Shown: positions 1-64,000 of the stretch, piece after piece
Layout of the letters: each line of letters begins with the position of its first letter
Position numbering within the stretch: the first letter of the stretch is position 1
Source: Verrucomicrobiota bacterium
GTDB lineage: Bacteria > Verrucomicrobiota > Verrucomicrobiia > Limisphaerales > PALSA-1396
Reading direction: 5' to 3'
Assembly (NCBI GenBank): GCA_016200005.1
Contig: JACQFP010000047.1
Location: 62,001 to 126,000 of the forward strand
DNA length: 64,000 nucleotides
The notes under the pieces: model-generated
What the model saw: only the letters and a program-made list of their open reading frames with translations
Databases searched by the model: none
What the model was told of the DNA's origin: nothing
Translations under genes and position numbers: made by a program

Positions 1-704
1 TTGGCATTGATCCAGTTCATGGTGGAGATGGTTGCAACAGTTGTGGCAGAAACCGTGCCCGCAAGAACGGCGGCGGTTGAAATCGAGGCAACAAGTCCAA
101 CCGGCGCGGCTTGGACGGCGTTGGCGGAAACCGCGCCCGCGATGGCCGCGCCCGTCAGCGTCACGCCGCGTTTGGCGAAGAGGCCGCGCAGCCGTTCCAG
201 CGCGCGACTGACCCGTTTCTGCGCGGTATCGTCACTCACACCGAGAGACAGGCCAATTGTGCGGAACTCCTGATTCTTGAAGAAGCGCAGCAACAGCGCG
301 TCGCGGTCGGCTTCGACCAACTCGCCCAGGGCGGCATCAAGGTGTGGGGCGATGTGTTCCCAGACGGCATCGGGTTCGGCGGAAAGCAACTCGTTCATGG
401 TGGCGGCCTCCTGTTCGCGGGCGCAACGGCGCACCTCGCTGCGGACAACCTTGGTCGCGAGGTTTTGTGCGGTGCGATGCAGCCAGCCGGTCAAGACCGG
501 ATGATCCGTGAGTTGCCGGGCTTTCTGCGCCAGCGCCACGAACACGCCTTGGGTGACGTCCTCGGCCAGGGGCGCGTCGCGAACCAAGCGCAACGCGGCG
601 GAATAGACGAGGTCAATATGCCGCCGCACGAGTTCCGCAAACGCCGCCTCCGACCGGCGCCCGGCGTAATCGCGCAATAGTTGTTGGTCGGTCAGCCTGT
701 TCAC
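1..704 (-). CDS. Sigma-70 (ECF-like) factor with C-terminal hydrophobic tail, partial at window edge
   Basis: Reading the minus strand from a GTG at 704 (an in-frame TGA lies directly upstream) gives an uninterrupted frame to the window edge, so the 3' end is missing. Residues of about 15-90 form sigma region 2 (AFAELVRRHIDLVYSAALR, then AEDVTQGVFVAL and GWLHRTA). Residues of about 125-175 form region 4 (LLLRFFKNQEFRTIGLSLG). A hydrophobic Ala/Thr/Val-rich stretch follows, ending near WIN at the edge. The protein is clearly related to the product at 870-2546 and has the same order of parts. In verrucomicrobia such fusions are probably membrane-tethered sigma factors; that role is inferred. 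The ATG at 708 is in another frame. Confidence 0.85.
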   Translation of the reverse strand, partial: MNRLTDQQLLRDYAGRRSEAAFAELVRRHIDLVYSAALRLVRDAPLAEDVTQGVFVALAQKARQLTDHPVLTGWLHRTAQNLATKVVRSEVRRCAREQEAATMNELLSAEPDAVWEHIAPHLDAALGELVEADRDALLLRFFKNQEFRTIGLSLGVSDDTAQKRVSRALERLRGLFAKRGVTLTGAAIAGAVSANAVQAAPVGLVASISTAAVLAGTVSATTVATISTMNWINA

Positions 705-720
705 TCATTGAATAGTACCC

Positions 721-819
721 GCCACCGCTCAAATCCGACAGGGAAAGGAGAAAATCCATTTCGACGGCGCGCACTTCCGCCGCGACATCGCGGCCAAAGC
801 TTTTGACGAGTTGAAGTGA
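721..819 (+). pseudogene. purD: Remnant of the PurD C-terminus
   Basis: A plus-strand frame of 32 codons ends at TGA 817-819. It reads KIHFDGAHFRRDIAAKAF near its end. That resembles the C-terminal tail of phosphoribosylamine-glycine ligase, where an IHF(D/E)G-x-(H/Y)YR(K/R)DI-type motif is typical. Nothing upstream in this frame continues the enzyme: a stop lies a few codons before, and the sigma gene at 1-704 occupies the DNA on the other strand. I read it as a scrap of a lost or displaced purD. The match is short, so chance similarity is possible. Confidence 0.45.
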
Positions 820-869
820 CGAGGCTCAAATTGTTTGACCGCGAACCACGCGAATCTTGGTTCTTTGGA

Positions 870-2546
870 TTACTTCGGGCCGCCAGCGCCTTGCATCTTG
901 TTCATGATGTCCTTCACAACTTTGGCCTGAAGAGCTTGCTGCTGGCGGTAGTTTTTTAACTGGGTTTCTGTCAAGAGAGGCTCCAGTGCCTTGGCTTTCT
1001 GGTCCATAGCCCACTGCATGGATTCAGCCTCTGCCGCTACGGGGTCGCCGGGGGCTTGTGGATTGGTCGAGGGTGGCCTTGTGCTGCCGATGAATTGGTT
1101 GTAGTTCGCCTCATATAACGCGGCATAAACCCGGTCCAATTGTTCCGCGGTCAAGCCGAGGGTGGACTGCATTTGCAGCAGTTCTTGGTTCGCCACCAGA
1201 CTTGCATTGTGTGCGGCTTCTTCCCGTTGGTAGGCGGGATAAGACGCTTGCTGGTCGGGCGTCAACAGCCCCTTGATTAGCTCCTCCGTATTGCCTGTTT
1301 CCTTGGCCAATCTGGCCAGCTCTTCCTTGTTAAATTTTCCGGAAACGCCCTGCTGCATCCCCGCCACCATTGCCTGCGTTTGTCGCATCAGGATTTCACG
1401 AACTGCTTGGGTTTGCTCTGGAGTCAGATGCAGGCTGGCAGCCATTCGCGACAAGCGGCCTTCCATCTGTTGCTCCGCCCTCTGTTTCATGGCGTCAGCC
1501 ATCGCGCCGCTGACCGGGTTGTTGGTGGCCTCGCTGGCCTGTTGTGCAAGTTGGGATCGTAATTGCTCTGCCTCTCCAATTGCCCGCCGGGCCACCCCGG
1601 CCATGCCGCGTAGCCGCATCAATTCGGCGGTATTCTCGGGCAATCGTTCCTTTTCTCCTCGAATCGAGGCGAGTTGGTTCCTGGCTTCGTCGCGCTCGCG
1701 TTGCAACTGCTGGATTTGTTCGGCCAATGGCGCTTGCTGTTGCTGAAGCGTCTGGATTTGCTCGCGCAAACGTGAGACCCGATGCGTTTCGTATATTACA
1801 AGGGCGACGGTCAGGGCGGTTCCAATGATGGTCTTTTGCAGTGTAGTCATAGCGATGGTTTTGATGGCGGTTGCAGTTGCGGTGGCGGCGAGGGTTGTTC
1901 CGGCAAGGGCGGCGGCGGTTGAAATCGTGACGGCCAATCCGGCCGGCGCCGCGTGGATGGCGTTGGCCGTGAGCACCACGCCGAGGCTGGCGGCGCTCGT
2001 CGTCACACCCCGGCGCTTCAGGAATTCCTCCAGTTTCTCCAAGGCGCGCGTCACTCTCATGCGCGCGGCGTCTTCGTTGCTGCCCAGCGCCTGACCGACC
2101 GCGCGAAAATCCTGCTGCTCAAAAAATCGGAGCAGGATGGCGGTGCGATCCGCTTCCCCCAGTTCATTGATGGCTTCGTCGAGCAGCGGCGCGACCTGGG
2201 AGAAGTCCGCCTCGGAGTGGTTTTGCAGCGTATTCATTTCCACGGCCTGCCTTTCGCGGGCTTGGCGACGGCGTTCGCCGCGCAAGGTGTTGGCGGCCAC
2301 AAAGCACGTGTGCCGGTGCAGCCAGCCGCCCAGCCGCACGTCGGTGGGCAGCGTCCGCGCCGCGCGGGCCAGGTCCACAAAGACGGTTTGCGTCACGTCC
2401 TCCGCCTGATGCGTGTCGCCGCCGACCAACCGGAGGGCCGTCGAATAAACCAACCCCACGAAGCGGTTGACCAGTTCGCGGAAGGCCGCGTCCGAGCCGT
2501 GCTGGCGGTAGTCGGCAAGCAACTGTTGGCTGTCCGTCATGTTCAC
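870..2546 (-). CDS. Sigma factor fused to membrane segment, coiled coil and Spy-like LTxxQ domain
   Basis: 558 residues from GTG 2546 (ATG 2540 is an equally possible start). Sigma region 2 spans about residues 20-105 (AEDVTQTVFVDLARAA, GGWLHRHTCF) and region 4 about 125-180 (RTAILLRFFEQQDFRAVGQ). Hydrophobic stretches follow at about 185-222 and 237-252, the latter a good membrane helix. Next comes a Gln/Glu-rich coiled coil at about 255-300. The remaining roughly 240 residues are helical with repeated LTPEQ, LTPDQ, LTAEQ and LTETQ motifs, as in Spy/CpxP-type periplasmic proteins. The layout suggests a sigma factor held at the membrane by its own C-terminal sensor and perhaps released by proteolysis. 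This is inference. It is paralogous to the gene at 1-704. Confidence 0.85.
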   Translation of the reverse strand: MNMTDSQQLLADYRQHGSDAAFRELVNRFVGLVYSTALRLVGGDTHQAEDVTQTVFVDLARAARTLPTDVRLGGWLHRHTCFVAANTLRGERRRQARERQAVEMNTLQNHSEADFSQVAPLLDEAINELGEADRTAILLRFFEQQDFRAVGQALGSNEDAARMRVTRALEKLEEFLKRRGVTTSAASLGVVLTANAIHAAPAGLAVTISTAAALAGTTLAATATATAIKTIAMTTLQKTIIGTALTVALVIYETHRVSRLREQIQTLQQQQAPLAEQIQQLQRERDEARNQLASIRGEKERLPENTAELMRLRGMAGVARRAIGEAEQLRSQLAQQASEATNNPVSGAMADAMKQRAEQQMEGRLSRMAASLHLTPEQTQAVREILMRQTQAMVAGMQQGVSGKFNKEELARLAKETGNTEELIKGLLTPDQQASYPAYQREEAAHNASLVANQELLQMQSTLGLTAEQLDRVYAALYEANYNQFIGSTRPPSTNPQAPGDPVAAEAESMQWAMDQKAKALEPLLTETQLKNYRQQQALQAKVVKDIMNKMQGAGGPK

Positions 2547-2666
2547 TCAGCAGTAAAGACCCGCTGAAGGGGCAAACCGAACAAAAAAATTGAGCTGTGG
2601 CGCGCGCCTCTCATTTTTTTGCCCAGTGCTGAGACGAACTCCGACTCAGATTCAGTTTGCGCCGTT

Positions 2667-2702
2667 CTCCCTCACCCGAACCCTCTCCCGCTGGGAGAGG
2701 GG
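2667..2702 (+). repeat. REP-like hairpin element, copy 1
   Basis: A CTCCCTCACCC arm is followed by a strong hairpin (CCCTCTCCC, GCT, GGGAGAGGG). The same element occurs in reverse orientation at 2785-2819, and relatives lie at 7435-7474 and 7522-7568. It is typical of dispersed extragenic palindromes. Confidence 0.75.
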
Positions 2703-2784
2703 ACGGCGAGCGCACGCCCTTCGATTTGCGGATGGCTGCCGCGCCAATCCAACCGCACGAGCCGCCACGAACCGGTGAATAATG

Positions 2785-2819
2785 CTCCCTCTCCCAGCGG
2801 GAGGGCCGGGGTGAGGGAG
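2785..2819 (-). repeat. REP-like hairpin element, copy 2 (inverted)
   Basis: This is the reverse complement of the element at 2667-2702 with few changes. It contains CTCTCCCAGCGGGAG and the GGGGTGAGGGAG arm. Two copies facing each other about 80 bases apart resemble a BIME arrangement. Confidence 0.75.
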
Positions 2820-2933
2820 AGCCTGCGAAACACTTGCCACCTTCGGCGTCACTGAAAATGTCAAGGGAGCAGAGATGTCTTGTCCCCCAGCCGAACGCCG
2901 CGTAATGATTTCAACGGCCGACAGGTGAATTCC

Positions 2934-5900
2934 ATGATCTGGCTTCGAACTTTGGTTTCGCGCGGCGCTCTCGGAGCGATGACGACCGGTTGGCTTTGCC
3001 TGACTCCGTGCGGAGCGGCGCTGGCCGCCGGGGCTGCAAATCTGTTGGTGCCGCTGCCCGCCGGAGAAACCGCCCTCACCGACATCGGGCTTTACCAGGT
3101 CTGGTGGCAGTCTTACGGCGGCGAGCCGGTGCGGATGCCGGTGTCGTGGACGGGGCATGCCGATGAGCGCACCGGCATTTCCTACAAGCCATGGGGCCGC
3201 GTCTTTGGCCGCGAGGCGTTGCTGATCCACTCGCCGTGGCGCGTTCCGCCGGGCCGCACGTGGGCGGAATATCAACTCGCGTTGCCGCGCCTCACGCCCA
3301 TCAAGCTCTCGTTCGGCATTGTCATGGGGCCGGACGCCGGCGTGCAGGAGAAAAGCGACGGTGTGGCTTTCTCCTGCTACCTGACCGCCGACGGCGTGGA
3401 GCGCGAGTTGATGCGCGAACATCAGGCCACGGACAAATGGAAGCAATTCGACTTCGATCTTTCGCCGCACGCGGGCAAGACGGTCAAGCTTCGCCTGCAA
3501 GTCGAGCCGGGGCCGAAAAACAATCCGTCCTGGGACTGGTCCTTTTTCGGCGACGCGAAGCTCAGCGTCGGCACGGGACAGGATTCGCGGGACGAATTGC
3601 TGAAGCGCTTCACCGCTACCCGCGCCTACACCGCCACGTCAAAGGCGAGCCTGCTGGCGTTGAGCAACTCGGCCAACAATGGCGTCGTCCCGTCGAACCT
3701 GCTGCCGTTCTCAAACAAACTCGAACGCACCGCCGACGGCTGGCGCTTCAGTTACGTGGGCGCGGACGGTCCGGTGACGTTCACCTTCACTCCAGCCACC
3801 GGCACGCTGGACGATTTCACAGCGCAACTCGGCAAGGGACGTCCGTTCCTGCCCGCAACCGGCGGCGGGGCAACTATTGCACAAAAACGAGAGAACAAGA
3901 CGGAGGAGATTCCGGCCCGCGGTGGCCGGGCGGCAGAAGTTCGTCGTGAGGGCGACACGCTGAACGTGGTTTGGGAATACGATTTGCCGGGTCAGCCGCT
4001 GCGCGTCGCGTGGAGTTACCGGATGCAAGGCAAGGCGCTGGTGGTTTCGGCGCGCTGCGACAAGCCGGTGATTAGCCGCTTCAGTCTCGGCAACGCAGCC
4101 GCACCACTGCGCCGAACTCTGACCGTGCCCTATCTGCCGGGCGTGGTGAACTACTTGGCGGTGGAGGGAACCTTCGTCTGCCGTTACTTGGATTGGACGC
4201 AATCCCACGCCTCAGAATGTCCACAAGGCGAAGTCACCTACCAGCTCACGACGGCCAGCAATCGCAACGCGCTCGTCGAAACCGGCTACATTGCCATCTC
4301 GCCGGACGTGGGCGAAGTGCTGCCGAATATTCCGCATCCGCCGTCGCCATTTCTCGGCGTGCTCGGCCCGCGCATAATGCTCGACATCTGGGGTCACAGC
4401 GAAGGTACTTTTGCCGGTGACGCGCGGAAGTTGCGTGAACTGAAAGATCATGGCGTGGATCACCTCGCCATCATCCAGCACGCCTGGCAGCACTACGGAT
4501 ACGACGTGAAGTTGCCGGATCATATTCCCGCCAACCCGGCGCTCGGCGGCGATGAGGCGATGAAACTTTTCGGGCAGGCCGCCAATGAGTGCGGCTACCT
4601 CTGGGCGCTGCACGAAAATTATCTCGATCTCTACCCAGACGCCCCAAGCTATGACGCCACGGCGCGGGTGTTGCAGGCCGATGGTTCGCCGTCGCTCGGC
4701 TGGCTCAACGAGGCCACGAAAGTCCAGGCCTTCGGGATCAAGGCCGGGCGCATGATCGGATTCGCAAAGCAAAACTCGCCCGAAGCCCACGCCCGCTACG
4801 GCACCACCGCCGCCTATCTCGACGTGCATTCCTGCGTCCCGCCGTGGCATCAGCTCGATCACGATGCCACGCAACCGCAGGCGGCGATGATGTCGTTGCG
4901 CGTGCAACGCGAGCCGGAATTGTTTCAGTTCGAGCGCGACACACACGGCGGCCCGCTGTTTGGCGAAGGCGCAAATCATTTTTATTGGGCGGGCCGCTGC
5001 GACGGCGTTGAGGCGCAGGTGATCGGCGGCGACGACCACACGCCGTTCCTCGATCTGGATCTGCTGAAACTCCATCCGCAGATGGTGAATCACGGCATGG
5101 GTTATTACGAACGCTGGTATCGTCGCGGCTACGGGATCGCGTGGGGCGTGGATGCCGGCAGCCCGCGCAGCCTCGACCAATATCGCGCGCAGGAACTCGC
5201 CTACGGCCACGCGGGCTTCATTGGCAACCCGCTCCCCGACCGCGTCCAATACGTCTGGCGGGAACACAATCTCATGCACCCGGTCCAACGCCTCTACGGC
5301 ACCGCGCGCCCGGTCGAGATTCGCTACCAAGTGCAGGAGCGCTACGTGACCGGCAGCGCCGCGCTCGTGGCCGGCGATACTTCGCGCCAGCGCATTCGCT
5401 ACGCCAGCGGTCTGACGCTGTGGGTCAATTGGCGGAAAGAGCCGTGGCGGGTGGAAGCGAAATCCCCGCGACACTTTGTTCTTCCCCAGTGGGGCTTTCT
5501 CGCCCTTGGCCGGGGCACCGAAGTCGCCACCGCGTTGCATGATGGCTTGCTCGGGGATTACGCCGAGTGTCCTGAATTCATTTTCGCCGACGCCCGCACG
5601 CACTTCGACCCAGTGGATGCCGGCCAGCGGAAGATGATTGAGCCGCGCCTCCGCGAGTTTCGACATCTCGATAGCAACCGTGCTCAAGTCACCTACGAAT
5701 GGATCGTCAAAGATTCGCTCGACGACGATTTTATCTGCTATGTCCACGCTGTGAACGAGCGCGCACCGGCGGCACAACACATCGTTTTCCAGCAGGATCA
5801 CGCCCTGCCCCGCCCGACGAGCCAGTGGCGCAAAGGCGACGTGATCGTGGATGGGCCGTATGAGTTCACCGTCAGTGACAAGTTTGATGACTACGATCTC

Positions 5901-6377
5901 GTCGTCGGCCTTTACAAACCCGGATCCCCGGTCCTCCGTCTGCAAGGAGTGGCTGACCGCCACGGTCGCGTCCAGATCGCAAAGCTGCGCCTTCAGAAAC
6001 AGAACGGCCAGGTGACGGCGATTACTGCCGACTCAGTCACCCGCGCGCCGTCCGGCAGCGACGAGGACTTCACGGCCCACACGAATCCGCCCGGCACCTG
6101 GCTGGATTTCGGCAAAGTCGCCACGGACGGTTCGCTCAAGATCAACCGCGAAGCGAACCGCCTCGTCGTTTTTCCCTATCCGCGCGACAAATCATTTCGC
6201 GCCTCCCTCGATCTCAAAGCCCTTGCCCCCGCCGCCAAACGGACGAAGGTCCAGGTCCACGCGCTCGCTGCCGAAACCCAGCGCGATCTCGGTCCGGTTG
6301 ATTTCAAACTGGAAAGCGGACGGCTGTTATTTACCTTCGCCACGCGCGGCGCGGGCCGCTACGTTGTGACGTGGTAG
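2934..6377 (+). CDS. Large secreted TIM-barrel glycoside hydrolase, family uncertain (GH101/GH129/DUF5696-like)
   Basis: 1147 residues from ATG 2934. A GTG at 2925 and a TTG at 2880 are in frame, but only the later starts place the hydrophobic signal peptide (LVSRGALGAMTTGWLCL then ALAAG) at the N-terminus. The first 450 residues look like beta-sandwich domains, including a galactose-binding-like segment. The middle has barrel features: HLAIIQHAWQHYGYD, LWALHENYLDLYPD, AAYLDVHSCVPPW (candidate catalytic Asp) and GPLFGEGANHFYWAG (candidate catalytic Glu). The C-terminus is again beta-rich. The layout recalls endo-alpha-N-acetylgalactosaminidase-type enzymes, but that is a loose resemblance and the substrate is unknown. 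It opens a run of carbohydrate genes. Confidence 0.7.
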   Translation: MIWLRTLVSRGALGAMTTGWLCLTPCGAALAAGAANLLVPLPAGETALTDIGLYQVWWQSYGGEPVRMPVSWTGHADERTGISYKPWGRVFGREALLIHSPWRVPPGRTWAEYQLALPRLTPIKLSFGIVMGPDAGVQEKSDGVAFSCYLTADGVERELMREHQATDKWKQFDFDLSPHAGKTVKLRLQVEPGPKNNPSWDWSFFGDAKLSVGTGQDSRDELLKRFTATRAYTATSKASLLALSNSANNGVVPSNLLPFSNKLERTADGWRFSYVGADGPVTFTFTPATGTLDDFTAQLGKGRPFLPATGGGATIAQKRENKTEEIPARGGRAAEVRREGDTLNVVWEYDLPGQPLRVAWSYRMQGKALVVSARCDKPVISRFSLGNAAAPLRRTLTVPYLPGVVNYLAVEGTFVCRYLDWTQSHASECPQGEVTYQLTTASNRNALVETGYIAISPDVGEVLPNIPHPPSPFLGVLGPRIMLDIWGHSEGTFAGDARKLRELKDHGVDHLAIIQHAWQHYGYDVKLPDHIPANPALGGDEAMKLFGQAANECGYLWALHENYLDLYPDAPSYDATARVLQADGSPSLGWLNEATKVQAFGIKAGRMIGFAKQNSPEAHARYGTTAAYLDVHSCVPPWHQLDHDATQPQAAMMSLRVQREPELFQFERDTHGGPLFGEGANHFYWAGRCDGVEAQVIGGDDHTPFLDLDLLKLHPQMVNHGMGYYERWYRRGYGIAWGVDAGSPRSLDQYRAQELAYGHAGFIGNPLPDRVQYVWREHNLMHPVQRLYGTARPVEIRYQVQERYVTGSAALVAGDTSRQRIRYASGLTLWVNWRKEPWRVEAKSPRHFVLPQWGFLALGRGTEVATALHDGLLGDYAECPEFIFADARTHFDPVDAGQRKMIEPRLREFRHLDSNRAQVTYEWIVKDSLDDDFICYVHAVNERAPAAQHIVFQQDHALPRPTSQWRKGDVIVDGPYEFTVSDKFDDYDLVVGLYKPGSPVLRLQGVADRHGRVQIAKLRLQKQNGQVTAITADSVTRAPSGSDEDFTAHTNPPGTWLDFGKVATDGSLKINREANRLVVFPYPRDKSFRASLDLKALAPAAKRTKVQVHALAAETQRDLGPVDFKLESGRLLFTFATRGAGRYVVTW

Positions 6378-6530
6378 TTTTACGAAGTGTTGCGGGCCAG
6401 ACCGCCGCGTTGTACTTTTTACGAACCGACCGGCAAGCACGGCGATCACGTGCCCGAGCGGCTGGAGCGTGGCATCGCCTTGGTGTTCGGTCGCCTTTTG
6501 AAACAGTCAAACCAATTAAGTAAAACATAT

Positions 6531-7403
6531 ATGCGAAATCTTTTTGCCATCCTGATTGTCATTGTTTCAACCACCGTCGCGACCTTCGCAGTGGATCCGC
6601 CCTCCTCAGTCGCCAACTCCGAGCGCGAGCTGATCGTCCCGCACGAAGTCATCCAGCTCTTCAACGGGCGCGATCTTTCGTCGTTCTACACCTGGCTGGT
6701 GGATTCTCATCGCGAGGATCCGCACCGGGTTTTCTCGGTCGTGGACCAGGTGGATGGCGCGCCGGCCATCCGCATCAGCGGACAGCATTACGGCGGTCTT
6801 TACACGAAGCAGCGGTTCGCGAACTACCGGCTGGTGGCCGAATTCCGGTGGGGCCTGGCCACCTGGGGTGCCCGCACCAACGCCACCAAGGACAGCGGGG
6901 TGCTTCTACATTGCTCGGGCCGCGACGGGAATTATTTATCCAAAACTTTCAACGGCCCTTGGATGCGCTCATACGAATTTCAAATCATCGAGGGCGGCGT
7001 CGGCGACCTGCTCGTGCTCGGTGGCTACGAACCGGACGGCACGGTGCAGAAATACTTCGCCACCGCCACGGTGACAAAGGACCGCGACGGCGAGCCTTGC
7101 TGGGACGCGAAGGGTGTCGCCAAAGCGTTTGAAACCGGCCGCGTCAATTGGTGGGGTCGCGACCCGGATTGGGCCGACAAACTTGGCTACCGCGGCCGGC
7201 AGGATGTGGAAAGTCCGGGGGGAGAGTGGACACACATCGAAGCCATTTGTGCCGGCGACACACTCGATTATTTTGTGAACGGCAAGCGGGTGAACCAAGC
7301 CACACAGCTCAGCCACAAATCGGGCCAGTTGATTTTCCAATCCGAGGGCGCGGAGATTTTCTTCCGCCGCATCGAACTCCATCCACTGCCGGCGGCGAAG
7401 TAA
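6531..7403 (+). CDS. Secreted DUF1080 protein (3-keto-disaccharide hydrolase family)
   Basis: 290 residues from ATG 6531; the frame is open upstream to 6387, but the signal peptide (NLFAILIVIVSTTVATFA) begins at this ATG. The DUF1080 fold is seen as IQLFNGRDLSSFYTWL near the start, GGLYTKQRFANYRLVAEFRW and SGVLLHC in the middle, and VNGKRVNQA with SGQLIFQSEGAEIFFRRIEL at the end. Family members bind or cleave glycosides, in studied cases after oxidation at C3. A Gfo/Idh/MocA oxidoreductase capable in principle of that oxidation lies in the same cluster at 10678-12036. A dispersed hairpin repeat follows the stop codon. Confidence 0.88.
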   Translation: MRNLFAILIVIVSTTVATFAVDPPSSVANSERELIVPHEVIQLFNGRDLSSFYTWLVDSHREDPHRVFSVVDQVDGAPAIRISGQHYGGLYTKQRFANYRLVAEFRWGLATWGARTNATKDSGVLLHCSGRDGNYLSKTFNGPWMRSYEFQIIEGGVGDLLVLGGYEPDGTVQKYFATATVTKDRDGEPCWDAKGVAKAFETGRVNWWGRDPDWADKLGYRGRQDVESPGGEWTHIEAICAGDTLDYFVNGKRVNQATQLSHKSGQLIFQSEGAEIFFRRIELHPLPAAK

Positions 7404-7434
7404 TGAGGAATCGGCGCGATGCTCTGCTGGTGTT

Positions 7435-7474
7435 CCCTCTCCCCCTCGCAAGGGGAGAGGGTCAGGGTGAGGGG
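7435..7474 (+). repeat. REP-like hairpin element
   Basis: CCCTCTCCCC, CTCGCAAG, GGGGAGAGGG forms a strong stem-loop and is followed by TCAGGGTGAGGGG. Same family as the elements at 2667 and 2785. Confidence 0.7.
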
Positions 7475-7521
7475 TTAAGCAAAGTTGCTGGACAAAGAGT
7501 TGGCTCATGGCCGCACGACTG

Positions 7522-7568
7522 TTCCCTCTCACCCCGGCCATCTCCCCCTCCACGGGGGAGAGGGAGAA
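7522..7568 (+). repeat. REP-like hairpin element
   Basis: GTTCCCTCTC at the left and GAGAGGGAGAAC at the right pair around an inner CTCCCCC/GGGGGAG stem. Same family as the neighbouring element but arranged as one long imperfect palindrome. Confidence 0.65.
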
Positions 7569-7631
7569 CCTCTCGCCCAACTCCAGGTGCTGTCGTCCAT
7601 CGAGCGGCCTCCTCAGTTTCTTCTTGGTTCA

Positions 7632-7651
7632 CGCGGAGCTGGAGCTCCGCG
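7632..7651. repeat. Perfect palindrome just upstream of a start codon
   Basis: CGCGGAGCT and AGCTCCGCG pair exactly around a GG loop. The element ends nine bases before the ATG at 7661. It contains the only GGAG Shine-Dalgarno-like sequence nearby, so folding could affect translation of the downstream gene. It may equally be another dispersed repeat. Confidence 0.6.
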
Positions 7652-7660
7652 CTCCTATGG

Positions 7661-10660
7661 ATGCGGATTCGCCGCACAGCCATTTTCACGGCGCTTTTCT
7701 CGGTCCTGGGTTCGATCACCCCTCGCGCCGCCGAAAGCCCGCTTGCCGCGGTCTTCACCGATCAACTGCCGGGGCACGACGCAACTCTGAGCCGCGAGAT
7801 TGCCACGCAGGTTGCCGGGGCGGGATACCGCGTCCAATTCATAGGCGTCGCGACGCTCACCAACAGCTCCGCGCTCTCCACGCAGAAGCTCGACCTGCTC
7901 GTGTTGCCCGGCGCGCGATCGCTGCCGGCCGTCGCCGCGCCCGCCGTCGAGAATTATCTCCATCAAGGCGGTGATTTGCTCGCGCTGGGTCTGCCGGCGT
8001 GGGAGGACGCACTGTTCGAGTTGAATGCGAGATGGCTTTCGCGCGCGAACTTTGAGGCCGGTATTGCGGCGCAAAAGCCCGAGCAAATCCTGTTCGATTT
8101 TGCGAAGGCCGACCTAGGCCAGTGGCGGCGCGCGAGCGACAATCCTGGCACACACACAAGTCACGAAATCGTCGCGAGCGAGGGTGGCAACACTTTGCAT
8201 GTCGTGATCGCGAAACTTACGGGTTGGGACACGTTCATGAGTCCGCCGTTGACGAACGCCTTTCCCCCGGGCCACACGCTCACCTGTTTTCGCGCCAAGG
8301 GCGGACTGCGGACAAAGCAACTTGCTCTTGAATGGACGGAGTCCGACAGCTCGCGCTGGATTGCGACCGTGGAATTGACGACGGAATGGAAAAACTACGC
8401 GCTGACACCCGAGGCATTCAAGGCGTGGGAGCCGCCGCCAAGCCGGCGCGGCAAACAGGAACGTTTTCAACCCAGGAATGCCGCGCGCTTTGTCGTGGGT
8501 CTGGCACATTCGCACACGCCGCAGGTGGGCGAGCAAAATGATTACTGGTTCGCCGGTCTTGGTACCGCGCGGAGTCCGTTTGGCGAGGCCAGTCTCCCGG
8601 ACGAAATCAAATCGCCGCACCTAGAATCGGTGTCGCCAGGCTATTTGTTTTTTCCAATCGCCACGAACGTTGTGATTTGTGAAGCGAACGGGACGTCGGC
8701 TTTCCGCGCGCATTGGGAATCCGCCACGGCCGGAACAACCGCATCGCCTGGCCTGCATCCACGTCCGCGCGGAGTGGGGTTCAATCAATACCGGCAATAT
8801 CGCTGGGAACCATTGCTGGAAGCCCACGATGCCGCGACCGATGATTACCGCGGAGCGGTCGCGGCGCTTTTGGTTCACGTGCAGCCACCATTTCGCGGCG
8901 GGGTTTGGGCAACGTTTACCCCGTCTGAGGCGGGCTTTTATCGGCAACCGCTTGTAACGAATTGTCTGCGGCAAACGCTCGCCCGCATGAGACGTGGAGT
9001 TTTTCTGGCCGAAGGCGGCGCGGAATTTTTCACGACATTTCCAGATCAGCGCTTCAGCGTCGGGGCGCGCGCGGCGAACTTCGGACGCGAGGCCGCGACG
9101 AATCTTTCCGTTTCGGTGGAATTCTGCGATGAGCACGAGAAGAGCAATCGAGCGGTGAAGCAAGCGAAGTTCGCGCTCGCTCCCGGGGCGCAGCATACGG
9201 TCGAAGAGATAACGCAACTTCAGAACAACGAGGAAAACCATGTGCACGTTACGCTGCGCGCGGGTGATGTTGTGGTTGATTCGTTGAGCCACGAGATTGG
9301 CATCTGGCAACCGAAGCCGAAGCCGGAATTTATCGAGGCGCGCGACGGTGGCTTCTGGCTGCGCGGAAAGCCTTGGGAGATCAATGGCGTGAATTACATG
9401 CCGTCGAGCGGCATCGGATTAGCGAACTGGCAGCACTTCGAACACTGGGTTGGCCGCGGCGCGTACGATCCTGAAATCATCGAGCGCGATTTGCGCCGGA
9501 TGCAGGCGATGAATCTTAATGCGGTGAGCGTGTTCATCCACCACGAGTCGCTCGGCGCCCAACACATGCTGGATTTCCTGCGCCGTTGCCAAGCGCACGG
9601 CGTGCGCGTCAATCTTTCGCTTCGCCCTGGCACGCCGCTGGATTTTCGGTGGAACGAAATCCGGGAGTTGATCGAGCATTACCGACTTGCCCAGAATGAC
9701 ACCGTGTTTGCTTACGATCTCGCTTGGGAGCCGCGGCATGAACCGTCGGCGTTGAAATCGGATTACGTGAAACCTTGGTCGGAATGGGTGCAAAAACGCC
9801 TCGGCAGCGTGGATGCGGCGCGAAAGGCTTGGGGCGTGGGCGAGGAATTCAAATTTGAAATGTCAGATTTGAAATCACTTCCATCGCCGCCGATGAAATG
9901 GTTTACGCAGGACGGTCCGTGGCGAAAGCTCGTGGCGGATTACCGGTTGTTCCTCGACGACTTGCTGCGCGAAAAATACGCCGAGGCGCGGCGACTGGTG
10001 AAGTCCATTGACCCGAATCACGCCGTCAGCTTTCGCATGCAGCACGCGGGCGACCCGACTTTCAACTGGGACGCTTTTCTGCCCTACGATTTTTACGGAC
10101 TGGCCGACGCGGTGGACATCTGGGAGTCGGAAGCCTACGGGCGCATCGGCGATTGGGAGCGGGTGAAGCCCGGTCGCTTCACCGCCGACTACGCGCGGCT
10201 GTGTGATGCCAGAAAGCCAATTGTCTGGGCGGAGATGGGCCACTCGGTTTGGAACAACCAGACGATGTCGCCGTCGGTCGAGCAACTGGATTTTCAAGCA
10301 CGCTACTTCCACGATTTTTACCGGATGATGACCGAGTCCGGCGCGGACGGGATTTTCTTCTGGTGGTATCCGGGCGGCTACCGGCTGAACGAACGCAGCG
10401 ATTTCGGCATCATCAACCCCGACGGCACTGACCGGCCGGTGACACGAATCATCCGCGACGAAGGCGGAACATTCCTCAAGGCTCGCAAGACCGGCACGAA
10501 ACCGGATTACTGGATTTCTGTGGATCGCGACCGAGATGCGCGCGGGCTGTTTGGCATTTACGAAACGGTCAAGGACGAATACTGGAAAGCCATCGCCGCC
10601 GGAAAAACACCCGGACTTAAATGGACGAAGCAACCTGGACAACCTGCGACAGCGCCATGA
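7661..10660 (+). CDS. Secreted clan GH-A-type glycoside hydrolase with N-terminal accessory domains
   Basis: 999 residues from ATG 7661, chosen because a signal peptide (RRTAIFTALFSVLGSITPRA) starts there. Residues of about 25-130 resemble a glutamine-amidotransferase-like domain (LLVLPGARSLPAV, YLHQGGDLLALGLP). A beta-sandwich binding region follows. The C-terminal 430 residues form a (beta/alpha)8 barrel: WEINGVNYMPSSG, ERDLRRMQAMNLNAVSVF, VFAYDLAWEPRHE (likely acid/base Glu) and PIVWAEMGHS (likely nucleophile Glu), then DGIFFWWYPGGY. The specificity, for example beta-galactosidase or beta-mannosidase, cannot be read from the sequence. It stands on the same strand as the preceding DUF1080 gene. 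Confidence 0.82.
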   Translation: MRIRRTAIFTALFSVLGSITPRAAESPLAAVFTDQLPGHDATLSREIATQVAGAGYRVQFIGVATLTNSSALSTQKLDLLVLPGARSLPAVAAPAVENYLHQGGDLLALGLPAWEDALFELNARWLSRANFEAGIAAQKPEQILFDFAKADLGQWRRASDNPGTHTSHEIVASEGGNTLHVVIAKLTGWDTFMSPPLTNAFPPGHTLTCFRAKGGLRTKQLALEWTESDSSRWIATVELTTEWKNYALTPEAFKAWEPPPSRRGKQERFQPRNAARFVVGLAHSHTPQVGEQNDYWFAGLGTARSPFGEASLPDEIKSPHLESVSPGYLFFPIATNVVICEANGTSAFRAHWESATAGTTASPGLHPRPRGVGFNQYRQYRWEPLLEAHDAATDDYRGAVAALLVHVQPPFRGGVWATFTPSEAGFYRQPLVTNCLRQTLARMRRGVFLAEGGAEFFTTFPDQRFSVGARAANFGREAATNLSVSVEFCDEHEKSNRAVKQAKFALAPGAQHTVEEITQLQNNEENHVHVTLRAGDVVVDSLSHEIGIWQPKPKPEFIEARDGGFWLRGKPWEINGVNYMPSSGIGLANWQHFEHWVGRGAYDPEIIERDLRRMQAMNLNAVSVFIHHESLGAQHMLDFLRRCQAHGVRVNLSLRPGTPLDFRWNEIRELIEHYRLAQNDTVFAYDLAWEPRHEPSALKSDYVKPWSEWVQKRLGSVDAARKAWGVGEEFKFEMSDLKSLPSPPMKWFTQDGPWRKLVADYRLFLDDLLREKYAEARRLVKSIDPNHAVSFRMQHAGDPTFNWDAFLPYDFYGLADAVDIWESEAYGRIGDWERVKPGRFTADYARLCDARKPIVWAEMGHSVWNNQTMSPSVEQLDFQARYFHDFYRMMTESGADGIFFWWYPGGYRLNERSDFGIINPDGTDRPVTRIIRDEGGTFLKARKTGTKPDYWISVDRDRDARGLFGIYETVKDEYWKAIAAGKTPGLKWTKQPGQPATAP

Positions 10661-10677
10661 ATTGAGCCTTCAATTCG

Positions 10678-12036
10678 TCACGACAAATACTTCGTCGGAA
10701 ACTTCCACGGCACGCGGTACTTCGGCACGGAGAGCTTCGCGGCTTCAGAGTCGCCGATAATTTTCTCCGTGGCGGGATCAAAGCGAATCGAGCGGCCCAG
10801 CTTGAGCGAGAGCAGGCTGAGCACAATCGGTACGTCCACATGCGTGTGGTAGAAAACGCTGGCGCTGGGTTGCTGGCGCGACTTGATGCAATTGAGCCAC
10901 TCCCGCTCGTGGCCGGGCGACGCCGGAATCGAGTGCGGCGGCGGTTGCATGTCTTTCATCGCGTCACCTTCGGGCACGATCTTGAACATGCCGTAGTTCG
11001 CATACATCGTCCCGTTGACGCCGTGGAAGTAAATGCCGAGACGGCGGTCCGGTTTGGGGTCGCCTTCCAAGTCGAACCCGTAACTGTTGGTGAGCGACGA
11101 CATCCACGTCATCGTGCACTTCGGGTATTGCCAGAGGACTTCGTGGTGATCGTAAGCGTCGCCGTCGTCCTTGACGATGAACCGGCCGCCCGCGGAGCTG
11201 GTGATGAGGGGATACCCCAGCTCCAGCGCCCAGACGGGCAGATCAATGATGTGCGGCGCCATGCCGGGCGTCCAACCGCCGCTGTAAGCCATCCACGAAC
11301 CGTGCTCATAGGCGCTGCTCGCCAAGGAGCGGTTATACGGAATCAGCGGGGCCGGCCCGCACCAGAGGTCCCAATTCATTCCCGGGGGTAGTGGGTTTGC
11401 CCTGGAGATGCCAATGCCGGCGGGCGTCTGGTTCATCACGTTGAACGTGCGCACCGTGCCAATGGCGCCCAGGTTTCCGCTGCGGATATATTCCACGACA
11501 CTGCGATAATTTTCCGTGGCGTGAATTTGCGTCCCGATCTGGCAGATGATGTCGTGGTGCTTGACCGCGTTTCGCACGGCGAGACTTTCCCCTAGATGGA
11601 GTGTCATCGGCTTTTGGAGGTAAATGTCCTTTCCCGCTTCGCACGCGGCGATGGCGTGCAGGCAATGCCAGTGTGGCGGGGTGGCGATGATGACGGCGTC
11701 GAGGTCGGGCTGCTGGAGCATTTCGCGAAAATCTACGTAGCCTTTGCATGTCGGTTTGTAAGTCTCCACCGTGGCTTCGAGCCGGGCATCGAACACGTCA
11801 CATGCCGCCGTGACCACGACATCCGGCTCGCGAGCGCAGATGCCGAGGTTGGCGCGGCCCATGCCGCCGCAACCGATGATGCCCAGGTGAATGCGGCTGT
11901 TGGGCGACGGCTTGCGTGCCGATTTTCGTTTGGCAGCGAACGCCAGGTGCGGCAACGCGAAACCCATGACGGTAATCGTCGCAGCCTTTTGAATGAATTC
12001 GCGACGCGTGGTGGCGATGGTTGGTTCGATTTTCAT
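10678..12036 (-). CDS. Tat-exported Gfo/Idh/MocA family oxidoreductase
   Basis: 452 residues. The N-terminus carries a twin-arginine signal (TRREFIQKAATITVMGFALP, Arg 11-12), so the protein is exported folded. The NAD(P)-binding motif is GIIGCGGMG. The family lysine lies in DIYLQKPMTLHLGESL, where EKP is usual and QKP is seen here. The C-terminal half has the expected YHxHVD-type histidine (YHTHVDVPI) and substrate-pocket segments (SSLTNSYGFDLEGD). Secreted members act on glycosides or polyols, often oxidising C3. It lies 24 bases after the DUF6807 gene on the same strand, so the two probably form an operon. It ends 17 bases from the convergent hydrolase. Confidence 0.9.
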   Translation of the reverse strand: MKIEPTIATTRREFIQKAATITVMGFALPHLAFAAKRKSARKPSPNSRIHLGIIGCGGMGRANLGICAREPDVVVTAACDVFDARLEATVETYKPTCKGYVDFREMLQQPDLDAVIIATPPHWHCLHAIAACEAGKDIYLQKPMTLHLGESLAVRNAVKHHDIICQIGTQIHATENYRSVVEYIRSGNLGAIGTVRTFNVMNQTPAGIGISRANPLPPGMNWDLWCGPAPLIPYNRSLASSAYEHGSWMAYSGGWTPGMAPHIIDLPVWALELGYPLITSSAGGRFIVKDDGDAYDHHEVLWQYPKCTMTWMSSLTNSYGFDLEGDPKPDRRLGIYFHGVNGTMYANYGMFKIVPEGDAMKDMQPPPHSIPASPGHEREWLNCIKSRQQPSASVFYHTHVDVPIVLSLLSLKLGRSIRFDPATEKIIGDSEAAKLSVPKYRVPWKFPTKYLS

Positions 12037-12060
12037 AATGACCTTTGGAGTTTTGAGTGT

Positions 12061-13320
12061 TCAGCGGTTTGGAAAATAAGTTGGCGCGAGCGAAGCGTGG
12101 TAAGCGCGCCAATGCGCCGCGCAGTTTTCTTCGCTGGCTTGCGCGCCGCGATGCAGCCACAAACGGAAACGCAGGACCAGTGGTTCGCCTTTCTTCAATT
12201 CATAGCGCGTTCCACTCGCTGGGAACGTGGGCTGAAACCAGTTCAACTCCGGGAACTTCACCCAGTCCCCTGGGTAATCGGGGTTCGCGTTGTGTTGCAG
12301 AACCACGATTGCTGAAGGCCGCGCTGCACCACCGAACTTGCCGGAAAGTTCGGCCCACGCCGTGCGTGGCGTGGCATTCGTCGGATCGGTATGAAAGATG
12401 ATTTCCTGCTCAGCGACCATCGCCAGACGGATGTTTAGCCCGCCGTAGTGGAGCGTCCCGCGACGAGCGAGCGACACGGGCTCGTTCAGCGCGGTGAACT
12501 GGAATTCGAGATCAACGACCCGCTCATCCGCAGTGGCGCGGTACGCGCGGATTATGGCGCGCTCGTGAACAATCGATTCGCCGCTCTCCCATTTCCAAAC
12601 GTTCTCGGCTTCGATCTGCGCGAAGACCGGACCGCTGGTCCCGCTGCATTTGCCGGTGGGTTTGGCGAAGACCTTTTGCAGCGCGTGCAGATCACCGCGC
12701 TGCCCGCGCCAGTCCACCTCCGGCCAGGCCCAGTAAACGCCACGATGATGAGGATGGTCCACGGACCAGTCCTTGGTGAGCGTTTCGCCGTCGAGACCGA
12801 AGAGCGGATGGATATAATCGCTACGGGCGCGGGCGTAAATGCGGCTGGCCGAAGCGACATTAGTCATCAAGTCGCCGGGTTCAATCGTCGCGTAGTTGTA
12901 GCGAAGAACTGGCTGGCCTGCCTCGGTGATGTCGAACTCACCACTGGCCGCGTCCTGTTTCGCGCGCATGTCCGGGTTGGTTGCCCGACGACTTTCCTGA
13001 AACTGGAAATGACGTTTGCCTTTCGGTCCGGGCGGCATGAGCCAGCAGAGGCGCGCCGACGCGCGGACTTCGCCCGCGACAAGAAGTTGCACCGGCACGA
13101 CCGACCCGGCTAATGATGACGCCGGCCCAAGCTCGCGAAGCCCCAACCGTCCTTCGACAGCCGCGACCTGTTCGCTCTTGCTCAACTTGACAGTAGCCGC
13201 AACCGGCGCGTGGGTTTTGCTCAGTGCGCCGTCAGAATCATTGACGACGGTCTCGGCGCCGCTGGCAGCGATGGCGGTGAGGATTGCCAGAAAGAAGCCC
13301 CTGCAGAATTGCGTGCTCAT
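12061..13320 (-). CDS. DUF6807 (PmoA-family) secreted protein
   Basis: 419 residues with a signal peptide (GFFLAILTAIAASGAE). The family hallmark is seen in the middle and C-terminal half: VLRYNYATIEPGD, SDYIHPLFGLDGETLTKDW, DHPHHRGVYWAWPEV, then LHYGGLNIRLA and a final LWLHRG. Proteins of this type are named after a methane-oxygenase PmoA annotation, but there is no evidence for that activity. They usually accompany sugar oxidoreductases in Planctomycetes and Verrucomicrobia. Here the downstream neighbour is a Gfo/Idh/MocA enzyme, consistent with a role in carbohydrate or polyol metabolism. Confidence 0.85.
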   Translation of the reverse strand: MSTQFCRGFFLAILTAIAASGAETVVNDSDGALSKTHAPVAATVKLSKSEQVAAVEGRLGLRELGPASSLAGSVVPVQLLVAGEVRASARLCWLMPPGPKGKRHFQFQESRRATNPDMRAKQDAASGEFDITEAGQPVLRYNYATIEPGDLMTNVASASRIYARARSDYIHPLFGLDGETLTKDWSVDHPHHRGVYWAWPEVDWRGQRGDLHALQKVFAKPTGKCSGTSGPVFAQIEAENVWKWESGESIVHERAIIRAYRATADERVVDLEFQFTALNEPVSLARRGTLHYGGLNIRLAMVAEQEIIFHTDPTNATPRTAWAELSGKFGGAARPSAIVVLQHNANPDYPGDWVKFPELNWFQPTFPASGTRYELKKGEPLVLRFRLWLHRGAQASEENCAAHWRAYHASLAPTYFPNR

Positions 13321-13716
13321 CGTCGTGAAGATTATCGCGGCCAGCCTGATTTAGAGACCGGATGCGCTGCGTGTCGAGCGGAATTCCAGGTTGCTTTCCG
13401 GACAGCTTTGGTGGGCGGACAATCCTCAATTCCGTGAACACGAGATTTCCCGCGCCCGCCCGGAGGTCACTTTCCCGCCGGGCTTTGAAGGCGTCGAGAT
13501 ATTGACGCGGACGTTGTTGCTTGCGAGTGGGAACAATCTGTTGTTTGCTCCTGAATCGCCTCAGGTTGACTTGCGACTGCTCAAGAACCGAAGACATAAT
13601 ATGTTTTCTAGCGACTCACTCCGGCAGACGCGCCGGTCAGGCCACTGTTGTTCATCGGCTGCCGGCGCAACAGAGTCGCGAGGACTGTCGTGCCTTGGGG
13701 AGGAAAGGAGAGTGAG
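13321..13716. other. Divergent intergenic region, no confident gene
   Basis: About 400 bases between the DUF6807 gene and the GH42-like gene. Short frames are open on both strands, but none has a recognisable motif or a good ribosome-binding site. The region ends with a clear Shine-Dalgarno (GGAAAGGAG, 13702-13710) that sets the start of the downstream gene at 13717. Confidence 0.55.
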
Positions 13717-16575
13717 ATGAAAATTCGTAGCTGGCTTTGCCTCGGTTCATTGTGCTTGTGGTTGCTGCCCGACGGGACGTTTTCGCCCCGTGGTATAGCA
13801 GGATCCGCTACCTCGGAGGTCCGCAAAGTGTTTATTCCACGGGGCGAGGTGACGCGGCAGCAGTTGGACCTCTGGCTGGATTCAAACGTGCATGACTGGC
13901 GCTGGCATCTGGGCGAAGTGCCCGGCGCCGAGCGACCTGAGTTTAAGGATACAACATGGGAACTCGTTGATTTGGGTTTCAAGTGGTGGCCGCACGATTC
14001 CACCGGCTGGTTCCGCACCCGCATTACCGTTCCAGAAACGATCAACGGAATTCCCATCAAGGGCGGGACCATTCGCATGAAAGCCGGCGTGGATAACGGC
14101 GCCAAAGCGTATGTGAACGGCGCGCTGAAACAAGAGTTTGAATGGTCGAAAGGCGATTTTATCCTGACGGACAAGGCGCAACCCGGCCAGATCATTACGG
14201 TGGCGCTTCATGCCGTTAACCGGCCGGGGTCCGGCAGCTTGTTGGAAGCCTCGCTGGTGAACGGTCCCGGCGAGACGTTGGTGGACGGCTTGCGCGGATT
14301 GGTGAAGGACCTCACCGCGGCCTTGGAGGATGGGGAATACGTGCCCGCGGCGGAGACGGCTCATTGGCAGAAGCTGGTGAATGAATCGCTCCAAACCCTG
14401 GACCTTGCGGCGTACCGATCCTCCAACCGCGACACTTTTCTGGCTTCTGTTGAAAAGGCGCGGGCAATCCTGTTGTCAGATCGCGCCACGGTGGGGGAAC
14501 GCTTGAAGAAGACTGCTGAAAACCTAGAGACATTGAAAGGAAAGATCCGACAGGAACGCGCGGCGGGCGCGCAAATGGCATATCCCGCCGCCGATGCGCG
14601 CGTCGTGGAAGGTTTTTTGCGCTACGTGCGTGATGATCTGGCGGAAATCCATTCGGGACACAAACTCCGTGGACTCAAAGGCGCGGCGTACATCGACCGG
14701 CTTTGCCTGGAGGCGCTGAAAGAAGTTCTGGTCAGGGACGCACCAGTACCGCAGTACCGAACAGGGCCCTCCAAAATCCGCGTCGGAGCATTCTGGCAAA
14801 ACGATCGCCCGGTGTACTTCACAGGCGTCGGCCACTTCGGCCAAGTGCGCGAGGACATTCCCATCCTGAACGACTACGGTTTGAACATCATCCAGATCGA
14901 GATGGGGCCGGCAAATGGCCTGCCGACGCCCGACACGGTTGATGTGGAAGCCATTCGCCAGAATGTTGTTCAGTGGCTGGATCAGGCGGCGGCTCACAAC
15001 GTGGCGGTGAACCTGTTGATTTCGCCGCATTATTTCCCCAAGTGGGCGTTCGATGCGGACCCCGCGCATCAGCAGTGCGGGCACGGCTTCGTGAAGTTTT
15101 GCATCGAAGCGCCGAACACGCGGGTGGTGATGGAGAAATGGCTGGACGCGCTGATGCCGCTGATCGCGCATCATCCGGCGCTGCACAGTATCTGCCTCTC
15201 GAACGAACCGCAGTACCAGGGGCGGTGCGCGTATGAGCGGGCAGCCTTTCAAAAGTGGCTGAAAGCCAAATGGGGTTCCATCCGCAAAGCCAACAAAGTT
15301 TACGGCACGCAGTTTCGGCGATTTGAGGATATTGACCTGCCGCAGGACGCGTCGCACTACGGTTTGTATTTTGATCGGTGGCGTTTCAACCAGGACCGCT
15401 TCGTGGTGTTTCATGAAATGCTGCGCGAGCGCATCCGCCGATACGCTCCGGACTTGCCCGTTCATGCGAAGGTGATGTCGCACGCTTTCGAGGATCCGGG
15501 CCGGTTCGAGGTGGGGATTGATTACGAACGCTTCGCCCAGCTTGATCGCATCGCGGGCAATGATTGCGTCGTGGAGTTTACCGGCGAACACCGGAGCGAA
15601 TACGCGTGCGACTGGCAGACCATGGCGATGAATTACACACTGCAACATTCGGCGGCGCCGGACAGCCCGATTTTTAATTCCGAAAACCACCTGATCGGCG
15701 ATGGCGACACGCGCTACATTCCGGAAAGCTACATCCGGACGGTGTTCTGGCAGGAGGCGCTGCATGGTCAGGGCGCGACAACGACCTGGGTGTGGGAGCG
15801 CGGACAGGGAGGAGACCTGGCGGAGAACATCTTGACGCGGGCGAATTGCGTGCGCGCGTTTGGTCGTGTAGCGCTTGACCTGCAACGGCTCGCCCCCGAG
15901 GTCCATGCGCTGAGCCAGGCCCCGGCCCAACTGGCCATCTTGTTTTCGTATTCGAGCCTGTTGCCCTCCAAGGATTACGTTGACGAGGCGCGGGCGGCAT
16001 TTGAAGGGGCGTATTTTGCTGACGTCACCAGCGATTTCGTCACTGAACGTCACATCGAATCGGGCAAGCTGGCGCGGTATAAACTGGTGGTGGTGCCGCG
16101 TGCGTCCCACGCGCCCGATCCGGTCGTAAAGGCATTCAACGAATACATCCGGGATGGCGGCACCGTGATGACTGTGGGCCGCTGCTTCACGCACGACGAG
16201 TATGGGCGCGTTCGGCAGAAGGCCCTTGTTCAGTCTGGCCGCGGCCGGCTGGTCACTTACCCGGCCCTGCTGACGGCGCATGCGTACCGGGATATTCTCG
16301 ACCGGCTCCTTGACGAGACGAAGATGGCGCGACTCGTCCGGATCGAAGGCGCCCACGGCGAACCAATCTGGGGCGTGAATGTGCGCGCCGTGGAAGAAAA
16401 CGGACGGCTGCTGATCAACCTGCTCAACCTGTCGCGGGAGCGCCAGCAGGTGCGTCTCGTAACGAAGCCTCCGGCCAAAAATGCACTCAATCTCATGGAC
16501 GGCAAGGAAATGGAAGTTCCGTTCACGCTTTCGCCGTTGGAACCGGTATTACTGGTGCGGAGGCCGAGATCGTGA
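13717..16575 (+). CDS. Secreted GH42-like beta-galactosidase
   Basis: 952 residues. ATG 13717 is chosen over the more upstream frame opening at 13648 because GGAAAGGAG lies seven bases before it and a signal peptide follows (WLCLGSLCLWLLPDGT). Residues of about 55-185 form a jelly-roll binding domain (WWPHDSTGWFRTRITVP, VDNGAKAYVNGAL). The barrel carries VYFTGVGHFGQVREDIPIL, HSICLSNEPQYQG (acid/base Glu in NEP) and SPIFNSENHLI (candidate nucleophile Glu). A flavodoxin-like trimerisation-type domain follows (LAILFSYSSLL, YKLVVVPRASH), then a small beta domain. This order is that of GH42 enzymes and relatives. The substrate is unproven. Confidence 0.85.
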   Translation: MKIRSWLCLGSLCLWLLPDGTFSPRGIAGSATSEVRKVFIPRGEVTRQQLDLWLDSNVHDWRWHLGEVPGAERPEFKDTTWELVDLGFKWWPHDSTGWFRTRITVPETINGIPIKGGTIRMKAGVDNGAKAYVNGALKQEFEWSKGDFILTDKAQPGQIITVALHAVNRPGSGSLLEASLVNGPGETLVDGLRGLVKDLTAALEDGEYVPAAETAHWQKLVNESLQTLDLAAYRSSNRDTFLASVEKARAILLSDRATVGERLKKTAENLETLKGKIRQERAAGAQMAYPAADARVVEGFLRYVRDDLAEIHSGHKLRGLKGAAYIDRLCLEALKEVLVRDAPVPQYRTGPSKIRVGAFWQNDRPVYFTGVGHFGQVREDIPILNDYGLNIIQIEMGPANGLPTPDTVDVEAIRQNVVQWLDQAAAHNVAVNLLISPHYFPKWAFDADPAHQQCGHGFVKFCIEAPNTRVVMEKWLDALMPLIAHHPALHSICLSNEPQYQGRCAYERAAFQKWLKAKWGSIRKANKVYGTQFRRFEDIDLPQDASHYGLYFDRWRFNQDRFVVFHEMLRERIRRYAPDLPVHAKVMSHAFEDPGRFEVGIDYERFAQLDRIAGNDCVVEFTGEHRSEYACDWQTMAMNYTLQHSAAPDSPIFNSENHLIGDGDTRYIPESYIRTVFWQEALHGQGATTTWVWERGQGGDLAENILTRANCVRAFGRVALDLQRLAPEVHALSQAPAQLAILFSYSSLLPSKDYVDEARAAFEGAYFADVTSDFVTERHIESGKLARYKLVVVPRASHAPDPVVKAFNEYIRDGGTVMTVGRCFTHDEYGRVRQKALVQSGRGRLVTYPALLTAHAYRDILDRLLDETKMARLVRIEGAHGEPIWGVNVRAVEENGRLLINLLNLSRERQQVRLVTKPPAKNALNLMDGKEMEVPFTLSPLEPVLLVRRPRS

Positions 16576-16949
16576 TCAGCGTGTGTAAGTATCATCGCGG
16601 GGATCGTGCTTGCGAACCACGGGGATGAATCGAAACGCGATCAAGGTCGCATACGGGCATCGCTTGGCAGTTCGCCGACTGGCTTTGCGAAGTCAACGAC
16701 CCAACTCAGAGGATGTTCACGCTCGTTGTTTCCGGCGGCAAGTTCGACACACCGCGCGGAGTTCCGAACTCCTGTCGCGCGTCCAACCACATCGTTGGGG
16801 CTCACTCCGGGTGATTTTTTCCGTGTTGGAGAGGAGAAACGGCGAATGACTCACGGCGAATTCGAGAGCACCACCCACCCGCCGAAGATTTTTCGGCGTT
16901 GACCCGCGCATCCTTTGGCGCGGATTTTATTCTGAACCGGGGGAAAGCT
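16576..16949. other. Intergenic region with a possible decayed reading frame
   Basis: About 370 bases without a credible intact gene. A plus-strand frame at about 16644-16760 reads WQFADWLCEVND and FTLVVSGGKFDTPRG before stopping. This faintly recalls the LSGGSTP region of 6-phosphogluconolactonase-type proteins and might be a remnant. I would not annotate it as a gene. Confidence 0.35.
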
Positions 16950-17114
16950 TCAGGACGGGTTTTCCGTCAATGCATTTCCCAATCGGATGTATTCGTTGAT
17001 TTTTCTACGTTCGTAACGATGTTTCTGGGCTTTCTTGGGGCGATTCTCCACTTTGCGGAAGGGATGTTTATTGTTCAATATGGCTTCCGTGATTACTTCC
17101 AACGTTTTCGTCAT
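16950..17114 (-). CDS. Small basic protein, 54 residues, unrecognised
   Basis: ATG 17114 is preceded by GAAAGGAAAGTGAGAT, a strong Shine-Dalgarno at good spacing. The product begins MTKTLEVITEAILNN and continues with a Lys/Arg/His-rich middle (VENRPKKAQKHRYERRK) before INEYIRLGNAL. It looks helical and positively charged, which could fit RNA or DNA binding. I do not recognise a family. It stands alone, with several hundred bases on either side that lack other genes. Confidence 0.5.
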   Translation of the reverse strand: MTKTLEVITEAILNNKHPFRKVENRPKKAQKHRYERRKINEYIRLGNALTENPS

Positions 17115-17285
17115 ATCTCACTTTCCTTTCTCGAACCAACTGACTCGAGCGTCATTGAAACCAGCTTCCGGCGCTCGCCAGCCGGGGCGAACGCACCGAC
17201 GGCTGGATGTTACTGCATAATTTGACCGGACACAAATTAAAAAGTTCAAAATCTCGAAATTCTTTTTGGTGAACCAGTCAGTCGA

Positions 17286-18212
17286 TCATTCCTCTCTGAG
17301 CCTGGCCCGGCGGACCTGGAGACCAAACGCGCCCGCTTGCCACTCAGCTTCAATCCGTTCCGCCAGGAGTGCGCACCCAGCCCGACTGTAAGCAGCTCGA
17401 ACTTGCGGGAATTCGGTTTTCAAAATGCCGGCCACGACCAGCGTGCCGGCCGGGCTCAAACGATTCAGAATACGATTCCGTTCAGCCAGGAGCAGATTGG
17501 CAATCAAGTTGGCGCAAATCAGGTTATACTTCTGCCGCGACCGGGGTGGGGATTTGGTCAGGTCCCGGCGATCAAAGCGAATCTGTTCCAACACACCGTT
17601 TCTCACGGCGTTTGCCCGCGCCACCCGAATCGCTTCTGGATCAAGGTCGATTGCGTGCACGGGTGAGTATCCGAGTTTCGCCGCCGCAATCGCCAGAATG
17701 CCCGACCCGCTGCCGATGTCCAAAAACGATTGTGCTTCGCCGCTTCGCCGAAATGCCACGAGCTGCTCCAGACAAAATTTCGTTGTCGGATGCTGGCCCG
17801 TGCCGAAGCTCAGTCCGGGATCGAGCACGACCACCGCCTGGTATTTTCGCGGACGGCGTTTGCTCCAGCTTGGTTTGATCAGCAACGACGCTCCGATTTC
17901 GATGGGTTTGAAGTGCCGCTTCCACGATTCCGCCCAATCCTTCCGTCGCACTGTTCGCACCGTGATTGTTCCAGGACCAATCTCCAGCCCGTGAACTTGG
18001 ATTGCCTTCAAACCCGCCAACAACCTGGCGCGCTTTGCCGGCGACCAGTCGGAACGCTTTTGGCAAAAGACACTCGCCACTGGAGCGTTGGTTTCAGCGT
18101 CCGTGTAAACCGAAGCCGGTTGACCGGACAAATGCTCCAGCAGCGCGGCCACGGCCTCTTCCGCTTCAACCGAAACGGCCACGGAAATTTGCCGCATCGT
18201 ACCCGGCTTCAT
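17286..18212 (-). CDS. prmA: Ribosomal protein L11 methyltransferase
   Basis: 308 residues from ATG 18212. The frame is open to 18503, but this ATG overlaps the stop of the upstream phosphatase gene (ATGA), a typical coupling arrangement. The N-terminal domain binds L11. The class I methyltransferase core shows FLDIGSGSGILAIAAAKLG (SAM motif I), AIDLDPEAI (acidic ribose contact) and NLICANLIANLL, with FGTGQHPTT before motif I as in PrmA. The enzyme trimethylates ribosomal protein L11 in the cytoplasm. Length and motif order fit the family. Confidence 0.93.
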   Translation of the reverse strand: MKPGTMRQISVAVSVEAEEAVAALLEHLSGQPASVYTDAETNAPVASVFCQKRSDWSPAKRARLLAGLKAIQVHGLEIGPGTITVRTVRRKDWAESWKRHFKPIEIGASLLIKPSWSKRRPRKYQAVVVLDPGLSFGTGQHPTTKFCLEQLVAFRRSGEAQSFLDIGSGSGILAIAAAKLGYSPVHAIDLDPEAIRVARANAVRNGVLEQIRFDRRDLTKSPPRSRQKYNLICANLIANLLLAERNRILNRLSPAGTLVVAGILKTEFPQVRAAYSRAGCALLAERIEAEWQAGAFGLQVRRARLREE

Positions 18213-18829
18213 GCGAGATCGCGCCACGGTGTGAAATTGAGCCGTTGGATTTCGGTCTTGTGCGCGTGATGATGCACTTCCGTGAGGCTGGCATACTCGA
18301 TTTCGAACCCGGCGGTTTTGCGCAACGGCAATCCCAGCAGAATCGCCAGTATCATCCGGATGACGCCGCCGTGACAGACTACTGCCACGGTCTGGCCGGG
18401 GTTTTCGCGCAGGATTTGTTGCAGACAAGGTTCGACGCGGTCGCGAAATCCTTGGACCGACTCGGCATTTGGGATGGTCGCTTGCTCCAATTTGTCCAGC
18501 CATTCAAAGGGTTCGACCTGGAATTGCTCCCGTACTTGTTGCCAGCCCAGTCCGGTCCAGTCACCAAAATCCACTTCGCGCAAACCATGCAAAACGGCGG
18601 GCGCGCGCCGGCTGTGCGCCGTCAGCGGCTTGAGTGTTTGTTGCGCCCGCTTCATCGGGCTGACGTAAATGGCGTCCAAAACCGTCGAACGCAAATAGTT
18701 CGCCAGCAGCCGCGCTTGGTGATGGCCGTGGTCGGAAAGCTCCATGTCGATGCGTCCGCCAAACACCCGATGATAGCGTGATTCCACTTCGCCGTGGCGT
18801 AACAGGAACAGTCGGGTGGGAGGATTCAA
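18209..18829 (-). CDS. Histidine phosphatase family protein (phosphoglycerate-mutase-like)
   Basis: 206 residues. The catalytic motif LFLLRHGEVESR stands at the N-terminus with the nucleophile His in RHG. The second histidine is in VAVVCHGGVIRMIL, and YVSPMKRAQQTL and LREVDFGDWTGL are typical of the branch that includes alpha-ribazole phosphatase (CobC) and small-molecule phosphatases. The substrate cannot be told. Its stop overlaps the prmA start by four bases. Confidence 0.9.
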   Translation of the reverse strand: MNPPTRLFLLRHGEVESRYHRVFGGRIDMELSDHGHHQARLLANYLRSTVLDAIYVSPMKRAQQTLKPLTAHSRRAPAVLHGLREVDFGDWTGLGWQQVREQFQVEPFEWLDKLEQATIPNAESVQGFRDRVEPCLQQILRENPGQTVAVVCHGGVIRMILAILLGLPLRKTAGFEIEYASLTEVHHHAHKTEIQRLNFTPWRDLA

Positions 18830-18856
18830 GGTTGAGCGTTGAGCGTGGCGGTTGGG

Positions 18857-19603
18857 CTAAGCCACGGCTGCTTGTTGCGCCGCCAGCAATTCCCGAATGC
18901 CAGTCTTGCCGAGTGCCAGCATGGCGGCGAGCTGCGCTTCGCTGAAGGCGGCCTCCTCACCGGTGCCTTGCAGTTCGATGAATTCACCGGCGGCATTGAC
19001 GACCAGATTCAGATCCACCGCCGCGGCGACATCCTCGGTGTAACAGAGATCGAGCAACGGTTGCCCGTTGACAATGCCGACACTCACGGCCGCCACCGGA
19101 TGCAGGAGCGGGTCTTTGGCTAGTTTGCCATCCGCTAATAACTTTTTCACCGCCAGCGACAACGCGACATAGACGCCGGTGATGGCGGCGGTTCGCGTTC
19201 CGCCATCCGCCTGCAACACATCGCAATCCGCCCAGATGGTGCGCGCGCCCAGCAGTTCCAGGTTGATGGCGGCGCGCAATGCCCGACCGATGAGCCGCTG
19301 GATTTCCTGGGAGCGCCCATCGATTTTCCCTTTGGTGATGTCGCGTTGCTTCCGTTGCAAAGTGGAATAGGGCAACATCGAGTATTCCGCCGTGATCCAG
19401 CCCCCGCTCACATTCTGTTCCTTCATCCAACGGGGCACGGTCTCCTCCACCGTCACGCCGCAGATCACGCGCGTGTTGCCCCATTCGATCAACGTTGAGC
19501 CGGTGGCATAAGGCGCGATGTGGTTTTGGAAACGCACGGGCCGGAGTTGGTTGGGCCGTCGGCCGTCGGCCCTGGGCGTGGAGTTGGCGGGTGCATCGCT
19601 CAT
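18857..19603 (-). CDS. rph: Ribonuclease PH
   Basis: 248 residues covering the whole family. It starts with the typical RADGRRPNQLRPVRF, followed by GNTRVICGVTVEE and QEIQRLIGRALRAAI. Later come IWADCDVLQADGGTRTAAI and the phosphate-site segment AAVSVGIVNGQPLLDLCY. It trims 3' CCA-proximal ends of tRNA precursors by phosphorolysis. The next gene downstream is the histidine phosphatase (27-base gap). Confidence 0.96.
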   Translation of the reverse strand: MSDAPANSTPRADGRRPNQLRPVRFQNHIAPYATGSTLIEWGNTRVICGVTVEETVPRWMKEQNVSGGWITAEYSMLPYSTLQRKQRDITKGKIDGRSQEIQRLIGRALRAAINLELLGARTIWADCDVLQADGGTRTAAITGVYVALSLAVKKLLADGKLAKDPLLHPVAAVSVGIVNGQPLLDLCYTEDVAAAVDLNLVVNAAGEFIELQGTGEEAAFSEAQLAAMLALGKTGIRELLAAQQAAVA

Positions 19604-19680
19604 AAATTGCGCGCATGGTAACGACGCGCTCCGCGCCCGGCAATCGTGAAAAAGTTTGTGAGCGAGACGACGGCAGACGA

Positions 19681-20625
19681 CTACTTTTTGCCCACTTCAA
19701 TCGCGGCGAACAAACTTTCTAGGTTATTGAGCGGCACGTTTCTTGGCGACGTCGGGCTGAGCAGGTGGCGAAGGTAATCAATTGCATCTGGAATGTTTCT
19801 GATCGACCGCGGGAGCGTGGCTCCGGAAGCGTTGGCGTGGCCGCCGCCTTGCAGTTTCTCGGCAACTTTCAAGGCCTCGCCGTTCTTGCTGCGCAGGCTG
19901 ACGATGACGGTGTTGTTCGCCTTGCGGAACAAGGTGATGAGAACGGGATAAGGTGTCGCCTTTTGTTCGAGCAACTGGTGCACGATCAGATTGTTGTTGC
20001 CGACGACGGTATCGACATAGCCGACCGAGGGACTGATTTCCGCGACGTTGGCCTTGCTCCACGCAAAGCCCAACGGGTCTTCAATCCGGCGTTTGATGGC
20101 CATGACTTCCAGCAGCGGATGGTCGAGCAGCCGTTCGAGTTCGCCGTCGATAACCGCGAGCAGATTCCAAAATTGATAGGTCTTGACGAGGTTGGCGTAG
20201 TCATTGGCGATGACGAAATCCGGATCGTCCTCCAAAAACAAATCCGCCACGTTATTCAAGTGAACGAGCCGATCCAGCGCCGGTGAACCCAGCCCTTGCT
20301 TCTGGCACAGTTCGTAACAGAGCAGCCCGGCGGACTTGTTCAGGTCGTGAATGAGATGGGCGTATTTGGGCAAGGCCTCGGTGGCGTGATGGTCGATGAC
20401 GACCCATCCCGGCTTGTCCAGTCGCCCTTCAAAACTCAGATCGCAGACCCACGCGGTGGCTTCCCGTGGCTCGCGTTGGCGCCAGGTGTTGTAATGATAG
20501 GCTTCCAATGGGACGTCGTCGCCGTGCAATTTTTTTGCCAGCCGCTGCAAGAGCACACCGGCCACCAGCCCATCAAGATCGCTCTCGTGGGTCAGGATCA
20601 CCTCCGGTTTTTGAAAATTAGTCAT
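19681..20625 (-). CDS. DHH/DHHA1 family phosphoesterase
   Basis: 314 residues. The metal-binding motifs of the DHH domain are present: THESDLDGLVAG (HxxDxDG type), AWVCDLSF and VVIDHHATEA (the DHH triplet). The DHHA1 domain ends with KLQGGGHANASGATLP, the GGGH motif that binds substrate phosphates. Relatives degrade oligonucleotides or pAp/c-di-AMP-type products (NrnA-like). Which of these applies is not clear. It is transcribed towards rph with a 77-base gap. Confidence 0.88.
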   Translation of the reverse strand: MTNFQKPEVILTHESDLDGLVAGVLLQRLAKKLHGDDVPLEAYHYNTWRQREPREATAWVCDLSFEGRLDKPGWVVIDHHATEALPKYAHLIHDLNKSAGLLCYELCQKQGLGSPALDRLVHLNNVADLFLEDDPDFVIANDYANLVKTYQFWNLLAVIDGELERLLDHPLLEVMAIKRRIEDPLGFAWSKANVAEISPSVGYVDTVVGNNNLIVHQLLEQKATPYPVLITLFRKANNTVIVSLRSKNGEALKVAEKLQGGGHANASGATLPRSIRNIPDAIDYLRHLLSPTSPRNVPLNNLESLFAAIEVGKK

Positions 20626-20742
20626 CTGGCGAAAAGATTAACTTAATTTCAGCGCAGTGGCGAGTGGTGTTTTTGCGCGCGGTCGTTGTTGCTAGTTTTT
20701 CCTTTATCGGTTGGTGGGGCATCCTACACTTGATCGAACTTT

Positions 20743-21549
20743 ATGAATCGATTTGATCTGGCCGGCGAAATCGCTGTCGTCATCGGTGGGACGGGTGTGT
20801 TGGGTGGGGCGCTCGCCGAAGGTCTGGCGCAGGCCGGCACGAAAGTGGCGGTGCTGGGGCGCAATGCTGAACGCGGGGCGGCCCGCGTCAACGCCATCAA
20901 AACCAGTGGTGGTCACGCCGCATTTTTCTCCGCCGATGTGATCAGCCGTGACAGTTTGCACACCGCGCATCAGGCCATTGAGAAATCCCTGGGGGCGCCC
21001 ACAATTTTGGTAAACGCCGCCGGCGGCACTGATCCGAAGGTGACGGTGACTGCGGATCGCGCCATTGAACAAATCGCTCTGGAAGATTGGCGCGCCAACT
21101 TTGACCTCAATCTGGTCGGCGGGGTGTTGTTGCCGTGTCAGGAGTTCGGACCGGCGATGGTGAAGCGCAGCAAGGGCAGCATCATCAATATCGCCAGTGT
21201 TTCTGGGCATCTTCCGCTGTCGCGCGTGGTGGCGTATTCGGCGGCGAAGGCGGCGGTGTTGAGCCTGACGCAGTTTCTGGCGCGCGAATGGGCACCGAAA
21301 GGCGTACGCGTGAATTCCATCACGCCGGGCTTTTTCCCCGGCGAACAGAATCGTCGCCTGCTCTTCAACGAGGACGCCACACCAACACCGCGCGCCCAGG
21401 CGATTTTCGGCCACACGCCGATGGGTCGCTTCGGCAAACCGGAGGAACTGGTTGGCGCAGCAATTTTTCTGGCGAGTGAAAAGGCCAGCAGCTTCGTCAC
21501 CGGCGCGGACATCCGGGTCGATGGCGGCTTTCTGTCACAAACAATTTGA
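20743..21549 (+). CDS. Short-chain dehydrogenase/reductase, sugar-acid type
   Basis: 268 residues. The nucleotide-binding motif is VIGGTGVLGGALAEGLA, followed by ILVNAAGG and the catalytic SIINIASVSG ... YSAAK set. GFFPGEQNRRLL and GRFGKPEELVGAAIFLAS are typical of SDR enzymes acting on D-mannonate or similar sugar acids. That assignment is tentative. The gene lies 14 bases before the LarA-like gene on the same strand, so the pair is probably an operon. Confidence 0.85.
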   Translation: MNRFDLAGEIAVVIGGTGVLGGALAEGLAQAGTKVAVLGRNAERGAARVNAIKTSGGHAAFFSADVISRDSLHTAHQAIEKSLGAPTILVNAAGGTDPKVTVTADRAIEQIALEDWRANFDLNLVGGVLLPCQEFGPAMVKRSKGSIINIASVSGHLPLSRVVAYSAAKAAVLSLTQFLAREWAPKGVRVNSITPGFFPGEQNRRLLFNEDATPTPRAQAIFGHTPMGRFGKPEELVGAAIFLASEKASSFVTGADIRVDGGFLSQTI

Positions 21550-21563
21550 GCTAGATTATCCCT

Positions 21564-22856
21564 GTGCAAATCAAGCCGGTCTTATCCGAAATCGCGGGCG
21601 CAGGGAATCTCGTCACCGCGGAGCAAGTGGCCGAAGTGATCGCCAGGACGTGTCCGGCTGATTCTTATCGCGGTAAGCGCGTGCTCCTCATCGTTCCCGA
21701 CGGCACGCGCACGGCGCCGGTGGGACTCTTGTTTCAAACACTGCACCGGCAAATCGCAGAGGTGACCAAAGCGTTTGATGTGCTGGTCGCTTTGGGAACA
21801 CATCAGCCGATGAGTGAGGCGGCCATCTGCCGGCGGCTGGATATCACGGAAGCGGAGCGCAAGGAAAAGTATCGAAGGGTCGCATTCTTCAATCATGCCT
21901 GGAACCAACCCGCGGCGCTCAAACAGATTGGCACCATTCCCAGCGACGAAATCAAGGCGATGACCGGCGGCCTGTTCGCGCTGGAGGTGCCGGTAGAGAT
22001 CAACCGGATGGTTTTTGATTTCGATCAGATCATCATTATCGGTCCGGTGTTCCCGCACGAAGTCGTCGGGTTTTCCGGCGGGAACAAATACCTGTTTCCC
22101 GGCGTAAGCGGTCCGCAGATTTTGAATTTCTTCCACTGGCTCGGCGCAGTGGTCACGAACCCAATGATCATCGGCAACAAACGGACGCCCGTCCGCAAAG
22201 TGGTTGATCGCGCCGGTTCAATGGTCAACGTGGACAAACTCTGTTTCTGCATGGTGGTCGATTCGTCAAAAAATCTCGCGGGTCTTTTTGCCGGCTCACC
22301 GGAAAGCGCGTGGGACGCGGCGAGCGAACTTTCCCGAAAGGTGCACATCACCTACAAGGAAAAGCCCTTTCACTCGATCCTCTCCTGTGCTCCGACGATG
22401 TACGACGAGCTTTGGACCGGCGGCAAGTGCATGTATAAACTTGAACCGGTGCTGGCCGACGGCGGCGAACTGATCATCTACGCACCGCATATTTCCGAGA
22501 TCTGCGTCGCGCATGGAAAGACATTGTTGGAAGTCGGCTATCATTGTCGCGATTACTTTTTGAAACAATGGGAACGATTCAAGCATCACCCGTGGGGCGT
22601 GCTGGCGCACAGTTGCCACGTTTACGGTCAGGGAACGTTTGAAAATGGCGTCGAAACGCCGCGCGCGCGTGTGACCTTGGCGACCAGCATTCCGCCGGAA
22701 ATCTGCCAGCGCATCAACCTCGGCTATCGCGATCCGAAAACCGTCCGCGTCGAAGACTTTGCCGATCGCGAAGCGGAAGGTGTGTTGCTCGTGCCCAAAG
22801 CCGGCGAAATGCTCTTCCGCCTCACCCATCCGCCGAAATGGGCGGGCGGGGATTGA
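21564..22856 (+). CDS. LarA-like (DUF2088) 2-hydroxyacid racemase/epimerase family protein
   Basis: 430 residues from a GTG start. The LarA fold is seen from VLLIVPDGTRTAPV (compare the DxTR motif), VLVALGTHQPMSE (active-site His) and FPHEVVGFSGGNKYLFPG. In that last segment a His and the lysine that would carry the nickel-pincer cofactor are conserved. Lactate racemase homologues with other substrates are common. The pairing with an SDR dehydrogenase suggests racemisation and oxidation of a sugar acid or hydroxy acid. Cofactor-making larB, larC and larE are not in this window. Confidence 0.82.
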   Translation: MQIKPVLSEIAGAGNLVTAEQVAEVIARTCPADSYRGKRVLLIVPDGTRTAPVGLLFQTLHRQIAEVTKAFDVLVALGTHQPMSEAAICRRLDITEAERKEKYRRVAFFNHAWNQPAALKQIGTIPSDEIKAMTGGLFALEVPVEINRMVFDFDQIIIIGPVFPHEVVGFSGGNKYLFPGVSGPQILNFFHWLGAVVTNPMIIGNKRTPVRKVVDRAGSMVNVDKLCFCMVVDSSKNLAGLFAGSPESAWDAASELSRKVHITYKEKPFHSILSCAPTMYDELWTGGKCMYKLEPVLADGGELIIYAPHISEICVAHGKTLLEVGYHCRDYFLKQWERFKHHPWGVLAHSCHVYGQGTFENGVETPRARVTLATSIPPEICQRINLGYRDPKTVRVEDFADREAEGVLLVPKAGEMLFRLTHPPKWAGGD

Positions 22857-22894
22857 GCTTGCCGGATCAAGAATCGCGCCTTTAATCTTTGCCG

Positions 22895-24025
22895 ATGAAA
22901 CGAGCTGGTCGCCTTTACCTTTGGACGGGACTTTGTGCGGTGCTGCTGCACGCCTCGTCCGCGCGCGCCGACATGCTCGACACCTGGACCAAGGTCAACC
23001 CGCCTCCCCAGTTGAACACGCTTTACAGCATCATCAACACCAACGGCCTTTTTCTAGTGTGCGGCGCCAACGGCGCCATCACGGTCTCCACCAACGGCAT
23101 CAACTGGACCAATCATCATACCGGTGTCTCGAGCACATTTAGGGGAATCACATTTGGGAACGATACTTATGCGGTCGCTGGCTATGATGTGAACAACCGC
23201 ACCATTTACACGTCCACCAACCTCAACAAATGGAAGCATGAGATTTCCTCGCCCGCCAATTATTTCCTAGCCATCACTTACGCCGCCGGATTGTTCGTGA
23301 CCGTCGGCGACACCGGCAGAATCCAAACCTCCGACGTAGGTGTCGATTGGACAAACCATGTTTCCGGAACAACCAACGACTTGTACGGCGTGGCGTATGG
23401 CGGCGGCAGCTTCGTGGTCGTCGGCGCCAACGGCACCATCGTCACTTCCGCCGACGGCCTCAACTGGACCAACCGCGCCTCCGGCGTCACCAATTTTCTG
23501 CGCAGCGTGGCGTACGGCGACGGCGTCTTTGTCGCGGTCGGGCACGACGGTACCATCCTCAGTTCGACCAACGGCAGCGACTGGAGTAGTTCCTCCTCGG
23601 GCACGACCAATTTTCTGTTCGGTGTCGGCCATGGCAGCACGAACTTTGTGGCCGTGGGCGCCGCCGGCACCATTTTGTCCTCCACCAATGCCGTGGACTG
23701 GTCGCCGCGCAATTCCGGTGTCACGAACAATTTCTTCAGCGTCGCGTACGGCGACGGCCGGTTCGTCACGGTCGGGCTGGCCGGTCAGATTTTGTATTCC
23801 GGCACCCCGTCGCCACCCACTTTGACCGCCGACAACTACAGCACCAATGGTTTTCAACTGACCATCACTGCGGACATCGGCAAACCCTACCGGCTCCAGT
23901 TCAGCCCCGACCTGCTGACGTGGGCCGACTTGCTGAGTCACACCAACACCCAGGCCACGTTTCAGTATCTCGACACGTCCGCGACCAATGCTCCAATTCG
24001 CTTTTACCGCGTGGCGTCGCCGTGA
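22895..24025 (+). CDS. Secreted repeat beta-propeller protein
   Basis: 376 residues from ATG 22895, with a signal peptide ending near SSARA. The body consists of about seven repeats of roughly 40 residues. Each has the pattern VAYGxGxFVxVGxxGTIxxSxxGxxWT, as in GDGVFVAVGHDGTILSSTNG. This is the BNR/Ycf48-like propeller type. A C-terminal 80-residue domain (SPPTLTADNY onwards) resembles the fibronectin/ASH-like ends of secreted verrucomicrobial proteins. Function unknown; probably outside the cytoplasmic membrane. Confidence 0.78.
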   Translation: MKRAGRLYLWTGLCAVLLHASSARADMLDTWTKVNPPPQLNTLYSIINTNGLFLVCGANGAITVSTNGINWTNHHTGVSSTFRGITFGNDTYAVAGYDVNNRTIYTSTNLNKWKHEISSPANYFLAITYAAGLFVTVGDTGRIQTSDVGVDWTNHVSGTTNDLYGVAYGGGSFVVVGANGTIVTSADGLNWTNRASGVTNFLRSVAYGDGVFVAVGHDGTILSSTNGSDWSSSSSGTTNFLFGVGHGSTNFVAVGAAGTILSSTNAVDWSPRNSGVTNNFFSVAYGDGRFVTVGLAGQILYSGTPSPPTLTADNYSTNGFQLTITADIGKPYRLQFSPDLLTWADLLSHTNTQATFQYLDTSATNAPIRFYRVASP

Positions 24026-24035
24026 ACTCGGTGAA

Positions 24036-24911
24036 ATGAGAGAACCGCAAGTCGTCAGGCATCCGTTGGAACAGACTTCGCCTTACTCGTTCATGGGTCG
24101 GTTGGTTGCTGCCGGGTTGATTCTGTTTTCAAACTGTGCAATCGCCGGATCAGTGGAAAACCTCCGGCTCGCCTGGCAGACCAACGTCCTTAAAATCAGC
24201 GGTGACAACCTCCCCGGCGGCACGGTCGACATCTGGTGGCTCGAAGCCTTTTGCCGTCGCGGCTCCACCAAACGACCGTGGAACGAAACCACGATCCCGC
24301 ACACCACCGAGTTGCTCTCCGCTGACCAGCACGGCCAGTGGTTGCGCCTCCGCAGCAAAGTGCAACCGTCAGTGGAAGTGCTCCAGGATTTGCGCGTCGT
24401 GACCGACGGCGTCGAGATCATGGTCGAGTTGAAGAATTCCGGTGACGAACCCGCGGACCTGGAATGGTTCGAGCCGTGCATCCATGTTGATCGCTTCACC
24501 GGACGCAACCAGACCAACTACATCGAGCGCTGTTTCATTTTCACCGAGCGCGGCCTGACGACGCTCGACCAACTGCCACGCAACGAAGAGGCGCTTTATC
24601 GCGGAGGGCAGGTCTATGTGCCCAAAGGCATCAACCACGACGACGTGAACCCGCGTCCCATCAGCCCCGTCACGCCCGCCAACGGCCTCATCGGCTGCTT
24701 CTCCGCCGACAACCAATATCTGCTGGCGACGGCATGGGACCAGACGCAGCATTTGTTTCAAGGCGTGATCGTCTGCATCCATTCCGATCCGCATGTCGGC
24801 GGATTGAAACGGCATGAAACCAAGAAATTGCGCGGCAAGATTTATCTCATGAAGAACGACCCGGCAAAGCTGTTGAAACAGTATCAACGGGATTTTCCAG
24901 ATCAGAAATAG
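24036..24911 (+). CDS. Secreted protein, unrecognised
   Basis: 291 residues from ATG 24036, ten bases after the propeller gene. A second start at ATG 24093 places the hydrophobic signal (LVAAGLILFSNCAIAG) right at the N-terminus and is equally plausible. The mature part is beta-rich with Trp and acidic patches (WWLEAFCRRGS, EWFEPCIHVDRFTG, YVPKGINHDDVNPRP). It ends with a charged tail (LLKQYQRDFPDQK). I do not recognise the family. Its position suggests cotranscription with the propeller protein. Confidence 0.7.
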   Translation: MREPQVVRHPLEQTSPYSFMGRLVAAGLILFSNCAIAGSVENLRLAWQTNVLKISGDNLPGGTVDIWWLEAFCRRGSTKRPWNETTIPHTTELLSADQHGQWLRLRSKVQPSVEVLQDLRVVTDGVEIMVELKNSGDEPADLEWFEPCIHVDRFTGRNQTNYIERCFIFTERGLTTLDQLPRNEEALYRGGQVYVPKGINHDDVNPRPISPVTPANGLIGCFSADNQYLLATAWDQTQHLFQGVIVCIHSDPHVGGLKRHETKKLRGKIYLMKNDPAKLLKQYQRDFPDQK

Positions 24912-24992
24912 TCGGTCGCTTTAGCCCCTGGCCGATTCGAGGAAATCGACCGGCCCCGATAACCCTCGCCGTCTTTCGCCTTTGCTTCTAAC

Positions 24993-25020
24993 TTGCCTAA
25001 AACCATGTGCGGACTACGAT
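24993..25020 (+). promoter_or_regulatory. Possible sigma-70 promoter for hsdM
   Basis: TTGCCT (24993-24998) and TACGAT (25015-25020) are separated by 16 bases and lie about 70 bases before hsdM. Verrucomicrobial promoter consensus is poorly known, so this is weak. Confidence 0.25.
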
Positions 25021-25026
25021 GCTTGC

Positions 25027-25053
25027 CGCGTAAGACTGGATGACTTTTACGCG
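25027..25053. repeat. Inverted repeat upstream of hsdM
   Basis: CGCGTAA (25027-25033) and TTACGCG (25047-25053) are perfect inverted copies 13 bases apart, just downstream of the possible promoter. It could be an operator or an mRNA leader hairpin. Confidence 0.4.
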
Positions 25054-25088
25054 AACTGACAATCCACATCGCTAAAGAAACCAATCAA

Positions 25089-26111
25089 ATGAAATCCAAC
25101 AGCAACGGCTCTACGCTCAACTTCGAAGCCCAGCTTTGGGCCGCCGCCGACAAGATGCGCGGGCACATGGACGCCTCGGAATACAAGCACGTCTGCCTCG
25201 GCCTCATCTTCCTGAAATACATTTCCGACGCGTTCGAGGAAAAACGCGAGCAACTGCTGTTCGGCTTCTCCGATCCCAAGAGCGAATGGTTCATCAAGGA
25301 CGAACCGCAACGCGCCGACGCCGCCGAGAATCGCGACGAATACCTGGCCGCAAATGTCTTCTGGCTGCCGCCCGAAGCCCGCTGGCACACCATCAAGGCC
25401 AAAGCCAAATCGCCGGAGATTGGCAAGGTCATTGACGACGCGATGGGCGCGATTGAGCGCGAGAATCCCGCGCTCAAAGGCGTGCTGCCGCGCGATTACG
25501 CCCGGCCCAGCCTCGACAAAGTCCGGCTCGGCGGACTCGTGGACATCATCAGCAACATCGGCTTCAACGAATCGGCGGCGAAGTCCAAGGACGTGCTCGG
25601 GCGCGTCTATGAATACTTTCTCGGTAAATTCGCCAGCGCGGAAGGCAAGGGCGGCGGCGAGTTCTACACCCCGCAATGCGTCGTGCAGGTGCTCGTCGCC
25701 ATGCTTGAACCCTACAAAGGCCGCGTGTTCGACCCGTGCTGCGGTTCGGGCGGCATGTTCGTGTCCTCGGAAAAATTCGTGGAAGAACACGGCGGACGCG
25801 TGGGCGACATCGCGGTTTACGGGCAGGAATCCAACTACACCACCTGGAAACTGGCGCGGATGAATCTCGCCATTCGCGGCATTGACGCCAATCTCGGCCC
25901 GCGCAACGCCGACAGCTTCCGAGCGGATTTGCATCCCGACCTCAAGGCCGATTTCATTCTCGCCAACCCGCCGTTCAACATGAGCGATTGGGGCGGCGAA
26001 AATCTGCGGCAGGACGTGCGCTGGAAATTCGGGATGCCGCCGGTGAACCACGCCAACTACGCCTGGATTCAACATTTCATGAGAAGCGAAATCCGACGAA
26101 ATGAACTGTAG
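25089..26111 (+). pseudogene. hsdM: Type I restriction-modification DNA methyltransferase subunit, 3'-truncated
   Basis: Residues 1-330 are a clear HsdM. The N-terminal HsdM_N domain begins [19 protein letters not shown] with [13 protein letters not shown]. The SAM motif [12 protein letters not shown] is near residue 214 and the catalytic NPPFNMSDW near 294. After NYAWIQHF, codons from 26079 encode ten unrelated residues and a stop at 26109. A normal HsdM continues for about 150-200 more residues. The DNA after the break is the cyclase gene, whose ATG at 26101 overlaps the last 11 bases. With no hsdS and a broken hsdR, modification is unlikely, although both catalytic motifs survive. Confidence 0.9.
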
Positions 26112-28167
26112 TTACGTATATTTCGACCACACGAACGGCGGGAAATCGCCTTGCCCGCACCCGCGCTACAAACAAGAGGATCGTTGTGTCTTCCATGGCC
26201 GCGCCGTTTCAAAAAAGGATGTGGATTTCAAAGATGCGCTGAAGAAGCTGATTTCAAGAATCGCGAGCGCGGCAGAATCTCAGATTTACGACTTCAGGGG
26301 GTTCATCTTCCCGCAGCAGGATTTCAAACGGACATGTTTTAACAAGAACTGCGACTTCCGAAAGGCGGAGTTTCATGGAGGCGTTGACTTTCGCAGCACG
26401 GATTTTTTGGCCGGTGCGGATTTTCACAGCGCCGTTTTCAACGGGCCTGCCGGATTTCACAGCGTTCAATTCAACGGGGCGGCCCACTTTATTGGCTGCA
26501 TTTTCAGGGGGCGGACGACCTTTTCCGGAAGCCGATTTCATCGCGGCGCAAGGTTTCATGGCTGCAAGTTTCACGATTTTGCTGCGTGGCAAGGCTCTCG
26601 GTTTGATGCGCACGCAATTTTTCAATCGAACACCTTTAGTCACGACGCTGATTTTCGGATGGCGCTCTTCTATCGTGGCGTTGATTTCGGAAAGACGCTG
26701 TTCTGGCATCGCGTCGATTTTGAAGGGGCACGACTTCATGAAGAAGTCACGTTCTCCAACACGCACATTGCGTTTCTGAAAAAGCTCGATTGCCGCCGCG
26801 CCAATATGGAAGGTGCGGTTCTGCACACCGCCCAAGTCTGGGAAAACCAAACGCTCGAAAACTATTCATTCCGTAACGCGTTCTTGATTTCGGTGAACCT
26901 TGCGGACAAGCAGTTGATTGACTGTGATTTCACTGGTGCGGTGTTCAAAGCCGTGCTGACGCTTGGCTTGAAACCGGATTGGAGAACCGTCGCGAATACC
27001 AAGTATATCTACACAGACTACCGTGTGGAGGAAGTGCCTTCAGAGTTCCAGGGAAAGGTGCGTCGGTATTCCCCTGTTCTGGAAAGCCGCGTGCCGGCAG
27101 ATGGATTCTTTGGCCAGGGCGAGCATCGGAATTTCACGATGGCGGATTATCTGAGAGAGCCTTTGCGGTGGAATCTCGCTCTCAATGTCCCCGCAATCTT
27201 CCGAACCGCCGTTGCGAATTACCTCCAGTTCTTCACCGATTTCATGCGGGTGACGCAGGGGATACCCCTTGAGATCAGAACTCGGCTCGAAGGGACAAAG
27301 ATGCGAGTTGAATTCCTCGCCAACACGGAGGCCGACCTTGAAGCAGTCAAGTCGTCTTTTGAGGAGTATCGCCAGAATACGGGCAGAGATTTCGCCGAGT
27401 TACGCCTGAATATCTCGTTCTGCGAGCAGAGCAGTCCACTCGAACAAAAGTTGTTTCTGTTGGAATACGAGCGGCAACTCGACTCTTTGAAAACCAAGCT
27501 CTCCTTGACTCAGGCCCTTCTTGAGCAGTCGGAGGAGCACGCCGCTTTCCTGCGGCGGTTGGTTGAGGCAAAGCTAGAGCCGCCAAAACTCTTGCTTCCT
27601 GCGGAATTTCCACAACATGAAACACAGCAATTCGTTTTGAGGGCAGATTTGGGGGACTACTCAAAAGCGATCCAAGCGGACAAACGAGTTGAGACTCTGA
27701 TTCAGCAATTCGTTGCCAAGCAACAGGCCGAAATTCGACAAAGAGTGGGATGCAACATGGTGAAAACCGCTGGAGATGGATTTCTCGTTGTTTTCTCGGA
27801 TGCCGTTAAGTTGATTGGCGTCGCCACTGATTTGGCGAGCGCCCTTAACTCGTTCAAGCTGGCCAATCCGTGTTCAATTGGTGGTTTTCGCTTTGTATTC
27901 GGATACGGAAATCTGACCTGCATCCAAACAGGAGACGATCGGGATTACACGGGCGATGCGGTAGTGGAAGTCGAGCGAATAGACCAACCGATGAAGCGTT
28001 TTCTTGAGCAGCGGGGGCTCACGGCGAGTGAGATGTGGTGCACGAACGCGTTTCACGACCAGGTCGAAAGCAAGCATCAGAACCTCCGGTTCGAACAGCT
28101 CCCAGAAATGGAATTGGACAAGGGCTATCGGACAAACGGATCGCTTTTCCGAATAGCCATTGCCTGA
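26101..28167 (+). CDS. Pentapeptide-repeat protein fused to a class III nucleotidyl cyclase domain
   Basis: 688 residues. The start at 26101 gives an N-terminal Cys/His segment ([15 protein letters not shown]) common at the head of pentapeptide proteins, so it is probably native. Residues of about 60-260 are pentapeptide repeats with Phe at the repeat centre (FHGVDF-like steps of five). A linker with an alpha/beta segment and a coiled coil (about 445-500) follows. The C-terminal domain shows [12 protein letters not shown] and [12 protein letters not shown], which carry the two metal-binding Asp (about 516 and 558) of class III cyclases, then [17 protein letters not shown]. The usual transition-state Asn appears replaced while the Arg remains. 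The nucleotide product is unknown. It converges with the DarT-like gene. A signalling role in phage defence is inferred. Confidence 0.82.
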
Positions 28168-28217
28168 GCAGCCTCGCCGGGGCGGCCATTGAACCCGAGG
28201 TTTGGCAAGTTTCTGCG

Positions 28218-29747
28218 CTAGGTCGCTCGCTTAGTTGATAGACTATTTACTGCGTCACAAAGCGAACGACTGAAGTCCGCACACGGCCTTGAACCAAGTG
28301 GACTGTAACGCGTGCTCTGCGCAGCCCAATATGCCATCCAGGCGATGTTTCCGTAGGCGTCACGCAACCTTAATACATCTGTTCGGAAAAACTTCGTATC
28401 ACAACCTCCCTGCTTATTCGGAGCGCCGAATCTACCACGATCGAGTGCGTCAGCGTCTTTCAGAATGTGTAGTGCCAAGTCGGGGTTGGAGCACTGGGCG
28501 TCTGGAATACAGTGGTATTGGATCGCATTGAGACAGGAACGCAATCGCGGCTCTGCAAGAACTCCTGCTATTCTTGCTTGATGCGCTTCCGAGGCCAGTT
28601 GTCCGTGCGTCTCGTCGTCTTTCTCGCGATAAGTATCATGCAACGAAGCCGCTACGAGCACCACGGGCAGGAGTTCTTGCTTGGTTGCCTCGTCAAGGTG
28701 TTCAGCCAGGAACGCACTCCAAAACATCACCCTCGCAGCGTGCATTGAGCCGTGGTGGTCATCCGCCAAATCAGGGCGCAGAAATTTCTCACGGCTCGGA
28801 CAAAGTTCTGGATGGTCTGTCTCAAACTGCTCCACGAGCTTCAGCGCTGCGTTCATTTTCGCCAAAACGTTGGAGTCGCTCTTGGACCGGTTCGCGAGGC
28901 TCTTCAAAAATCCCCGTTCTGCTTTGAGCAACTCGTCTTTGGGAAAATACACGGGCACGCCGTTGACGCTGGATAAGCGAGTGATGATTTTCCCAGTGGA
29001 ATTCAAAAAGGCGTTTTGCTCGTCAGTCAAAGCGCGAACCTCATTTGCCGGAACGATTATTCGATCGACCATGTCGAACGGAAGCGCTACGGAACTTGTC
29101 CCGGCTGGATTGTCCCCCAGATGGACGATAAGTTCCGCGGATCTTTTGCTGTTCAGTTGAACCTGCTTTTTCCGGTCCAAAGCACGATCAGCATGAGATG
29201 GCACGGAAAGGATGCTTCGCCAGTCGCACCTTGGCGTTCCATCATCCCACATCGCAGCGCCCGTGAATTGCTCCCTAGAAAAAGTGGCGAAACCTGTTCC
29301 CGCAAAATTCTGCGGTGCAATCGTCCATCTGCACCTGGCATCGAAGACCAGTCGCTCCAGGTTAATTTCCAATACACAGACGACCGCATCATCGAGAATC
29401 TTTGAAGAAGCTTCGCGCAACAAGCCGTTGCGTTGAAAAGCTCGCATGGTCAGGTTGAGCGGATTCCAGAACAGATTGATGCACTCGTGAACGTTCACCT
29501 CCTTGCCGCCCGGAAGAACCACCGGGACGTTTCGTTTCGCTTGGACACTTTGCCCTGATAAATCTGCTCGATGTTCCGGTGCAGCGACGTTTGGGAGAAT
29601 TCCATCGCCCGCTATCCCTCGCAAATTTGTCAAAGGGCAAATGTAATACACGAAAAGTTGGTCCGCTGCGGGAGTCAGAACTGCTCTCAGTCCCGCCGCC
29701 GCGTCAGCGAATCCCCTTAGCGTCTCGAGGAGGAGTTGGGCACTCAT
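28218..29747 (-). CDS. darT: DarT-like (DUF4433) ADP-ribosyltransferase fused to an HD domain
   Basis: 509 residues. The first 245 match DarT, the toxin that ADP-ribosylates thymidine in single-stranded DNA: YYICPLTNLRGIAGDGILP, HECINLFWNPLNLTMRA, CVLEINL, and KRSAELIVHL with the expected catalytic Glu at 205. The first motif has Cys where His is common. Residues of about 325-445 form an HD hydrolase domain: HGSMHAARV (His 336), VAASLHDTYR (His 370, Asp 371) and LKDADALDRGRFG (Asp 431). Canonical DarT is a single domain, so the HD part is unusual. It starts nine bases after the macrodomain gene on the same strand. Confidence 0.82.
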   Translation of the reverse strand: MSAQLLLETLRGFADAAAGLRAVLTPAADQLFVYYICPLTNLRGIAGDGILPNVAAPEHRADLSGQSVQAKRNVPVVLPGGKEVNVHECINLFWNPLNLTMRAFQRNGLLREASSKILDDAVVCVLEINLERLVFDARCRWTIAPQNFAGTGFATFSREQFTGAAMWDDGTPRCDWRSILSVPSHADRALDRKKQVQLNSKRSAELIVHLGDNPAGTSSVALPFDMVDRIIVPANEVRALTDEQNAFLNSTGKIITRLSSVNGVPVYFPKDELLKAERGFLKSLANRSKSDSNVLAKMNAALKLVEQFETDHPELCPSREKFLRPDLADDHHGSMHAARVMFWSAFLAEHLDEATKQELLPVVLVAASLHDTYREKDDETHGQLASEAHQARIAGVLAEPRLRSCLNAIQYHCIPDAQCSNPDLALHILKDADALDRGRFGAPNKQGGCDTKFFRTDVLRLRDAYGNIAWMAYWAAQSTRYSPLGSRPCADFSRSLCDAVNSLSTKRAT

Positions 29748-29756
29748 CGAAGTGCC

Positions 29757-30464
29757 TCACAGCAGAACAGCCTGGCTGAGGGAGGTTTCTTGGAACGCGG
29801 TTTTGCTGCCGACAAGGAATGAATACAGGTTTTCAATCGTTTTCTTTCCCAAACCTTCCAAGGTGCAAATCTCTGCCAGACTATTAACACGTCGGTTTTT
29901 CACAGCAGAAAGGATCAAATTGGCTGCCGATTCTGTCAGATCAGCGTGGCGACGAAAGTCCTCGCTGGTGCTGCGCTCTGCTTCAGAAAGCAACTCGTCG
30001 AACAGCGGATCGCGTGCGTGCGGGTCAAACTCCACCAGCTCAATTGAGATGTCCGGTAATTCGCTGAGATATGAACGAATCAATGAGTGGACTTCATCCC
30101 ATTCCAAACGGCCATTCATCGCACCGAGCCACGGCATGGCCACGCTACGAATGTCGAGTTTCCGGTAATTCGCCACGAATTTGGTGAGACAACTTTCGAC
30201 CCACTCAATTCGCGATGGGTGTTTCCAATCGTCCTTGACGGCAAAGTTCAAAACCCACGGTTGCCCCTTCCGGTAAGGCAAAATCTGCCCAGGACGAAGT
30301 CTCCCCGATTCGCAGATTTGCCGGTATTCTTCGAACATCGTCGGGAAACGGCGACGAAATTCCAACGCAACGCCCTTGCCCATGACCCCGACGCAATTCA
30401 CCGTGTTCACTAGGCACTGAGCCTGCGACGCGAACAGGTTTCCTTTGTATTCACGGTATGGCAT
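29757..30464 (-). CDS. darG: DarG-like macrodomain protein (putative antitoxin)
   Basis: 235 residues. The macrodomain covers about residues 1-150: GNLFASQAQCLVNTVNCVG, VMGKGVALEFRRRFP and VLNFAVKDDWKHPSRIEWV, with Lys 77 in the position of the DarG catalytic lysine. Members remove ADP-ribose from DNA. The C-terminal 80 residues are helical and end with a helix-hairpin-helix-like LEGLGKKTIENLY. They may bind DNA or the toxin. The gene precedes darT, the reverse of the usual darT-darG order. Its start lies close to the broken hsdR, and its promoter must lie in the 80 bases between. Confidence 0.85.
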   Translation of the reverse strand: MPYREYKGNLFASQAQCLVNTVNCVGVMGKGVALEFRRRFPTMFEEYRQICESGRLRPGQILPYRKGQPWVLNFAVKDDWKHPSRIEWVESCLTKFVANYRKLDIRSVAMPWLGAMNGRLEWDEVHSLIRSYLSELPDISIELVEFDPHARDPLFDELLSEAERSTSEDFRRHADLTESAANLILSAVKNRRVNSLAEICTLEGLGKKTIENLYSFLVGSKTAFQETSLSQAVLL

Positions 30465-30545
30465 TCGAGCGTTTCGTTGCTTGCTTGATAACCGCAGTCA
30501 CGCTATCAGAATCTCGTTCAAATCGAAACCCATGAAAAGTCAAAA

Positions 30546-32204
30546 GTGCGTGCCAACGCGCGGCTGGCGAAGATTGATTTGAAGCCGGAGGAACGCCCGA
30601 AGATTGACCCGAACTTTGAAGAAGTGACGGAAGACGCGGAGGAGGCCACGAAGAAAAGTCTGCGCCGAAAGTGGGCGCAACTGGAAGCGATGGTTGGGAC
30701 GGACAAGCGCATCGCGCTCGTGGCCGAGGATTTGGTGAAGCACTGGGAAGCGCGTTACGCCGCAATGGAGGGCAAGGCGATGGTCGTCTGCATGAGCCGC
30801 CGCATCTGCGTGGAGCTTTACAAGGCGATCCAGAAACTGCGCCCGGAATGGCATCACGACGACGATGACAAGGGCGTGATGAAGATTGTCATGTCCGGCT
30901 CGGCTTCCGACACGTTGGACTGGCAGAAACACATTCGCAGCAAGAAGCGCCGTGAAGAACTGGCGAAGGCGTTCAAAAATCCGAAGAAGACGTTCAGGAT
31001 CGTCATCGTGCGCGACATGTGGCTGACCGGCTTTGATGCGCCGAGCCTGCACACGATGTATGCGGACAAGCCGATGCGCGGTCACGGATTGATGCAGGCC
31101 ATCGCGCGGGTGAATCGGGTTTTCAAAGACAAGCCGGGCGGCTTGGTGGTGGATTATCTCGGGCTGGCAGAGGAATTGAAGCAGGCGCTGGCCGATTACA
31201 CGAACAGCAAAGGCAAAGGCGACATCACGCTGGATCAGGAAGAAGCCGTGGCGGTGATGCTGGAAAAATACGAGCAGGTCTGTGCCATTATGCACGGATT
31301 TGATTACCAGGGCGCGGCTGAGGCAACTGCGGCGAAGCGTTTGCCGTTAATCGCACAAGCCGCCGAGCATGTCTTGCAACAGAAAGACGGCAAACCGCGC
31401 TATCTACTCGCGGTCATGGAATTGTCCAAAGCCTTCGCACTCGCCGTGCCGAATGACGAAGCACTGGAGATTCGCGATGAAGTCGGATTCTTCCAGGAAG
31501 TCCGGGCAGTGCTGGCCAAGAGCATCACCGAAGGCGGCGGGAAATCGCCGGAAGAATTAGATCTGGCCGTCCGGCAAATCGTTTCGCGCGCCATCTCTTC
31601 CGACAAGGTCATAGACATCTTTGACGCCGCCGGATTGAAGAAGCCGGACATCTCCATTTTGTCCGACGAGTTTCTGGCTGAAGTGAAACATTTACCCCAG
31701 CGCAATCTTGCGGTGGAGTTGTTGCAAAAGCTGCTCAACAACGAACTGAAAGTCCGCTCCAAGAAATATCTCGTCCAATCCCGCTCGTTCGCCGAAATGC
31801 TGGAGGCTACAATCCGAAAATACCAAAACCGCACCATCGAAGCCGCGCAGGTGATCGCTGAGTTGATCGAACTTGCGAAGAAGATGCGCGAAGGTCACAA
31901 GCGCGGCGTTGATCTCGGACTGACCGACGACGAAGTGGCTTTTTATGATGCGCTGGAAGTGAACGACAGCGCCGTGAAAGTTCTCGGCGAACCGACATTG
32001 AAAGACATCGCCCGCGAATTGGTTGCCCATGTTCGCAAGAGCGTGACGATTGACTGGACTCTGCGCGAAAGCGCTCAGGCTCAAATCCGCGTCCTTGTCC
32101 GCCGCATCCTCCGCAAATACGGCTACCCGCCGGACAAGCAGGAAAAAGCGACGCAGACCGTTTTGGAACAAGCGAAGTTACTCTGTGCCGAATGGGCAGC
32201 ATAA
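30546..32204 (+). pseudogene. hsdR: Type I restriction enzyme subunit R, 5'-truncated
   Basis: 552 residues from a GTG at 30546; homology starts at about [18 protein letters not shown]. What remains is the end of the SF2 helicase ([45 protein letters not shown] as motif VI near residue 183) and the long helical C-terminal domain ending [17 protein letters not shown]. The nuclease domain, Walker A/B motifs and the first helicase lobe are absent, so this cannot be an active R subunit. Frame and codon choice continue intact to the normal end, so the break is probably recent or the remnant is maintained. A possible assembly join at 30.5 kb should be kept in mind. Confidence 0.88.
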
Positions 32205-32311
32205 GCTTCCGCAAGCCGAAACCGCCTCCGGCGGCATACAATCCTAACACGACGCCAGCTAAAGAAACCTTCACGCTTGACTGGGGTTCATTTTGCCGCT
32301 GAATTGCGCGC

Positions 32312-33595
32312 ATGATTTCTGCACGTTGCCCATCCATCATTCTTTTTCTCGGAGTTTTGTTCTTCGTTGGCGACCTTCGCTCGGAAGATTGGGCGCAATG
32401 GCGCGGGCCGATGCGCAACGGCCATGTGCCCGACAGTTGGACGGTGCCCGATCATCTGCCCGCCCAGCCCAAAGTCGTCTGGCGAATCAAAACCGGTGAG
32501 AGCTTTGCGTCGCCGGTCGTTTCCGGCGGGAAGGTGTTTTATTCCGACAACGTCGGCGGGAAGGAAACACTTCATGCGGTTGATGGCGCAAATGCGAAGG
32601 AACTTTGGAACGCCGCGATTGATGACGTGCACCAGGACACCCAAGGTCCGCCCGCGCCGCGTTGCACGCCGATGGTCGATGGCGACCGTGTTTATGCGCA
32701 GTCCTGCCGGGGTGAGCTGCAATGTCTGAGCGTGGCCGATGGCAAACTGATCTGGCGCGTCAACTATCCCAAAGACCTCGGCGCGATCTTTATCGGCGAG
32801 AAGGGAAATGCCCCTGGCGCCGCGCGACATGGCAATAACGCTTCGCCAATCGTGGACGGCGAGCAGCTCATCGCCTGCGCGGGCGGCACGAACGGCGCCA
32901 GCGTGGTTTGCTTCGACAAGCGGACGGGCAAAGTGATCTGGAAATCGCAGAATGATCAGGCCGGTTACGCTGCGCCGATGATCGCGCCCATTGCCGGGGT
33001 CAAACAGGTTGTTTGCTTTACTGTCGAAGGGGTATTGAGTGTCGCCAGGGACGATGGTCGTTTCCTTTGGCGCACTCCGGTCAAAACCGCTTATGCCCGA
33101 CATGCCACCACACCGGTGATTTACGATGACATGGTCGTTGTGGCATCGCACCAAGCCGGGTTGATCGGCATCAAAATTTCGCGGAAGGACGACACCTTAA
33201 ATGCGGAACAAGTCTGGGTGAACAAGGAGGCGGCCATGAATTTTGCGTCGCCCGTTGCGGTCGGGAAATATCTTTACGGCCTCGGCCCGGCCAAAAACAT
33301 CTTTTGTGTCGAGATACCGACGGGCAAATTGATGTGGTCGAAGCAAGGCTACATCAAAACGTCAGCGGACATGGCGCATGCGGCTTTTCTGGTCATGGGA
33401 AAGAACATCCTGATTTCGACGGACGGCGGCGAGCTGGTGCTCATCACCGCGGACCCGAGCGAATGCAAGGAGATCAGTCGCGTTCAGGTTTGCGGATTGA
33501 ACTGGTGCAATCCGGCGTACGCCGACGGAAAGCTTTATCTGCGCGAGGGAGTCAAATCCACCGGTGAACTTCTGTGCCTCGATCTTCTGAAATAA
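32312..33595 (+). CDS. Secreted PQQ-like beta-propeller protein
   Basis: 427 residues with a signal peptide (SIILFLGVLFFVGDLRS). It begins EDWAQWRGPMRNG, the usual opening of planctomycetal and verrucomicrobial PQQ-like proteins. Repeats such as LHAVDGANAKELWNAAI, LQCLSVADGKLIWRV, VVCFDKRTGKVIWKS and FCVEIPTGKLMWSK mark the blades. No dehydrogenase active-site Asp/Glu set or cytochrome motif is seen, so enzymatic function is doubtful. It may be a structural or binding propeller outside the cytoplasmic membrane. Confidence 0.85.
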   Translation: MISARCPSIILFLGVLFFVGDLRSEDWAQWRGPMRNGHVPDSWTVPDHLPAQPKVVWRIKTGESFASPVVSGGKVFYSDNVGGKETLHAVDGANAKELWNAAIDDVHQDTQGPPAPRCTPMVDGDRVYAQSCRGELQCLSVADGKLIWRVNYPKDLGAIFIGEKGNAPGAARHGNNASPIVDGEQLIACAGGTNGASVVCFDKRTGKVIWKSQNDQAGYAAPMIAPIAGVKQVVCFTVEGVLSVARDDGRFLWRTPVKTAYARHATTPVIYDDMVVVASHQAGLIGIKISRKDDTLNAEQVWVNKEAAMNFASPVAVGKYLYGLGPAKNIFCVEIPTGKLMWSKQGYIKTSADMAHAAFLVMGKNILISTDGGELVLITADPSECKEISRVQVCGLNWCNPAYADGKLYLREGVKSTGELLCLDLLK

Positions 33596-33655
33596 AACAA
33601 AGCGCGTGGGAAGGGCGCGCGTCGCCTGCCAGGTAACCTGAGATTGCCCTTCCGA

Positions 33656-33685
33656 ATCTGCGTTGATCCGCGTCCATCTGCGGTT
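33656..33685 (+). repeat. Three degenerate 10-bp tandem units
   Basis: ATCTGCGTTG, ATCCGCGTCC and ATCTGCGGTT follow one another without gaps in the convergent gap between two genes. This is a small tandem repeat of unknown role. Confidence 0.6.
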
Positions 33686-33705
33686 TCCCTTTTCGGGAAA
33701 ACACT

Positions 33706-36700
33706 TCAGCGACGCTTTTGCAGGAAGGCGATCAGGTCCCGCAATTGTTGCGGTGTCAGGCCGGCTTCCAAACCCTCCGGCATGAGCGAAAGACCGGTCG
33801 ATTCCATCCGCTTGAGTTTCGCGCGCGGCACGACGACTTTGATTCCCTGCGCCTGCAACAGTGTGATCGACTCCGGCGTTTCCGATTGCAAGATGCCCGT
33901 GGCGTTTTCATCCGGCGACCATTCCACAGAGTAACTGATGTAGTTCGGATTAATGGCCATGTTGGGGTCGAGAATGTTCGACAACAAATCCTCCACACTG
34001 CGATGTCCGGCGTCGCTCAAGTCCGGCCCGACCGCGTGACCGAGACCCTCAAGCAGATGACATTGCGCGCAGGTCTTCTCGAACACCTCGCGCCCGCGTT
34101 GCGTATCGCCGGCGGCCGGGAGCTTCGCCAGCCAGTCCGTGACGGTGGACTTGCGATTGCTATATTCCTCGTCGCTCCAAAACTTGGCGGCGCGGGTCTT
34201 GATTTCGGGCGCGCCGTACCAGAGCAAACGTCGCCGCTGTTCCAGATCGAGATTCAGTTCGCCGACTTTGATGTCACCTTTTTCAACGGCGCCGAGCAAC
34301 GATTCCTGGTAGCTGCGTCGCTGCAACAACAATTGAATCACCGGAGTCTTGAGGGCGGGCGAAAGGGCGCGCCATCGCGCCACGAGCGTCTGGCCGATTT
34401 CCGGTTCGTTGAATGCGCGCAGCGTCTCGATCACCGCTGATTGCGCCGCTGCCGGTTGCGTGCCTTCCAATAGAGAAAAGAGGCGCGGCTTGATCGTTTG
34501 GAAATCACCGAGTGCGAGCAATCGGATGGCAGTCGCGCGCTCCTCGACGGGAAGCGAACTTTCTCCGGCGCGGCTGAGCGCCTGTTGCAGCGCGACTTTC
34601 TGGCTTTCGGTTTCCGGCAGGCCGAGCGTCCGGCAGAGTTTCCAGGAAGCGGTCAGCAGCGCGGAAGACTTGCGCGACTCCAGCTTTTGAATGGCCTCAG
34701 TGATTTGTGAAGTGGGCGCGATGGTGGTCGTTTGCCGGGCCAGGCCAGTTCGTAATCCTTCCAACGCCGCCATCGACCAGGACTCACTCAAATTGGATTC
34801 GGCCAGCGCCTGGAGCACGGTAGCTGTTCCGTTGGTTTCGCCATTGTCGGCGCGCGCGCCGATCAAGTCGGCCAGCTCGCGCAGCAAAGCGAGTTTGTTC
34901 TCGTCCGGCGGTTCGCAAAAGTTCCGGTCGCCGAGCAGCGAGCGAAATATCTCCGACGCGCCGCTCCGCAGCGAGCTGAAGACCGCCAGGCGTGACCAGC
35001 GGTATGGATAATCACGTCGCAGGATTTTCATCAGCGCGATCCGATTGGCGGGCTTTTCGAACTCGCCAATCGTCAACGCGGCCTGGAAGCGGACCCGTGG
35101 CGAAACGTCGTCGGCCAGGGCCAGAATCATGGGTGGCAGCGACGCCGACTTGGGTAATTCGAAATATTCGGACAGGAGCAACGCGTTTTCGCGATTGCCC
35201 GGACGCGGATCCGCTAGCGCTTTGAGCACGAGCGGTTCAACCAGCGCGCCCAGTCCCTGCAACGTCCAGAGCGCGTGCAGCCGGCCCAAAGGTTCCTTGC
35301 CACTGCTGGCAAGGTTGTTCAGTAGCGGCACCGCGGCTTGGTCCTTTCGCTCGACCAACAGTCGCTGGGCGGTGACGCGTCGCCACTGATTCGCGCTGGA
35401 AAGTTCACGCACCAAATCCGGGGTGGACGCCCGACCGAGTTTGATTTGCGCTGGCGGCAAACCGCCTTTCGGTGTCACGCGAAAAATGCGACCGCGAACT
35501 TCACCTCCGCGCAAATTCAATTTCTCCTTGACCTTTTGCGGGATGTAATCGGGATGTTCGATGACATCACGTTGCATGTCGATGAGGTAGAGCGCACCGT
35601 CCGGTCCGAGTTCAAGACCGACGGGTCGGCAGGCATTGTCGCGGCTGGCGATGAATTCCCGGTTTTGTTCGTCGCGCGAACGATGCGCAATGAAACTCGG
35701 ACCGTCTTCCGTCAACACATCGCGGTGAACGAGGTTGCCGACCACATCACAGACCAGAATGCTGCCGGCCAAATCACCGGGATAGCCCGGCGCTGCGATG
35801 TAGCCCATGCCGCCGGCGGCCGAAAAATGTCCTGCCTGCTCCGGATGATTCACGCGCGTTTCAGGAACGGAGATCGGAAAGATGCGGCTCATCTCCTCGT
35901 GATCGGAAATGCTCTGGGTGAGTTTGACGGGTGGCAAACCGGGGAAGCGGCTGAGGTAACGCATCGGCATCACCCGTTGCTGAATGTGATTGATGTTGTA
36001 AGTCGTGAAGCTGCGCCCCCAGTCATCGAACACCAACCCGAAGCCGCCGCCGGTGTGGAAGGTGGTGGTCACGTCGCCGGTCGCGGGATTGAAGCTGAAA
36101 TCCGACCGCCCCAAAGCAATCTGTCGGTCGGGATGGAGCGGCGAACTGACGCTTCCGCCGTTACCGCCATTGGCGCCGTGAACGCGATTGTCCAATCCCC
36201 AGCGCAAGCCGTTGACGTTGCTGTCCGTGACGCCCTTGACGAAGCCGCGCAGCACGACTTCACGCACATCTGCTTTGCCGTCGCCGTTGGTGTCCTTGAG
36301 AAAAATGATTTCCGGCGGCGCAGTCACGAGAATGCCGCCGTTCCAAGGCGCGACGGACGTTGGGAAACTCAATCCTTCCGCGAAGACCGTGCTGCGATCA
36401 ATTTTGCCATCGCCGTCGCGATCTTCCAAAAGCCGTACGGTGCCGCCGGGTTGGTGGTCCGGGCCGATGCCGAGCGGGTAATCGCGCATCTCCACCACGT
36501 AAATCCGCCCGTCCTCATCAAACGTCATGCCGACAGGATCCACAACGTCTGGTTCCGCCGCGAAGAGGGAGATTTGCAACGCGGGAGGCAGTTCAAATCC
36601 GGCAACGGCCTGGGCGAGGAGTGTTGCCGCGTGAGCAGTTGATGCCGCGAAGTTGACGAGCAATGCCGTGAGCAACAAGGAGAGCGTTATGATCCGCGAG

Positions 36701-36726
36701 CGCGAAACCTTTTTCAATTCTGTCAT
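33706..36726 (-). CDS. PVC-type heme-binding protein: membrane-bound dehydrogenase propeller, HEAT-like repeats and cytochrome c domain
   Basis: 1006 residues with an N-terminal signal (ITLSLLLTALLVNFAASTAHA). The propeller domain shows PVGMTFDEDGRIYVVEMRDYP, VRLLEDRDGDGKIDRSTVFA and GLSFPTSVAPWNGGILV, the standard PVC dehydrogenase opening. A helical HEAT-like region fills about residues 430-830 (PRVRFQAALTIGEFEKP). The C-terminus carries the heme motif CAQCH in REVFEKTCAQCHLLEGLGHAVGPDL, then the family tail AGLTPQQLRDLIAFLQ. The protein is periplasmic and probably passes electrons in oxidation of sugars or alcohols. It converges with the PQQ-like gene. Confidence 0.93.
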   Translation of the reverse strand: MTELKKVSRSRIITLSLLLTALLVNFAASTAHAATLLAQAVAGFELPPALQISLFAAEPDVVDPVGMTFDEDGRIYVVEMRDYPLGIGPDHQPGGTVRLLEDRDGDGKIDRSTVFAEGLSFPTSVAPWNGGILVTAPPEIIFLKDTNGDGKADVREVVLRGFVKGVTDSNVNGLRWGLDNRVHGANGGNGGSVSSPLHPDRQIALGRSDFSFNPATGDVTTTFHTGGGFGLVFDDWGRSFTTYNINHIQQRVMPMRYLSRFPGLPPVKLTQSISDHEEMSRIFPISVPETRVNHPEQAGHFSAAGGMGYIAAPGYPGDLAGSILVCDVVGNLVHRDVLTEDGPSFIAHRSRDEQNREFIASRDNACRPVGLELGPDGALYLIDMQRDVIEHPDYIPQKVKEKLNLRGGEVRGRIFRVTPKGGLPPAQIKLGRASTPDLVRELSSANQWRRVTAQRLLVERKDQAAVPLLNNLASSGKEPLGRLHALWTLQGLGALVEPLVLKALADPRPGNRENALLLSEYFELPKSASLPPMILALADDVSPRVRFQAALTIGEFEKPANRIALMKILRRDYPYRWSRLAVFSSLRSGASEIFRSLLGDRNFCEPPDENKLALLRELADLIGARADNGETNGTATVLQALAESNLSESWSMAALEGLRTGLARQTTTIAPTSQITEAIQKLESRKSSALLTASWKLCRTLGLPETESQKVALQQALSRAGESSLPVEERATAIRLLALGDFQTIKPRLFSLLEGTQPAAAQSAVIETLRAFNEPEIGQTLVARWRALSPALKTPVIQLLLQRRSYQESLLGAVEKGDIKVGELNLDLEQRRRLLWYGAPEIKTRAAKFWSDEEYSNRKSTVTDWLAKLPAAGDTQRGREVFEKTCAQCHLLEGLGHAVGPDLSDAGHRSVEDLLSNILDPNMAINPNYISYSVEWSPDENATGILQSETPESITLLQAQGIKVVVPRAKLKRMESTGLSLMPEGLEAGLTPQQLRDLIAFLQKRR

Positions 36727-36813
36727 TGTACAAAACGAATTTCGAGGAGGCTAACAAAGCGCAACGGAAGCACGAGGTAAAATAATCTTCTCCAGGCGCG
36801 CGCCCTCTCCGGC

Positions 36814-37566
36814 TCATTCGATTTCAATCCCCACGGGACAATGGTCCGAGCCGCTCACCTCAGGGCGGATGAAGGCGCGTTTAAGTCGGGGGCGCAGCAC
36901 GGCACTGGCGAGAAAATAATCGATGCGCCAGCCGACGTTTCGCGCGCGGGCGTTGCTCATCGGGCTCCACCACGTGTAATGACCGCCGCCCGTCTCGAAT
37001 TCGCGGAAGGTGTCGAGGAATCCGGCCCGCACGAAGGCGCTGAAGCCGGCGCGTTCTTCCGGGGTGAATCCGTGATTGCTCACGTTGGCTTTCGGATTCG
37101 TGAGGTCAATCTCCGTGTGCGCCACATTGAGATCGCCGCAGAACATCACCGGCTTTTTCTGCTCGAGCTTTTTCAAGTAGCGAAGAAAGTCGCGATCCCA
37201 TCGCTGGCGGTAGGCGAGGCGGGTGAGTTCGCGCTTGGAGTTGGGCACATACACATTCACGAGAAAAAAGTCCGCAAATTCGGCGGTGAGCACGCGGCCT
37301 TCACGGTCGTGCCCGGTGATGCCAATGTGAGGCGTGACGTTCAACGGACGCGTCTTCGCGAACATGGCCGTGCCGGAATAGCCCTTCCGCTCGGCGCAAT
37401 TCCAGTAGGTGGTGTATTGGGCAGGCCAGAGTTGCTCAACCTGGTCGGGCGTGCACTTGGTTTCCTGCAGACAAAGCACGTCGGGTTTTTCGGCGTCGAG
37501 ATAGTCGAGAAAGTTTTTCTTGAGCACGGCGCGCAGGCCGTTGACGTTCCACGAAATCAGTTTCAC
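36814..37566 (-). CDS. xthA: Exodeoxyribonuclease III
   Basis: 250 residues from GTG 37566, chosen because the family starts KLISWNVNGLRA directly after the initiator. An upstream in-frame ATG at 37596 would add ten residues. The endonuclease/exonuclease/phosphatase motifs are complete: CLQETKC (metal Glu), VMFCGDLNVAHTEIDL, YTWWSP, GWRIDYFLAS and SGSDHCPVGIEIE (catalytic Asp-His). It cleaves abasic sites and degrades 3' ends in base-excision repair. No operon partner: a long gene-poor stretch lies upstream. Confidence 0.95.
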   Translation of the reverse strand: MKLISWNVNGLRAVLKKNFLDYLDAEKPDVLCLQETKCTPDQVEQLWPAQYTTYWNCAERKGYSGTAMFAKTRPLNVTPHIGITGHDREGRVLTAEFADFFLVNVYVPNSKRELTRLAYRQRWDRDFLRYLKKLEQKKPVMFCGDLNVAHTEIDLTNPKANVSNHGFTPEERAGFSAFVRAGFLDTFREFETGGGHYTWWSPMSNARARNVGWRIDYFLASAVLRPRLKRAFIRPEVSGSDHCPVGIEIE

Positions 37567-37740
37567 TAGAGAAAGTTTAGGGTGAAACAGAGTCAAACGG
37601 CAAGATCGGTGCGGCTAGGTCGTAACGATTCAGTTGAAAGCGCCCCCCACATTGGACCCGCTGCCCAGTAGTCGTACGAATGAAGTCAGAATGTACATTC
37701 GCCGTCACCGCCGCCCTTTCCATGAACCCTTGCGAGCGCG

Positions 37741-37778
37741 GTACAACCTTTTGCTTCAGGTGAAGCAAAACCTTGTAC
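37741..37778. repeat. Two-tier hairpin
   Basis: TTTTGCTTC and GAAGCAAAA pair perfectly around AGGT. After a CC/CC bulge, GTACAA and TTGTAC extend the stem. No T-run follows, so a simple terminator is unlikely. It may be an operator, a structured RNA or a mobile palindrome. Confidence 0.6.
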
Positions 37779-37884
37779 GGTCAGGTTCAGGGCTCTGATG
37801 CGGAATTTCGAAATCGTGGCGGCTTCCCTTCAACCATTTCGCCGCGGAGATAAGTCCGCTCTGTCTGAATTCGATGAAAGTCAG

Positions 37885-37902
37885 AGCCGACTCACGTCGG
37901 CT
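37885..37902. repeat. REP-like hairpin
   Basis: AGCCGAC and GTCGGCT pair perfectly around TCAC. Twelve bases separate it from a second hairpin at 37914-37930, a spacing seen in dispersed extragenic palindromes. Confidence 0.6.
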
Positions 37903-37913
37903 GCTCTAGCCAG

Positions 37914-37930
37914 CCCGACTCGGAGTCGGG
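37914..37930. repeat. REP-like hairpin
   Basis: CCCGACT and AGTCGGG pair perfectly around CGG. It forms a doublet with the hairpin at 37885-37902. Confidence 0.6.
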
Positions 37931-38149
37931 GTTCGGGTGCAATGCGCGGACCTTTCATCCGGATAATTCTCTGCCGCAGGAGCGCGCGTGCTAATTGGAC
38001 CGGGTTTGGTCAATGCGGAGCGGGGAATGCATCGTTCCGTCAGCAGGGTCCTTTCTTGATTGGTTTTAACACGCGCTTTGCCAGGGTAACGCATATTTTT
38101 TCGCGAGGAACATTCCGCAGCCACGACCTGCACTCAATCGGAGCGTGAG

Positions 38150-38818
38150 CTACATTTTATGCCGCGCCATCTGCCAGACGATGTGAACCCCGTGGGCCAC
38201 CGCAAGCCCCAACAAGCCCATGCCAGAGAAGTGTTCCATCCGCAGCAGGGTTTTCTCGCTGAACTTTTTGTGGCCTAGCGAAACCGCGTAACTGAGGCCG
38301 AAGAACCAGAGCCCGGTGCCGATTGCCACACCGATGATACAGGCCAGCTTGCCGGCACCGTTCGGCTCGACCCATTCACGCGAGATGAAATTTGCCGCCA
38401 GAACAATCCAGCACAACAACACGCCGGGATTGCCCATCACCCGCACAAAGCCGGTCATGAAGGCGGAATGCGGACGCAATCGTTCTTCGATCCGCTCTTC
38501 AATCTTGTTCGAGACCTCTATGTGCCGGGCCAGCAAAAATTTGAATCCCAAGTAGAGCATGAACACAAAACTGAACAGTTCCATCGCCGCCTTCACGTAG
38601 CCCTGGCTGAAAAACGAAGCGAATCCCGTGAACGCGAGCGCGCAGTAAATCACTTCCATCACCACGGCGCCCAAGCCGATGAGGATCGCCCATTGAAAAC
38701 CACGGCGTGCGCCTTCGTTGATGATGCTAAGGTTGACCGGGCCGACGGGGACGGAAAGAAACAGACCGCTGATGAACCCCGTCAGCGCGGCGAGCAAGCT
38801 GGGTGGCAGTTCGAACAT
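38150..38818 (-). CDS. LysE-family amino-acid/metabolite exporter
   Basis: 222 residues with about six membrane helices. The N-terminal signature GLFLSVPVGPVNLSIINEGARRG matches the LysE/RhtB family (VPVGPxxxxxxxxxxRG). Helices continue at LIGLGAVVMEVIYCALAF, ELFSFVFMLYLGFKFLL, VLLCWIVLAANFI and GVAIGTGLWFFGLSYA. Transporters of this family export amino acids; the substrate is not known here. It lies seven bases after pssA on the same strand and may be read with it. Confidence 0.88.
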   Translation of the reverse strand: MFELPPSLLAALTGFISGLFLSVPVGPVNLSIINEGARRGFQWAILIGLGAVVMEVIYCALAFTGFASFFSQGYVKAAMELFSFVFMLYLGFKFLLARHIEVSNKIEERIEERLRPHSAFMTGFVRVMGNPGVLLCWIVLAANFISREWVEPNGAGKLACIIGVAIGTGLWFFGLSYAVSLGHKKFSEKTLLRMEHFSGMGLLGLAVAHGVHIVWQMARHKM

Positions 38819-38824
38819 GCAGAG

Positions 38825-39691
38825 TTATGGGCGCACCGGCTGGTCGTCTTCCGCGTCTTCCTCCTCAATTTCGTGGAGGATTTTCCGGGATATGCGCGGG
38901 CGAACAAATCCGTAGATCAGATAGGCAGTGAAAAATACCGGCAGCACAAAGACCAGGATTCTTTCCCGCAAAATTACCACGCTGCCGATGAACAGGATGG
39001 CCACCAGGGTTTTCGTGAACGTACGGGTCGCCCGAAGGTCCAGGTTCTTGAAGCTGGGATATTTCACATTGCTCACCATCATGGCCGACAGGAACAGCAG
39101 GAGAACGGGCAGGATGTATCGCCAGTTTCCATGTGCGAATTCCTTCTCATCCCACCAGATCATGAACAACGTGAGCGACGCGACCAGCGCCGCCGCAGAA
39201 GGAATGGGAAACCCAAGAAATTCCTTCCCAGCGCCGGCACCTCCCTGCGCCGTCAGACAGTTGAAACGCGCCAGCCGGAAGGCGCCGCAAATCAGATAAA
39301 TGGAGGCGATGAACCAGCCCCACTCTGGATGCCGCACAAAAACATCCTTGAGCACCACGCGATGCACCAGGAAGGCCGGCGCCGCGCCAAACGAAATCAA
39401 ATCCGCCAGCGAATCAAACTCGCGCCCAAACGGGCTTTCGACTCCGCCGAGTCGCGCCACCCGTCCATCGAACAGGTCAAAAATGCAGGCCAGCAAAATG
39501 AACGCGAGCGCCAGTTTGATTTGGGCGAAGTTTCCCTCGGAGATGTCGGCCTCCACAATCTTGGTCAGCGCCACAAAGCCGCAGAACAGGTTGCCCGCCG
39601 TCAGCAGATTGGGCAGGAAATAGATTTTCAACCGCGTTTCGGAGGATTCTTGCGGCAGTGGATTGGAATTGGGCAGAGCCATGACACCCAT
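38825..39691 (-). CDS. pssA: CDP-diacylglycerol-serine O-phosphatidyltransferase
   Basis: 288 residues. ATG 39691 is chosen: it follows the psd stop by a single base (TGA G ATG). ATG 39712 would lie inside psd. The CDP-alcohol phosphatidyltransferase motif is complete: FDGRVARLGG then GREFDSLADLISFG, that is DGxxAR-x8-GxxxDxxxD. Several membrane helices follow. It makes phosphatidylserine from CDP-diacylglycerol and serine at the inner membrane. Psd, encoded directly upstream, decarboxylates the product. Confidence 0.94.
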   Translation of the reverse strand: MGVMALPNSNPLPQESSETRLKIYFLPNLLTAGNLFCGFVALTKIVEADISEGNFAQIKLALAFILLACIFDLFDGRVARLGGVESPFGREFDSLADLISFGAAPAFLVHRVVLKDVFVRHPEWGWFIASIYLICGAFRLARFNCLTAQGGAGAGKEFLGFPIPSAAALVASLTLFMIWWDEKEFAHGNWRYILPVLLLFLSAMMVSNVKYPSFKNLDLRATRTFTKTLVAILFIGSVVILRERILVFVLPVFFTAYLIYGFVRPRISRKILHEIEEEDAEDDQPVRP

Positions 39692-39692
39692 C

Positions 39693-40379
39693 TCAATCAA
39701 AAGTGGCCACAACGGTTTCTCCGCCGACCACCTTGTCGCCCAGTTGTACTTTTATGATGGCCGCCGGCGGCAGATAAAGATCAACGCGCGAACCAAACTG
39801 GATCAGGCTGATCCGCTCACCACGCGCCAGTTCGTCGCCCACCGCCACCCAGGGCACGATGCGGCGCGCGATCATCCCTGCGATCAAGCGCACGCCGACT
39901 TTTTCACCGGGGCGTTCATGTGATTCGATGCCCAGCAGCAAGTTTTCGTTGTGCGCCGCAGATTCGGTTTTGATGGCATTCAGGAATTCGCCAGGATGAT
40001 GGCGGAGGTAAGCGATTTTTCCGCCCACGGGCGCATTCTGCACATGAACATTCACCACCGAGAGGAACATGGAGATGCGCCGGCAGTTGCCGCCCATGAA
40101 TTCCAGTTCGGTCACTTCGTCAATCACATCCACCTTGCCGTGAGCCGGGGCGACCACCACGTTGGGCGCCGTGGGCACGAGGGGATTCGGGTCGCGGAAG
40201 AAATAAAGGGTGAACAACGCAAAGAGGACCCAGACCGTGATCAGGCTCGTGGCAATCGTCACAATGAATCCGCCGACGATGATGGCCAGGAATCCGGCGG
40301 CGATGATCGCGCCCAACAGCACGAGCGTCCAAAAGATCAGCTTGAGACCGGCACGAATGGCTTTGCCCGAGTGCTTCAT
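39693..40379 (-). CDS. psd: Phosphatidylserine decarboxylase
   Basis: 228 residues, the short form of the family. Two N-terminal membrane helices (FWTLVLLGAIIAAGFLAIIV and the next) precede FFRDPNP and APAHGKVDVI. MFLSVVNVHVQNAPVGGKI is typical. The autocatalytic cleavage site giving the pyruvoyl group is the Gly-Ser of LIQFGSRVDLYLP. The enzyme makes phosphatidylethanolamine. It is the first gene of a psd-pssA(-lysE) operon. Confidence 0.94.
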   Translation of the reverse strand: MKHSGKAIRAGLKLIFWTLVLLGAIIAAGFLAIIVGGFIVTIATSLITVWVLFALFTLYFFRDPNPLVPTAPNVVVAPAHGKVDVIDEVTELEFMGGNCRRISMFLSVVNVHVQNAPVGGKIAYLRHHPGEFLNAIKTESAAHNENLLLGIESHERPGEKVGVRLIAGMIARRIVPWVAVGDELARGERISLIQFGSRVDLYLPPAAIIKVQLGDKVVGGETVVATFD

Positions 40380-40460
40380 GCGTTTACTTTAGGGATCGGC
40401 GGCCAAAGGTAAAAGGGCAAAGTTTCCGGCACGCCGGCAACGGCGGCACTGAACCTTGAT

Positions 40461-43232
40461 CTAAACGCCAAGACCCGCGATGGCAGCGCGGAGCTTTCGT
40501 TCTACAACTTTCTGCCGTTCGGCCCCATGAATTTTTTGCCCGTCGCTCTCGGCCACGTAAAACGTGTCAATCGCCGCGCCTTTTTCGGTGCAGATCTTGG
40601 CGACGGAAATGTCCAGGTCGAGTTCCGTCACCGTTTGCGAGATGACAAAAAGCAGTCCAAGGCGGTCTTCGGTTTCGATTTCGATCACGGTGCTGCTTTC
40701 GGAAGCGTCGTTGTCGATGTGGATCCGCGTGGGGATGTGTTCCCCTTCCAGCGATTCGTAGAGCGGCCGGCTGATGCGATGTCGCTCGATGAGCGCGTGA
40801 AAATCAACTTCGCCGCCGGTCAGCACTTTCAAGAGCAGGCTTTCAAAGTTTGTCCGTTCCGGTTCTTCGGCCAGCAAACCCGTCCGCGCATTGGTGACGT
40901 AAAAAGTATCCAGCACGATGCCGTCGTCGCGCGTGAAAATCTGGGCGCTGAGGATGTTCAGGCCGCAGGCGCTGAACGAGCCGGCGATGTTGCTGAACAG
41001 GCCCGCGCGGTCCCAAGTGCAGAGTTTCACCGCGCTGTACCCGCGGTCCGGCTCGTTGTGCCAGTTGACGACCGGCTCGAGCGCGCTCTCCTCCTCGCCA
41101 ATTTGCAGACGCATGAAGCGATGCGCCAGCAGGAGGTCGTCCACGATTTCCTTGACGGTATGAATTTGAAAGTAGCGCGGCGGCAGATTGGCGAAGTGCG
41201 CCTGCAATTCCTCATCGCTCAAATGCGGTGGCAACCACTGGCGCACTTCTTCGGCCAGCCGCTCGCGCTGTTTTTCCTCGGCGCGCAGAAACTCGGTGCC
41301 GCCCAGCAGCAGCGGCATCGTTTTCAAGTGCAGCGTCCACAGCAGCGAATCCTTGAAGCCATTCCAGAGCTTGTCGCTCGTGGCCAGGGAATCAACGAAG
41401 GTATGGAGCGTGAGCAACGTCAGCGTTTCGGGGGTTTGCACCTGCTTGGCGAATTGGCGAATCACTGTCCGGTCTTCCAGGTCGCGTCGCTGGGAGATCA
41501 TGGTCATCAACAAATGGTGTTCAATGACCCGTCGCAAAGTTTCCGTGGTGGCCGTGTCCAGGCCGAGCCGTTTGGCCACGCGAACCGCGAGTTTGCCGCC
41601 GACTTCGGAGTGTTTGCCGTGGCCGTCGGCCTTGCCGGTGTCGTGCAGCAGCAGCGCCAGATAGAGCACGAACGGGCGTTCCAGGCTTTGGAACATCGGC
41701 GCGTAGTTCTTGTAGGGTGGATCTTTCGCTTCCCAGATTCGGTCGAGTTTTTCCAGGCAAACCAGCGTGTGCTCGTCGGCGGTGTATTGGTGGTAGAACT
41801 CGTGCTGGACCAGGCAGGTCAATTTGCCGAACTCAGGAATGTATTTTCCGAGCAACCCGACATCGTGCATGGCGCGCAGAACGGGCGCCACGTTGCCACG
41901 CTGATTGAGGATGGCGAGGAAGGTTTCGCGCACATGTTCGTCGGTCAAAAACGTTTTATCGACCAGCGAAAGCTGATTGCGGATGAGCTGCGCCATGTCG
42001 GGATGCAACCTGATGTTGCGTTGTTGCGCGTGAAGAAAAACCCGCATGAGCCGGCGGGGTTGGTCGCGAAAAATGCGCAGCGAACCCGGATGGATGTAAC
42101 CGTCGAGGAACTTGAACCCATCCACCACCGGCTGGCTCGCGGGGCGTCCGGGGATAAACCCGCGCAGAAACTGGAGGCGCTTGGGCGGCGGCAACAACGC
42201 CAGGCGCTGCTCCAGGGTGCGGTTGATGAGGTAAATGTTCCGGGCGTGCGTGTAAACGTCCCGCATGAATTTCTCCAGCCGTTTGCTGGGCGCGCGGTCC
42301 GTGTATCCGAGGTTGTGGGCAATGGCGGGTTGCAAATTCTTGGTGAGCACATCAGCCGGACGTTCGACGTGATAATGAAGTTCAGTGCGGACGCGCAGCA
42401 AAAAATCGTAGGCCGCTTCGAGCTGTTTCCGTTCGCCGTCGCTGATGAGTTCCCGTTGCTGCAATTCCTTCAATGAGCGGGTGCGGTATTTGAAATACGC
42501 CATCCAAAGCAGGTTTTGATGATCGCGCAGCCCACCGCAGCCGTTCTTGATGTTCGGCTCCTGCATGCAGGCGGAGTTGCCGAACTTGGCGTGGCGACCG
42601 GCCTGGTCATCCAACCGCTCGGTGATGTATTTGTCTTCCTGGCCCTCCACGCATTTCGCGAACACCGTTTTCTGAAATTTGTTGAAGAGGGCTTCGTCGC
42701 CGGTGATGAGCCGTGCTTCGATGAGCGAGGTCTTGGATTGCATGTCGCTGTTGGCGACCTTGACGCAATCCTCAATGCTCCGGACGGAATGACCGACCTT
42801 CAGGCCGATGTCCCACAACGGATAGAGAATGCCATCGATTATTTTTGCGAGGTGAGGCAGTGGTTTGCTGCCCGCGACGACCTGGCCATCCTGGAGAAAC
42901 ATGAAATCGATGTCGCTCTGCGGATTCAATTCCGCGCGGCCATAACCGCCAATGGCCACGATTGCCAGCGGCGGAAACTCCTTCTGCGCCTGCGCCGAGA
43001 GGCTGCTCTTGGCGGCGTTCCACAAATAACGGATCAGCACGTCGATGATCTCCGCGCGCGCTCGACAGATGTCACGCCCTTTGGTGCCGGCGCGATGCAG
43101 CATCTTCAGGCGGTGGGTTTCCACCTTGAGAAAAGTCTTGTAGCGCGCCAGTTCCTGCGCCGGTTGACGACCGGCGGGCAATGGCAGCCGCACCGCTGCA
43201 TCCGATTCAATTTTGGCGAGTAACGTTTGCAT
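40461..43232 (-). CDS. glnD: PII uridylyltransferase/uridylyl-removing enzyme
   Basis: 923 residues, the full family length. The nucleotidyltransferase motif is AIGGYGRAELNPQSDIDFMF (GG..GR.EL, D.D) near residue 115. The HD domain for deuridylylation includes YLALLLHDTGKADGHGKHSE. Two C-terminal ACT domains follow (YSAVKLCTWDRAGLFSNIAG and IETEDRLGLLFVISQTVTEL), which sense glutamine. It controls PII and thereby nitrogen assimilation. No glnB or amtB is in the window. An unusual 21-bp repeat array lies directly upstream. Confidence 0.95.
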   Translation of the reverse strand: MQTLLAKIESDAAVRLPLPAGRQPAQELARYKTFLKVETHRLKMLHRAGTKGRDICRARAEIIDVLIRYLWNAAKSSLSAQAQKEFPPLAIVAIGGYGRAELNPQSDIDFMFLQDGQVVAGSKPLPHLAKIIDGILYPLWDIGLKVGHSVRSIEDCVKVANSDMQSKTSLIEARLITGDEALFNKFQKTVFAKCVEGQEDKYITERLDDQAGRHAKFGNSACMQEPNIKNGCGGLRDHQNLLWMAYFKYRTRSLKELQQRELISDGERKQLEAAYDFLLRVRTELHYHVERPADVLTKNLQPAIAHNLGYTDRAPSKRLEKFMRDVYTHARNIYLINRTLEQRLALLPPPKRLQFLRGFIPGRPASQPVVDGFKFLDGYIHPGSLRIFRDQPRRLMRVFLHAQQRNIRLHPDMAQLIRNQLSLVDKTFLTDEHVRETFLAILNQRGNVAPVLRAMHDVGLLGKYIPEFGKLTCLVQHEFYHQYTADEHTLVCLEKLDRIWEAKDPPYKNYAPMFQSLERPFVLYLALLLHDTGKADGHGKHSEVGGKLAVRVAKRLGLDTATTETLRRVIEHHLLMTMISQRRDLEDRTVIRQFAKQVQTPETLTLLTLHTFVDSLATSDKLWNGFKDSLLWTLHLKTMPLLLGGTEFLRAEEKQRERLAEEVRQWLPPHLSDEELQAHFANLPPRYFQIHTVKEIVDDLLLAHRFMRLQIGEEESALEPVVNWHNEPDRGYSAVKLCTWDRAGLFSNIAGSFSACGLNILSAQIFTRDDGIVLDTFYVTNARTGLLAEEPERTNFESLLLKVLTGGEVDFHALIERHRISRPLYESLEGEHIPTRIHIDNDASESSTVIEIETEDRLGLLFVISQTVTELDLDISVAKICTEKGAAIDTFYVAESDGQKIHGAERQKVVERKLRAAIAGLGV

Positions 43233-43348
43233 CCGAATCTAAGTTTGTGGGGAAGTTTCTTTGAACGCAAGCGTCAGGCAATTTCGGCGAGAAGATACTG
43301 CCTTGTTGCTTTGCTTCGCGGCGCCTTTAACACCTCCAGAAGGCCGTT

Positions 43349-43596
43349 CTTCTAAGCTTGGAACTTCGGCTTCAAATGCGGGAGGCGCGCTTCCAAGCGT
43401 GGAAGACCGGTTTCCAAGTCGGGAGGAAGGTTTTCCCGGCTTGGAAGCCGGGTTTCTGAGGCCAGAGGAAGGGCTTCGCACCGTAGAAGTCGCACTTCAA
43501 ACGTTGGAAGAAGCTCTCCCGGCGTGGAAATTGAGTTTCTACGCTTGGAAGAACAGTTTCTAAGCGTAGAAAGTGGGGCTTCCGGCAGAGAAATTA
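43349..43596 (+). repeat. Tandem array of about twelve 21-bp palindromic units
   Basis: Starting at 43349, units of 21 bases (one of 20) follow without gaps. The approximate consensus is YTTCYAAGCGTGGAAGANNGG. Each unit has a TTCYA/TRGAA half-palindrome around four bases; the best copies are TTCCAAGCGTGGAA and TTCTAAGCGTAGAA. Copies differ at many positions, so the array is old. It lies between the stop of the small gene at 43655-44026 and the glnD start. It is not a CRISPR, as there are no unrelated spacers. The frame encoding heptads over it (43261-43563) is a by-product of the 21-base period. Confidence 0.85.
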
Positions 43597-43654
43597 TGTA
43601 TTATGCTCAAAATGAGCTATTTACGAATTTCGACTGTCGCTTTTTCACCCCGGA

Positions 43655-44026
43655 TTACGGGGGAGTTGGGCCGGGAGGTGTTGGACCACCGCCTTGCCGA
43701 ATCCGGCTGCGGATGGTCTGGAGATTCTTCGCCTCAATGCTGCTTTTTCCGAGCATTCCCATCATGGCATCAATCACGCCACTGGTATCGGTGTAGCCGT
43801 CGGTGGACGCAGCGTCCAATGCCTTTGTCTTATTTCCCAAATTCACTTTGAGTTGCTCTTGTTCCGTATTGAGCTGGCTCATCGAGGCGAGCTTGGTCTG
43901 CAAGCGAGTCAGGTGCGGGCCGACATCAAAGTTCTTTGCCGCCAACGCAGCAGTGTTATTGGCGTCCTGCATGTAGGCGACGACCGCTTGCATGATGCCC
44001 GTGGTTTCAGTGAAGGTGTGTGCCAT
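43655..44026 (-). CDS. Small helical protein with Pro-rich tail, unrecognised
   Basis: 123 residues from ATG 44026, preceded by AAAGGATG at suitable spacing. It begins MAHTFTETTGIMQAVVAYM, is mostly helical with a coiled-coil-like centre (LASMSQLNTEQEQLKVNLG), and ends GGGPTPPGPTPP. I do not know the family. No signal peptide or membrane helix is seen. The last codons lie just beyond the 21-bp array. Confidence 0.65.
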   Translation of the reverse strand: MAHTFTETTGIMQAVVAYMQDANNTAALAAKNFDVGPHLTRLQTKLASMSQLNTEQEQLKVNLGNKTKALDAASTDGYTDTSGVIDAMMGMLGKSSIEAKNLQTIRSRIRQGGGPTPPGPTPP

Positions 44027-44238
44027 GATTCATCCTTTGGTTGATCGTTTGTCTTTTTGTTTTGAACCCGCCACCCAGGAACGCCAGTGGCGAACTCTGC
44101 TTTTATTTTCGCAAATTGCAGTCGCAATCTGAAAAATCCAATGTCCTCGCATCAATTTATCTCATCAGCGCAGTTCGTTTTCTAAATAGGGCGTTTTCCC
44201 ATCACCCGATGCGGCCGTTAGCCTGCAGGAAAGTGCGC
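44027..44238. other. Intergenic, promoter side of the small helical protein gene
   Basis: About 210 relatively AT-rich bases between two minus-strand genes. No gene or convincing promoter is seen. Confidence 0.4.
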
Positions 44239-44478
44239 TCAAATATCAGCCACAAGGTCACGCAATCGTACCTTCAAAGCTCTGGCGATTCTCAAGAGCA
44301 CGTCCACTGTGGGCACTTTATAACCTCGCTCAATCTGACCGACATAAACGGGATTGAGATCAACTCGTTCGGCCAACTTTTCTTGAGTCAAACCTTCCAG
44401 TTTGCGGTGCTTGCGAATCCCCTCACCCAGGAGCTTTCGGTCTTTTTGCGTAACCACGATTTCGGAAAAGCGAAGCAA
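44239..44478 (-). CDS. XRE-family helix-turn-helix regulator
   Basis: 79 residues from TTG 44478; GTG 44457 is an equally possible start and would remove seven residues. The HTH_3 domain is complete: LGEGIRKHRKLEGLTQEKLA, ERVDLNPVYVGQIERGYKVP and TVDVLLRIARALKVRLRDL. It resembles single-domain regulators of mobile or toxin-antitoxin loci, but no partner is seen. It may regulate the small gene downstream or bind the palindromes beyond it, which is a guess. Confidence 0.85.
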   Translation of the reverse strand: MLRFSEIVVTQKDRKLLGEGIRKHRKLEGLTQEKLAERVDLNPVYVGQIERGYKVPTVDVLLRIARALKVRLRDLVADI

Positions 44479-44690
44479 GGCGGGCCGGGAGTGAACAGAT
44501 TCTAATAGGTATCATTTTTCTCTTGCATTGTTCTGGCATAGGATGAATATGCCTGCGTTGCGATGACCTCCATCGCTTTTCTCGCCGAGGTTCCCACAGG
44601 TAAACTTTTGCTCGGATTCATCTTCAAAGTGGCGCTTCACAGCGCTTCTGGTTTGCAACGGCTGGACTCGCCACGAATGAAAACAAACTT

Positions 44691-47600
44691 ATGAAAACTT
44701 CCCCTCCCTTCGCTACACTGTTGCTTCTGCTGTCACTTTTGCGGTTGGCTGCCCAACCAGTGCCATCGAGTGACGCGGCTTTTGACCAACCAGCGAGCTT
44801 CACTATTGCTGCACGCGAAGCGAACTCGCAACTGCTCCAGCGGGTCACGTGGTCAACCAACGATGATCACGAAGTCAGCGCCACGACCAATGTCGTGACC
44901 CAGATTGAAACCGGTTTAAATTATCAGGACCCCAATTCCGGCGAGTGGCTGCCCTCAGAGGAGACCGTGGAACTGCTGCCGGGCGGCACCGGCGCGGTGG
45001 CGCGCAAGGCGCAACACACGGTTTTTTTCCCGCCCAGCCTTTACAATGGAGTGATTACTTTGACCACGCCCGAAGGAACGATCCTGCGCAGCCGCCCGAC
45101 GATGCTGAGTTTTTTTGACGGTCAAAAGAGCGTTCTTATTGGTGAACTGAAGGACTCCATGGGTTATCTCTTGCCGTCGAAGAATCAGATAATCTTTCCG
45201 GACACGTTTACCGATGGCATCCATGCCGACGTGATCCTGACGTTTACGAAGTCTGGATTTGAAGCTGATCTGGTGTTTCGCAAGCCCTTGCCGGTGACCC
45301 CCGAACAGTTCGGCCTTCGACCTGAGTCCTGCAGAATCCAGTTGCTCACGGAGTTCTTTGACACCGTCGCGCCGGAAAAGGAATCGGAAAGCATCAGTCC
45401 CAACGATAGATTGTCCGATTCCGTGTTGCGGTTTGGAACCATGCGGATGATTGCGGGCAAAGGTTTTTTGGTCGGTAATCCAGCGGCGGAACAACCAGCG
45501 CTCCCAGTTTTTAAGAACTGGCAAGTCTTGGAGAACCGCTCGTTTTTGGTCGAGGAGGTGCCCTGGCAGAAAATTGAACCGCAGTTGAAGTTGCTGGCGG
45601 TCGCCGCAAGTCCGCGAGTCAAGAATTTCGCTTCGACCGACGCCAACACGCGCCGTGCCTCTACGCGCCGTCTGCTTCCGCCGTCACGGTTATCTCAACC
45701 CACGACCAACACCATTCAATTGGCCAAAGTCGATGTCAGCAAACAGCCAGGTTTTATTTTGGATTATACCATCGTCAGCAGCGCCACGAATCAAGTTTTC
45801 CAAGGCGATACGACGTATTACGTCAGCGGGGCCGTCACGTTGAGTGGCACGACGAAAATTGAAGGAGGCGCCGTGGTGAAATTCACGAACACGTCAGTGG
45901 CTAAAATCACCATTAACGGCGCGATCCAATGCCAGACCAGTGCCTACCGGCCCGCAATCTTCACCGCCAAGGATGATAATACGGTTGGCGAAACCATCAC
46001 GGGCAGCACCGGCAGCCCGACCAATTACTATGGTAATGGATTGTATATCACCAGCAGTTCCAACTCGTTAAGTAATGTGCGCCTGGCGTATGCTTCCTAC
46101 GCCCTTTATTTTTACCACCGCTGCAGTGGCTGGCTCAACTTGACCAATGTCCAATTCGTCAAATGTCGGTATCCGCTCTATGCCGAAGGGACCGACGTCT
46201 TCTGTATGGATTACGAGAGCAACGTAAATCTCAATAATGTGCTTGGTTATGCGTGTGACACTTTTATTTCAGGCCAGTATATCTACCTCAAAAGCCGGAA
46301 TGTAACGGTCCACGGATGCAACACGCTCGGTTCGGTCCAGGCGGGCGACGGCAGCTATGGATACTGGACCAATGGCCTGCTGGTAGGCGTGACCAATTGG
46401 GGTAACATGTACTACGGCACTAACAACACGGCGTACTTTGCAACGGACCCCGGTAACATTTTCCAAACCGTCGGCGCGGGCAGTCACTATCTGGCCGACA
46501 ACAGCCCGTATCGCAACGCCGGGACGACCAACATCACGGCCAGTCTGCTGGCTGAGTTGAAGAAAAAGACCACTTATCCGCCGATTCTGCTGACGAACAC
46601 GGTTTCAGTGGATACCACGCTCGTTCCTCAAGCACAGCGGGACACGGACACGCCAGATTTGGGTTTTCATTTCGACCCCATTGATTTCATCACTTGGGTA
46701 TACACCGTCACCAACGCCACGTTGACTATAAGCAACGGGGCTGCCATCGCCTGTTACAATGACAATGGTATCTGGCTGCAGGACGGCAGCGCGATCATCT
46801 CGGTGGGAACGCCGCTTCTCCCCAATTGGTTTGTGCGCTATCAGTTGGTGCAAGAACAGCCCGTGGCGCTGGGTGCTTACACCCCATCTTCCGCCGTGAC
46901 CGTAAACCCGTACCATACGGGAGCCGTTCATCAAGCCGCTTCGTTCAGGTTCTCCAATTTTTCAGCGCCCGCCAATGGCGGCACGCAGTTATACGACGGT
47001 GCTCCGAACTGGCTCTATAGCAACTTGTTTGTCCAGGATTGTCAGATTTGGGGTGGCGCCAACACTTTCAGCGGTGGCAATTCAACCACCGTAATTGTTA
47101 ACAACAATCTGTTTTATCGTTCATCGTTCAGTGCCTCGGGTTCCTTTACCAATTCGAGTTTGAGCCTCTCCAATAACCTCTTCGTCGGATTGCCGTCGAA
47201 AATAATCCTGGTTCAGCCCGCCGGTTGCGTCTGGAATGCGTTTAACAACGTCTTCGATACATGCTGGATTGGACCTGCCGCTACCTGCACCAACGGCTAC
47301 AACGCCTACATCAATTCCACGAACCGGATCAGTCCGACGAATGTAAACGACATCGTATTGACCAACGCTCTGGGTTACCAATCGGGGCCTTTGGGCGATT
47401 TTTATCAACCAACCAATTCATCGCTCATCAACGCCGGCAGCGTGACCAACGCCGGCTGGGTGGGCCTCTACCATTACACTGTCACGACCAATCAAGTGAA
47501 GGAGGCCAGTTCCACCGTCGATATTGGTTTTCATTATGTGGCAGTGACGAACGGCGTGCCCATCGACACCGATAGCGACGGTATGCCCGATTATCTGGAA

Positions 47601-47714
47601 GACGCCAACGGCAACGGCACCGTCAATTCCGGCGAAACCGACTGGCAAAGCGCCACAGATTTAGGTCTCAAGGTCCTTATTACCCGGCCACGGAATGGCA
47701 GCACCATCCCTTAA
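44691..47714 (+). CDS. Secreted parallel beta-helix protein preceding the RHS gene
   Basis: 1007 residues with a signal peptide (PPFATLLLLLSLLRLAAQ). The first 330 residues form a domain often found beside RHS proteins in this group (TQIETGLNYQDPNSGEWLPS, IIFPDTFTDGIHADVILTF). From about residue 360 the sequence is Asn/Thr-rich with short repeats (YYVSGAVTLSGTTKIEGGAV, SLSNVRLAYASYALYF), typical of a right-handed beta-helix. Near the end, DTDSDGMPDYLEDANGNG is a thrombospondin-3-like calcium motif. It lies about 95 bases before the RHS gene on the same strand, so the two are probably coexpressed and exported together. Confidence 0.8.
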   Translation: MKTSPPFATLLLLLSLLRLAAQPVPSSDAAFDQPASFTIAAREANSQLLQRVTWSTNDDHEVSATTNVVTQIETGLNYQDPNSGEWLPSEETVELLPGGTGAVARKAQHTVFFPPSLYNGVITLTTPEGTILRSRPTMLSFFDGQKSVLIGELKDSMGYLLPSKNQIIFPDTFTDGIHADVILTFTKSGFEADLVFRKPLPVTPEQFGLRPESCRIQLLTEFFDTVAPEKESESISPNDRLSDSVLRFGTMRMIAGKGFLVGNPAAEQPALPVFKNWQVLENRSFLVEEVPWQKIEPQLKLLAVAASPRVKNFASTDANTRRASTRRLLPPSRLSQPTTNTIQLAKVDVSKQPGFILDYTIVSSATNQVFQGDTTYYVSGAVTLSGTTKIEGGAVVKFTNTSVAKITINGAIQCQTSAYRPAIFTAKDDNTVGETITGSTGSPTNYYGNGLYITSSSNSLSNVRLAYASYALYFYHRCSGWLNLTNVQFVKCRYPLYAEGTDVFCMDYESNVNLNNVLGYACDTFISGQYIYLKSRNVTVHGCNTLGSVQAGDGSYGYWTNGLLVGVTNWGNMYYGTNNTAYFATDPGNIFQTVGAGSHYLADNSPYRNAGTTNITASLLAELKKKTTYPPILLTNTVSVDTTLVPQAQRDTDTPDLGFHFDPIDFITWVYTVTNATLTISNGAAIACYNDNGIWLQDGSAIISVGTPLLPNWFVRYQLVQEQPVALGAYTPSSAVTVNPYHTGAVHQAASFRFSNFSAPANGGTQLYDGAPNWLYSNLFVQDCQIWGGANTFSGGNSTTVIVNNNLFYRSSFSASGSFTNSSLSLSNNLFVGLPSKIILVQPAGCVWNAFNNVFDTCWIGPAATCTNGYNAYINSTNRISPTNVNDIVLTNALGYQSGPLGDFYQPTNSSLINAGSVTNAGWVGLYHYTVTTNQVKEASSTVDIGFHYVAVTNGVPIDTDSDGMPDYLEDANGNGTVNSGETDWQSATDLGLKVLITRPRNGSTIP

Positions 47715-47809
47715 ACTAAACTTTACCACTCATGAAAACCATGATCGCTCTCTTACTGTTCTTAACAAACAAATGTGGCACCCGTCGCGCTTTTCCTGAT
47801 TCCTGCTTA

Positions 47810-50800
47810 ATGAAACGGCTCTTAACAATTTTTTGCGGCCTTCTCTTCGCCGCGAATATCCTGGCGACGGACGTCTACGTTACCATCAGTTTCCAAGGAA
47901 ACGGCTGTCGTTACCACTGGGAGGTTTACCAGACCTGGCAACACCTTAATGGCTATTGTAACGGTGGCCAGACAAACCATTTATTTTGGTCAGGTTATGA
48001 TTATGGAACAACCACAAATGGTCATTCAACGACCGCCCTTATTTTTTCATCACCAGCAGGCTGCAAAATCTATCCCGTTGATGACGTGTTCAAGGCTTCC
48101 TACACTGCATCCTTTTACCAATGGGACGGCTCTCAGTATGTGCTAACGCAGCAGTCCGCTGAAATGGGCGACAACGGGGGCGGGAGCTACGCCGTGAATT
48201 TCGATGCGTGTTCCACGAATGCACCAACGCCTCCGGCTCCTGGCCCACCGCCACCTTGCGAAAACTGCGAAACCTGTTCGGGAATGCCGCGCTGGGGTGT
48301 TACTGAGCCTTATATTACCTTCTGGCTGAAGGACGAGCCGCTGGGTTACCAACCAGCCAGTGGACCGCGAGTTGCGCTCGACCTTGGGTACAAACAACAC
48401 GAGGATGTTACCGGGCAAAATCCATCCAAGTTCAGTGTCGGGCGAAAGTGGAATTTCCCCTGGTTTTCGTTTGTCATTCAAGACGTCTATGGCAATAACG
48501 TGGTTCATTTTCCAAACGGCCGGCAGATAACCTTCCAAGGCACGAATGATTACCTTACCAACACGCGGCTCACGGGCGATACAACCAATGGTTTTAGCCT
48601 CGCCTATCAGGACGGCAGCAAAGACGTATATGGATTCGTAGTCACAAACGGCGGTGGCGGTTTTGTCCGGGCATTCCTGTCCGAGCGATGGAACGCCCAG
48701 TCACAAAAAACCAAATTAAACTATTACAGTTACACGCCGGGCGGCGATCCGGTCATCCGCCTTCAGAACGTTGTGGATGGCGATGGCCGGACCAATTCGA
48801 TTTATTACGTTTCCACCAACAGCTACAGCACCAACCTGATCAGCCAGGTCGTGGACGCCTTTGGCCGCACCAACTCTTATGCATACGACACCAACGGATT
48901 TTTGACGAACATCACCGATGTCGTCGGAATTTCCTCTTCTTTCTCTTACGATGCCAATGGCTGGGTCACGAACCTGACCACGCCCTATGGCACAACGAGT
49001 TTTCAGATCACCGATGCCACTGATGCCGCTCCGATTGGCCGGTCCGTCCTGGTGACTGAGCCCAATGGCGCCAAACAACTCTACCTCTACACCAATTCCG
49101 CCGCGCTGCCGGTTTCCTACGCGACCAATGACGTGCCCGTCACCTCCCCGTTTACAAACACATTCGATAACGCCGATTTGAATCTGCGCAACAGCTTTCA
49201 CTGGGACGCCAGGCAGTACGCGGCTTTGTCCACCACGAACATCTCGGGCTTCACCAGCAACGATTTCTTCAAAGCGCGGATGCAACATTGGTTGAAGGCC
49301 ACCACGAATTCAATGGGGCCAACGCTCTCGCTGACGCGAGAGCCAAGCCCTGATAGTGCCGGCACGACTGAAGGGCAGAAAACCTGGTACGACCATGCAG
49401 GCAAGACCAACAGTGCCTACCAAGGTACACAAATCCTTCCATTGTTTGTCGCGCGTGTATTGCCGGATGGAACTACTTCCTTTGCGCGTACCGAGCGCAA
49501 TGACTGGGGCGCTGTCACGAGTCAAGTGGACACCTACACCAAACCGGACGGAACGGTCGGCCAGCGCACGAACACGTTCACTTATGCGAGTAACAATATC
49601 GATGTACTCACGCATATCAGCGCGGACGGCACCCAGGTTTCCAGCAATTATTTCAACGCCAATCACCAGGTGTTGACGAACCTCAACGCGCTCAACGAAA
49701 TGACGATCTATACTTACGACAGCAGCAACCGCGTCACCAGCATCAAACGCCCCAGCGGCCTGACGACGACGAACCTCTACAACAGCGACGGAACTTTGGC
49801 CAAAACCATCGATCTGGAAATCAACCGGACCAACTCGTTCACATACGCGAACGGCCTCGTCTATTCGCAGACCGATGAGCGCGGCCTGACGATCACCAAC
49901 ACCTGGGACAATTTGCAACGGCTGATCAAAGTCACTTATCCCGACGGCACGTTCATAACGAACATCTATAACAATCTCGATCTCGTTCGGGTAGTTGATC
50001 GCATGGGTTTCACCAATTCTTTTGGCTACGATTCCATGCGGCGCAAAACTGCGGAGACCAACGCCCTGGGCAATTACACACTTTACAGTTATTGCACCTG
50101 CGGCTCGCTGGATTCGGTGCGGGATGCTGCGGGCAATTACACGTACTTCTACTACGATAATATCGGGCGGCAATCGGCAACGGTTTATCCTGACGGTTAC
50201 GCCGTGACCAATCGTTACAATTTGATCGGTCAGGTGACCAACGTGATCGACAGCGCCGGAGTCAGCGTCACCAACTGGTTTAACAATCAAGGTTTGCAAT
50301 TCAGCGTCAGCAACGCATTCGGCCAGACGACCAAACTCAGTCTTGATCTTGAGGATCGCGCAACCAACTCGATCGATGCCAACGGTGTCAGTATCGACAC
50401 GACCTATGATGCTTTGGGTCGCACATTGACCCGCACGTATCCAGACGGCGGCGTGGAGAAGTTTGGCTACACGACTAACGGGCTGGTTGCCTACACCAAC
50501 CAGTTGAATCAGGTAACACGGTATGTCTATGACGTTGCGGGGAGAAAAACTTATGAGACCAACGCCAACAGCGAAGTGACCCAATTTGCTTACAACGCCG
50601 CGGGTGATCGGCTGGCGCTGACGGATGGCAAGAGTCAGACCACCACTTGGACTTATGACATCTACGGACGCATGAGCAACAAGGTGGACGCCGCAAGCAA
50701 CATCCTGTTCGTTTATTCCTACGATCCGGGCAACCGTTTGACCAATCGTTGGAGCATTGCCAAAGGCAACACGGTTTACAAATACGACGCAGTCGGGAGC

Positions 50801-52912
50801 CTGACGAATATCGATTACAACGTAAGCCCGGACATCACGCTCCAATACGACGCCCTGAATCGGCTGACGAATATGGTGGACGCGGTGGGGACGAGCGTTT
50901 ATACGTATAACACCATCGGCCAGTTGTTGAGCGAGGACGGCCCCTGGGCCAATGACACCGTGAGCTACAGTTACGACAGCGGACGGCGGCGTAGCGGGTT
51001 GACAATACTTGCACCCAACGCTTCAGCGTGGACCCAGAGTTATGGTTACGACAGTGCTAATCGGATGACGAACATCACCTCACCAGCCGGAGCCTTTGGT
51101 TACACGCTCGGAGGGACGAGCTCTGCGAGTTCCCTAATTAAAAGACTTACGCTTCCCAATGGCGCTTACATCACCAACACCTTCGACAGCGTCGCCCGAC
51201 TCACCGGCACGTATTTAAAGAACAGCGGCAACAGCGTTCTCAACTCGCATGAGTACCTGAACAACTCGGGCAATCAAAGGACAAAGCAAACATTCACGGC
51301 GAGTAATTACGTGGATTATACATACGATGGTATCGGGCAGTTGAAAACTGCCTTTGGAAAAGAGTCCGGTGGCACCACGAATCGGTTGCAGGAACAGCTT
51401 GGCTACGCCTACGATGCGGCGCATAACCTGAACTGCCGCACGAACAACGCGCTGGTGCAAGCGTTCAACGTGAACAACCTAAACGAACTTACCACTGCCA
51501 CAAACAGCGGCACGCTTACGGTAGCCGGCACGACCACCAGTGCGGCTACGAATGTCACCGTGAACAGCCAGACGGCGACGCTCTATCTGGACAACACGTT
51601 TGCGAAGGCGGGATTTACGGTGACGAATGGCAACAACACCTACACCGCCATAGCGCAGGACACCTACAACCGCAAAGACACCAACAGTATCACAGTCAAT
51701 CTACCCGCGACAAATAGCTACACTTACGATCTCAACGGAAATCTTCTTTCCGATGGCAAACGCGGCCTCGAGTACGACGATGAGAATCAGTTGATGCGCG
51801 TCACAGTGACCAACGCTTTCAAGAAGGAATACCTCTACGACGGGAAGATGCGGCTGCGCGTTCGCAAGGAATTTACGTGGCAGGGCGGCGCCTGGGCGCA
51901 AACTAATGAGATCCATTTTGTTTGGGACCTCGATGTCGTCATTCAGGAGCGGGACGCTAACAATCTGCCCAGGCTGACCCTCACACGCGGACTGGATTTA
52001 AGTGGCAGTTTGCAGGGAGCGGGCGGCATCGGCGGGTTGCTGGCGATGACGGAGAATTCCGTTCTGAACCCGGAGCATAGTTACTATCACGCGGACGGGA
52101 ACGGAAACGTGACGATGCTGATAAACACGAATCAATTTCAGGTTGGGAAATATCTCTACGATCCTTTCGGCAATCCGTTGTCCGCGAGCGGAACAAAGAC
52201 CTTTGTGAATCCCATTTGGTTTTCGAGCCAAATCTACGATTGGGACACGGGCTTCTTGCATTACAAGTTCCGCATTTACATTCCTGAACTGCATCGCTGG
52301 CTAAATAGGGATCCAATTGCCGAGAATGGCGGTGTCAACTTGTACGCCTTTCTGTTGAACTCGCCAACGTCGTTTATCGATCTTTTCGGTTTTGGAACGT
52401 GGGAGATTTACAACGATGATCTTGATTTGAACCGGCCTGGAATTAACCCGCGTGCTAAAGAACCAGCCGGATTCTCCGTTGTTTATAAACCGGATGATGG
52501 TGAGTGCTCTGAGGGCAAGATCATACTTTACCAGATTGTAAGTCAAAAGAGCTTGTTCGGACAATCACCTACTGTTGACGCCCCAACCGATCCATATGGG
52601 CGCCATCCGAAAGGGGTTAAATGCCCGCTACCGCCGCAAATGACACCGGACAAACCAGGCGTTCCCAATTCATACCAAGATTCTCCTGAAGGTGGGGGGT
52701 ATGTTTTTGAATTTACTGCTGTGGCGATTTGTCGCGATAAATGCAAGGAGTTGAAGCTACTCAGTACCTTCTATTTTGAATTCGATTCCAAGACTCGGAA
52801 GATTATCAAACGAGATCCAAAGTATAAGAAGCATTTCAAGAAAGGCATGGAGCAGTGGTGGGAAGGTGATAAATCTATTAAGAATTACTATCCAAATGGG
52901 ATCTGTTGGTAG
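47810..52912 (+). CDS. Secreted RHS/YD-repeat protein with variable C-terminal tip
   Basis: 1700 residues from ATG 47810, which starts a signal peptide (RLLTIFCGLLFAANILA). An in-frame ATG at 47732 would give a less typical leader. The shaft consists of dozens of YD repeats (YDSSNRVTSIKRP, YDALGRTLTRTYPDGG, YDVAGRKTYETNANSEVTQF). The RHS core ends with HYKFRIYIPELHRWLNRDPI, ENGGVNLYAFLLNSPTSFID and LFG. The last roughly 170 residues after that are unrelated to the shaft and less GC-rich; they include GGGYVFEFTAVAICRDKCKE. In polymorphic toxins this position holds the toxin domain, but I recognise no toxin fold. The next gene touches its stop codon. Confidence 0.88.
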   Translation: MKRLLTIFCGLLFAANILATDVYVTISFQGNGCRYHWEVYQTWQHLNGYCNGGQTNHLFWSGYDYGTTTNGHSTTALIFSSPAGCKIYPVDDVFKASYTASFYQWDGSQYVLTQQSAEMGDNGGGSYAVNFDACSTNAPTPPAPGPPPPCENCETCSGMPRWGVTEPYITFWLKDEPLGYQPASGPRVALDLGYKQHEDVTGQNPSKFSVGRKWNFPWFSFVIQDVYGNNVVHFPNGRQITFQGTNDYLTNTRLTGDTTNGFSLAYQDGSKDVYGFVVTNGGGGFVRAFLSERWNAQSQKTKLNYYSYTPGGDPVIRLQNVVDGDGRTNSIYYVSTNSYSTNLISQVVDAFGRTNSYAYDTNGFLTNITDVVGISSSFSYDANGWVTNLTTPYGTTSFQITDATDAAPIGRSVLVTEPNGAKQLYLYTNSAALPVSYATNDVPVTSPFTNTFDNADLNLRNSFHWDARQYAALSTTNISGFTSNDFFKARMQHWLKATTNSMGPTLSLTREPSPDSAGTTEGQKTWYDHAGKTNSAYQGTQILPLFVARVLPDGTTSFARTERNDWGAVTSQVDTYTKPDGTVGQRTNTFTYASNNIDVLTHISADGTQVSSNYFNANHQVLTNLNALNEMTIYTYDSSNRVTSIKRPSGLTTTNLYNSDGTLAKTIDLEINRTNSFTYANGLVYSQTDERGLTITNTWDNLQRLIKVTYPDGTFITNIYNNLDLVRVVDRMGFTNSFGYDSMRRKTAETNALGNYTLYSYCTCGSLDSVRDAAGNYTYFYYDNIGRQSATVYPDGYAVTNRYNLIGQVTNVIDSAGVSVTNWFNNQGLQFSVSNAFGQTTKLSLDLEDRATNSIDANGVSIDTTYDALGRTLTRTYPDGGVEKFGYTTNGLVAYTNQLNQVTRYVYDVAGRKTYETNANSEVTQFAYNAAGDRLALTDGKSQTTTWTYDIYGRMSNKVDAASNILFVYSYDPGNRLTNRWSIAKGNTVYKYDAVGSLTNIDYNVSPDITLQYDALNRLTNMVDAVGTSVYTYNTIGQLLSEDGPWANDTVSYSYDSGRRRSGLTILAPNASAWTQSYGYDSANRMTNITSPAGAFGYTLGGTSSASSLIKRLTLPNGAYITNTFDSVARLTGTYLKNSGNSVLNSHEYLNNSGNQRTKQTFTASNYVDYTYDGIGQLKTAFGKESGGTTNRLQEQLGYAYDAAHNLNCRTNNALVQAFNVNNLNELTTATNSGTLTVAGTTTSAATNVTVNSQTATLYLDNTFAKAGFTVTNGNNTYTAIAQDTYNRKDTNSITVNLPATNSYTYDLNGNLLSDGKRGLEYDDENQLMRVTVTNAFKKEYLYDGKMRLRVRKEFTWQGGAWAQTNEIHFVWDLDVVIQERDANNLPRLTLTRGLDLSGSLQGAGGIGGLLAMTENSVLNPEHSYYHADGNGNVTMLINTNQFQVGKYLYDPFGNPLSASGTKTFVNPIWFSSQIYDWDTGFLHYKFRIYIPELHRWLNRDPIAENGGVNLYAFLLNSPTSFIDLFGFGTWEIYNDDLDLNRPGINPRAKEPAGFSVVYKPDDGECSEGKIILYQIVSQKSLFGQSPTVDAPTDPYGRHPKGVKCPLPPQMTPDKPGVPNSYQDSPEGGGYVFEFTAVAICRDKCKELKLLSTFYFEFDSKTRKIIKRDPKYKKHFKKGMEQWWEGDKSIKNYYPNGICW

Positions 52913-53344
52913 ATGTCACCTCTTATGTTGAATATGAATCGCTTTTCAAAAAATAGACTTTTTCTCGGTTCCATCGCAGGTGTGCTCGCCTGTATCTATG
53001 TATACTTTTATAATCAAATCGGTATTTTACGAACCGACAAAGAAACAGAGGTTTTGAATCAGATAACCGCATATTACTTAAGATTTCAGTGGTGCGCCCT
53101 AATCATCCCACTGGCTGGATTCTTTTTTCTTGCGAGATTTCAAACTCTCAGAAGGAGATTAAGACTATCTGTGTATCCAGAACTGCTGTTCATTTTTGCA
53201 GTCGGCTGGATCTTCATGTCCATAATCATTTGGGAGTTGCAACGGGCAAATGCCCCGATCAGGTTGCGTCGCTTACTTGATCAAGAAAAAGAAATGACTC
53301 ATCCCGAAAATATGGCTCCTGCTGAAAATAATCCTTCAAAGTGA
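52913..53344 (+). CDS. Small membrane protein abutting the RHS gene, candidate immunity protein
   Basis: 143 residues. Its ATG follows the RHS stop directly (TAG ATG), so translation is likely coupled. Three membrane helices are visible (FLGSIAGVLACIYVYFY, WCALIIPLAGFFFLARF, ELLFIFAVGWIFMSIIIW), followed by a charged tail. Base composition is AT-rich like the RHS tip and unlike the shaft. Such a gene directly after a variable RHS tip is usually the cognate immunity gene. That assignment is by position only. Confidence 0.6.
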   Translation: MSPLMLNMNRFSKNRLFLGSIAGVLACIYVYFYNQIGILRTDKETEVLNQITAYYLRFQWCALIIPLAGFFFLARFQTLRRRLRLSVYPELLFIFAVGWIFMSIIIWELQRANAPIRLRRLLDQEKEMTHPENMAPAENNPSK

Positions 53345-53367
53345 TCGGGAGGGATGAGTCAAACATC

Positions 53368-53472
53368 TACGCTACTAACGCCAATAGCGAACTCACGCAG
53401 TTCACTTACAACGCTGCCGGCGACCGACTTACGCTGACAGACGGCAAGAACCAGACCACCACCTGGACTTAT
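53368..53472 (+). pseudogene. Orphan RHS repeat fragment
   Basis: These 105 bases align without gaps to the RHS gene at 50552-50656. By my hand count 82 bases and 30 of 35 residues match (for example NAAGDRLTLTDGKNQTTTWT against NAAGDRLALTDGKSQTTTWT). Most differences are at third positions, so the fragment derives from a diverged, once-functional RHS gene rather than a recent duplication. The frame ends at TAG 53494. It probably marks an earlier tip left behind by recombination. Confidence 0.8.
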
Positions 53473-53917
53473 TTGAACTCGACACGCCAACCATAGCACC
53501 CTTGTTGCCAATAGATTTTGAACACTGGAACAGCTTCTCGGCTACGAACACTTCTCGGAATGAAGCAAAGCTCCCGTACATCAAACTGAACATCCAAACG
53601 CCATGCCCGCCTCGTGGCGCTGTCCCGGTCAACCAAGGGCGTTGTGGGAGGATTTTTCACTCGCAATGCCCGGATCGCCTTCGGTCATGGATGCGACTGT
53701 CCCAGCTATGTGGCCCCGGTTTATTCCGGAAGTCTGCCGCGAGGTCAACAACCTTCTCACCACTCGACAACGCAATTCGGTTACCATGTGTTCGGGCGGG
53801 AAGCTTTTTATGCCTGCCGTAAGCGTTCTCCAAGATTTATATTGAGTACGTCTTTTGCATCGTCAAACGCCACTGCAACCTTGTGACCGCTGCGGTTTTT
53901 GTTACTTTGCCATCGTA
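53473..53917. other. Region with an unexplained minus-strand frame
   Basis: About 445 bases between the orphan RHS fragment and the ECF sigma gene. On the minus strand, codons from about 53690 down to a stop at 53469 read SATRRAWRLDVQFDVREL and VFKIYWQQGCYGWRVEF without a clear start. The composition is protein-like and the stop abuts the RHS fragment. It may be the end of a lost gene or a structured repeat. On the plus strand nothing convincing is seen. Confidence 0.3.
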
Positions 53918-54529
53918 ATGTCCGTCAATGTTGATCCTGATGCTTCCCTGATGCTCCGCGTTAAGCGGGGTGACATGGACGCTTTCGCCGGGTTGGTGGA
54001 CAAGTACAAACAGCCGGTAACCAATCTCGTCGGTCGGATGTTGAACGACGTGACGGAAGCTGAAGACGTGGCGCAAAATGTTTTCCTCCAGGTTTACAAG
54101 TCTGCTCACCGCTATGAAGTCTCCGCCAAGTTTTCCACCTGGCTGTTCACCATCGCTCGAAATCTTTGCCTGAATGAAATTCGTCGTCGTTCGCGGCACC
54201 CGACGGATTCGCTGTATGCCACGCACGCCGATCAGGACGACCAGCCATTGCGCCAGTTCAAGGATGAAAAAACCTTTTCTCCGCCCGATGCCCTGTTGCA
54301 CGGCGAACTCGAACACAAGATCACCGAGGCGCTGGCCGAATTGCCGGAACACCAGCGCACCGCCATTTTGCTCTGTCGCGGGGATGAATTGAGCTACGAA
54401 GAAATCGCTGAGGTGCTGGGCTGCTCGTTGTCCGCGACCAAGTCGTTGATTCACCGTGGCCGGGAAACCTTGAAACAAAAACTCAAACCCTACCTGCGCA
54501 CCGGCGTCTGGCGGGAGACTCCAGAATGA
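53918..54529 (+). CDS. ECF RNA polymerase sigma factor
   Basis: 203 residues from ATG 53918; the frame opens earlier at 53855 but the added residues do not fit the family. Region 2 covers AFAGLVDKYKQPVTNLVGRM and AEDVAQNVFLQVYKSAHRYE with FSTWLFTIARNLCLNEIRRR. Region 4 includes LPEHQRTAILLCRGDELSYE and EIAEVLGCSLSATKSLIHRG. It is the first of three genes likely forming an operon with an anti-sigma-like membrane protein and a DUF3106 protein. Confidence 0.92.
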   Translation: MSVNVDPDASLMLRVKRGDMDAFAGLVDKYKQPVTNLVGRMLNDVTEAEDVAQNVFLQVYKSAHRYEVSAKFSTWLFTIARNLCLNEIRRRSRHPTDSLYATHADQDDQPLRQFKDEKTFSPPDALLHGELEHKITEALAELPEHQRTAILLCRGDELSYEEIAEVLGCSLSATKSLIHRGRETLKQKLKPYLRTGVWRETPE

Positions 54530-54575
54530 AAGCAACTTTACCGTAGTGACGGTTATTAAAAGAAAGGCAACTGAT

Positions 54576-55079
54576 ATGAATGATCCGCTCTACCATCAAC
54601 TGCGTGAACTAAGCTGGCGGCGCAAGCTGACCGACGCCGAGGAGGCGCAAATACGGGCGTTTCTGGCGGCGCATCCGGAAGCGCAAACCGACTGGGAGAG
54701 AGAAGTCGGTTTGAACCGGCTTTTGGAACATTTGCCGGACGTGCCAGTGGCGTCGAATTTCACCGCTCGTGTCCTGCAAGCCGTGGAACGGGAGGCAGGC
54801 CAACAAGCTCGCGCGGCGAAGTTTATGAGGAAACTGTGGTGGCCAGCGGTGGGCTGGTTGCCAAGAGCGGCTGTCGTCGCAGTTGTTCTGTGCATTGGCG
54901 TGTTCGGCTACCATCATCATCGGGTCACCGTCCGGAAACAAATGGCGAAAAGCCTGGCCCCGGTTTCCAACATTATCTCTTTCACCAGTCTGGAGATTTG
55001 GGAACATTTTGACGACATCAACCGGTTGAGTCAGACCCCACCGCAGGCGGATCGTGAATTGCTGGCGTTGCGTTATTGA
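54576..55079 (+). CDS. Single-pass membrane protein, probable anti-sigma factor
   Basis: 167 residues from ATG 54576, with AAAGGCAA upstream. The N-terminal part is helical (LRELSWRRKLTDAEEAQIRA, LEHLPDVPVASNFTARVL), in the manner of anti-sigma domains without the zinc HxxxCxxC motif. One membrane helix follows (WLPRAAVVAVVLCIGVFGY), then a short C-terminal part. Its place directly after an ECF sigma gene suggests it binds that sigma factor at the membrane. The next gene starts one base after its stop. Confidence 0.75.
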   Translation: MNDPLYHQLRELSWRRKLTDAEEAQIRAFLAAHPEAQTDWEREVGLNRLLEHLPDVPVASNFTARVLQAVEREAGQQARAAKFMRKLWWPAVGWLPRAAVVAVVLCIGVFGYHHHRVTVRKQMAKSLAPVSNIISFTSLEIWEHFDDINRLSQTPPQADRELLALRY

Positions 55080-55080
55080 A

Positions 55081-56130
55081 ATGAAGCGAGGCCAGTCCAT
55101 TTTCGTCCTTCGCGATTCTGCAGCCCTATTCCTCGGTTTGGGCTGCTGCCTGTTGGCGCTCACGCAGCTTACTGGTCAGCCTGCCACGACTCTCATCGCG
55201 CCCGTCCGTCCGGCTGCGCCAAATGTCGCCGCCAACACTAACGCGGCCGCTTCGCTCATCAAATCGCCCGTCGATTCATTTCGCGAACTGCTCGCGATGG
55301 ACGTGGACGAACGCGAGGCGCGGTTGGCGGGACGCGACCCGGCAGACCGGCAGGCCATCCTGGCAAAATTGCAGGAATATGAATCGCTCGCGCCCGAAGA
55401 GCGCGAATTGCGGCTGAGCACCACGCAACTCCAGTGGTACATGTTACGGTTCATGAAGACGCCCGCGACCAACTGGCCTGCGATCCTCGCCTCTGTTCCC
55501 AAGGTCGATCGCGCTTTGGTTGAACACCGGATGAATCAATGGGTCATTCTGCCGCCGCCGTTGCAAACGGAGATTCTCGAATACGAATCCACCAGCCGTT
55601 ACTTCGGTTTGTCCCCGGATACCATTGCCAAGACTTCAAAAGTTTCGCCACCGCTCCCGGAGAACGAACGCCGGGAAGTGGAAGCGAGACTGGCCCACTG
55701 GAATGCTTTGCCTCCGGACGATCAGCGGCGGATGAGGGATCAGTTCAATCATTTCTTTGAACTCACTCCGGCCGAAAAGGAGAAAACACTCAGTTCGCTT
55801 TCCGAACCCGAGCGGGCGCAAATGGAAAAAACCCTCCAGTCCTTTCAGCAACTGCCCAAGGCCACCCGCGAACTTTGTCTGCAATCGTTTGGTCGGTTCG
55901 CCCGCATGAGCGCCTACGAGCAGCAACGGTTTTTGAAGAACGCCGAACGTTGGCGGGAAATGTCACCCGGTGAACGCGATGCCTGGAAACGACTCGTTCA
56001 TTACCTTGCCGACACGCCGCCGATGCCGCAGGGATTGGATCCCTTGCCCCCGGGCTTGCGGCTGGATCCGCACCTGGCCGCACCTGGCGTCCCCGACAGT
56101 GTGCCCTTGGCCACGAACAGCGTGCGCTGA
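55081..56130 (+). CDS. Secreted DUF3106 protein
   Basis: 349 residues. The start at ATG 55081 follows the preceding stop by one base. A signal peptide (ALFLGLGCCLLALTQLTG) is followed by repeated helical units rich in charged residues: LAPEERELRLSTTQLQWYML, LPPDDQRRMRDQFNHFFELT, LSEPERAQMEKTLQSFQQLP and MSPGERDAWKRLV. These LP/LSPEER-type repeats define DUF3106. The role is unknown. It completes a sigma/anti-sigma/periplasmic protein set. Confidence 0.82.
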   Translation: MKRGQSIFVLRDSAALFLGLGCCLLALTQLTGQPATTLIAPVRPAAPNVAANTNAAASLIKSPVDSFRELLAMDVDEREARLAGRDPADRQAILAKLQEYESLAPEERELRLSTTQLQWYMLRFMKTPATNWPAILASVPKVDRALVEHRMNQWVILPPPLQTEILEYESTSRYFGLSPDTIAKTSKVSPPLPENERREVEARLAHWNALPPDDQRRMRDQFNHFFELTPAEKEKTLSSLSEPERAQMEKTLQSFQQLPKATRELCLQSFGRFARMSAYEQQRFLKNAERWREMSPGERDAWKRLVHYLADTPPMPQGLDPLPPGLRLDPHLAAPGVPDSVPLATNSVR

Positions 56131-56174
56131 TTCGACCTTGTCACTCTCCCCGGCACTCTTTAAGTTGCGGCAAC

Positions 56175-56960
56175 GTGCATAAAATCGCGCTTCAACTCGG
56201 CGGGCTTTCCATCCACTGGTACGGGGTCCTCGTGGCGTTGGGCTTTCTGGCCGGGCTTTGGACGGCGAGCCGACGCGGATTGCGCGATGGCGTGGCGGCG
56301 GAAAAAATCATCGACCTCGGTCCCTGGCTCATGCTCGGCACCATCGTAGGGGCGCGCACGCTCTATGTGATTTCGTATTGGGACACGCTGTTCGTGGACC
56401 CGTTGTTTCCGCGCGCGCCGTGGACGGAAATTTTCATGGTGCAACGTGGTGGTCTGGTTTTTTACGGCGGGCTGATCGGCGCGTCCCTGGCTGGCATTAT
56501 CTACGTTCGCGCAAAAGAACTTCCGCTATGGAAACTGGCCGACATTCTGGCACCGAGCATCGCGTTGGGCCACGCTATCGGTCGCATCGGTTGTTTGATG
56601 AACGGCTGCTGTTACGGCCGCGCTTGCGATCTCCCGTGGGCGATCCATTTCCCGAAAGGCCACGAGACTTATCCCCACCGAGTACATCCAACACAGATTT
56701 ACGAATCGTTGTTGAACTTTGCGCTCTATGCGGCGCTGGCGTGGCTTTATCGCCGCAAGAAATTCAACGGCCAGGTTTTTGCAACCTATCTGGTCTGCTA
56801 CGCCTTGTTGCGCACGCTCGTCGAATCGTTTCGCGGCGATTATCCCGTTTACTATCTCGGCGGGATGGTGACGCCCGCCCAATTGGTCAGCCTCGGCATT
56901 TTAGCGGTGGGTTTGTTGCTGTTCTGGAAACTGCCCCGTCGCCAGGAAAAACGAGGATAG
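56175..56960 (+). CDS. lgt: Prolipoprotein diacylglyceryl transferase
   Basis: 261 residues from GTG 56175. The membrane protein carries the family features LGGLSIHWYGVLVALGFLAG, GARTLYVISYW, VQRGGLVFYGGLIGA and the signature HAIGRIGCLMNGCCYGRAC. It also has VHPTQIYESLLNFALY and a final helix FRGDYPVY onwards. It transfers diacylglycerol to the cysteine of prolipoproteins in the inner membrane. The Cys-rich form of the signature (GCCYG rather than NxE) is common in this phylum. miaA starts six bases after it. Confidence 0.95.
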   Translation: MHKIALQLGGLSIHWYGVLVALGFLAGLWTASRRGLRDGVAAEKIIDLGPWLMLGTIVGARTLYVISYWDTLFVDPLFPRAPWTEIFMVQRGGLVFYGGLIGASLAGIIYVRAKELPLWKLADILAPSIALGHAIGRIGCLMNGCCYGRACDLPWAIHFPKGHETYPHRVHPTQIYESLLNFALYAALAWLYRRKKFNGQVFATYLVCYALLRTLVESFRGDYPVYYLGGMVTPAQLVSLGILAVGLLLFWKLPRRQEKRG

Positions 56961-56966
56961 CGGAGG

Positions 56967-57965
56967 ATGCAGCCAGAAGTCAGAAGTCAGAGGCCAGATG
57001 TCAGAAGCCAGGAGACGGCTCTCCGGCCGCAGACCTCCGACCTCCGACTTCCTCGCCCCCTCCTCCTCGCCGGTCCGACAGCCGTCGGCAAATCGGAAGT
57101 CGCGCTGCGGCTGGCCGATCAGCTCGGTGGCGAAATCATCAGTGTCGATTCCATGCAGGTTTATCGCGGCCTTGACATCGGCACCGCGAAGCCGTCGCTG
57201 GAAGAACGTCAGCGCGTGCCGCACCATTTGATTGATGTCGTCGATCTGACCGAATCGTTCGACGCCGCCCAATTTGCGCGGCTTGCTCATCAGGCCGTGG
57301 AGGACATTCAAGCGCGTCGTCGTGTGCCCATCTTGTGCGGCGGCAGCGGCCTTTATTTCAAAGCCTTTATCGAGGGTTTGGGCGATGCGCCGCCGGCCGA
57401 TGAAACATTGCGCGCAGAGTTGCAAGCGACTCCGCTGTCGGATTTGTTGCGGGAATTGGAAGCGCGCGACCCGGCGACTTTTGAAAAAATTGATCGCCAG
57501 AATCCGCGCCGCGTCATTCGCGCCATCGAGGTGATTCGCTTGACTGGCAAACCCTTTTCCACGCAACGCGCTGAGTGGAGTCACACATCACGCATCACGC
57601 ATCACGCAGCCAACTCCTTCTGCCTTGCCCGCGAAAGCGCCAATCTTCGTGCGCGCATCGACGCTCGCGTGGACACGATGTTCCGGGAGGGGCTGATCGA
57701 GGAAACCCGACGGCTGTTGGATCTCGGTCTGGCTGAAAACGAAACCGCCATGCAGTCGCTTGGCTACCGGCAAGCGGTCGAACACCTACGCGGAGTGCGG
57801 TCGCTGGCTGCAACCGTCGAACTCGTCAAAGTTCGCACGCGCCAATTCGCCAAACGCCAGATGACGTGGTTTCGGCGACAGTTGAATTTGGAGTGGATTG
57901 AATTGGAAGCAGACGATTCACCCGCCCGCGTCGCCGGGCTTGTGAAAGTTCGGTCAACAGGCTAG
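56967..57965 (+). CDS. miaA: tRNA dimethylallyltransferase
   Basis: 332 residues. The P-loop LLLAGPTAVGKSEVALRLA lies at about 30, followed by EIISVDSMQVYRGLDIGTAK, VPHHLIDVV, VPILCGGSGLYFKA and QNPRRVIRAIEVIRLTGKP. The enzyme puts the isopentenyl group on A37 of tRNAs reading U-initial codons. Two oddities: the first 27 or so residues (MQPEVRSQRPDVRSQ and on) come entirely from a 7-bp tandem repeat at 56975-57052. A second 7-bp repeat at 57581-57608 encodes SHTSRITHHA in the middle. No other good start exists downstream, so the repeat seems translated. Confidence 0.93.
   Translation: MQPEVRSQRPDVRSQETALRPQTSDLRLPRPLLLAGPTAVGKSEVALRLADQLGGEIISVDSMQVYRGLDIGTAKPSLEERQRVPHHLIDVVDLTESFDAAQFARLAHQAVEDIQARRRVPILCGGSGLYFKAFIEGLGDAPPADETLRAELQATPLSDLLRELEARDPATFEKIDRQNPRRVIRAIEVIRLTGKPFSTQRAEWSHTSRITHHAANSFCLARESANLRARIDARVDTMFREGLIEETRRLLDLGLAENETAMQSLGYRQAVEHLRGVRSLAATVELVKVRTRQFAKRQMTWFRRQLNLEWIELEADDSPARVAGLVKVRSTG
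56975..57052. repeat. Heptamer array with inverted second arm, within the 5' end of miaA
   Basis: Six tandem degenerate heptamers (AGAAGTC, AGAAGTC, AGAGGCC, AGATGTC, AGAAGCC, AGGAGAC; 56975-57016) are followed, after 15 bases, by three complementary heptamers (GACCTCC, GACCTCC, GACTTCC; 57032-57052). The arms can pair. It lies between the lgt stop and the P-loop of miaA and is in the miaA frame. Confidence 0.85.
57581..57608 (+). repeat. Four heptamer repeats inside the miaA coding sequence
   Basis: TCACACA followed by three exact TCACGCA copies. Seven is not a multiple of three, so gain or loss of one copy would shift the miaA frame. Confidence 0.9.
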
Positions 57966-57974
57966 TCTGGCGTC

Positions 57975-59525
57975 ATGCTCAAGCGGCGGATCAAAGTACT
58001 GCTTAAAGTTCTGCTGACACTGTTCGCTCTTATTTTTGTTTTCATGCTATTCGAGAGGCTGCGGGGTCAGATTTCTCTAGCAGGTTACAGACGCGAACTG
58101 GCTGCAATCGGCGAGAAATTGACGGCCAGGGATTTTCAATCCTCTTACTCCGAGACTGACAACGGCGCGCCAGCGGTCGCGGAATGGATTGAGCGGTTCA
58201 AGGATGGTCCAGTTCTCCCCAAGCATTATCCGCCCCGGATGAAATTGACGGTGTCCGGGCGCGCCATCATCGGTTATCGTGAAAGCGATTGGGTGGAGGA
58301 CAAAGTAACCAACCATTGGGATCAGCTCGCTTCCGATCTGAAAACGAACGAGGCGACGCTGGCGGAAATCCGAAGCGCGTTGGCAAAGCCGGTTCTCAAC
58401 AACCATCTTGATCTCGCACAAGGGATGAAGCTGCAATTCCCTCATTTGTGGCGTGGTAAGACGCTCACCTACTGGTTTGCCAGCGGCGCACAACTGGCGT
58501 TGCACGAAGACCGGTTGCACGATGCGTCCCGTGAATTGGTTTCCGAGATCAGCCTGCCCCGACTCATGGCGGAGGATCACACGGCGATCAGCGAGTTGGT
58601 GCGAATCGCCATCGCAGCCGTTGCCAAGACCGACACGTGGGAAGCATTGCAGGCGGACGGCTGGACGGATGAGGATTTGGTCCCACTGCAGAAAGCATGG
58701 GAGAGCCATGACTTCGCGGGAAGTATGGCCCGCAGTTTGGAAGGTGAACGAATTTTTTCCGACGCGACCTCCGAATTGTTGCGTGCGTCCAATGATGACA
58801 CTTTCAATCTCCTATTCAGTGGTGATTCAAAACTGGCAGCGCTCTTTTTGGGAGCTGGCTTTGAAGATTCTTCATGGGAGAAGTTTCTGGAGAGTTTGCC
58901 CTACGGCGAGCAAATCGCCGACTTCGCTCGCAAACAAATCTATTGTCGGGTCTGGCGTTTCTCGTGGTCGCACCAGGAGCAACTTCGGAGCACGAAAAAC
59001 CTACAAGCGCTGCTTGAACTGGGGCGAATCTGTGCGAAGAACAAATCCTACAAGGCCATCGAGAATGCTTTGGACCAACTGTCCTCCAATACCGAAGCAA
59101 AGAACTTTTACGAACAGTTGCGTTATCCCGGGCCTGACAGTGTTAGGACGCTTTCCAGAACGATCTTGAAGGCGATGCAAACCGAGACGGACCGCTCGCT
59201 CACCGTCTGCGCGGTCGTGCTCAAACGCTATTCGCTCCGCCACGGCAAATTGCCCACGACGCTCGACGTGCTCGTGCCGGAATTCATCTCGTCCGTGCCC
59301 GTTGACTACATGGATGGCAAACCGGTGAAATATCGGTTCAAACCGGACGGTACATTCACTCTCTACTCTGTTGGCGAAGACGGACGGGACGACGGCGGAG
59401 ATTTAGCGTTGATGGACGGCAGGAAGAACACGCGATCCCTCTGGGCGCGGAAGGATTTTGTCTGGCCTTCACCCGCACTGCCGGAGGAAATCGAAACCTA
59501 CCGCAAAGAAGCAGCCAAGAATTAA
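57975..59525 (+). CDS. Membrane-anchored protein, unrecognised
   Basis: 516 residues. One N-terminal helix (VLLKVLLTLFALIFVFMLF) anchors a large soluble, mostly helical part. The last 90 residues (HGKLPTTLDVLVPEFISSVP, DYMDGKPVKYRFKPDGTFTL, YSVGEDGRDDGG) match the C-terminal element found in many planctomycetal and verrucomicrobial pilin-like and secreted proteins. The function is unknown. It starts ten bases after miaA. Confidence 0.75.
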   Translation: MLKRRIKVLLKVLLTLFALIFVFMLFERLRGQISLAGYRRELAAIGEKLTARDFQSSYSETDNGAPAVAEWIERFKDGPVLPKHYPPRMKLTVSGRAIIGYRESDWVEDKVTNHWDQLASDLKTNEATLAEIRSALAKPVLNNHLDLAQGMKLQFPHLWRGKTLTYWFASGAQLALHEDRLHDASRELVSEISLPRLMAEDHTAISELVRIAIAAVAKTDTWEALQADGWTDEDLVPLQKAWESHDFAGSMARSLEGERIFSDATSELLRASNDDTFNLLFSGDSKLAALFLGAGFEDSSWEKFLESLPYGEQIADFARKQIYCRVWRFSWSHQEQLRSTKNLQALLELGRICAKNKSYKAIENALDQLSSNTEAKNFYEQLRYPGPDSVRTLSRTILKAMQTETDRSLTVCAVVLKRYSLRHGKLPTTLDVLVPEFISSVPVDYMDGKPVKYRFKPDGTFTLYSVGEDGRDDGGDLALMDGRKNTRSLWARKDFVWPSPALPEEIETYRKEAAKN

Positions 59526-59634
59526 CGCTTCGCCGCCACGATGCATCTGCCCCTTTCTTTCGGCCAAACGACTTTTCTTTCATCCGAGTTAAAATGTGTT
59601 ATCGTGACACCAGCCAAAGACAGCCGACATTGAT

Positions 59635-60942
59635 TTGAAAGCACTGATCGAGACAGCAACAAAACGAACCGAACGAGTCTTTCTCGTCGGCGTGGAACTT
59701 AAGACGCGCACCACTTGGGACACGCGCGATTCACTGGACGAACTTTCCGAACTCGCCTCCACCGCCGGCGGCGAAGTCGTCGGCGATGGCACGCAAAAAC
59801 TGGAGTCGCCGTTTGCGGCCACGTTCATCGGCAGCGGCAAGGCGGACGAGTTCGCGCAACATTGCCGCCGGCATGACGTGGACACGGTGATTTTTGATGA
59901 CGAGCTTTCGCCGGCCCAGGGCCGCAACCTGGAACGTGTGTTCAACTGCAAAGTGCTCGATCGCACCTCGCTCATCCTCGACATTTTTGCGCAGCGCGCG
60001 CGCACGCGGGAAGGCAAGTTGCAGATCGAACTGGCGCAACTCCAGCATCTGTTGCCCCGACTCACCCGATTCTGGGGTCACCTCTCGCGGCAGAAGGGCG
60101 GCATTGGGATGCGCGGTGACGGCGAAACCCAGTTGGAAACCGACCGTCGCCGTGTGCAGGATCGCATTTCAAAAATCGCGCGCGAACTCGAAGTGGTGCG
60201 CCGCCAGCGCGCGACGCAGCGGCATGGACGCCAGCGCAATCATTGGCCCCTGGCTTCGATTGTTGGCTACACGAACGCCGGCAAATCGACGTTGCTCAAG
60301 GCGCTCACCGGCGCGGCGGTTTTGGTGGAGGACAAACTGTTCGCCACGCTTGATCCGACGACACGACGTTTGCGCCTGCCGACGAACCAGAACGTCTTGT
60401 TGACCGACACGGTTGGTTTCATCCGCAAATTGCCGCACGATCTGGTGGAAGCATTCAAAGCAACGCTTGAAGAAGTTGTCCAGGCCGATCTGTTGTTGCA
60501 CGTGGTGGACATTAGCCATCCACAGGCGGAGGAACAAATCGCGGCGGTAAACGCCGTGCTGGAAGAGATCGGCGCAACCGGCAAACCGACGCTGATGGTG
60601 TTCAACAAAATCGACAAACTACCGACTGCTGAACGTTTGAATAAATTCCTCGAACGTTTTCCCAGCGCCGCGGGCGTCTCAGCCAAAACCGGTGAGGCGG
60701 TTCCTTCACTGTTGGCGGAATTGGGCAGCCAGTTGCGGCCGGCGCGCGAGTTTGTGGAGTTGGCCGTGCCACATGAGGCGTCGGCGGTCATCGCGAGGTT
60801 GCACGCCGTGGCGCAGGTCGTGGAGCGCGAGTATGAAGGTGACACCGCGCGATTCAAGGCGCGCATTCCGCCGCATTTGCGCGAAGAATTCGCGCCCTAC
60901 ATCGTGTCCGAGGTCAACGGCTCGATTGTGGCACTCGAGTAG
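59635..60942 (+). CDS. hflX: GTPase HflX
   Basis: 435 residues from TTG 59635, the only start that keeps the family N-terminus. The HflX domain shows FIGSGKADEFAQHC and VIFDDELSPAQGRNLER. The signature GIGMRGDGETQLETDRR is complete. The GTPase motifs are SIVGYTNAGKSTLL (G1), DTVGFIRKLPHDLVEAFKAT (G3) and FNKIDKL (G4). It binds ribosomes and can split stalled 70S particles. The C-terminal domain is present. Confidence 0.95.
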   Translation: MKALIETATKRTERVFLVGVELKTRTTWDTRDSLDELSELASTAGGEVVGDGTQKLESPFAATFIGSGKADEFAQHCRRHDVDTVIFDDELSPAQGRNLERVFNCKVLDRTSLILDIFAQRARTREGKLQIELAQLQHLLPRLTRFWGHLSRQKGGIGMRGDGETQLETDRRRVQDRISKIARELEVVRRQRATQRHGRQRNHWPLASIVGYTNAGKSTLLKALTGAAVLVEDKLFATLDPTTRRLRLPTNQNVLLTDTVGFIRKLPHDLVEAFKATLEEVVQADLLLHVVDISHPQAEEQIAAVNAVLEEIGATGKPTLMVFNKIDKLPTAERLNKFLERFPSAAGVSAKTGEAVPSLLAELGSQLRPAREFVELAVPHEASAVIARLHAVAQVVEREYEGDTARFKARIPPHLREEFAPYIVSEVNGSIVALE

Positions 60943-60989
60943 TTTTCTCCGTGCAATCCGCGGGTGGAGGTTGTAAGAAGCCAGCCAAC

Positions 60990-61700
60990 ATGAGCGCCGG
61001 CCAGCGGATCAAAGACCAACCTGCCAGCGAGCGACCGCGCGAACGTCTGGTCGAACACGGCCCCAACGCGCTGAGTCCCGCGGAGTTGGTCGCCATCCTG
61101 ATTCGGACCGGGCTGAAAGGCACCAACGCCGTGGAAATCGGGAAACAGCTCATGACCAAGTACGAGACCCTGGCGGCGCTGGCCCAGGCTTCGCTCGAGG
61201 ATTTGCAGCGCATCAAAGGTATCGGCCGCGATAAGGCCGTGACACTGGTGGCCGCGTTCACACTCGCGCAGCGCATGGCGAAGGAATTGCGCGGCGAATC
61301 ACCCGTTTTGGACAACCCGGAACGGATCGCCGACCTGCTGCGCGAGGAGAACCGTTCCTATCAGGTGGAAAACTTCCAGGTGCTCCTGCTCAATACGCGG
61401 CGGAAATTGATCCGCATGGAAAAAATTTCCCAAGGAACGCTCGACACAATTCTGGTGCATCCCAGAGAAGTTTTTAAGCTGGCCATCGCCGCCAACGCCG
61501 CCGCCGTCGTGCTCGTGCACAATCATCCCAGTGGCGACCCGACACCGAGCGAGGCGGACATCAAAGTGACGCGCGATTTGATTCGCGCCGGGCAATTGTT
61601 GAAGATTGACGTGCTGGATCACGTCATCCTCGGTCGCCGCACTGAGGAGCGATCCAAGGATTACGCCTCGTTGCGGGAGCTGGGATATTTTTATTCGTGA
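60990..61700 (+). CDS. radC: JAB/MPN-domain protein RadC
   Basis: 236 residues from ATG 60990; a GTG at 60951 is in frame but adds residues unlike the family start. The N-terminal UPF0758/HhH part is RPRERLVEHGPNALSPAELV and LQRIKGIGRDKAVTLVAAF. The JAB metalloprotease-like motif is AAVVLVHNHPSGDPTPSEAD (HxHPSGxxxxSxxD). Despite the name, no direct role in repair is established. Some links to natural transformation and mobile DNA exist. Confidence 0.94.
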   Translation: MSAGQRIKDQPASERPRERLVEHGPNALSPAELVAILIRTGLKGTNAVEIGKQLMTKYETLAALAQASLEDLQRIKGIGRDKAVTLVAAFTLAQRMAKELRGESPVLDNPERIADLLREENRSYQVENFQVLLLNTRRKLIRMEKISQGTLDTILVHPREVFKLAIAANAAAVVLVHNHPSGDPTPSEADIKVTRDLIRAGQLLKIDVLDHVILGRRTEERSKDYASLRELGYFYS

Positions 61701-61706
61701 CAAGGA

Positions 61707-61807
61707 AAATACCCAAGGACACAAATACCCAAACACTCAAATACCCAAATACCCAAGACGAGATCGCGTGATGCCGGGTATTTGGGTGTTTGGGTAATTG
61801 GATACTT
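61707..61807. repeat. Inverted pair of octamer tandem arrays between radC and lpxA
   Basis: Six degenerate octamers of AAATACCC type fill 61707-61754. After about 21 bases their complements (GGGTATTT, GGGTGTTT, GGGTAATT, GGATACTT) fill 61776-61807. The two arms can form a long imperfect stem. Units include AAACACTC and AAGGACAC as diverged copies. Confidence 0.85.
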
Positions 61808-61845
61808 GGATTCTCCCGCTTGGCCCTTTAGATTTAACTCCGCGC

Positions 61846-62649
61846 ATGATTCACGCCACAGCAATCATTCACCCGAAGGCGACGCTCGACCCGACCGCAA
61901 GCGCGGGGCCTTATGCCGTCATTGATGAACACGTCGTGCTGGGCGGCCATTGCGTTGTCGGGCCGCATGTGCACTTGACCGGCCACACCACCATCGGCGC
62001 GCACAATCAGTTTCACACCGGCTGCGTCATCGGCGATGCGCCGCAGGACTTGAAATACAACGGCGAACCGACGCGGTTGCGCATTGGCGATCACAATGTC
62101 TTTCGCGAGCACGCGACGGTGAACCGCTCCAACAAGTTGAAGGAGGAAACCCTCATCGGTTCGCACAATTTTCTGATGGCGAACAGTCACGTGGGTCACA
62201 ACGTTTGTCTGGGGGACAACATCGTGCTGGCGAATGGCGCGTTGCTGGCCGGGCATGTGACCGTGGGCGACCGGGCGTTCATTTCAGGCAATTGTCTGGT
62301 GCACCAGTTCTGCCGTGTCGGAGAACTGGCCTTCATGCAGGGCGGGTCGGCCATCAGCATGGATTTGCCGCCGTTCACCGTCGCGAGCCGTTCCAACGAC
62401 ATGTGCGGGCTGAACACCGTGGGTCTGCGCCGGGCAGGTTTTACCGCGGAGGAGCGGCAGGAATTGAAGCAGCTTTACAACGCCTTGTTTCGGAGCGGGC
62501 GGAATTTGCGCGAGGCGCTGGCAGCGGCGGAAAAAGAATTTGCCAGCGCACCGGCGAAGGTCCTGCTGGAATTCATCGCGTCCTCCAAACGCGGCATTTG
62601 TTCCGACGTGGGCGGCCTTCGAGATTCGAATAACGAGGACGAACAGTGA
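61846..62649 (+). CDS. lpxA: Acyl-ACP-UDP-N-acetylglucosamine O-acyltransferase
   Basis: 267 residues from ATG 61846; the frame opens at 61798 but the extra residues are outside the family start. The hexapeptide beta-helix begins IHATAIIHPKATLDPTASAG, and GCVIGDAPQDLKYNGEPT is the LpxA-specific substrate loop. HNFLMANSHVGHNVCLGDN and SRSNDMCGLNTVGLRRAGFT follow. It makes the first intermediate of lipid A. Unlike the usual lpxD-fabZ-lpxA order, no other lipid A gene is adjacent. Confidence 0.95.
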   Translation: MIHATAIIHPKATLDPTASAGPYAVIDEHVVLGGHCVVGPHVHLTGHTTIGAHNQFHTGCVIGDAPQDLKYNGEPTRLRIGDHNVFREHATVNRSNKLKEETLIGSHNFLMANSHVGHNVCLGDNIVLANGALLAGHVTVGDRAFISGNCLVHQFCRVGELAFMQGGSAISMDLPPFTVASRSNDMCGLNTVGLRRAGFTAEERQELKQLYNALFRSGRNLREALAAAEKEFASAPAKVLLEFIASSKRGICSDVGGLRDSNNEDEQ

Positions 62650-62711
62650 AGCGTCTATTCTGATTTGAACTTTGACTAACAAACGTGGTCAAAGTATCGT
62701 TAGCCAATCAA

Positions 62712-63779
62712 ATGTGTTACAGCGCCAAACAATCGTCTCCGCGGATTCACCTGATGGGGGTGGGGGTTGCCCTGGGTTGCCTCGCCGCGGCCACGGTTCT
62801 GGCCCAGCGCGGCCAGCCGATTGAGTTTTCCGCACCGCAAGATGTCACGGTGAGTTCCAATTTGAACCAACTGAGGCCGCAACCCGCCAATTTGCGACAG
62901 TTGGAGGAGGAGACGTCCAAGCCGTTCGAATCGCTTAATCCCGACAGCTCGCTTGGCCCGGTCATCACCACCCCGTTTCGACCGCCCCCGCGCCCGGCAG
63001 TGCGGAGCAAACGCGCCAAGGACCGCGAGGAATTGCTCAAGAACTGGGTGTTCATGAACCCGGACGATTTGACCAAGGGGCCGACGCCCGAGGAGATTTT
63101 CAAAGTCAAAGAGTATGAGAAGAATGGCCAGGAAAAGAAACCTCTGTCCGCGTTCGAAAGGTATAATCAGAATCCTGATCGCACGCAAGGTGGCGACAAA
63201 AAGAAAGACAAAGGCGACTCCGTCGCCGACAAGGAGAAGGACAAGTTCAACTCGTCGCGCTCCCATGACCGTCCCGAAACGTTGCAAGGTGACCTCAACA
63301 ACCCCGAAAAGTTATCGCAAGGTTTTCTTCCTTCGGATTTGAGCGATAAAACTGAGATTCCTTCGACGACGCTCACGGGCACTCCTTTTCCAAGCCTGCT
63401 GAAGGACAGCTTTCAAACCAGCCGGGACACCGCCCGCGAGGCGCGGATGGAGGAGTTCAAACAATTGTTGGAGCCGCACACCGTTTCTTCCCCCATTTTG
63501 GGTTCATTGGATCCGTTGAATCAGCAGGTCGATGCCGCACGGGCCTTGCCCAACCCTGCAAGAAGTTTGGAAGGGTTGACGGCGCCAACCCAGCAGGATC
63601 CCTTCAATCCGATCCAGAGCGGGTTCAATCCGAGCACTGTCTTTCAGCCGGGTTTACTGCAGGATTTCAGTGCAAGACCGTTTGGACAATCAAGTCTGAC
63701 GCCTGCGTTGCAGCCCAGCCCGACCCCGAAGGTGCAACCGCCGCAGCCAAACTTCACGTTCCCGACGCGCAAGTTCTAG
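62712..63779 (+). CDS. Secreted, largely disordered protein, unrecognised
   Basis: 355 residues from ATG 62712 (GTG 62685 is also in frame). A signal-like hydrophobic stretch (LMGVGVALGCLAAATVLA) is followed by low-complexity Pro/Gln/Lys/Asp-rich sequence: TPFRPPPRPAVRSKRAKDRE, GGDKKKDKGDSVADKEKDK and PSPTPKVQPPQP. No domain is seen. Such proteins are common in verrucomicrobial genomes and may be periplasmic linkers. It is followed by a convergent moeA. Confidence 0.7.
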   Translation: MCYSAKQSSPRIHLMGVGVALGCLAAATVLAQRGQPIEFSAPQDVTVSSNLNQLRPQPANLRQLEEETSKPFESLNPDSSLGPVITTPFRPPPRPAVRSKRAKDREELLKNWVFMNPDDLTKGPTPEEIFKVKEYEKNGQEKKPLSAFERYNQNPDRTQGGDKKKDKGDSVADKEKDKFNSSRSHDRPETLQGDLNNPEKLSQGFLPSDLSDKTEIPSTTLTGTPFPSLLKDSFQTSRDTAREARMEEFKQLLEPHTVSSPILGSLDPLNQQVDAARALPNPARSLEGLTAPTQQDPFNPIQSGFNPSTVFQPGLLQDFSARPFGQSSLTPALQPSPTPKVQPPQPNFTFPTRKF

Positions 63780-63795
63780 TCGGCGTGCGCGGCCG

Positions 63796-64000
63796 TCATT
63801 CCCAGCGCATCACGCTCACCGTCGTTCCCGGAGCCAGAGTGGTGCTGGGTGGCACGTCCACCAGGCCGTTGGCGGCCGCCAGCGAACCGAGGCAGTGCGA
63901 AGCCTGCGTGCCGGCAGACCGGATGTTTCCCGCGTCATCGACCACGACCCGCATGAAATGCCGGCGCTCACCGCGGTTGGTCAATGTTTCAGCCAACACT
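63796..64000 (-). CDS. moeA: Molybdopterin molybdenumtransferase C-terminus, partial at window edge
   Basis: The minus strand codes for the last 68 or so residues of MoeA: LAETLTNRGERRHFMRVVVD, AGTQASHCLGSLAAANGLVD and VPPSTTLAPGTTVSVMRWE. This is domain IV plus the conserved SH..SL..AN.L motif. The 5' part lies outside the window, so the catalytic domain cannot be checked. The enzyme inserts molybdate into molybdopterin. Confidence 0.9.
   Translation of the reverse strand, partial: VLAETLTNRGERRHFMRVVVDDAGNIRSAGTQASHCLGSLAAANGLVDVPPSTTLAPGTTVSVMRWE

Follow-up and report, generated by a model that had tools for sequence, protein, structure and literature searches.

A variable RHS tip with an adjoining membrane gene and an orphan shaft fragment in a verrucomicrobial genome: probable traces of cassette exchange between RHS bodies

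Organization of the RHS locus

The window analysed here is a stretch of 64,000 nucleotides from a Verrucomicrobiota bacterium (contig JACQFP010000047.1), and the locus of interest is built around an RHS/YD-repeat gene on the forward strand (47732 to 52912), recognised as an open reading frame and through Pfam and NCBIfam, which encodes a large RHS protein of the surface type, 1726 amino acids long. Both the RHS repeats (PF05593, 143.5 bits, cut-off 22) and the RHS-associated core (TIGR03696, Rhs_assc_core, 66.1 bits, cut-off 32.5) score above their cut-offs, and the core covers residues 1476-1553 (52157 to 52390, forward strand). By reading, a signal-like hydrophobic stretch is found behind M27, with an internal start at residue 27, and no other delivery domain matched in Pfam at E values up to 1. 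The upstream partner of the RHS gene, P0003 (44691 to 47714, forward strand), is an open reading frame of 1007 amino acids with an N-terminal signal-like stretch, and its homologs stand beside three RHS genes of the congener G001 (C102, C156 and C314).

The core is followed by a variable C-terminal tip of 172 amino acids (52394 to 52912, forward strand), for which no match was obtained in Pfam, NCBIfam or PHROGs, among PDB sequences or among plasmids. The AlphaFold2 model of the tip (pLDDT 79.7, pTM 0.79) predicts a beta-sandwich with C-terminal helices and displays no enzyme signature or enzyme-like fold. Structurally it resembles, at best weakly, Ig/FnIII-like or phage baseplate sandwiches (Z at most 6.2), and the fold search, in which a missing family is no proof, returned nothing at E values up to 0.001. 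The G+C content is 52.9% in the RHS body, 45.3% in the tip and 40.0% in the adjoining membrane gene. When the body was scanned in 70 overlapping windows of 519 bp, each of them (49.9-56.6%) was richer in G+C than the tip. The low G+C of tip and partner was counted in favour of cassette exchange.

According to the available part of Poole et al. (2011, PMC3150448), the boundary of Rhs-CT is marked by the motif PxxxxDPxGL. In the window, the core/tip boundary reads PTSFIDLFGF, in which P, D and G are retained and DP and L are altered, and the exact motif is absent from this boundary. Among the boundaries read, DPxGL is present in G529 and in the G001 genes C193 and C456, and variants of it occur in C213, C21, the third orphan of G016 and G692. 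The motif is a common, perhaps non-strict, mark of Rhs-CT. Because it is altered in the window, we use the term RHS polymorphic-toxin type and leave canonical Rhs-CT membership unclaimed.

The ATG of the next gene (P0002; 52913 to 53344, forward strand, 143 amino acids) follows the RHS stop codon TAG with zero gap. Its product has three hydrophobic regions and is a predicted three-helix membrane protein, the three-helix model being of low confidence (pLDDT 57.5), and it is regarded as the candidate immunity partner of the tip. PADLOC gave no match for P0001, P0002, P0003 or the G692 partner, and Rfam gave none over 52300-54200 at E values up to 1.

Directly behind the partner gene lies an orphan RHS shaft fragment (53368 to 53472, forward strand). 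Sequence comparison matches it to the shaft stretch at 50552 to 50656 (forward strand) of the RHS gene, with 82 of 105 bases (78%) identical and a BLASTN E value of 5e-20. It is a mid-shaft piece, without core or tip, and no leftover piece of a former tip or partner was detected. Of the 23 differing bases, 18 fall at third codon positions, and the codon changes comprise 15 synonymous and 5 non-synonymous ones. When 23 changes were placed at random, the mean number of synonymous changes was 3.3, and 15 were reached in 0 of 2000 trials. Considering this excess, the most likely source of the fragment is another RHS gene, diverged under selection, and not a recent duplication of the window gene. 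The earlier note on this DNA had described an RHS core followed by an unrecognised, AT-richer tip, a three-helix membrane gene right behind the RHS stop and a 105-bp fragment with mostly synonymous differences, and in all these points the description was borne out.

The whole arrangement sits in a segment (43236 to 53873) flanked on the left by glnD (40461-43232, reverse strand) and on the right by a sigma-factor gene (about 53922-54529, forward strand). Homology with G001 breaks off at 43235 and starts again at 53874, and in that genome the corresponding flank points, one in glnD and the other before the sigma-factor gene, are 49 nt apart. In each of the four other relatives compared (G051, G045, G010 and G011), the two genes are likewise near neighbours with no RHS match. 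Because they adjoin in G001 and in these four, the segment of about 10.6 kb that contains P0003, the RHS gene, its tip and the partner is judged from the aligned sequences to be an insertion relative to the five genomes.

A dispersed repeat behind RHS cassettes

The end of the shaft fragment coincides, at 53471/53472, with the start of a dispersed repeat, R (53471 to 53780, forward strand), which copy alignment delimits by a sharp left end, ATTTGAACTCGACACGCCAACCATAG, and which measures about 250-310 bp. With the repeat query, 18 of 58 genomes gave matches, 31 rows in all. Five of these rows, which matched the sigma-gene flank only, were dropped, and two rows for the same place were merged, leaving 25 loci in 15 genomes. 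The comparison of R with RHS cores (62 core matches) was made over these 15 genomes, since G010, G011 and G051 match the sigma-gene flank only.

Eight of the 25 loci lie within 1.5 kb downstream of an RHS core on the same strand, namely C47 (the window), C19 and C21 in the same genome and G045 C49, G034 C448, G015 C506, G023 C31 and G001 C213 elsewhere. With the window excluded, 7 of 24 loci stand behind a core against about 0.01 expected for random places by a hand estimate; the query itself derives from an RHS locus and therefore tends to pick up similar copies. When the left edge of R was searched for separately as a pattern, 14 places emerged (1 for the control pattern), six of them behind an RHS core. 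The majority of copies are away from RHS, which makes R a general repeat, though one strongly biased towards RHS cassettes. Several copies contain an open frame, but R was rejected as a coding gene and is read as a repeat, because it is conserved at the DNA level and has a sharp edge.

Relatives of the tip and of its partner

The tip was found in two of the 58 relatives searched, own genome included, the other being G016, a member of another family, in which its relative is 46% identical (E 2.3e-27). The next gene in G016, which directly follows and overlaps that tip gene by 4 bp, is related to the membrane gene (28%, E 5.2e-6), and the membrane gene likewise has matches in 2 of the 58. The G016 contig (JAAYVR010000105) carries an array in which an RHS gene of 2005 residues is followed by three further RHS units in tandem. 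The 2005-residue gene and the two units next to it differ from one another in their tips, all three of which are followed by a gene; the contig ends before the tip of the last unit. The tip of the window type belongs to the second further unit, which is the third RHS unit of the array. The RHS homology of the G016 orphan begins at the shaft stretch YNAAGDLLTLTDGKGQTT, the same stretch that is found in the window fragment.

When the search was extended to 320 genomes of the order, four matched the tip, own and G016 included, the others being G692 and G529, and two cysteines are kept across four relatives. In G692 (contig DITU01000122, Verrucomicrobia bacterium UBA6176), the gene behind the tip overlaps the tip gene by 4 bp if a GTG start is assumed, and it has a C-terminal WELQ stretch in common with the partner. 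Its hhalign comparison with the partner profile is weak (probability 13.6%, E 0.002), the controls, which were the G529 neighbour and an unrelated G045 membrane gene, giving 0.2-0.4%, near zero. In G529, the gene behind the tip agrees with the partner by position only. An adjoining small gene that accompanies the tip is present in the window and in G016 and weakly indicated in G692. A draw of 387 genomes from the phylum, among them the window's own, added no true relative of the tip, and its two other matches were due to chance. Tip matches in G215 (L009), G198 (L010) and Mucilaginibacter (L063) were rejected as chance, as there is no RHS frame there.

Homologs of the partner occur in nine of the 320 genomes of the order. 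A membrane gene in unrelated contexts without RHS had been named in the earlier note, together with a harmless tip, as a sign against its reading, and the outcome is divided: three of the nine genomes have the homolog beside this tip, and the remaining homologs have no RHS within the approximately 1.5 kb read on each side. Two of these non-RHS places are clear (E 7.8e-10 and 3.5e-7) and the others are weak (E 0.0009-0.009). The homologs without RHS may be orphan immunity genes or members of a wider membrane family.

Alternative tips on related bodies

Alternative tips, which the earlier note had suggested looking for in related strains, are present in the congener. The G001 RHS genes are 66% (C314, over residues 166-1553), 58% (C102), 56% (C456) and 50% (C193) identical to the window body. 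For C314, C102 and C193 the identity is 41-57% in 60-residue windows of residues 1441-1560 and falls to 4-36% from residue 1561, where the tips differ. C213 is 63% identical to the window RHS protein over residues 994-1592, and its tip has no significant match to the window tip. An interpretation of C213 as an orphan was rejected, since in the longer stretch its RHS gene resumes after an interruption of about 3.25 kb near residue 995. Whereas C314 keeps 50-92% identity to the window protein over residues 241-1500, C102 is a mosaic with 26-53% over residues 241-660 and 57-88% over 661-1500, and the two profiles together reveal recombination inside the shaft. Other RHS loci here carry, by reading, other tips and other small lipoprotein-like or membrane genes. 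One of these tips resembles alpha/beta hydrolases (PF00975, 22.3 bits; PF09994, Tle1-like, 20.9 bits), both scores being below the cut-off.

Because the same bodies bear other tips in the congener, the same tip and partner recur in G016 and the shaft is a mosaic, tip exchange in this RHS family is well supported by the sequence comparisons. The further claim, that a displacement by recombination in the shaft had produced the present layout, stands for the RHS family and not for this locus, at which displacement is not demonstrated because the whole 10.6-kb segment was inserted here. Displacement may have preceded the arrival of the segment at this place.

Discussion

What does the arrangement of tip, membrane gene and fragment represent? 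We consider it fairly probable that we see here the 3' end of a locus of the RHS polymorphic-toxin type, with a constant body, a mobile cassette of tip and membrane gene, and a fragment from a further RHS copy. The RHS body would remain constant, and the tip and membrane gene would move together between RHS bodies through recombination in the conserved shaft or core. The tip and the membrane gene are most likely a toxin and its immunity protein acting at the envelope, given that the partners of other tips in this RHS family, too, are by reading often membrane or lipoprotein-like proteins. The membrane gene would most likely shield the producer from the tip, which may be released by cleavage, and the envelope would then be where the tip acts. 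The fragment (53368-53472) would mark where another RHS copy, belonging to the same subfamily, begins, the site of an earlier or neighbouring tip cassette, and the rest of that copy would have been lost up to a cut end that coincides with R. Counted against this explanation were the lack of a toxin family or enzyme-like fold for the tip, the partner homologs without RHS, the insertion of the whole segment at this place, the failure to find leftovers of a former tip or partner and the altered DPxGL.

It is possible, if doubtful, that the fragment is uninformative on tip exchange and is unrelated RHS debris beside R, left there by deletion or brought in with R. Its end at the left end of R and the survival of a mid-shaft stretch alone would agree with this. 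However, the fragment is on the same strand and directly behind the partner gene, the G016 orphan cassette behind a full RHS gene starts its RHS homology at the same shaft stretch, and the synonymous excess points to an origin from a functional RHS gene.

Rather unlikely, in our view, is a non-toxic tip domain with a binding or structural role in an exported RHS protein, the membrane gene being its co-inherited inner-membrane partner or anchor. The Ig/FnIII-like sandwich model without an enzyme signature, the two conserved cysteines and the occurrence of the partner family without RHS would suit such a domain. Against it, unrelated tips on close bodies, most of them with their own small gene, form the pattern of polymorphic toxins, and another tip in a like context resembles a lipase. 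That the repetitive RHS genes of a draft assembly in 87 contigs caused two loci to be fused within the contig is very improbable, since tip, partner and fragment all lie within a contig of 229,550 bp and the tip-partner pair is found again in another genome.

The mode of exchange favoured here, cassette transfer between RHS bodies, is already known as C-terminal displacement of rhs genes, and this locus is a further example. In the available part of Jackson et al. (2009, PMC2935791), the rhs genes of Enterobacteriaceae are described with a conserved core, a variable GC-poor tip and downstream core/tip fragments, some fragments lacking a tip, and the model proposed is recombination in the core. 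The patterns in G016 and G001 match this model and a remark in the accessible text of Poole et al. (PMC3150448). The window shares the conserved core, the GC-poor variable tip and the downstream fragment with the enterobacterial case, but it belongs to Verrucomicrobia, and its fragment is a mid-shaft piece, not a core end, cut at a dispersed repeat. With the orphan rhs-CT/rhsI modules of Poole et al. (2011), as far as the consulted text describes them, it has in common a tip and an adjoining small gene, whereas here the candidate pair is known from sequence, the partner is a membrane protein and DPxGL is altered. In polymorphic toxin systems, one recombination swaps the tip and brings the immunity gene, and the 3' end keeps remnants (Zhang et al. 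2012, PMC3482391, in the portion available); the logic of tip and partner replacement and the 3' remnants are the same, but the tip and partner of the window have no match in the Pfam families scanned. The displacement model is thereby extended to uncultured Verrucomicrobia through direct comparison with a congener, and a tip-partner family without a Pfam match is added, with a tip modelled as a beta-sandwich rather than an enzyme.

The repeat behind RHS cassettes is, in addition, a candidate second recombination arm. A stronger reading, which we hold to be improbable, is that in this verrucomicrobial order R specifically marks the 3' ends of RHS tip-immunity cassettes. As a flank common to these cassettes and placed after the immunity gene, R would provide one homology arm and the conserved shaft or core the other, whole cassettes would be swapped between unlinked loci, and the joining would have left a fragment cut at the R edge. 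In C213, C21, C19, G023 C31 and G045, the R edge lies about 7 to 120 bp past the stop of the partner gene.

Genomic context of the RHS locus

The dispersed repeat R directly follows the partner genes of RHS proteins at a number of loci that are not linked to each other; at 8 of the 25 R loci, an RHS core lies on the same strand no more than 1.5 kb upstream of R. Copies of R are located at 53471-53780 in the window, from 5855 in L042 (contig C19 of the window's own genome), from 2086 in stretch L043 and, on the minus strand, at 6292 in L044 (genome G045) and 2595 in stretch L054.

A 10.6-kb insertion (43236-53873) separates glnD from the sigma-factor gene in the window; five relatives have these two genes side by side. 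Reading the ORFs of the insertion brought to light no recognisable integrase or transposase.

Relatives of the membrane partner P0002 at four other loci (L083, L084, L085 and L089) are solitary or placed amid small membrane genes, with no RHS gene nearby within the stretch read, and it is possible that they are orphan immunity genes.

RHS genes and tips at other loci

In genome G016, a tandem array (L057 1-11952) is headed by a full-length RHS gene, behind which lie three RHS units; three different tips were seen in the array. One tip contains the motif HQGQDWFAHH, which we take to be reminiscent of zinc phospholipases; this tip gave no Pfam match. An RHS gene of the congener G001 is split near residue 995 by approximately 3.25 kb of other DNA (L079 5348-8600). 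Upstream of the RHS piece on C19 there is an ORF (L042, about 2800-3800), presumably similar to REP-associated tyrosine transposases. An RHS tip in G045 (L044 6721-7425, minus strand) resembles, with scores below the cut-off, alpha/beta hydrolases, including Tle1-like phospholipase effectors, and a 99-residue membrane gene sits behind it.
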